IMG/VR virus record: IMGVR_UViG_3300005600_000083
Span: 1 to 20,869 of that record
Origin: a virus
DNA length: 20,869 nucleotides
Direction: 5' to 3' (one strand)
Shown here: piece by piece, positions 1 to 20,869 of the stretch
Layout of the letters: each line of letters begins with the position of its first letter
Position numbering within the stretch: position 1 is the first letter of the stretch
Notes under the pieces: model-generated
Database searches by the model: none
What the model was told of the DNA's origin: nothing
Seen by the model: the letters and a program-made list of their open reading frames with translations, nothing else
Made by a program: the position numbers and the translations under genes

Positions 1-3
1 AGC

Positions 4-159
4 ATGAGCATGGCAGGCGAGATAGAGAATTCAGAACACGCCATAAAAGAAATACAGGCTGAGCTGCAGTCTCTTGTTGACAAAATAGAAACACTGCAGT
101 TTCGTTTAGGTGCGGAACAGCACCGCTTGGAACAACTCAAGAAAGTTACGAAAGGATAA
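4..159 (+). CDS. Small coiled-coil protein (start uncertain)
   Basis: A 51-residue reading frame begins with ATG at 4 (a second ATG is at 10) and ends with TAA at 157. The frame is also open to the window edge, so the true start may lie upstream. Charged and hydrophobic residues alternate in heptad-like fashion (for example AELQSLVDKIETLQFRL), which predicts one amphipathic helix or coiled coil. There is no catalytic motif and I do not recognise the family. The stop codon is embedded in AAGGATAAG, which also serves as the ribosome site of the next gene, so translation is probably coupled. It is the first of a run of small early genes and could be a host-takeover or regulatory peptide, but that rests on context only. 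Confidence 0.55.
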   Translation: MSMAGEIENSEHAIKEIQAELQSLVDKIETLQFRLGAEQHRLEQLKKVTKG

Positions 160-168
160 GACCATGAA
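152..168 (+). repeat. 17-nt gene-junction repeat, copy 1
   Basis: The sequence AAGGATAAGACCATGAA occurs here and again at 342-358. Each copy holds the stop codon of one gene (TAA inside GGATAAG), the Shine-Dalgarno AAGGA, and the ATG of the next gene. The match ends just after the start codon. Confidence 0.8.
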
Positions 169-349
169 ACTAACAAAAGAAGATTACCTAAAACTTGCTG
201 AGATAAACCTTGACGATATGACAAGGGCTGGTGAATTAGAAGATTACCTTGCTTTTCTGTTCGAGGCAATCGCAGACCTAGACAAGTCTGGCGTCTGGGA
301 GCAAGGGTTCAAGGAAGATCTGCAAACATACTATGAGATGGAAGGATAA
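164..349 (+). CDS. Small acidic protein of unknown function
   Basis: A 61-residue protein. I chose the ATG at 164 over an upstream in-frame GTG at 110 because AAGGA sits 7 bases before it and the upstream gene ends at 159. The sequence starts MKLTKEDYLKLAEI, is rich in Asp, Glu and Leu, and looks helical throughout with no Cys and no membrane segment. Its next neighbour, an HTH protein, is entered through an identical junction sequence. I do not recognise a family. Small acidic early phage proteins often bind and inhibit host proteins, but nothing here proves that. Confidence 0.65.
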   Translation: MKLTKEDYLKLAEINLDDMTRAGELEDYLAFLFEAIADLDKSGVWEQGFKEDLQTYYEMEG

Positions 350-358
350 GACCATGAA
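342..358 (+). repeat. 17-nt gene-junction repeat, copy 2
   Basis: Second exact copy of AAGGATAAGACCATGAA (first at 152-168), joining the stop codon of the 61-aa gene to the start codon of the winged-helix gene. It ensures the same ribosome-site strength and spacing at both junctions. Confidence 0.8.
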
Positions 359-596
359 CAGCCAACACGATAAGATCCTAAAGCATCTGCGCAAGGCAGG
401 AAGCATCACGGTTCGGGAAGCTTTGATTGAATACAGCATCAGCAGTTTGACCAAACGCATACAAGAATTGCGGGAACGTGGCCACGATATTGTGTCAGAG
501 TGGAAAAGCCACCCAGTGACAGGCCAAAGGTATACTCGATACAAGCTGCACAGCAGCGATGCGACAGCCAAGCTTGGTGGTGGTGTTAGTGCTTAA
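354..596 (+). CDS. Winged helix-turn-helix protein (HTH_39-like)
   Basis: An 80-residue protein starting at ATG 354, with AAGGA just upstream. Residues 1-66 match the small phage helix-turn-helix family I know as HTH_39. They show an N-terminal helix (QHDKILKHLRKAGSIT), a second helix (REALIEYSI), a recognition helix (LTKRIQELRERGHDI) and a wing with the typical GQRYTRYKL strand. The fold is that of a DNA-binding regulator, so it may control phage or host transcription, but its target is unknown. The last 14 residues are low-complexity (Gly, Val, Ser, Ala). It overlaps the next gene by eight bases. The fold call is fairly firm and the role is inferred. Confidence 0.75.
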   Translation: MNSQHDKILKHLRKAGSITVREALIEYSISSLTKRIQELRERGHDIVSEWKSHPVTGQRYTRYKLHSSDATAKLGGGVSA

Positions 597-801
597 GTAT
601 ATCGAAAGAGTAGGCATTGCCCTGTCGGTTCTGTTAAACGTTCTGACAGGGGGTGCCAGCAACCAAACATTCAGTGCCCGCAATTGGGCTTGGAAGAAAC
701 GCAAGCTACCCAACATGGTGTTTGTCATAGACCTAGTGCTTGGCAAAGATCACTGCTTACAGTGTTGGGTTTACTGGCAGGTAAGAAAGGACAAGTGGTG
801 A
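589..801 (+). CDS. Conserved phage small protein, possible membrane association
   Basis: A 70-residue product if translation starts at GTG 589. An in-frame ATG at 559 would add ten residues, but it lies deep inside the HTH gene. The product reads LKYIERVGIALSVLLNV, then TGG, then NQTFSARNW, and near the C-terminus GKDHCLQCWVYW. I recall similar short proteins with the NQTFSARNW and GKDHC motifs in other tailed phages, all of unknown function. The hydrophobic stretch at residues 7-18 is short for a membrane span. The paired Cys and nearby His could bind a metal, which is inference. The TGA at 799 overlaps the GTG of the next gene. A 7-bp inverted repeat (620-626 and 645-651) lies inside the gene. 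Confidence 0.7.
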   Translation: MLKYIERVGIALSVLLNVLTGGASNQTFSARNWAWKKRKLPNMVFVIDLVLGKDHCLQCWVYWQVRKDKW

Positions 802-971
802 GTGACAAACACAATAAGGGGTGGTGCTACACAGAGGATGCCATCAGAGCCACGGAGAAGGCCATAGACAGCGCCTTGTGGGATGGCTTGGATACCACCT
901 ACCTAGAGAGGGAACTGGCTGGTCTACGGCTGGCTCTGAGCCTCGGACAACAATACCAAACGGAGTGGTAA
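798..971 (+). CDS. Small protein of unknown function (GTG start)
   Basis: A 57-residue protein read from GTG 798, which overlaps the previous stop in the arrangement GTGA. AAAGGA at 786-791 gives a good ribosome site. The upstream in-frame ATG at 684 lies well inside the previous gene and has no such site. The sequence is mostly helical (EDAIRATEKAIDSALW, then YLERELAGLRLALSL), resembling two packed amphipathic helices. No known motif and no membrane segment. The tight overlap indicates translational coupling within the early cluster. Confidence 0.6.
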   Translation: MSDKHNKGWCYTEDAIRATEKAIDSALWDGLDTTYLERELAGLRLALSLGQQYQTEW

Positions 972-972
972 G

Positions 973-1137
973 ATGATCTTGACACATTCTGACAAAATAT
1001 CTTGGATTGAAACAGTATGGGATGCTTTACAGTCACACCGTGAGAACTGTATACCAGAGGGTGTGGACAATCATGATGCTGAGTGGGATGAAATCTGCAC
1101 AGCCATGGCATGGATACAAGAGGAGCTAGTAGGATGA
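973..1137 (+). CDS. Small protein of unknown function
   Basis: A 54-residue ORF starting at ATG 973, one base after the previous stop codon. It ends in TGA at 1135, which overlaps the ATG of the next gene (ATGA). The residues include WIETVWDALQSHREN and an acidic C-terminal helix (EWDEICTAMAWIQEEL). There is only a weak ribosome site (GGTAAG), so it is probably translated by ribosomes finishing the upstream gene. I do not recognise the family, and support comes mainly from the gap-free packing with its neighbours. Confidence 0.5.
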   Translation: MILTHSDKISWIETVWDALQSHRENCIPEGVDNHDAEWDEICTAMAWIQEELVG

Positions 1138-1268
1138 TACGTGTTCTAATCTATGACAAAGACGATAAGCTTTTGTGTTGGTATTCAACACCAAACAGGA
1201 AAGAGGCAGAAGCTTTTTGTGGTGGTCTGCCTGACAGATTAACTTGGAGTATGGAATATGTCGTATAA
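1134..1268 (+). CDS. Small protein of unknown function
   Basis: A 44-residue ORF beginning at ATG 1134 and overlapping the previous gene by four bases (ATGA). GTAGGATG provides a weak ribosome site. The product starts MIRVLIYDKDDKLLCWYST, a beta-strand-like pattern, followed by a short helix (RKEAEAFCGGL). Its end overlaps the start of the next gene by eleven bases. No family recognised. The chain of short overlaps is the main reason to believe it is expressed. Confidence 0.5.
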   Translation: MIRVLIYDKDDKLLCWYSTPNRKEAEAFCGGLPDRLTWSMEYVV

Positions 1269-1434
1269 GAATAAGCCTCTGCACTCTTATCATTACAAGA
1301 TCATTCATGATGTTGATGATGCTGACTGGATGCTTGACGATGAGCTAGAAGACCAGCTAGAAGAAGACAAAGAGTTGGTGTTGGATATGCTAAAGCTGCC
1401 TGCTGGTAGCGTAAAGCCTAAAGAAGAATACTAA
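1258..1434 (+). CDS. Small acidic protein of unknown function
   Basis: A 58-residue protein starting at ATG 1258, with TTGGAG 10-13 bases upstream inside the preceding gene. The N-terminus is rich in Tyr and His (SYKNKPLHSYHYKII). The middle is very acidic (DDADWMLDDELEDQLEEDKE) and would form a negatively charged helix. Such a profile is compatible with DNA mimicry or with a protein-binding peptide, but that is speculation. It is the last gene before an 81-base leader, so it probably closes the early transcription unit. Confidence 0.6.
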   Translation: MSYKNKPLHSYHYKIIHDVDDADWMLDDELEDQLEEDKELVLDMLKLPAGSVKPKEEY

Positions 1435-1442
1435 TATCACCC

Positions 1443-1470
1443 TTGCCAAGGGCAAGCCCTAGGATACACT
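1443..1470 (+). promoter_or_regulatory. Candidate sigma70-type promoter before the primase operon
   Basis: TTGCCA at 1443-1448 (5 of 6 to the -35 consensus) is followed after 16 bases by TACACT at 1465-1470 (4 of 6 to the -10 consensus). It lies in the only gap between the early small-gene cluster and the replication operon. The -35 box lies inside a perfect inverted repeat, CTTGCC-AAG-GGCAAG, spanning about 1442-1456, which could also act as an operator. Sequence match only. Confidence 0.4.
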
Positions 1471-1487
1471 GATTCGCAGATCTGTCA

Positions 1488-1511
1488 AGCAGTATTTTGC
1501 TGCGTAAGGAG
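1488..1511 (+). promoter_or_regulatory. Leader hairpin and ribosome site before the 90-aa gene and primase
   Basis: AGCA at 1488-1491 pairs with TGCT at 1498-1501 (six-base loop), or GCAG with CTGC in an alternative register. It is followed directly by GTAAGGAG, a strong Shine-Dalgarno five bases before ATG 1516. The segment GCTGCGTAAGGAG resembles GCAGCGTAAGGGA in front of thyX (6166-6178), which also follows a hairpin. The structure may stabilise the mRNA end or gate the ribosome site. Confidence 0.45.
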
Positions 1512-1515
1512 AAAA

Positions 1516-1788
1516 ATGATGACGGAATACATGACAGAAATCACCAAGGATAACCGCCTTGTCACTGTGTATGGTGAGCTGTGGGATGATGGGGTTGGCT
1601 ATTGGGATTCGTGGGGTGATACAGGTCAGACCTTTGAGGTCCAACATGAGCCTGAGTTTTCTATCACTGAGGCTTACGATGCGGAGACTGGTGCCAGCAT
1701 ACCACTAACAGAGTTGACACCTTCCGAAGTATACTGCATCATAGAAATCTTCACATCTGACTATTGGGATCATATCTTTCATGTCTAA
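1516..1788 (+). CDS. Conserved hypothetical acidic protein
   Basis: A 90-residue protein at the head of the replication operon. ATG 1516 has GTAAGGAG five bases upstream, and a second in-frame ATG follows at once. The sequence is acidic and rich in Trp and Tyr (WDDGVGYWDSWGD) with beta-strand character, then SEVYCIIEIFTSDYW at the C-terminus. No signal peptide or membrane segment. It overlaps the primase gene by eight bases, so the two are translationally coupled and a role linked to replication is plausible. I do not recognise the family. Confidence 0.7.
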   Translation: MMTEYMTEITKDNRLVTVYGELWDDGVGYWDSWGDTGQTFEVQHEPEFSITEAYDAETGASIPLTELTPSEVYCIIEIFTSDYWDHIFHV

Positions 1789-3403
1789 TTGGAAAAGCCA
1801 CATCGCCTGCCCGTATGAAGACTGCGGATCGTCTGATGCTTTCAGCTACAATACCGAGAGCATGGCTGGTCGTTGTCATAGTTGCGAACGCATTTACCCT
1901 CGGGATCGTGCACGCAAATTCGATTGGGCAGAGACTGAATACCCCACCCAACAGAGGGACGATTGGGAAATGACAAACAACACAACACCACAGCTAAGGG
2001 CTGTCCAGCAAGAGAAACTAGATGGTGTCTTCATGACCTATCGGGATATCTCAGAGGCAACCATGCGGTTCTTTAACTGCAAGACATACCTTGATGCCTC
2101 GGGTATCCCTGTCAAGCAGGACTACGTGTATCCTTCGGGTGGCATCAAGACCAGGTTCTTCCCCAAGCAATTCCGTGCGATGAACCTGCAGTCTGATGAG
2201 CTGTTCGGTATGAACCTGTGGAATGCAGGCTCGGGTAAGATCGTCACCATCACAGAGGGTGAGCTTGATGCTATGTCTGCATACCAGATGTGCAACAGCC
2301 AGAAATATCCCTCGGCCTTTGTCAGCCTGCCATCGGCCACCCCATCGAAGCGCCTCTGGACAAACGTCACGGAATGGCTGCGGTCTTTTGACAAGATCAT
2401 TCTGTCAATCGAACATGACGATCAGGGTAATGCTGTTGCCCAACGGATTGCCAACCTGTTTCCGAACAAGGTCTACCGTGTGCAGCATGACAAATACAAA
2501 GACGCCAATGAATTCCTGACCGAGGGTGCCAAGTCCGAGTATTACAATGCGTGGATGAATGCCCGTAAGTATACACCTGACAACATCATCAACACCTCTG
2601 ACCAATTCATGAAGCTGTATGATCGTTCAGAGAACCACGTCTACGTAGAGACAGGCATCTCTGACTTCGACGACATGTGCCTCGGACTGATGCAGGGTCA
2701 CTTCACCCTGTTCAAGGCACAGACAGGTATCGGCAAGACAGAATTCATGCGTTACCTAGAGTATCGTATCCTGAAGAACTACCCTGATATCAAGATCGCA
2801 ACGTGGCACATGGAAGAGACAAAGCTTCGGTCACTCTTGGGTCTGGTGTCATATGAGATAGGTGATAATGTAACACGTAAGGACTTGATCGAACAGAAAC
2901 AGCTAGACGAAAAGGTAAAGGATGGTATCCGTGAGCTGACCAAGGATGAACGCCTGTTCCAATTCTTTTTGAATGATGAGGATGATCCCCTTGATCTGCT
3001 TACACACATCCGGTATCTGTCACAGGCTTGCGATGTGAACTACGTGTTCTTCGAACCTATCCAAGACATTGCAGCCAACATGGGTGCAGAAGAAAGCAAA
3101 GAACAATTCCTTGCTGACCTTGCTGTTCGCCTGTCTAAGCTGGCTGCTGAACTTGGTGTTGGTATTATAACGATTGGCCATACGAATGACGATGGTCAGG
3201 TAAAGTATTGCCGCATGATTGAGCAACGGGCATCCGTTGTGGTAGATCTGCAGCGTAACAAGATGGCAGAAGATGCAGATGAAAGGAACACAACCAAGCT
3301 TCTTGTCACAAAGAACCGTCCGGTTGGTCCTACAGGGTATGCTGGTCAACTAAAATTCAACACAGAAACTTTTACCTTGGAGGAAAAGTATGCTTTCATT
3401 TGA
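1781..3403 (+). CDS. T7 gp4-like DNA primase-helicase
   Basis: A 540-residue bifunctional replication protein that primes the lagging strand and unwinds the fork. Residues 10-35 form a zinc-binding domain (C10, C15, C32, C35; CPYEDC and CHSC). The TOPRIM primase core follows, with ITEGELDA at 157-164 and EHDDQGNA at 211-218, whose acidic residues bind metal for primer synthesis. The helicase half is RecA-like: Walker A AQTGIGKT at 313-320, a Walker B strand YVFFEPIQD at 421-429 with Glu where T7 has Asp, IGHTND near 465, and RNK plus KNRPVGPTG near 492-519. The length is close to that of T7 gp4 (566). A hexameric ring is expected. It overlaps genes on both sides, consistent with one operon with the polymerase. 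Confidence 0.95.
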   Translation: MSNWKSHIACPYEDCGSSDAFSYNTESMAGRCHSCERIYPRDRARKFDWAETEYPTQQRDDWEMTNNTTPQLRAVQQEKLDGVFMTYRDISEATMRFFNCKTYLDASGIPVKQDYVYPSGGIKTRFFPKQFRAMNLQSDELFGMNLWNAGSGKIVTITEGELDAMSAYQMCNSQKYPSAFVSLPSATPSKRLWTNVTEWLRSFDKIILSIEHDDQGNAVAQRIANLFPNKVYRVQHDKYKDANEFLTEGAKSEYYNAWMNARKYTPDNIINTSDQFMKLYDRSENHVYVETGISDFDDMCLGLMQGHFTLFKAQTGIGKTEFMRYLEYRILKNYPDIKIATWHMEETKLRSLLGLVSYEIGDNVTRKDLIEQKQLDEKVKDGIRELTKDERLFQFFLNDEDDPLDLLTHIRYLSQACDVNYVFFEPIQDIAANMGAEESKEQFLADLAVRLSKLAAELGVGIITIGHTNDDGQVKYCRMIEQRASVVVDLQRNKMAEDADERNTTKLLVTKNRPVGPTGYAGQLKFNTETFTLEEKYAFI

Positions 3404-3605
3404 TTGGATGGCCTTCACTGCCGCCACCATTTACTTCTTGGGTATCTACCTACACTACATACACATCCTTACGATCTTCCACCTGCTGGATCGCTACGAG
3501 GAACTGAGCTTTAAGAGAACAATACTACACAGCCTTGTCTGGCCTTGGACTGTTCTTATGTTCCTGTGGGCTGGGCTGTTTGGGGATGATGAGGAAGACG
3601 AATGA
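3390..3605 (+). CDS. Small membrane protein, two predicted helices
   Basis: A 71-residue protein with a strong ribosome site (TTGGAGG) before ATG 3390. It overlaps the end of the primase-helicase by 14 bases and the start of the polymerase by four. Residues about 7-30 (TAATIYFLGIYLHYIHIL) and about 46-64 (LHSLVWPWTVLMFLWAG) are hydrophobic enough to span a membrane. A short linker holds DRYEELSFKR and the C-terminus is strongly acidic (GDDEEDE). No family recognised. A membrane protein between helicase and polymerase could tether the replisome to the membrane or act in superinfection control; both are guesses from position. Confidence 0.75.
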   Translation: MLSFDWMAFTAATIYFLGIYLHYIHILTIFHLLDRYEELSFKRTILHSLVWPWTVLMFLWAGLFGDDEEDE

Positions 3606-4501
3606 CAACTGTCGCAATGGATATCGAAACGGATGACCTGAATGCCACCCGCATATGGGTCATCTGCACCGAGGATGTAGACACTGGTGACAAACAAGAG
3701 TTTACCAATGTTGACTCGGACCAACAACAGAAGGAACGGTTCATTGAGTATGTCAAAGGCATTGACAATTTTGTTTTTCATAACGGTCTTGGGTTCGATG
3801 TTGCGGTTATCAACCGTCTTGTCCAGCCCAACCTGATCAACCCTCAGTCTGTCATAGATACCTTGGTTGTGTCACGCCTAGTGGACTACACATTGGATGG
3901 CAAAGGACATAGCCTTGATGCTTGGGGACGTAGGCTTGGTGACCACAAGATCGGGTTCAAGGATTTCTCTGCACTCACCCAAGAGATGATTGTCTATTGC
4001 CATCAGGACGTTACGGTTACCGTTAAGCTTTACCGTAGGTTGAAGGCAGTAATCACTGACCCTGAGTGGCAAGATGCACTGCGGTGTGAGCATGACATTC
4101 AGATCCTGTGTGAAGAGATGACAGCCAATGGTTTCTACTTTGATCACCAGAAAGCAGCAGAACTTCTTACAGAGATCAAGGACCGCATGGCACAGCTAGA
4201 AGCTGGCTTCCAAGAGGACTTCCCACCGAAGCTGGAAGAGGTGCACCGTGTTATCTACCGCAAGAAAAAGGATGGTAGTGATTTCTCTACGGTCACCAAG
4301 GCAAGGGACAAATACTATCAGACAAAGGTTGACTGGTCTGTTCAACCACCTGAGCTAGTGTGCTATGACTGGGTAGAATTCAATCCTGGCTCACCCAAGC
4401 AGCGTATCGAACGCATGTGGGAAGCAGGCTGGGAGCCATACGAAAAGACGAAAGGACACATCGAGTATGAAAGAGAACAATCAAGAGGATCGTGGCGTTA
4501 A
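3602..4501 (+). CDS. DNA polymerase family A, N-terminal 3'-5' exonuclease part (split gene)
   Basis: A 299-residue protein carrying the proofreading exonuclease and start of the thumb of a T7-type DNA polymerase. Exo I is MDIETDDL (D7, E9), Exo II HNGLGFDVAVI (D66) and Exo III YCHQDV (Y132, D136), so all metal ligands are present. The thumb includes ANGFYFD, FPPKLEEV and VEFNPGSPKQRI, then EAGWEPYEKTKGH, where uninterrupted T7-like enzymes continue into the palm. Here the frame stops at TAA 4499 and the palm is encoded in the +1 frame by the next ORF. The segment between FPPK and VEFNPGS is about 50 residues, shorter than I recall for T7, whose thioredoxin-binding loop lies there. ATG 3602 overlaps the previous stop. 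Confidence 0.92.
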   Translation: MTTVAMDIETDDLNATRIWVICTEDVDTGDKQEFTNVDSDQQQKERFIEYVKGIDNFVFHNGLGFDVAVINRLVQPNLINPQSVIDTLVVSRLVDYTLDGKGHSLDAWGRRLGDHKIGFKDFSALTQEMIVYCHQDVTVTVKLYRRLKAVITDPEWQDALRCEHDIQILCEEMTANGFYFDHQKAAELLTEIKDRMAQLEAGFQEDFPPKLEEVHRVIYRKKKDGSDFSTVTKARDKYYQTKVDWSVQPPELVCYDWVEFNPGSPKQRIERMWEAGWEPYEKTKGHIEYEREQSRGSWR

Positions 4502-5498
4502 GTTTGCCCGCTATGGCTGGACCATGAGTGAGGCTAACCTTAACACCCTTCCCGATAGTGCACCTGCTGGTGCCAAACGTCTGGCCGAGTGGCTGACCAT
4601 CGAAGGACGTAGGTCTAGCCTCGAAGAATGGCTTGGTCATGTTGGTGCTGACAGCCGTATCCATGGCAGGTTCACACACATCGGTGCATGGACAGGACGT
4701 ATGGCACACTCTGCCCCTAACCAAGCGAACATTCCATCGGCCTTCCACGGCACACCTAAGACTGCTGTCGAAGAGGTTAAGGCTCGGTATGACGGAGACT
4801 TTCGTGCCCTATGGTGCACACCCGAGGGTAGCTGGCTGGTAGGCACTGACGCAGAAGGCATCCAGCTACGTGTGCTGGCCCACCTGATGCAGTCCGAAGA
4901 GTATGTCCACGCTATTGTGTCAGGAAAGAAAGAAGACGAAACGGATATCCATAACCTGAACCGCAAGGCACTCGGTATGTCACACATCACAAGAGACATG
5001 GCTAAGACTTTCATCTATGCATTCCTTCTTGGTGCTGGTAATGCAAAGATTGCACAGATACTCAAGGTGAATACTCGTGAGGCAGGGCAAGCTGTTGACA
5101 ACTTCATGGAGTCCATCCAAGGTTTGTCAGAGCTAAAGAAGAAGATCATCCCTTATGTTGCCAAACGTGGTTGGTTCCGTGGTCTTGATGGACGTAAGGT
5201 CAAGGTTCCCTCTGAGCACAAGACACTGGCAGGTATGCTGCAGAACGGTGAGTCTGTCATCATGAAACATGCAGCCCTGCAGTGGACACGACAAGCAAAG
5301 GAACAAGGCTTTGACTTTAAGCTTGTCACATGGCCACACGATGAGTGGCAGACAGAAGTAGCTGGTGACTACAGCACAGCAGAACGTCTTGGTGATATCC
5401 AACGTCAATCAATTGTTGACACAGGGGTAAAATTCTGTATGCTCTGCCCGTTAGCTGGGTCAACAGACATCGGTAAGAACTGGAAGGATACCCATTGA
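4467..5498 (+). CDS. DNA polymerase family A, C-terminal polymerase part (split gene)
   Basis: A 343-residue polymerase domain with every catalytic motif. Motif A is GTDAEGIQLR (D128), motif B TRDMAKTFIYAFLLG (R176, K180, Y184) and motif C WPHDEWQTE (H291, D292, E293). The C-terminus, GSTDIGKNWKDTH, resembles the end of T7 polymerase, so the 3' end is complete. The ATG at 4467 lies 34 bases inside the exonuclease ORF, with AAGGA at 4452-4456 as a possible ribosome site ten bases upstream. The frame is open back to 4377 (after TAG at 4374). Together the two parts total 642 residues, near the 704 of T7 polymerase. They may be two subunits, one protein joined by a +1 frameshift, or the result of a sequencing error. 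Confidence 0.92.
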   Translation: MKENNQEDRGVKFARYGWTMSEANLNTLPDSAPAGAKRLAEWLTIEGRRSSLEEWLGHVGADSRIHGRFTHIGAWTGRMAHSAPNQANIPSAFHGTPKTAVEEVKARYDGDFRALWCTPEGSWLVGTDAEGIQLRVLAHLMQSEEYVHAIVSGKKEDETDIHNLNRKALGMSHITRDMAKTFIYAFLLGAGNAKIAQILKVNTREAGQAVDNFMESIQGLSELKKKIIPYVAKRGWFRGLDGRKVKVPSEHKTLAGMLQNGESVIMKHAALQWTRQAKEQGFDFKLVTWPHDEWQTEVAGDYSTAERLGDIQRQSIVDTGVKFCMLCPLAGSTDIGKNWKDTH

Positions 5499-5596
5499 TT
5501 GGCCCCATCCTATTTGCAATTAGCCCTGTGATTTTTGTGTTGACACTTCAACTTATCACAGTTACTCTAGACAACTCAGCCAGTAAAGGAGATTGA
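5495..5596 (+). CDS. 33-codon hydrophobic micropeptide (TTG start)
   Basis: A short ORF starting at TTG 5495, whose last two bases overlap the TGA of the polymerase gene. GGAAGGA at 5482-5488 lies six bases upstream, an excellent ribosome site. The product begins IGPILFAISPVIFVLTLQL, a run hydrophobic enough to span a membrane once, and ends in a polar tail, DNSASKGD. It stops at TGA 5594, two bases before the ATG of the ssDNA-binding protein. Position, ribosome site and composition argue for a real small membrane protein. The same DNA contains a sigma70-like promoter, so the open frame could instead be chance. No homologue is known to me. Confidence 0.5.
   Translation: MIGPILFAISPVIFVLTLQLITVTLDNSASKGD
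5540..5568 (+). promoter_or_regulatory. Candidate sigma70-type promoter before the ssDNA-binding protein gene
   Basis: A perfect -35 box TTGACA (5540-5545) is followed after 17 bases by TACTCT (5563-5568), a partial -10 box. It would start transcription about 20-25 bases before ATG 5598, which has the strong ribosome site AAAGGAG at 5585-5591. SSB is needed in large amounts, so an extra promoter here makes sense. TTGACA is also frequent inside genes of this window, which lowers the weight of the match. Confidence 0.45.
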
Positions 5597-5597
5597 C

Positions 5598-6089
5598 ATG
5601 GCTCAGAAGAAACAAACTAAATACGGTGTATTCGAAGGCGAACTGTTCTATGCTCGTGTGTTCGAAGACAACATGGATGACTCGGAATTCCACGAGAAAA
5701 CCAATGGTCAATTCAATGTTGTGTTTGTCCCGAAGGACAGCGACGAGGTAAACCGTATGGTAGCCTTGGGCTTCCCCGAGGTGTCGATGGGCAACAAGAT
5801 GATCAAGCCCTACGATGTTGCTGGTGGTCGTGCAGGTATGAAACTCAAGCGCCCCAATGTGCACCCCTCGGGTATCGAAGACTTCGGTGGTGCACCTGGC
5901 GTTACTCACGGCACCACCAACAAGAAGTGGGACTTCGTAGAGGATGGTGCACTTGGTAATGGCACCAAAGCAAAGGTAAAGATTTCGATCTACGGTGAAG
6001 GATCTACTGCCTCTGTCCGGCTTGAGAAGATCGGTGTCATTGAGCATGTGCCATTCGAAGAGATGGCTACTGCAGAAGACCGCTGGTAA
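5598..6089 (+). CDS. Putative T7 gp2.5-like single-stranded DNA-binding protein
   Basis: A 163-residue protein with a strong ribosome site (TAAAGGAGATTGAC before ATG). The pattern fits a phage OB-fold SSB: a first strand GELFYARVFE, then GQFNVVFVPKD, KLKRPN, a FGGAPGV turn, and the conserved-looking DGALGNGTKAKVKISIY followed by ASVRLEKIGVIEHVPF. I recall the last two blocks from gp2.5-type proteins. It is shorter than T7 gp2.5 (232). The acidic tail is reduced to FEEMATAEDRW, ending in an aromatic residue; in T7 the final Phe is needed for contacts with polymerase and helicase. Its position between polymerase and thyX supports a replication role. The function is inferred from pattern and context. 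Confidence 0.65.
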   Translation: MAQKKQTKYGVFEGELFYARVFEDNMDDSEFHEKTNGQFNVVFVPKDSDEVNRMVALGFPEVSMGNKMIKPYDVAGGRAGMKLKRPNVHPSGIEDFGGAPGVTHGTTNKKWDFVEDGALGNGTKAKVKISIYGEGSTASVRLEKIGVIEHVPFEEMATAEDRW

Positions 6090-6099
6090 AATCTTTCTG

Positions 6100-6180
6100 G
6101 GCATCCCTTCGACAGCCCGCTAGGGCGTGCTTGGGGGTGCCTACTCACACGATAGCTGCATAGTAGCAGCGTAAGGGATA
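6100..6180 (+). promoter_or_regulatory. Structured leader in front of thyX
   Basis: GGCATCCC (6100-6107) can pair with GGGGTGCC (6134-6141), allowing one G-U pair. It encloses a second hairpin, GCCC-GCTA-GGGC (6115-6126). A third hairpin, GCTGC-ATAGTA-GCAGC (6155-6170), abuts the ribosome site GTAAGGGA before ATG 6183. There is no T-run, so this is not a simple terminator. It could be an RNA switch, a translational control element or an mRNA-stabilising 5' end. The gap is 93 bases and shows no other gene. Confidence 0.5.
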
Positions 6181-6182
6181 AC

Positions 6183-6857
6183 ATGATCCAAGCAACATAC
6201 ATCGACCACATGGGCAGTGACCTGTCTGTAGTTAATGCAGCACGAGTTAGCTTTGGTAAGGAAAGCGAATGGGAGTGGGAAGAATGTGGAGTGAAGGCTT
6301 TCGGTAATGAGAGTTACCAACGATTGTCAGACAAAGACACCAAGCTGATCAAGTACCTAGCCAAGCACAAGCACCTGTCACCCTTTGGCCATGCCTTTGC
6401 ATCATTCCACGTTAAGGCACCTATCTTTGTGGCACGTCAGCTAGTGAAGCATAAGTTCCTGCGTTGGAATGAGATCAGCCGCCGCTACGTAGATGATGAG
6501 CCTGAGTTCTATGTGCCTGACCAGTGGCGTGGGCGTAGTGCTGATAAGAAGCAGGGTAGCTCTAGTGAAGAGGTCTTCATAGCTGACATTACTCAATGTT
6601 GGGATGCTACCCATGAGTGGTATCTAGACTTACTGGACAAAGGCGTAGCCCCTGAACAAGCACGTATGGTACTGCCACAGTCCACCATGACTGAGTGGTA
6701 CTGGAGTGGTAGCCTTGATGCCTTTGCTGCTATGTGTAAGCTACGCTGCGCCTCTGACACACAGTATGAGTCACGTATTGTAGCTGACCAGATCAGTGCT
6801 AAGATGGGTGAGTTATTCCCTGTGAGTTGGGATGCTTTGATGACCTATAGTTCATAA
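6183..6857 (+). CDS. thyX: Flavin-dependent thymidylate synthase ThyX
   Basis: A 224-residue enzyme that converts dUMP to dTMP using FAD, NADPH and methylenetetrahydrofolate, supplying thymidine for phage DNA. The length is typical. The signature RHRX7S appears as KHKFLRWNEIS at residues 89-99 (S99), followed by RRY, which is a conservative Lys-for-Arg variant. The N-terminal AARVSFGKES block and the LIKYLAKHKHLSPFGH segment (residues 55-70) match ThyX, and QARMVLPQSTMTEWYWSG (159-176) is the usual C-terminal nucleotide-binding region. It follows a structured leader and overlaps an inverted repeat at its 3' end. ThyX is a known feature of SIO1-like roseophages. Identification is firm. Confidence 0.96.
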   Translation: MIQATYIDHMGSDLSVVNAARVSFGKESEWEWEECGVKAFGNESYQRLSDKDTKLIKYLAKHKHLSPFGHAFASFHVKAPIFVARQLVKHKFLRWNEISRRYVDDEPEFYVPDQWRGRSADKKQGSSSEEVFIADITQCWDATHEWYLDLLDKGVAPEQARMVLPQSTMTEWYWSGSLDAFAAMCKLRCASDTQYESRIVADQISAKMGELFPVSWDALMTYSS

Positions 6858-6882
6858 ACTATAACTATGATTTATAGGTCAT
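6840..6882 (+). repeat. Nested inverted repeats across the thyX stop codon
   Basis: A 10-bp perfect inverted repeat, ATGACCTATA (6840-6849) and TATAGGTCAT (6873-6882), encloses and partly competes with TATAGTT-CATA-AACTATA (6846-6863). The arms share bases 6846-6849, so the two hairpins exclude each other. The thyX stop codon lies in the inner loop. No T-run follows. Confidence 0.7.
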
Positions 6883-6904
6883 GGACTATGAAAGGAGAGA
6901 AGTG

Positions 6905-7132
6905 ATGAACGCTGCAGAAATCATTATGACTGCAATGAAGACAAATGCAGGGTTTGAGTTTCTTGACGAGGTTGTTGTTGCTGCACTAAAGGATGCTCGT
7001 AACAATATCTTAGAGGAAAGAGAGCTACTAGATAGCATCAACAACAAGCTTACTCATGAAGAAGACGATTGGAACTCTGTTGTTCAGGATATCCATGCTT
7101 TCAATCGTGTAATCAAATACTTTGGGGGTTAA
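6905..7132 (+). CDS. Small helical protein of unknown function
   Basis: A 75-residue protein. I chose ATG 6905 because AAAGGAG (6891-6897) lies seven bases upstream. An in-frame ATG at 6881 is within the inverted repeat and lacks a ribosome site. The sequence is helical and acidic: MNAAEIIMTAMKTNAGFEFL, then AALKDARNNILEERELLD and a C-terminal IHAFNRVIKYFGG. There is no membrane segment or known motif. It begins a run of three hypothetical genes between thyX and the exonuclease, a common place for small phage accessory genes. Confidence 0.7.
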   Translation: MNAAEIIMTAMKTNAGFEFLDEVVVAALKDARNNILEERELLDSINNKLTHEEDDWNSVVQDIHAFNRVIKYFGG

Positions 7133-7134
7133 TA

Positions 7135-7359
7135 ATGGGCCACTGGCACTACCAACTAATGTGGCATGAGCCTAACACTCCGGATTTCGAAGACGATGGT
7201 TACTATGCTATCCACGAGTATTTCGAAAGGGAAGATGGAGACGGGTGGACAGAAAGCCCAGTAACCGTAGAAGGTTATAGTATTGAAGAAGTAAAGAAGG
7301 TGCTTATGCTAATGCTACATGACATAGATAAACATGGAGTGAAGGATTATGAACAGTAA
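7135..7359 (+). CDS. Conserved phage hypothetical protein
   Basis: A 74-residue protein from ATG 7135, two bases after the previous stop. The only ribosome-site candidate is GGGGG at 7124-7128, so coupling to the upstream gene is likely. The sequence is rich in aromatics and acidic residues: MGHWHYQLMWHEP, YYAIHEYFERED, GWTESPVTVEGYS and EEVKKVLMLMLHDI. I recall short phage proteins with the same order (a Trp/His/Tyr N-terminus, a LHEYY-like block, WTENP, and a C-terminal helix), all without known function. It overlaps the next gene by eleven bases. Confidence 0.7.
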   Translation: MGHWHYQLMWHEPNTPDFEDDGYYAIHEYFEREDGDGWTESPVTVEGYSIEEVKKVLMLMLHDIDKHGVKDYEQ

Positions 7360-7759
7360 AATAGGAACTATCGGAATACAGAGTGTCGAAGAGCATGAGG
7401 ATGGTAGTGCTACCTACCAGCTACACATGGATGCACAGTCTCAGGCATTACTGATAGAAGAGGGTATCAAGTTTATCATGCACTGTGCTGCAGCTAAGGT
7501 AGACATTGCTGATGTGTATGACTGGATCTTGACACATATGTCAGAAGAAGAACCAGAAGCTAAACTACCAGAAGGTAGAAACCCACTGTCAGATGATTGG
7601 TTCCGTGAGAAAGCAGCAGCATTTAACTTTGATGAGTATGGGTTCTACGGTGAGAACAATGGGCCACTACCACCAACCGAGAAGATCAGAGAGATGAACG
7701 AACAAGAACGTCAACGGTCCAAAGAACGTGAGCAAGCAAACAAAAAGAAAGATGAATAA
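7349..7759 (+). CDS. Hypothetical protein with charged C-terminal tail
   Basis: A 136-residue protein with AAGGA six bases before ATG 7349. Residues 1-65 look like a compact alpha/beta domain (EDGSATYQLHMDAQSQALLIEEG). Residues 84-100 contain DDWFREKAAAFNFDEYGFYG. The last 25 residues are a charged helix (REMNEQERQRSKEREQANKKKDE) that could bind nucleic acid or a partner. The TAA overlaps the ATG of the exonuclease gene by one base, so it is probably co-translated with it. I do not recognise the family. Confidence 0.75.
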   Translation: MNSKIGTIGIQSVEEHEDGSATYQLHMDAQSQALLIEEGIKFIMHCAAAKVDIADVYDWILTHMSEEEPEAKLPEGRNPLSDDWFREKAAAFNFDEYGFYGENNGPLPPTEKIREMNEQERQRSKEREQANKKKDE

Positions 7760-8466
7760 TGAAACAGGTTTTAATTGATGGTGACCCCTTTGCCTACCGT
7801 GCAGCATTCTCTTGTGAAGACGAAAGCATTGATGATGCCATCGACAAGGTAGATGACCTACTGGATCAGGCCCTGCAGGAGGTTCTATGGGAGCCTACCG
7901 AAGAGGACTATCAAGTATTCCTGACAGGCAAAGGTAACTTCCGTTATGATATTGCTGTCACTCACGAATACAAAGGCAACCGTAAGGACGTAGACAAACC
8001 CCAACACCTACAAGAAATACGTAAGCACATGGAAGACAACTGGTCTGCCATTGTGTCAAAGGGTGAAGAGGCTGACGATCTGATTGGCATCTGGGCTACA
8101 GCCTACGGGTCTGATGCTATCGTTGTGTCAATCGACAAGGACATGTTGCAGATTCCTTGCACACATTACAATCCGAACAAGCGTGAATTCAAAACCATGA
8201 CAGAGTTCGAGGGTTTGAAGTTCTTCTATACGCAAATCCTTACAGGTGACCGAGCAGACAACATCGTGGGTCTGTATGGTATTGGTCCTGCTAAAGCTTC
8301 TGTTCTTCTTGGTGATTGTGAAACCGAACAGGACTTATACGAAGCATGCCTTCGTGCATACGGTGGTGAAGAAGATCGTGTCATAGAGAACGCAAGGCTG
8401 CTCTGGCTGCGTCGGCATGAGGGTCAACTGTGGGAGCCGCCTAAATGCGTTTCCGTTCAGGACTAG
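7759..8466 (+). CDS. 5'-3' exonuclease (T7 gp6-like, FEN/PIN family)
   Basis: A 235-residue nuclease of the flap-endonuclease superfamily. In T7 the counterpart removes RNA primers and degrades host DNA to nucleotides. Metal-binding acidic residues occur in order: D7 (LIDGDP), E103/E104/D106/D107 in KGEEADDLIG, D126/D128 in SIDKDMLQ, and D164/D167 in GDRADNIVG. The last runs into the helix-hairpin-helix GLYGIGPAKA (171-180). YKGNRK at 71-76 is the basic DNA-facing motif. The length is shorter than T7 gp6 (300). It overlaps the endonuclease gene by 22 bases, pairing the two DNA-degrading enzymes as in T7-like phages. Confidence 0.93.
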   Translation: MKQVLIDGDPFAYRAAFSCEDESIDDAIDKVDDLLDQALQEVLWEPTEEDYQVFLTGKGNFRYDIAVTHEYKGNRKDVDKPQHLQEIRKHMEDNWSAIVSKGEEADDLIGIWATAYGSDAIVVSIDKDMLQIPCTHYNPNKREFKTMTEFEGLKFFYTQILTGDRADNIVGLYGIGPAKASVLLGDCETEQDLYEACLRAYGGEEDRVIENARLLWLRRHEGQLWEPPKCVSVQD

Positions 8467-8813
8467 AAAAACGAACAGCAGCATGGCTGAAGTTACGTAA
8501 GATAACATTCAAGTACGAAGAGGTGAGGATACCGTATGCTGTGTCAGAGGTCAGACACTACACACCTGACTTTCAGTTACCAAACGGTATCTTCATTGAG
8601 ACAAAGGGTAGGTTTCTTCCCTCAGATAGAAAGAAACATTTACTTATCAAAGAGCAGTATCCAGATCTTGACATTCGATTTGTTTTCAGCAATCCTAATG
8701 CTAAGATCAGGAAGGGATCGAAGACATCCTATGCTGATTGGTGTGACAAACATGGCTTCCTGTATGCTCAGGAAATAATCCCAACAGAATGGATCAGGGA
8801 GAAAAAGAAATGA
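8445..8813 (+). CDS. Endonuclease I, Holliday-junction resolvase (T7 gp3-like)
   Basis: A 122-residue endodeoxyribonuclease that cleaves branched DNA and helps break down the host chromosome. It has the PD-(D/E)XK core of the T7 gp3 family: E8 (SGLEKRTA), D42 in HYTPDFQLP, and E52 with K54 in IFIETKGRF. Downstream come RKKHLLIKEQYP, DIRFVFSNP, a basic stretch KIRKGSKTSYADWCDKHG and the final aromatic region. It is slightly shorter than T7 endonuclease I (149), mainly at the N-terminus. The family acts as a domain-swapped dimer. It overlaps the exonuclease gene by 22 bases. A homologue is known from SIO1. Confidence 0.94.
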   Translation: MRFRSGLEKRTAAWLKLRKITFKYEEVRIPYAVSEVRHYTPDFQLPNGIFIETKGRFLPSDRKKHLLIKEQYPDLDIRFVFSNPNAKIRKGSKTSYADWCDKHGFLYAQEIIPTEWIREKKK

Positions 8814-9016
8814 TGACAATCCACAAGCACCTCGACGGGCCTTACGAAGATGTTGACACAGGGGAATGGTTTGCAGTGTTCCTTGCAGAAGTTGACAACG
8901 AAGTCTGTGAGATTGAGGTAGAGTTTGAAACATTTGATGATGCATACTTTGTCATCAAGTCTTTAAATGAAGCCCCTGGTCCCCTTGAGATTCACGGTAA
9001 TGTTACGTATCACTAA
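8810..9016 (+). CDS. Small acidic protein of unknown function
   Basis: A 68-residue protein starting at ATGATG (8810/8813), overlapping the endonuclease stop codon. CAGGGAG nine or so bases upstream supports this start rather than the in-frame ATG at 8789. The sequence alternates hydrophobic and acidic residues (WFAVFLAEVDNEVCEIEVEFETF), which predicts a small beta-sheet, followed by a helix (DDAYFVIKSLNEA). It is strongly negative, so a DNA-mimic or inhibitor role can be imagined but is not shown. No family recognised. Confidence 0.65.
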   Translation: MMTIHKHLDGPYEDVDTGEWFAVFLAEVDNEVCEIEVEFETFDDAYFVIKSLNEAPGPLEIHGNVTYH

Positions 9017-9028
9017 GGTGTGTTGACA

Positions 9029-9214
9029 ATGTTTGATTTAGAAAGTAAAATTGCAGCCCTCGTAGAAAATTATGGCCTTGCTCTATTGCTTGAGCAGAAC
9101 GACATTTGTGAGAGTGTCGTAGTGGCTTTTCTATTGGATGAGGGATTGATTCAGTTAGATGATTACTTTAACTTGGACGCAGAACAACGATGGTGGAAGG
9201 AAGCCGAGGAATGA
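9029..9214 (+). CDS. Small helical protein of unknown function
   Basis: A 61-residue protein, MFDLESKIAALVENYGLALLLEQND and so on, ending in a Trp-rich acidic tail (QRWWKEAEE). I prefer ATG 9029, with AAGG about ten bases upstream. In-frame GTG 9020 and TTG 9023 are too close to that site. The segment SVVVAFLLDEGLIQLDDYF resembles a small helical domain I have seen in short proteins of other phages, function unknown. The stop overlaps the mazG start (ATGA). Confidence 0.65.
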   Translation: MFDLESKIAALVENYGLALLLEQNDICESVVVAFLLDEGLIQLDDYFNLDAEQRWWKEAEE

Positions 9215-9585
9215 TTAACGAATTCGACTTAGAAGCGTGGGAATACTACGATGAGGTATACAAGTTTAAGCCCATGAGCTTGAACGAATACCAGAAGCTG
9301 GCGGCAAAGACAGCTATCTATTCGACAGCCCATCAGGTTCTTTACCCTGCGCTGGGCCTTGCTGGTGAAGCTGGTGAGGTAGCCAACAAAGTAAAGAAGA
9401 TGATCAGGGACAACAACTTTGATCGTGAAGGTGTTGCTGCAGAACTTGGTGATGTTCTCTGGTATGTTGCTGCTCTTGCTCGTGACCTGAACGTAGACCT
9501 TAACGATCTTGCAATGCAGAACCTAGAGAAACTTTATAGCCGAGCAGCACGAGGCACCATTCAAGGAAGCGGGGACAAACGATGA
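9211..9585 (+). CDS. mazG: MazG-like nucleotide pyrophosphohydrolase
   Basis: A 124-residue all-alpha NTP pyrophosphohydrolase. It carries the EXXE-EXXD metal site, E53 and E56 in GLAGEAGEVANKVKK with E78 and D81 in AAELGDVLWYVAAL. Phage MazG proteins hydrolyse dNTPs or canonical NTPs and have been proposed to reshape host nucleotide or alarmone pools, though the substrate cannot be read from sequence. The start at ATG 9211 has GAGGA directly upstream; the in-frame ATG 9190 lies within the previous gene. The end overlaps nrdJ by four bases, linking it tightly to dNTP supply. Confidence 0.92.
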   Translation: MINEFDLEAWEYYDEVYKFKPMSLNEYQKLAAKTAIYSTAHQVLYPALGLAGEAGEVANKVKKMIRDNNFDREGVAAELGDVLWYVAALARDLNVDLNDLAMQNLEKLYSRAARGTIQGSGDKR

Positions 9586-11480
9586 GCAACTACCTACCTA
9601 CCGACTATCAAGCTTTCATTCACACCAGCCGTTATGCTCGGTGGCTGGAAGACGAAGGTCGTCGTGAAACTTGGGCTGAAACTGTAGGCCGTTACATCGG
9701 CAACTTGGTCGTAGATAAAGTTGACGCACAAACAGCAGATGCTATTGAGACTGCCATCTTGGACCTAGAGATCATGCCTTCGATGCGTGCCATGATGACT
9801 GCAGGCCCTGCCTTAGATCGTGACAACACGGCTGGCTACAACTGCAGCTACCTACCCGTAGATGACCCGAAGTCCTTCGATGAGGCTATGTTCATCCTGC
9901 TCTGTGGTACTGGTGTTGGTTTCAGTGTTGAACGTCAGTTCATCTCGAAGCTGCCAGAGGTACCACAACTCTTCGACAGTGAGACTACCATCGTGGTGAA
10001 GGACAGCAAGGAAGGCTGGGCTAAGGCTCTGCGTCAAGTGATTGCACTACTCTATAGTGGTGAGATCCCGAAGTGGGATGTGTCTAAGGTACGTCCTGCT
10101 GGCGCACGGTTGAAGACCTTTGGTGGTCGTGCCTCTGGTCCTGCCCCTCTGGTAGACCTGTTCAACTTCTTTGTCAAAGTATTCAAGGAAGCACAGGGCC
10201 GTAAGCTGTCGAGCATTGAGTGCCATGACCTGATGTGTAAGATCGGTGAGGTTGTCGTTGTTGGTGGTGTCCGACGCAGTGCAATGATCAGCCTTTCGAA
10301 CCTGAGTGATGACCGTATGCGTCATGCTAAGAGTGGTGCATGGTGGGAGAACGATCCGCAACGTGCCTTGGCCAACAACTCTGTGTCATACACTGAGAAG
10401 CCTGATGCGTTGTCATTTATGCGTGAGTGGATGGCCCTGGTTGAATCTGGTTCTGGTGAACGTGGTATCTTCAACCGTCAAGCTTCCAAGAAACAAGCAG
10501 AGAAGAATGGTCGTCGTGATCCTAACTGGGAGTTTGGCACCAACCCCTGCAGTGAGATCATCCTTCGTCCGTATCAGTTCTGTAACCTGACAGAGGTTGT
10601 TGTTCGTGCTACAGATACTATCGAAACTCTGGAACGGAAGGTCCGTCTGGCAACAATTCTGGGTACTATCCAGTCCACCTACACCAAGTTCCCGTATCTG
10701 CGGAAGGTGTGGCAGAAGAACACCGAAGAGGAACGACTGCTTGGTGTGTCACTGACAGGCATCATGGACAATCCTTTGATGACCACTGCCAATGCAGGCT
10801 TGGAGAAAACCCTGGAGCACCTACGTAATGTCGCTGTTGCAACAAATGCTGAATGGGCTGATCGCCTTGGGATTCCTGCTAGTGCTGCTATTACGTGTGT
10901 TAAACCTTCAGGTACTGTATCGCAGCTTGTTGACTCTGCTTCTGGTATCCATGCTCGTCATAGCCCTTACTATATTCGTACAGTACGGGGTGACAACAAA
11001 GATCCCTTGACACAATTCATGAAGGATCAAGGCATTCCGAGTGAGCCTGACGTGTTCAAGCCAGAGCAGACCACTGTGTTCTCTTTCCCTATCAAGTCAC
11101 CTGATGGTGCTGTTGTTACGGAAGATCTGTCAGCCATTGACCAGCTAAAGATGTGGCTTGCGTATCAACGTTTCTGGTGTGAACACAAACCGTCTGTCAC
11201 CATAAACGTAAAGAAGAACGAGTGGTTCGAGGTAGGTGCATTTGTCTATGAACACTTTGACGAAATGTCTGGTGTTTCTTTCCTACCCTACAACGAACAC
11301 ACCTATCAGCAGGCACCCTACCAAGAGGTAGGCAAGTCTGAGTATGAAGAACTTCTAGCTCTGATGCCGAAAGCTATTGACTGGAGCAAACTTTCGGAGT
11401 ATGAGAAGGAAGATACCACTAAGTCCAGCCAGACATTTGCTTGCTCTGGTGACTCTTGTGAGATCGTAGACCTAACCTAA
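9582..11480 (+). CDS. nrdJ: Class II (adenosylcobalamin-dependent) ribonucleotide reductase
   Basis: A 632-residue enzyme that reduces ribonucleotides to deoxyribonucleotides, using a radical from coenzyme B12, so no separate radical subunit is needed. C88 (AGYNCSYLP) and C334 (YQFCNLTE) form the redox pair. C323 in NPCSEI is the thiyl radical site, with E325 two residues on. GGVRRSAMISLSN and CVKPSGTVSQLVDSASG are further family blocks. The C-terminal CSGDSC (C621, C626) relays reducing power. The length suits the compact monomeric class II type. The gene follows mazG and precedes a glutaredoxin, a possible reductant. This gene is the hallmark of cobaviruses. Confidence 0.96.
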   Translation: MSNYLPTDYQAFIHTSRYARWLEDEGRRETWAETVGRYIGNLVVDKVDAQTADAIETAILDLEIMPSMRAMMTAGPALDRDNTAGYNCSYLPVDDPKSFDEAMFILLCGTGVGFSVERQFISKLPEVPQLFDSETTIVVKDSKEGWAKALRQVIALLYSGEIPKWDVSKVRPAGARLKTFGGRASGPAPLVDLFNFFVKVFKEAQGRKLSSIECHDLMCKIGEVVVVGGVRRSAMISLSNLSDDRMRHAKSGAWWENDPQRALANNSVSYTEKPDALSFMREWMALVESGSGERGIFNRQASKKQAEKNGRRDPNWEFGTNPCSEIILRPYQFCNLTEVVVRATDTIETLERKVRLATILGTIQSTYTKFPYLRKVWQKNTEEERLLGVSLTGIMDNPLMTTANAGLEKTLEHLRNVAVATNAEWADRLGIPASAAITCVKPSGTVSQLVDSASGIHARHSPYYIRTVRGDNKDPLTQFMKDQGIPSEPDVFKPEQTTVFSFPIKSPDGAVVTEDLSAIDQLKMWLAYQRFWCEHKPSVTINVKKNEWFEVGAFVYEHFDEMSGVSFLPYNEHTYQQAPYQEVGKSEYEELLALMPKAIDWSKLSEYEKEDTTKSSQTFACSGDSCEIVDLT

Positions 11481-11491
11481 AGGAGATTAAC

Positions 11492-11575
11492 ATGACTGGT
11501 ATTGAAGTATTTACGGCATTCTTTGCGGTAGTTGGCATCTTGGAAACAATCGTCAACCCACTGCTAGGGCTGTAA
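11492..11575 (+). CDS. 27-aa hydrophobic micropeptide
   Basis: A 27-codon ORF with a very strong ribosome site, TAAAGGAGATTAAC, directly before ATG 11492. The same sequence with one change precedes the ssDNA-binding protein at 5598. The product is a single membrane-spanning type helix (FTAFFAVVGILETIVNPLLGL) with a short polar N-terminus. It fills the gap between nrdJ and the next gene. The quality of the ribosome site makes chance unlikely. The function is unknown; small membrane peptides in phages can modulate host membrane proteins or superinfection. Confidence 0.65.
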   Translation: MTGIEVFTAFFAVVGILETIVNPLLGL

Positions 11576-11586
11576 CCTCGGTGTCC

Positions 11587-11609
11587 TGAGCATGACGGTA
11601 AACTGCTCA
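11587..11609 (+). promoter_or_regulatory. Intergenic hairpin before the small basic gene
   Basis: TGAGCA (11587-11592) and TGCTCA (11604-11609) form a 6-bp stem with an eleven-base loop. It is followed by CC, a run of eight A and the ribosome site AGGAGA before ATG 11631. Without a T-run on the + strand it is not a terminator for the operon; an mRNA processing or stability element is more likely. Confidence 0.4.
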
Positions 11610-11630
11610 CCAAAAAAAACAGGAGACACT

Positions 11631-11774
11631 ATGGCAAAGATTTACGGCTCGGTTTGGAAGCCTGAACCACGACCAAAGAAGACATCACAAGGTGCTAAAC
11701 CTTCTCGTATCAAACGTAGCTCGATGAACAAGAGCAAGAAACGTTCATACAAACCAACACGAGGACAGGGCTAA
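11631..11774 (+). CDS. Small basic conserved phage protein
   Basis: A 47-residue, strongly basic protein (MAKIYGSVWKPEPRPKK, then RSSMNKSKKRSYKPTRGQG). ATG 11631 has AGGAGA seven bases upstream; an in-frame ATG at 11592 lies in the hairpin and lacks a ribosome site. The SSMNKxKKRS and YRGQG-like ending is a pattern I recall in short proteins of marine phages, with no assigned role. The charge suggests nucleic-acid binding. The final TAA overlaps the ATG of the glutaredoxin gene. Confidence 0.7.
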   Translation: MAKIYGSVWKPEPRPKKTSQGAKPSRIKRSSMNKSKKRSYKPTRGQG

Positions 11775-12019
11775 TGTGGGTCATAGTCACCAGAGATCAA
11801 TGCAACTTTTGTGACACAGCTAAAGCTATGATGAAGGGTGCTGGTATCCCTTACGTCGAATACAATGTGCAATCCGGTAGCAGCAAGTGGGTTCTCACTC
11901 TGTTAAAGATGTCTGGGTTGACAACAGTACCACAAATCTTTAAGCCTGACGGTGAGCTTATTGGTGGTTACACAGAACTGAAGGAGCACTTCATTGAAAC
12001 CAGTCCGCAAGAGTTTTAA
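11774..12019 (+). CDS. Glutaredoxin-like thiol-disulfide protein
   Basis: An 81-residue glutaredoxin fold. The redox motif is C10-N-F-C13 in TRDQCNFCDTAK, the cis-proline loop is TTVPQIF (P53), and GGYTEL at 64-69 is the glutathione-contact region. The length is typical of bacterial and phage glutaredoxins. Its likely task is to deliver electrons to the ribonucleotide reductase encoded just upstream, as phage T4 glutaredoxin does for its own enzyme. The active-site CNFC differs from the common CPYC. It overlaps the next gene by 26 bases. Confidence 0.9.
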   Translation: MWVIVTRDQCNFCDTAKAMMKGAGIPYVEYNVQSGSSKWVLTLLKMSGLTTVPQIFKPDGELIGGYTELKEHFIETSPQEF

Positions 12020-12440
12020 TCGTGCACTCTATCAAGCCTACGATGCCCCTGCCCGTGAGGCCCTTGTCAATCACCTGACAAAGAAGGGTCACGTTATTGT
12101 CAGTCAGAGTGAAGACTACTTTGCTGACGTTGTGTCACAGAAACATGGCTACACATACTTCAATGAAGCCGAGGTAAAGGTAGCATGGGATGGTGATTGG
12201 CCTACACACTGGGCAGACATTCGTATCCCTGAGAGAAAGCAAAGGCTCTTGGACAAGTATGAAGGTGTGAATGGTGTTTTAAATTTCTACGTTTTTAACC
12301 GTGACCTGTCATCTGCTTGGCGGATTAAGGACACACTCTTGAAACAAGAAAACCTCAGAGAGGCATACGGCAGAAACATTCGTCGAGGCGAAAAGTTCTT
12401 CCACATTCCTTACACTGAGGCTCAATTGATTGTATTGTGA
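11994..12440 (+). CDS. Conserved phage protein, possible PD-(D/E)XK-type nuclease (TTG start)
   Basis: A 148-residue protein beginning at TTG 11994. AAGGAG at 11981-11986 lies seven bases upstream, so the unusual start is well supported. The core is EDYFADVVSQKHG, then NEAEVKVAW, DGDWPTHWADIRIPERKQRLLDKY, a strand GVLNFYVFNRDLSSAW and a C-terminal KFFHIPYTEAQLI. The spacing of an Asp (D44) and ExK (E60, K62), followed by beta strands, is compatible with a restriction-endonuclease fold, but I cannot confirm it. I recall similar phage proteins annotated as hypothetical. It overlaps the glutaredoxin and phoH genes, in a DNA-metabolism setting. Confidence 0.75.
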   Translation: MKPVRKSFNRALYQAYDAPAREALVNHLTKKGHVIVSQSEDYFADVVSQKHGYTYFNEAEVKVAWDGDWPTHWADIRIPERKQRLLDKYEGVNGVLNFYVFNRDLSSAWRIKDTLLKQENLREAYGRNIRRGEKFFHIPYTEAQLIVL

Positions 12441-13144
12441 TGGATGATTTCCCAGACAAGCCCCGTCGGACACGACGTAAGACTAACTACAAAGGTGCAG
12501 ACAAGAAGCCCACGTCAGGCTTAACACCACGAACAGCAAACCAAAAGGCTTTGATTGATGCTCTTAAAGAAAATTCTCAGGTATTTATCCTCGGGCCTGC
12601 GGGTACTGGCAAAACGTACGTTACTGCTACTTATGCTGCCGACCTCTACACGACGAAAGAAATTGATAAAATCGTCATCACAAGACCTCACGTTGCCGTA
12701 GGTAAAGACATTGGCTACCTGCCAGGAACCTTAGAAGAAAAGACTTACCCTTGGGCACTACCTGTTCTTGATGTTCTACAGAAGCACTTGGGTAAGGGTG
12801 CAGTAGAAACAGGGATCAAGAACGGTAACATTGAGATGGCACCTCTGGCCCTTATGCGAGGCCGTAGCTTTGACAACTCATTCATCATCGTTGACGAAAC
12901 TCAGAACATCACCACCCACGAATTGAAGATGCTCTTGACAAGGGTTGGTGAAGGATCTACCATCGTTCTGAATGGTGATATCCAACAGTCAGACCTGAAA
13001 GAAGCAGATGGTTTGTCAAAGGTTATTCACCTCGCAAAGAAACACATGCTGCCTGTCCCCATCATTGAGTTTGGCTTAGAAGATATTGTTCGTTCTGATA
13101 TCTGCGCACAGTGGGTCAAGGTTTTCTATAAGGAGAAGATATGA
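12440..13144 (+). CDS. phoH: PhoH-like P-loop ATPase
   Basis: A 234-residue PhoH-family ATPase. Walker A is GPAGTGKT (52-59), Walker B FIIVDETQN (148-156) and the sensor region is VLNGDIQQSD (177-185). TRPHVAVGKDIGYLPG (81-96) is a further family block. A basic N-terminal tail of about 28 residues (KPRRTRRKTNYKG) may contact RNA or DNA. PhoH proteins are widespread in marine phages. They were linked to phosphate starvation, and more recent work suggests RNA helicase or RNase-associated activity; the phage role is not settled. GTG 12437 is an alternative start one codon upstream. The TGA overlaps the next ATG. Confidence 0.93.
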   Translation: MDDFPDKPRRTRRKTNYKGADKKPTSGLTPRTANQKALIDALKENSQVFILGPAGTGKTYVTATYAADLYTTKEIDKIVITRPHVAVGKDIGYLPGTLEEKTYPWALPVLDVLQKHLGKGAVETGIKNGNIEMAPLALMRGRSFDNSFIIVDETQNITTHELKMLLTRVGEGSTIVLNGDIQQSDLKEADGLSKVIHLAKKHMLPVPIIEFGLEDIVRSDICAQWVKVFYKEKI

Positions 13145-13359
13145 AATACTCTACCGAATACCAAGTTGGTGGTGACCATTACACCAGTCAAGAGATTCAA
13201 CCCATTGACTACATCCTAGCTAATGAGTTGGACTTTTGTGAGGGTAATATAATCAAGTATGTCACACGTTGGCGATACAAGAATGGTGTCCAAGATTTGC
13301 GTAAAGCTCGTCATTACATTGACTTCTTGATTGAACATGCAGAAGGACAAGGAGAATGA
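13141..13359 (+). CDS. DUF3310 protein (T7 gp1.7-related nucleotide kinase domain)
   Basis: A 72-residue protein that is essentially one DUF3310 domain: VGGDHYTSQEIQPIDYI, then FCEGNIIKYVTRW and KNGVQDLRKARHYIDFLIEH. The domain occurs in T7 gp1.7, which phosphorylates dGMP and dTMP, and in many short phage proteins. A similar role here would fit the dNTP-supply theme, but this protein is much shorter than gp1.7, so enzyme activity is uncertain. AAGGAGA lies directly before ATG 13141, and the gene overlaps the end of phoH by four bases. Confidence 0.9.
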   Translation: MKYSTEYQVGGDHYTSQEIQPIDYILANELDFCEGNIIKYVTRWRYKNGVQDLRKARHYIDFLIEHAEGQGE

Positions 13360-13363
13360 CAAA

Positions 13364-13549
13364 ATGTTTACTGCATTAATCTTAGCTTGTAACTCTAGCT
13401 TTACCGAGTGTCAGACCTTTATGTATCCAGCTTTGTTTAACGACGAGAAGCTATGTGTCTATGCCCTACAGGGTGGCATCATGCAGGTAGAAGGTCAGGG
13501 TTTGTTTGTCAAAGATTACGTCTGTTACCAATGGAAAGAAGAAGTCTAG
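13364..13549 (+). CDS. Small four-cysteine protein, possible secreted product
   Basis: A 61-residue protein, last gene of the + strand unit. ATG 13364 has GGAG nine bases upstream; an in-frame start at 13331 lies within the DUF3310 gene. The N-terminus is weakly signal-like (FTALILACNSSF). Four cysteines (C9, C16, C31, C54) sit in spacing suited to two disulfides, in a context of ECQTFMYPALF, KLCVYALQGG and KDYVCYQW. I recall comparable small Cys-containing phage proteins of unknown function. The cell location is uncertain because a basic N-terminal residue is missing. Confidence 0.65.
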   Translation: MFTALILACNSSFTECQTFMYPALFNDEKLCVYALQGGIMQVEGQGLFVKDYVCYQWKEEV

Positions 13550-13558
13550 CTAAAGTAA

Positions 13559-13594
13559 AAGGCCCCAAGGTTTAATACCAAGGGGCCTTATTTT
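13559..13594. terminator. Bidirectional rho-independent terminator
   Basis: AAGGCCCC (13559-13566) pairs with GGGGCCTT (13582-13589). After an AA/AA internal mismatch, GGT pairs with ACC around the loop TTAAT. ATTTTATTT follows on the + strand, and the - strand reads into a T-rich tail (TTTTACTTTA). It lies exactly between the convergent + and - strand gene clusters. Confidence 0.9.
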
Positions 13595-13739
13595 ATTTCT
13601 TCTTAGCTGTCTTAGCTGCTTTCTTGAAAGCCTTGTCTGTGGGTGCACCCTTCGATCCTGGCTTCCTCATCTTCTCCCCACTGCCTTCTGCGATACGCTT
13701 ACGCTTGGCGTGGATGTTTGCGTAAAGACCCTTGGCCAT
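13593..13739 (-). CDS. Small lysine-rich conserved phage protein
   Basis: A 48-residue protein, [20 protein letters not shown], then EKMRKPGSKGAPTDKAF and a poly-Lys end (KKAAKTAKKK). I recall the [16 protein letters not shown] pattern in many tailed phages, always as a hypothetical protein. It is extremely basic and probably binds DNA, RNA or acidic virion surfaces. AGAGG upstream and a one-base overlap (TAATG) with the preceding gene support the start. It is the last gene of the late unit and its stop codon abuts the terminator. Confidence 0.8.
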   Translation of the reverse strand: MAKGLYANIHAKRKRIAEGSGEKMRKPGSKGAPTDKAFKKAAKTAKKK

Positions 13740-13882
13740 TACTTCTTCCTCTTCTTATGTTTAGCCTTACGTGCTACGTCTAGTGCAATAGCTACAGCTT
13801 GCTTCTGAGGTTTGCCAGCCTTCATCTCAGTCTTGATGTTCTGGCTTACGGTCTTCTTACTATAACCCTTTTTCAACGGCAT
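13739..13882 (-). CDS. Small lysine-rich conserved phage protein
   Basis: A 47-residue basic protein, [20 protein letters not shown], then [20 protein letters not shown] and a basic tail KHKKRKK. The [11 protein letters not shown] motif recurs in short phage proteins I have seen, function unknown. The ribosome site GAGGTG is six bases before ATG 13882. With its two basic neighbours it forms a cassette at the end of the late operon. Confidence 0.8.
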
Positions 13883-13892
13883 GTCTAGCACC

Positions 13893-14159
13893 TCACCACT
13901 TCACCTTGTCAGCCCAGTAGGCTGCACTCATCTTGCCCTTCTTGATGTTCTCTGCATGACGAGCCTTAAATGCTTTCTGCCGTGCAGTAGGCTTCTTATC
14001 GCCTGTGACACCCTGTTGGCCAAACCGAATTGTCTTGATCTTGTCACCCTCTTTGGCAACAACCACATGAGATTTAGTCGGATGATTCGGTGTTCGTTTT
14101 GGTTTGTTGAAACCCTCAACACCAGCACGTTCTAGCCTTGGATCTTTCTTACTGGCCAC
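13893..14159 (-). CDS. Basic conserved phage protein (GTG start)
   Basis: An 88-residue protein. I chose GTG at 14159 because GGAGG lies six bases before it and the product then starts [20 protein letters not shown]. The in-frame ATG at 14165 would place the ribosome site against the start codon. Conserved-looking blocks are [29 protein letters not shown], and [11 protein letters not shown]-like [19 protein letters not shown] at the C-terminus. I recall this family as common in phages, without a proven role; the pattern [11 protein letters not shown] suggests a small beta domain. It overlaps the preceding membrane-protein gene by eleven bases. Confidence 0.85.
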
Positions 14160-14412
14160 GACCATCCTCCATCATTTCTCGGATAGCTTTAATGTTCTCG
14201 TCGATACGTGCATTAAGGATTGACAACTCTTTTGTTGTTTCTTCCAGCTTCTCTAAACGTATTTCATGACGAGCTATGTCTTTCATGTTTGTATCAACAT
14301 TGCTATTTAGTGAGGATACATACCACACAAGAGCAAATGTTTGACAAACAATAGCAAAGATCAAAGTCAAAGGTACAGATTTAGACAGGTGCCACGATTC
14401 GTTCTTATCCAC
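14149..14412 (-). CDS. Membrane-anchored coiled-coil protein, lysis-cassette candidate (GTG start)
   Basis: An 87-residue protein starting at GTG 14412, overlapping the spanin candidate by eight bases. Residues 1-12 are polar (MDKNESWHLSKS). Residues 13-34 form one membrane helix (VPLTLIFAIVCQTFALVWYV). Residues 38-82 are a heptad-like helix (IARHEIRLEKLEETTKEL). One anchor plus coiled coil suits a holin or an inner-membrane spanin. Because the neighbouring gene already looks like a unimolecular spanin, a holin or holin-associated role is the better guess. Evidence for lysis is the position after the GH19 gene; there is no diagnostic motif. Confidence 0.75.
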   Translation of the reverse strand: MDKNESWHLSKSVPLTLIFAIVCQTFALVWYVSSLNSNVDTNMKDIARHEIRLEKLEETTKELSILNARIDENIKAIREMMEDGRGQ

Positions 14413-14755
14413 GGTAACGCCCCAGTGTTATTGTTTTTAGGAAACCCCTCCAGATTTCAGCAGGGGAAGGAAGCATCCACCCAAGAACCAGCAAAACGAT
14501 TACCCACATCGGAATGTCTTGGTTGAGGATTTTAACAGACTCTACATTACCAGAAGGAGAGACTTGTGAGTTGTCTATGTTTACGTTCTCACCACTAACA
14601 TCAGCACTATTGTCAATTACGGATTGGTTGTTTTCTTTACCTGCTTGAACATTGGCAGCTACGTTAGGGCCACCCCCACCACCAAGCAGTGACAAAGGGT
14701 TGAGGCAACCACTCAGGATAAAGATTAATGGTAGTGTTAAAGCTAACCGTTTCAT
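14405..14755 (-). CDS. Candidate unimolecular spanin (lipoprotein with C-terminal membrane helix)
   Basis: A 116-residue protein. Residues 1-17 form a lipoprotein signal ending in the lipobox L14-S15-G16-C17 (MKRLALTLPLIFILSGC). A Gly-rich stretch and a GGGPNVAANVQAGKENNQ block follow, then a polar Asn/Ser/Val linker, and a membrane helix at about 82-96 (PMWVIVLLVLGWMLP). The C-terminus is short and basic (LGRYRG). A lipid-anchored N-terminus in the outer membrane and a helix in the inner membrane is the architecture of u-spanins such as T1 gp11, which fuse the two membranes at lysis. The ATG overlaps the stop codon of the GH19 gene. Family assignment is inferred from topology. Confidence 0.7.
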   Translation of the reverse strand: MKRLALTLPLIFILSGCLNPLSLLGGGGGPNVAANVQAGKENNQSVIDNSADVSGENVNIDNSQVSPSGNVESVKILNQDIPMWVIVLLVLGWMLPSPAEIWRGFLKTITLGRYRG

Positions 14756-16323
14756 TTCGCCACGAAGAACTCTTTGCCATGCACGATGGACTGGCCTGCC
14801 TTGACACCTTGCGCAGCAATAGCCTCTTGGATTTTCTGGGTATACAAGCCTGTGTCACCAGTCCCACCAGTCTGACCGATAGGCTGGATAGCCATTGGGA
14901 TACGAGTTGACTTAGCGTAAAGTTCCTTGACCATCTCACGAGTAGGAAGAATTGAACCACGTTCAGCAGCCAAGGCTACAGCTTCATTCTTGTTGACAGA
15001 GATGTAGTTTCCGTTCTCATCTTTGGCGTAGTCAGGTGATGCATACACAGTCTGACCGTTCATATCACCAACAGGAACGTAGCCTTCTTTCTGTTCTGTG
15101 GTATACTCACGGAAAAGCTGGCTGTAGTCCTTGTAGTCTGCGCTATGGGCCATGCCTGAGCCATCGAAGGACTGCCACACTGTGTCTTGGTCTTTGACAC
15201 CACCAATCATGCCTAGAACATTAGGGTCGGCAGTCGGTGTGGCTGTGCTTTGGTTTTGCATTAGATCGTCTGGTCTTGCTTGTGGCCTTACAGATTCAGC
15301 TAAACTGCTGTACAAGTTGAAATACTTTTTGCGATCTTCTAGGCCATTATATCCGCCGTTGATGATCTTAGTGATACGCCGTGTATCGCTAAAGTCTTGT
15401 ACACGAGGCCTTACATTCTTTTTCCAGAACCACAGACTTACATCTGCTGCAAGGTTCTTGTCAGTAGCTACCTTTGTAGGATCAGCTAGAAGATCTACCC
15501 CAAGCTCTTTGCCTGCGGCTTCGTAGTTTGCCCGACCTGTAAGCTGAATAAAACCACGACCCTTAAAACGTTTGCCATCACCTTCTTGGGTATTACCCAA
15601 GTCTTTACGGTTCTCATAGGCAGCACCCGACGCATATTCTTCTGCAGTCTTAAAGCTGGCTGATTCATGGGCAAGCTGTGCCATATAAGCGTTAAGCTCA
15701 TCACCTTCCAGTCCATTAGCTACAGCATGGTTGTAGGCAAAGGCTAGGTTTTCCTTCTGCACATCATTCAAAGGACGATCACTTGAGTCACGTAAGAATG
15801 TTTTTGGAATGCCAGTAAGGTCTGCTGTTACTACCATTCTTTCAGGTTGAGTTGGGTCTACTTGGTCAGACGGGGTTTGCATTTCGGGAAGATTTGGCAT
15901 CGTAGGAGCAGCACCAGAGGCAGCAGGAGCTTGAGGTGCTTGGTCTAGTATACCAAAGTTAAGTGCACTAGGTGCCGTTGTCATGGCCTGTGGGGCCTCA
16001 ATAGGCTGGACAGGCTCTGGTCTTGCTTGTGGACGGACAGACTCAGCAGGTGCTTCCGGTCTTGGCTGTGGGCGTAATGACGTTTCTGGTGCAGACGTAG
16101 CAGGTCTTGCTCCGAATGGTGTAGTCCGAGACTGAGTGATGCCTAGTGATTCACGAATAGCACCGATAGTAGCTGCATCCTGACGAGCCAGGGCTTCCAT
16201 GATGTCAGCAAAACTCTGACGTTCTTGTTCTACTACAGGTTGGTCCTGTTGTGGTTGTTGTTCCTGAACGGGTTGCCCATTTCGAATGACAACTTTGGAA
16301 CGATCACCGAACATGCCTGCCAT
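14752..16323 (-). CDS. Proline-rich virion or lysis protein with GH19 lysozyme domain
   Basis: A 523-residue protein. I chose ATG 16323 (MAGMFGDRSK), with AGAAGG nine bases upstream; the longer frame to 16431 lies inside the preceding gene. Residues about 17-165 are low-complexity and rich in Pro, Gln and Ala. Residues about 172-343 are a GH19 chitinase-like muramidase, with AQLAHESASFKTAEEY (catalytic Glu at 220, second at 228 or 229) and the signature GDGKRFKGRGFIQLTGRANY. The remaining 180 residues have no recognised domain. AESVRPQARP occurs on both sides of the domain. It may be the endolysin or a virion-bound enzyme opening peptidoglycan at entry; the length and the neighbouring ejection proteins favour the latter, the spanin neighbour the former. 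Confidence 0.88.
   Translation of the reverse strand: MAGMFGDRSKVVIRNGQPVQEQQPQQDQPVVEQERQSFADIMEALARQDAATIGAIRESLGITQSRTTPFGARPATSAPETSLRPQPRPEAPAESVRPQARPEPVQPIEAPQAMTTAPSALNFGILDQAPQAPAASGAAPTMPNLPEMQTPSDQVDPTQPERMVVTADLTGIPKTFLRDSSDRPLNDVQKENLAFAYNHAVANGLEGDELNAYMAQLAHESASFKTAEEYASGAAYENRKDLGNTQEGDGKRFKGRGFIQLTGRANYEAAGKELGVDLLADPTKVATDKNLAADVSLWFWKKNVRPRVQDFSDTRRITKIINGGYNGLEDRKKYFNLYSSLAESVRPQARPDDLMQNQSTATPTADPNVLGMIGGVKDQDTVWQSFDGSGMAHSADYKDYSQLFREYTTEQKEGYVPVGDMNGQTVYASPDYAKDENGNYISVNKNEAVALAAERGSILPTREMVKELYAKSTRIPMAIQPIGQTGGTGDTGLYTQKIQEAIAAQGVKAGQSIVHGKEFFVAK
15271..15300. repeat. 30-bp direct repeat, copy downstream of the GH19 domain
   Basis: This segment matches 16018-16047 at 26 of 30 positions, starting with TGGTCTTGCTTGTGG on the + strand. 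Both encode AESVRPQARP. This copy lies at the C-terminal edge of the GH19 domain. Confidence 0.8.
16018..16047. repeat. 30-bp direct repeat, copy upstream of the GH19 domain
   Basis: Second copy of the repeat at 15271-15300, encoding AESVRPQARP in the proline-rich region. A weaker third version, encoding TSLRPQPRP, lies just upstream in the gene near 16060-16090. Confidence 0.8.
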
Positions 16324-16324
16324 A

Positions 16325-18331
16325 TCACCGGACCTTCTGTTCAATATCACCATCACGGTTGATGAAATACTCACCAACATCGAGAGAAGCAAAAAGCTTT
16401 TCATCAACGTCTGTTTCATCTGACCACACAATCTGCCACGGGTTCTTCAGAGTTCCAATCTCTGGAGTCTGCGTAGGTTGTTGAGTTTCTTGGATCATCA
16501 TCTGGTCAAACTTAGTGGTATCTGCACCAAGACGACGCAGATTGTCCGAGTAGAATTTCAAGCCTTGTGTCTGACGTTGGATCTGGCTGTATTGTTGGTA
16601 GGCTAAGTTAAGCTTCAAGCCTGCAGCTTCTACCTGACCACGATCAAAGGCAGACATACGGCGACCACGATCAGCAATCATTGCAGTAACATCACCACCA
16701 TAGTGCTTCGAGGCAAAGATACGAACGGTAGCCTTTTCTTTGTCATCAAGAGCAAAGACACTGCCTTGGTTTGCATCAAGGTCAAACTCTACCTTACCAA
16801 TACCAGCAATCTTGAAGGCACTATCAGCAAGGGTACCACTCATAGCTGTTACTTCAATGTTTGCCTGAGCACGTAGAGCATCAGCCATACGAGCCTTAGC
16901 TAAGCTGACACCATTCGGATCGAACTTCTCGGCCTCTTTCAGTTTGACAAAGACTTCATCGGTGAACAGATTACCAAGCTTACCTTTACCAACAAGAACA
17001 TTGGACGTTGCAATGGCTACGGTGCTTTGACCAATACCAGCAAGGAAGTTGTCACGTTGCTCAGGCTTAACCATGTCCTCAGGTTTGACAAGGTTTGCTC
17101 GTGTGTTGCCAAAGTTAATAACATCACGACGTTTCACATCACCAAACTGCAGACCCTTTTCGATCTCATTAGTATCGTGAAGACTATCCCTTTGGATAGC
17201 TACATCAGCAGGAGGAAGCTTGGTGACAGAGATGGTTCCATCAGGTGCCGTAGTGCTTTCGGCCTGTGTGACAGCCTCTTCGAATACACTAAAGTCTAGC
17301 TCAGTGTATACGGTTTCTTCTGCGGTAAGGCCTTCCAGAGATTTCTGAACGGTTGAGTATTGGCTGGCAATATAAGCAGACCAGTCAGCTTTAGGATCAA
17401 GCAAAGCTTTAGCCAGAAGAGGATCTGTCTTTGCCATCTCTTTGGCTTGTTTCTGCAGTGCACCCCAGATCGGTTCCATAATCTCAAGGTTAGTCCGGTT
17501 CATCATGTCTTGGTCGTAGTTCTCTACGGTAGTCAGAAGCTGATCCAAGGTGTCGATCTGCGATTGGACACCCTGCCATTGTTCTGCTGTCACATACGAA
17601 GGCTTAGTGTAAGTAGCCTTAATGCGTGTCAGTTCAGAACGAAGACGAACAAGGGACTCAGGAGAAATGTTACCACCCTGCTGTTCAACTGCAAGGCCAG
17701 CAAAAGCAAGCTGACGAACCTTTGTCAGAGCAGTGTTGAGTTGTGGTTTAAGATCATTCTCAAAGTCTACCTTGGCACCAGAAGCAGCAGAAGTGATTGC
17801 CACCTCGTTAGCCATCAGGGTCTGTGCCTCACCCATAGCAAGGCGAAGGACATCATCAGGGTTGTAAGGCTTACCTTCAGCTTTAAGATCACGTTCTGCC
17901 TTGAACATCAGGCCAGGGTTATCCTGCATGAACTTAACAGTAGCGTCTGCGGCTTCCTGCTGTGGGTTGTAGTTCAAGTAAGAAATATCAACACCATTCT
18001 TCAACTGGACAAGCTCACTGACAGATGCGTCAATCTTACCACCAGCATTAGTGTATGCTGTCAGTGCAGAGTTGATACCTGTACGAACCTCAAGAGGGCT
18101 TTTACCTTTCAGGTTATCAAGAGACTGTGATAACTGGCCATATAGCTGTCGGTTGATAGAACCTTCGGACTGCTTAGAGGCTCGTGCTTGGGCGTTCATG
18201 ACACCAAAGACACCACGACCAAGATCGGATAGACCTTGTGCAGCTACAGCAAGCCCAGTGGTGCTCGGCATGGTTACGGGTTGCTCGAAGGAAGAACCCT
18301 CGTCACCGATATCTACAGCAAATCCAGCCAT
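16325..18331 (-). CDS. Internal virion / DNA-ejection protein
   Basis: A 668-residue protein with ribosome site TAAGGA seven bases before ATG 18331, shared with the stop codon of the upstream gene. It is rich in Ala, Gln and Leu and mostly helical, with long amphipathic stretches such as ARASKQSEGSINRQLYGQLS and VRLRSELTRIKATY. There is no signal peptide, membrane segment or catalytic motif. The size, composition and position, between a large putative ejection protein and a lysozyme-containing protein, resemble the internal-core proteins (gp14-16) of T7-like podoviruses, which form the channel for DNA entry. I do not see clear sequence identity to T7 proteins, so the name rests on context. 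Confidence 0.7.
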   Translation of the reverse strand: MAGFAVDIGDEGSSFEQPVTMPSTTGLAVAAQGLSDLGRGVFGVMNAQARASKQSEGSINRQLYGQLSQSLDNLKGKSPLEVRTGINSALTAYTNAGGKIDASVSELVQLKNGVDISYLNYNPQQEAADATVKFMQDNPGLMFKAERDLKAEGKPYNPDDVLRLAMGEAQTLMANEVAITSAASGAKVDFENDLKPQLNTALTKVRQLAFAGLAVEQQGGNISPESLVRLRSELTRIKATYTKPSYVTAEQWQGVQSQIDTLDQLLTTVENYDQDMMNRTNLEIMEPIWGALQKQAKEMAKTDPLLAKALLDPKADWSAYIASQYSTVQKSLEGLTAEETVYTELDFSVFEEAVTQAESTTAPDGTISVTKLPPADVAIQRDSLHDTNEIEKGLQFGDVKRRDVINFGNTRANLVKPEDMVKPEQRDNFLAGIGQSTVAIATSNVLVGKGKLGNLFTDEVFVKLKEAEKFDPNGVSLAKARMADALRAQANIEVTAMSGTLADSAFKIAGIGKVEFDLDANQGSVFALDDKEKATVRIFASKHYGGDVTAMIADRGRRMSAFDRGQVEAAGLKLNLAYQQYSQIQRQTQGLKFYSDNLRRLGADTTKFDQMMIQETQQPTQTPEIGTLKNPWQIVWSDETDVDEKLFASLDVGEYFINRDGDIEQKVR

Positions 18332-18340
18332 ATCTATTCC

Positions 18341-20869
18341 TTATTGAATTTGTTGTTGAAGAAGTTGTGCCTCAGGCCCAAGGTCCAGACGAAGAGCATT
18401 ACGCATAATCTCGGGGATTGACCCAGCGTTTACGATATTCTTCTGCAGGGAAAGTTTAAGCTCATTCGAGAAGCGAGACGACCAGATGGTGTCGTTGATT
18501 TCTTCCCAAAGCTTAGTTCCCCTAATCATATCATCTTCGTCACCATTTGTCAATAGATCAATGGCAAGACGAGCCTTCTCGTTGATACGACCACGGAAGT
18601 CACGGAACTCTTGGTTCTCTTTGAAGACCATTTCTTGGTAGTCGTAGTAGTTCTGAACGGGTGCAGGAGTTGCACCAAACAGAACAGAGGCTGCTGCTTG
18701 TGGTGGTAGACCCTGAACGGCCATCTTGTGTGTCCGACTACGATAGTTACCTGTCTCAATCAACTCTGCAATCTTGTAGGCTTTGTCTACGGTTGACAAG
18801 TTACGGACAAGCTGTGTCAAGTCATCACGGACAAACTCAGTGCTGCCACCGAACATGGCCTTGAAGGCGTTCATAGCTGTGGCTACCATACCACCACCAA
18901 TCTCACCTGACGGACCAAGAAGAACAGTCATGAACTCATCACTGAATAGCTTCTTGTATGTGTCAAAGATCTGATCGGTAGGTGCCACACGAGTAGCGTA
19001 GGCAGTCTCAACACCAAGAACATTCGACAGGATTGCATCCAAGGCACCATACTTGACACGGTTGTAAGCAATTACTGCGTCTTCACTGTCAGGGTCAAGA
19101 CCTAGCTGTTCCACAAAGTAACCAGCCATAGAGCCAGCACCAAGACCAGTCAAACCATAGAGTGGCCCCATGGCCAGTGCCATACGGAAACGTTCTGCCT
19201 TCGTAAAGTTACGACCAACAACAATGTTTTCCAAAGCACGGAACGAGAAGGTCAACCACTGAGTAGGCACACGCATAGGGCCACTCTGGATCATGCTGCG
19301 TGATTGTGTTGTCATACGGAAGGTAAGGTCTTGCTCACGGTTGGTGATCCAACGCTTGCCTTCGGGTGACAAAGGATTGATGTTGGGGAACTTAGCACGG
19401 TGCTCTAGGAAGGCAGTGCTGATGCCAGCCATACGGGTTACACGGTCGCCTTCCTTAAAGAACAGCGTCGAGGTATCCAAGAAGCTGCCGACACCCTGAC
19501 GAGCCTTACCGATAAGAGTGCTAGAGTCACCAAACTTTTGTGGTGCCTGCAATTCGATAACCTGGTTGTCAACAATATTACGACCACTCTCGTCGATGTA
19601 ACGGACAAGCAGCGTCAGGTCTTCCTCAGAGATGGGAGCTACCTTAGCAAGACGTTGAATGGCAAGCTTACGGGCTGCAGGGTTCTTCAAGTTTGCAATC
19701 ACCATCAGAGGTGTTGACAAACCGAGGCCCTTTGTCCCAGCCACAGGCGAGATAGCTGCAATGGTCAGCGAGTGCAAACCCTGCAGAATAAACTGGTCAG
19801 GGTTAAAGAAACCAAACTTCGAGTAGAAGCCTACCTTCAGCAACTCACCAGATGCATCGGCTGCACCAAAGTCAACCTTCTTGCCAGTCTTCTCGAAGAC
19901 AAACTCGGTGACACCATTGGTGAAGCTTTCCCACCGTTCACTCATCCATGTTGGTTGGTTAAGCCGACGTTTAATTACATCTTGCTGTTCCCGAAGCTGG
20001 GCTGCTACGTCATTAAACTTACCAGACTTGGATACCTTACCATTCAGGAACAGGTTCAGGTAGTCATTGCTTGGGATGCCTGCAGGGAAATCAACAACAC
20101 CAGATTTCTGTGCTAGTTTTACCCAGCCTACGATAGCATTCTGCGATGCTGCACGGTTAGCATAACCAAACACCTCAGAACCAAACTGATCTGCAATGTT
20201 GCTGATGGGGCTGGCATTGGTTGCCATCTTGCCACCGAACTCCATTGGTGGTGTGTCACCCCTACGCATGTTCAGGCGAGTGCCTACAACCTCACCAAAG
20301 CTGGAGCCTACTGCCGCAGGGTCTTCGCCTGCCTCACGCAGTGACACCTTCTCATCACGAGCCTTGCCAACAAACTCTTCCTTGAATGACAAACGATACT
20401 TAGCAGAGAACTTCTGCAAGTCTTCAAGGTCAGTGATGTGTTTGTTCCACGAGTTGTTTGCTCGGATCAAATCACCAAGCTCATCGTAGTCAGCCTTACT
20501 TAGGGTCAAGTCACCAATATCGTCAACAGCAAAGGCTTCCATGTATTCCTTTACTTTACGACCAATGGCGTTAAGTTCACGTACTGCAGTCTCTGCCTGT
20601 TCCTTACCAAAGGAACCCAAGGCAGTCTTGAAGCCAGCCGAGATGCGGTTACCAGAAGCAAGTGTCTGTTCTTTGGTAGCACCAACAAACCAACGGAACT
20701 CAGAGTTAGTACGAGGACCACCAACGTTGTAAGGCATAACGTCTACACGTTCCAACACACGGGTTCTCTTTACGCCAGTGACGTACAGGTGGTCCACATA
20801 GGTGTTAGGAACCTTGAATACGATCTGGTCTTCGTTTAGCTGATCCTTACGTAGGCTCTTGTTCGACTT
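18341..20869 (-). CDS. Large internal virion / ejection protein (5' end outside window)
   Basis: The frame is open to the window edge and gives at least 842 residues; internal GTG and ATG codons are not needed as starts, so the gene is cut by the window. It is helix-rich. There are hydrophobic stretches around GPLYGLTGLGAGSMAGYFV and ISPVAGTKGLGLSTPLMVI, which could insert into the host membrane during DNA entry. Other parts are polar (WITNREQDLTFRMTTQSRSM). No lysozyme or transglycosylase motif is visible in the part shown. Size and order suggest the counterpart of T7 gp16-type ejection proteins. The stop codon TAA forms part of the next gene's ribosome site. Confidence 0.7.
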   Translation of the reverse strand, partial: KSNKSLRKDQLNEDQIVFKVPNTYVDHLYVTGVKRTRVLERVDVMPYNVGGPRTNSEFRWFVGATKEQTLASGNRISAGFKTALGSFGKEQAETAVRELNAIGRKVKEYMEAFAVDDIGDLTLSKADYDELGDLIRANNSWNKHITDLEDLQKFSAKYRLSFKEEFVGKARDEKVSLREAGEDPAAVGSSFGEVVGTRLNMRRGDTPPMEFGGKMATNASPISNIADQFGSEVFGYANRAASQNAIVGWVKLAQKSGVVDFPAGIPSNDYLNLFLNGKVSKSGKFNDVAAQLREQQDVIKRRLNQPTWMSERWESFTNGVTEFVFEKTGKKVDFGAADASGELLKVGFYSKFGFFNPDQFILQGLHSLTIAAISPVAGTKGLGLSTPLMVIANLKNPAARKLAIQRLAKVAPISEEDLTLLVRYIDESGRNIVDNQVIELQAPQKFGDSSTLIGKARQGVGSFLDTSTLFFKEGDRVTRMAGISTAFLEHRAKFPNINPLSPEGKRWITNREQDLTFRMTTQSRSMIQSGPMRVPTQWLTFSFRALENIVVGRNFTKAERFRMALAMGPLYGLTGLGAGSMAGYFVEQLGLDPDSEDAVIAYNRVKYGALDAILSNVLGVETAYATRVAPTDQIFDTYKKLFSDEFMTVLLGPSGEIGGGMVATAMNAFKAMFGGSTEFVRDDLTQLVRNLSTVDKAYKIAELIETGNYRSRTHKMAVQGLPPQAAASVLFGATPAPVQNYYDYQEMVFKENQEFRDFRGRINEKARLAIDLLTNGDEDDMIRGTKLWEEINDTIWSSRFSNELKLSLQKNIVNAGSIPEIMRNALRLDLGPEAQLLQQQIQ

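Follow-up and report, generated by a model that had tools for sequence, protein, structure and literature searches.

How does a marine phage make its DNA polymerase when the enzyme is encoded by two ORFs? This question is raised by the 20,869-base virus record analyzed here in full (the window), in which the exonuclease (exo) and polymerase (pol) parts of the enzyme are encoded by separate, overlapping ORFs. A preliminary sequence-only reading of the locus left two options, a natural two-subunit polymerase or a single protein joined by +1 slippage; of these, the former is strongly supported and the latter is not. We consider it highly probable that the replicative DNA polymerase of the window is a T7-type (family A) enzyme of two subunits, in which pol is initiated at ATG 4467 and the two chains assemble unlinked and share the thumb.

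Organization of the polymerase genes

The features of the locus are summarized in Table 1. The gene pair carries exonuclease motifs I to III and polymerase motifs A, B and C, as in T7-type family A polymerases. The sequence-only reading correctly assigned all of the former to the upstream ORF and all of the latter to the downstream ORF, shifted by +1, with none missing. Family A enzymes are usually single polypeptides, but this trait, absent here, does not define the catalytic family. In Pfam searches, the exo ORF matches DNA_pol_A_exo1 (5.8e-6) and RNase_H_2, and the pol ORF matches DNA_pol_A (2.5e-31). Both ORFs match PHROG 17 collinearly, exo at profile positions 670-920 and pol at 915-1233. 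The pol frame contains a single ATG (4467) between its upstream in-frame stop at 4374 and position 4524. The AAGGA that had been noted ten bases before this start is confirmed as part of AAAGGA.

Table 1. Coordinates of features of the exo and pol genes in the window.
Feature	Position	Strand	Description
Exonuclease subunit gene	3602..4501	+	299 aa, 35.0 kDa, pI 5.0; 3'-5' exonuclease domain and first half of thumb
Exo motif I (DIET)	3620..3631	+	Intact
Exo motif II (HNGLGFD)	3779..3799	+	Intact
Exo motif III (YCHQD)	3995..4009	+	Intact
Thumb segment FNPGSP...GWEP...KTKGH	4379..4459	+	C-terminus of exo subunit; residue conservation and T7 gp5 match
AAAGGA, Shine-Dalgarno-like	4451..4456	+	Exactly 10 nt before ATG 4467; encodes Lys-Gly of KTKGH
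Polymerase subunit gene	4467..5498	+	343 aa, 38.3 kDa, pI 8.3; second half of thumb, palm, fingers
Pol subunit ATG	4467..4469	+	Arises within Tyr(TAT)-Glu codons of exo
Exo/pol overlap, both frames read	4467..4501	+	35 nt; 3' end of exo and 5' end of pol; pol +1 relative to exo
Exo TAA stop	4499..4501	+	Formed where one pol codon ends and the conserved RGxKF Lys codon follows
Pol motif A (DAEGIQLR)	4848..4871	+	Intact
Pol motif B (RDMAKTFIYAFLLG)	4992..5033	+	Intact
Pol motif C (HDEW)	5337..5348	+	Intact

Position of the break in the enzyme

The best sequence match in the PDB for both halves is T7 gp5, which is a single chain in contrast to the two ORFs of the window. The exo profile matches gp5 residues 3-263 and 330-357 and the pol profile residues 404-704, in collinear order; the break site is a lineage-specific insert between residues ~357 and ~404. 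The break had previously been placed in a variable linker between the start of the thumb and the palm. The match to gp5 corrects this and locates the break inside the thumb. Fused relatives of the window lineage carry an extra variable segment (KTKGH...YGW) at this site, which is absent from ICBM1 (Siovirus) and from more distant homologues. The exo protein retains more than 100 residues past the nuclease domain, and these include the invariant thumb positions F260, N261, S264, W273, G276, W277 and P279.

In the family A fold, the helices around the junction form the thumb, to which both chains would contribute. Exo would provide the proofreading activity together with the beginning of the thumb, and pol the remainder of the thumb as well as palm and fingers. 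We infer that exo and pol assemble without a covalent link, share the thumb and act jointly. AlphaFold2 models are compatible with this arrangement. A fused homologue (locus L055) was modelled with a mean pLDDT of 89.9, and its best fold match is again T7 DNA polymerase (E 2.8e-35); the minimum pLDDT of 57-60 falls at residues ~291-310, which constitute the junction. When pol was modelled alone, its first ~90 residues had a pLDDT of ~31-59, against mostly 72-96 for the matching thumb region of the fused model, although the two models were built on different alignments and do not form a controlled comparison. The poor modelling of the thumb half of pol in the absence of exo is suggestive of, and consistent with, a thumb shared by both chains.

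Conservation among related phages

The nearest named relatives of the window are the Veravirus phages CRP-5 and ICBM2 (Cobavirinae, Zobellviridae). CRP-5, an isolate, shares 75% DNA identity with the window across the exo/pol pair and has two DNA polymerase CDSs with an identical 35-nt overlap. ICBM2 (MF431616), likewise an isolate, is a direct homologue with annotated exonuclease-domain and polymerase-domain genes. Gene order in the window is the same as in both phages (primase/helicase, exo, pol, thyX, exonuclease, RNR). Based on its closest relatives and this gene order, the window carries a Veravirus-like replication module of the Cobavirinae. Elsewhere in the window, long ORFs (818, 668 and 559 aa) occupy positions 13739-20797 of the minus strand, opposite to the replication module, and probably encode virion proteins; the polarity of the long ORFs relative to the replication module is the same in CRP-5.

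Most of the best 80 matches in IMG/VR, amounting to dozens of contigs, have the same split design. Among those that reach exo, nearly all are split, either with the +1 overlap or with an insert between the halves. L055 is a fused form, and the exo region is missing from L053 and L071. Since the locus sets are the best matches per query and include many near-duplicates, these frequencies are not population estimates. Single-ORF polymerases throughout the close relatives, which would have spoken against a natural split, were thus not found. Median pairwise dN/dS is 0.086 for exo and 0.051 for pol (246 non-independent pairs), and both genes are under purifying selection. No other annotated DNA polymerase is present in CRP-5 or PQ867845, and a scan of genome contigs found no relative in a cellular genome. 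The proposed comparison with SIO1, P12053L and the ICBM cobaviruses gave a divided outcome: ICBM2 shares the split, while SIO1, P12053L and ICBM1 each match as one continuous stretch, which on inspection is one 580-aa ORF in ICBM1. The polymerase is also a single ORF in CRP-4, CRP-9 and CRP-13. The existence of fused forms (CRP-4, L055) indicates that fission is not needed for function.

In other relatives, as in the T5S1 lineage, the two genes are far apart and have further genes, including primase/helicase, between them. In PQ867845, a complete genome (locus L085, PQ867845.1 9610-14208), seven genes separate exo (ORF21) from pol (ORF29), with primase/helicase among them. The loci L089-L092, L106 and L107 likewise have primase/helicase between exo and pol. 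In all of these, no frameshift could join the halves. Many of the small flanking ORFs have similar C-termini, such as P.EFL or P.EFF, and genes annotated as the cobaltochelatases CobS and CobT lie shortly upstream of exo in the cobavirus relative PQ867845.1 (5413-9219).

Start of polymerase translation

Per-site entropy was calculated from 37 distinct ungapped junctions. Upstream of ATG 4467, the values for the first, second and third codon positions of exo are 0.25, 0.15 and 0.86 bits. Between this ATG and the exo stop they are 0.64, 0.24 and 0.51, and downstream, for the codon positions of pol, 0.35, 0.21 and 0.98. Per-site variation thus switches to the pol frame at ATG 4467. For example, variation in the DRG codons of the overlap, shortly before the exo stop, is confined to the third position of the pol frame.

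The codons around the start provide further evidence. The Tyr codon that creates the pol ATG is TAT in all 19 scored representatives, against a bulk usage of 60 TAT to 123 TAC, although these representatives are related and are not 19 independent trials. At the AAAGGA site, GGR is found in 20 of 20 split representatives and AARGGR in all split representatives. However, fused relatives with Lys-Gly have GGA in 33 of 35 cases; because these codons are equally common in fused relatives, conservation of the Shine-Dalgarno-like sequence does not discriminate between the forms. Its spacing of 10 nt is long. Independent initiation of pol at ATG 4467 is the best reading of these comparisons. Pol would obtain its own initiation within the end of exo, perhaps aided by coupling to exo translation.

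Inserted endonuclease-like ORFs

Six relatives examined (L026, L037, L046, L054, L072, L084) contain an inserted ORF between exo and pol. In all six, the inserted ORF starts at the same ATG that starts pol elsewhere, and a new pol start is present near the end of the insert. Most of the inserts resemble endonucleases. Pfam identifies HNH in L054 (2.4e-10), of which the L037 insert is a near-identical twin, T5orf172 in L072 (1.1e-9) and Endonuclease_7 in L084 (5e-12). By eye, the ORF of L026 and the first of those in L046 are HNH-like, but they have no Pfam endonuclease match. L046 contains tandem ORFs between exo and pol (2996-3574 and 3546-3998), the second with a weak HNH_5 match. This second ORF begins with MQDSVTRGDK, which resembles the L026 pol start MQDNAMRGDK and suggests two successive insertions, in which the second ORF appears to have captured the pol start that arose with the first.

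There is evidence that such inserts move between diverged genomes. The inserts at L037:1608-2003 and L054:2089-2484 are 98.0% identical in DNA. Identity is ~91% in the flanks of ~90 nt and falls to 71.5% in the rest of exo and 75.6% in pol. L037 is otherwise 97% identical to the insert-free L016, and L054 about 95-96% identical to the insert-free L061/L042. At the sequence level, this pattern is that expected of homing with co-conversion. The L054 HNH protein would accordingly be predicted to cut the empty site (L016- or L042-type) beside GATCGTGGAGATAAGTT. The window itself has no endonuclease gene at the split site.

Evolutionary history of the split

The history of the split was analyzed with a tree of 69 pol domains that included fused outgroups. 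The two-gene organization is seen in L113, in the clade of the window (with L152) and in the T5S1-like clade, and binary parsimony requires five changes. A single origin, with all two-gene rows as one clade, was rejected by the AU test (p 3e-55), as was the placement of the Veravirus, L152 and L113 rows in one clade (p 2e-4). Because the tested groups were defined with the tree already in view and exclude the nested fused L055, the tests safely establish no more than a minimum of two origins, with a third likely. On this tree, a fused ancestor would have been cut in one thumb loop, the flexible insert, at least twice and probably three times. L055 (753-2684, single ORF) is nested in the split clade as sister to the split L014 (100/99), and it carries an unrelated linker, HHRLYFRYGRPLPFTSPKIE, at the junction. 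This suggests a re-fusion, though an assembly cause is possible for this single contig. In the pol tree, the loci with inserts fall among split loci that lack them, which favours endonuclease invasion after fission.

These observations can be joined in one proposal, for which we regard the chances as about even. The thumb would be built from two chains, fission would recur at one loop in separate lineages, and the pol start would serve as a landing platform for unrelated homing-type endonucleases. The latter would repeatedly insert just after the pol ATG, capture this start codon and leave pol a new one. As part of the same proposal, the separated subunit genes could drift apart in the genome, as in the T5S1 lineage.

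Alternative explanations

Conservation, selection, gene-separated homologues and inserted ORFs lend strong support to a natural two-subunit polymerase. In contrast, these comparisons leave little room for +1 slippage at CGT-TAA-G, by which programmed frameshifting at the exo stop would produce one ~73 kDa polymerase. All directly overlapping Veravirus-type loci are in the +1 relation, as such a mechanism would require, but this follows from common descent. TAA-G is a possible slow-stop context and relatives have a working fused polymerase. Nevertheless, at least ten kinds of codon precede the exo stop in relatives (CGT, CGC, CGA, AGA, AGC, AGT, GGC, TAC, AAG and others) and the stop lies 9 nt further upstream in L019- and L032-type loci; there is therefore no conserved slip site. 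In addition, the pol frame is constrained from its ATG on, before the exo stop, a form of selection not expected from slippage at that stop. Nor can a single slip fuse the halves in the several lineages where an endonuclease or primase/helicase gene intervenes. We consider frameshifting very improbable.

It is also unlikely that exo and pol are independent proteins, namely a stand-alone nuclease and a polymerase without proofreading. Separate exonucleases are present in other phages, and the wide separation of the genes in T5S1-like phages would suit this explanation. However, a stand-alone nuclease does not account for the thumb residues that exo retains, pol has only half of the thumb and this half is modelled with low confidence in isolation, and L055 has apparently returned to the fused state. 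Errors of sequencing or assembly, or gene decay, would be conceivable for a single metagenomic contig such as the window, but have a negligible probability given that the same arrangement recurs in independent isolates and dozens of contigs, with dN/dS well below 1 and intact catalytic motifs. Equally close to nil is the probability that an intron or intein rejoins the halves after transcription or translation. Introns are known from phage DNA polymerase genes. One was proposed for MEP401 by the authors of PMC10580990. The window, however, has no intervening sequence at the junction, the exo stop is homologous with or without the L037/L054 insert, and Rfam at the gathering threshold gave no match in the window or the insert-bearing loci. 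At the sequence level, the two-subunit polymerase is favoured by the conserved arrangement, by selection acting in two frames, by a start codon that is used independently and by the separate genes of a related lineage.

Known systems and implications

It is already in print that some Zobellviridae encode the two polymerase domains separately. According to the VirClust paper (PMC10143988), a few members of this family encode the exonuclease and polymerase domains in independent genes, the same two-domain division as in the window; in the available part of that paper, the split serves as a protein-clustering example only, and the junction, translation, inserts and phylogeny are not covered. No discussion of the split was found in the accessible portions of the cobavirus and CRP papers, and no paper using the term Veravirus was found in the literature searched. 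Likewise, the papers searched gave no account of start-codon capture, the homing footprint, the distribution of the split or its multiple origins, although these may have been published elsewhere.

Other split phage enzymes provide partial parallels. According to the part of PMC2988022 available (citing Petrov et al. 2010), the halves of gene 43A/43B of the T4-related phage 25/44RR copurify with polymerase activity; this enzyme belongs to family B and is not homologous to that of the window. In phage Aeh1, NrdA is split by mobE and its two polypeptides re-form a functional enzyme (PMC2988022). This resembles the relatives of the window in having a homing endonuclease within the gene, but concerns a ribonucleotide reductase, and the window junction is without an endonuclease. 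MEP401 and MEP402 (PMC10580990) are closer, as Zobellviridae with a family A DNA polymerase in two ORFs, but their break falls within PF00476 (profile ~132/154), where a small ORF separates the two parts, and not in the thumb. The DNA polymerase gamma of phage Mic1 similarly extends over ORF85 and ORF86, with a gap described by the authors as a 298-bp intron (PMC7156551), but there the break passes through the PolA motif. Rhodothermus phage RM378 was considered as a possible precedent for a split family A enzyme and discarded; of the two polymerase-annotated genes in its first 50 kb, one is a 5'-3' exonuclease and the other a family B exonuclease domain.

For annotation practice, each of the two ORFs should be recorded as a polymerase subunit rather than as the result of a frameshift error. 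The occurrence of the same enzyme in fused form, split with an overlap, split by an endonuclease and split by primase/helicase amounts to a natural experiment in the splitting of a proofreading polymerase. It makes testable to what extent a family A polymerase depends on covalent linkage and whether a thumb can assemble in trans, as well as how essential genes survive endonuclease invasion.
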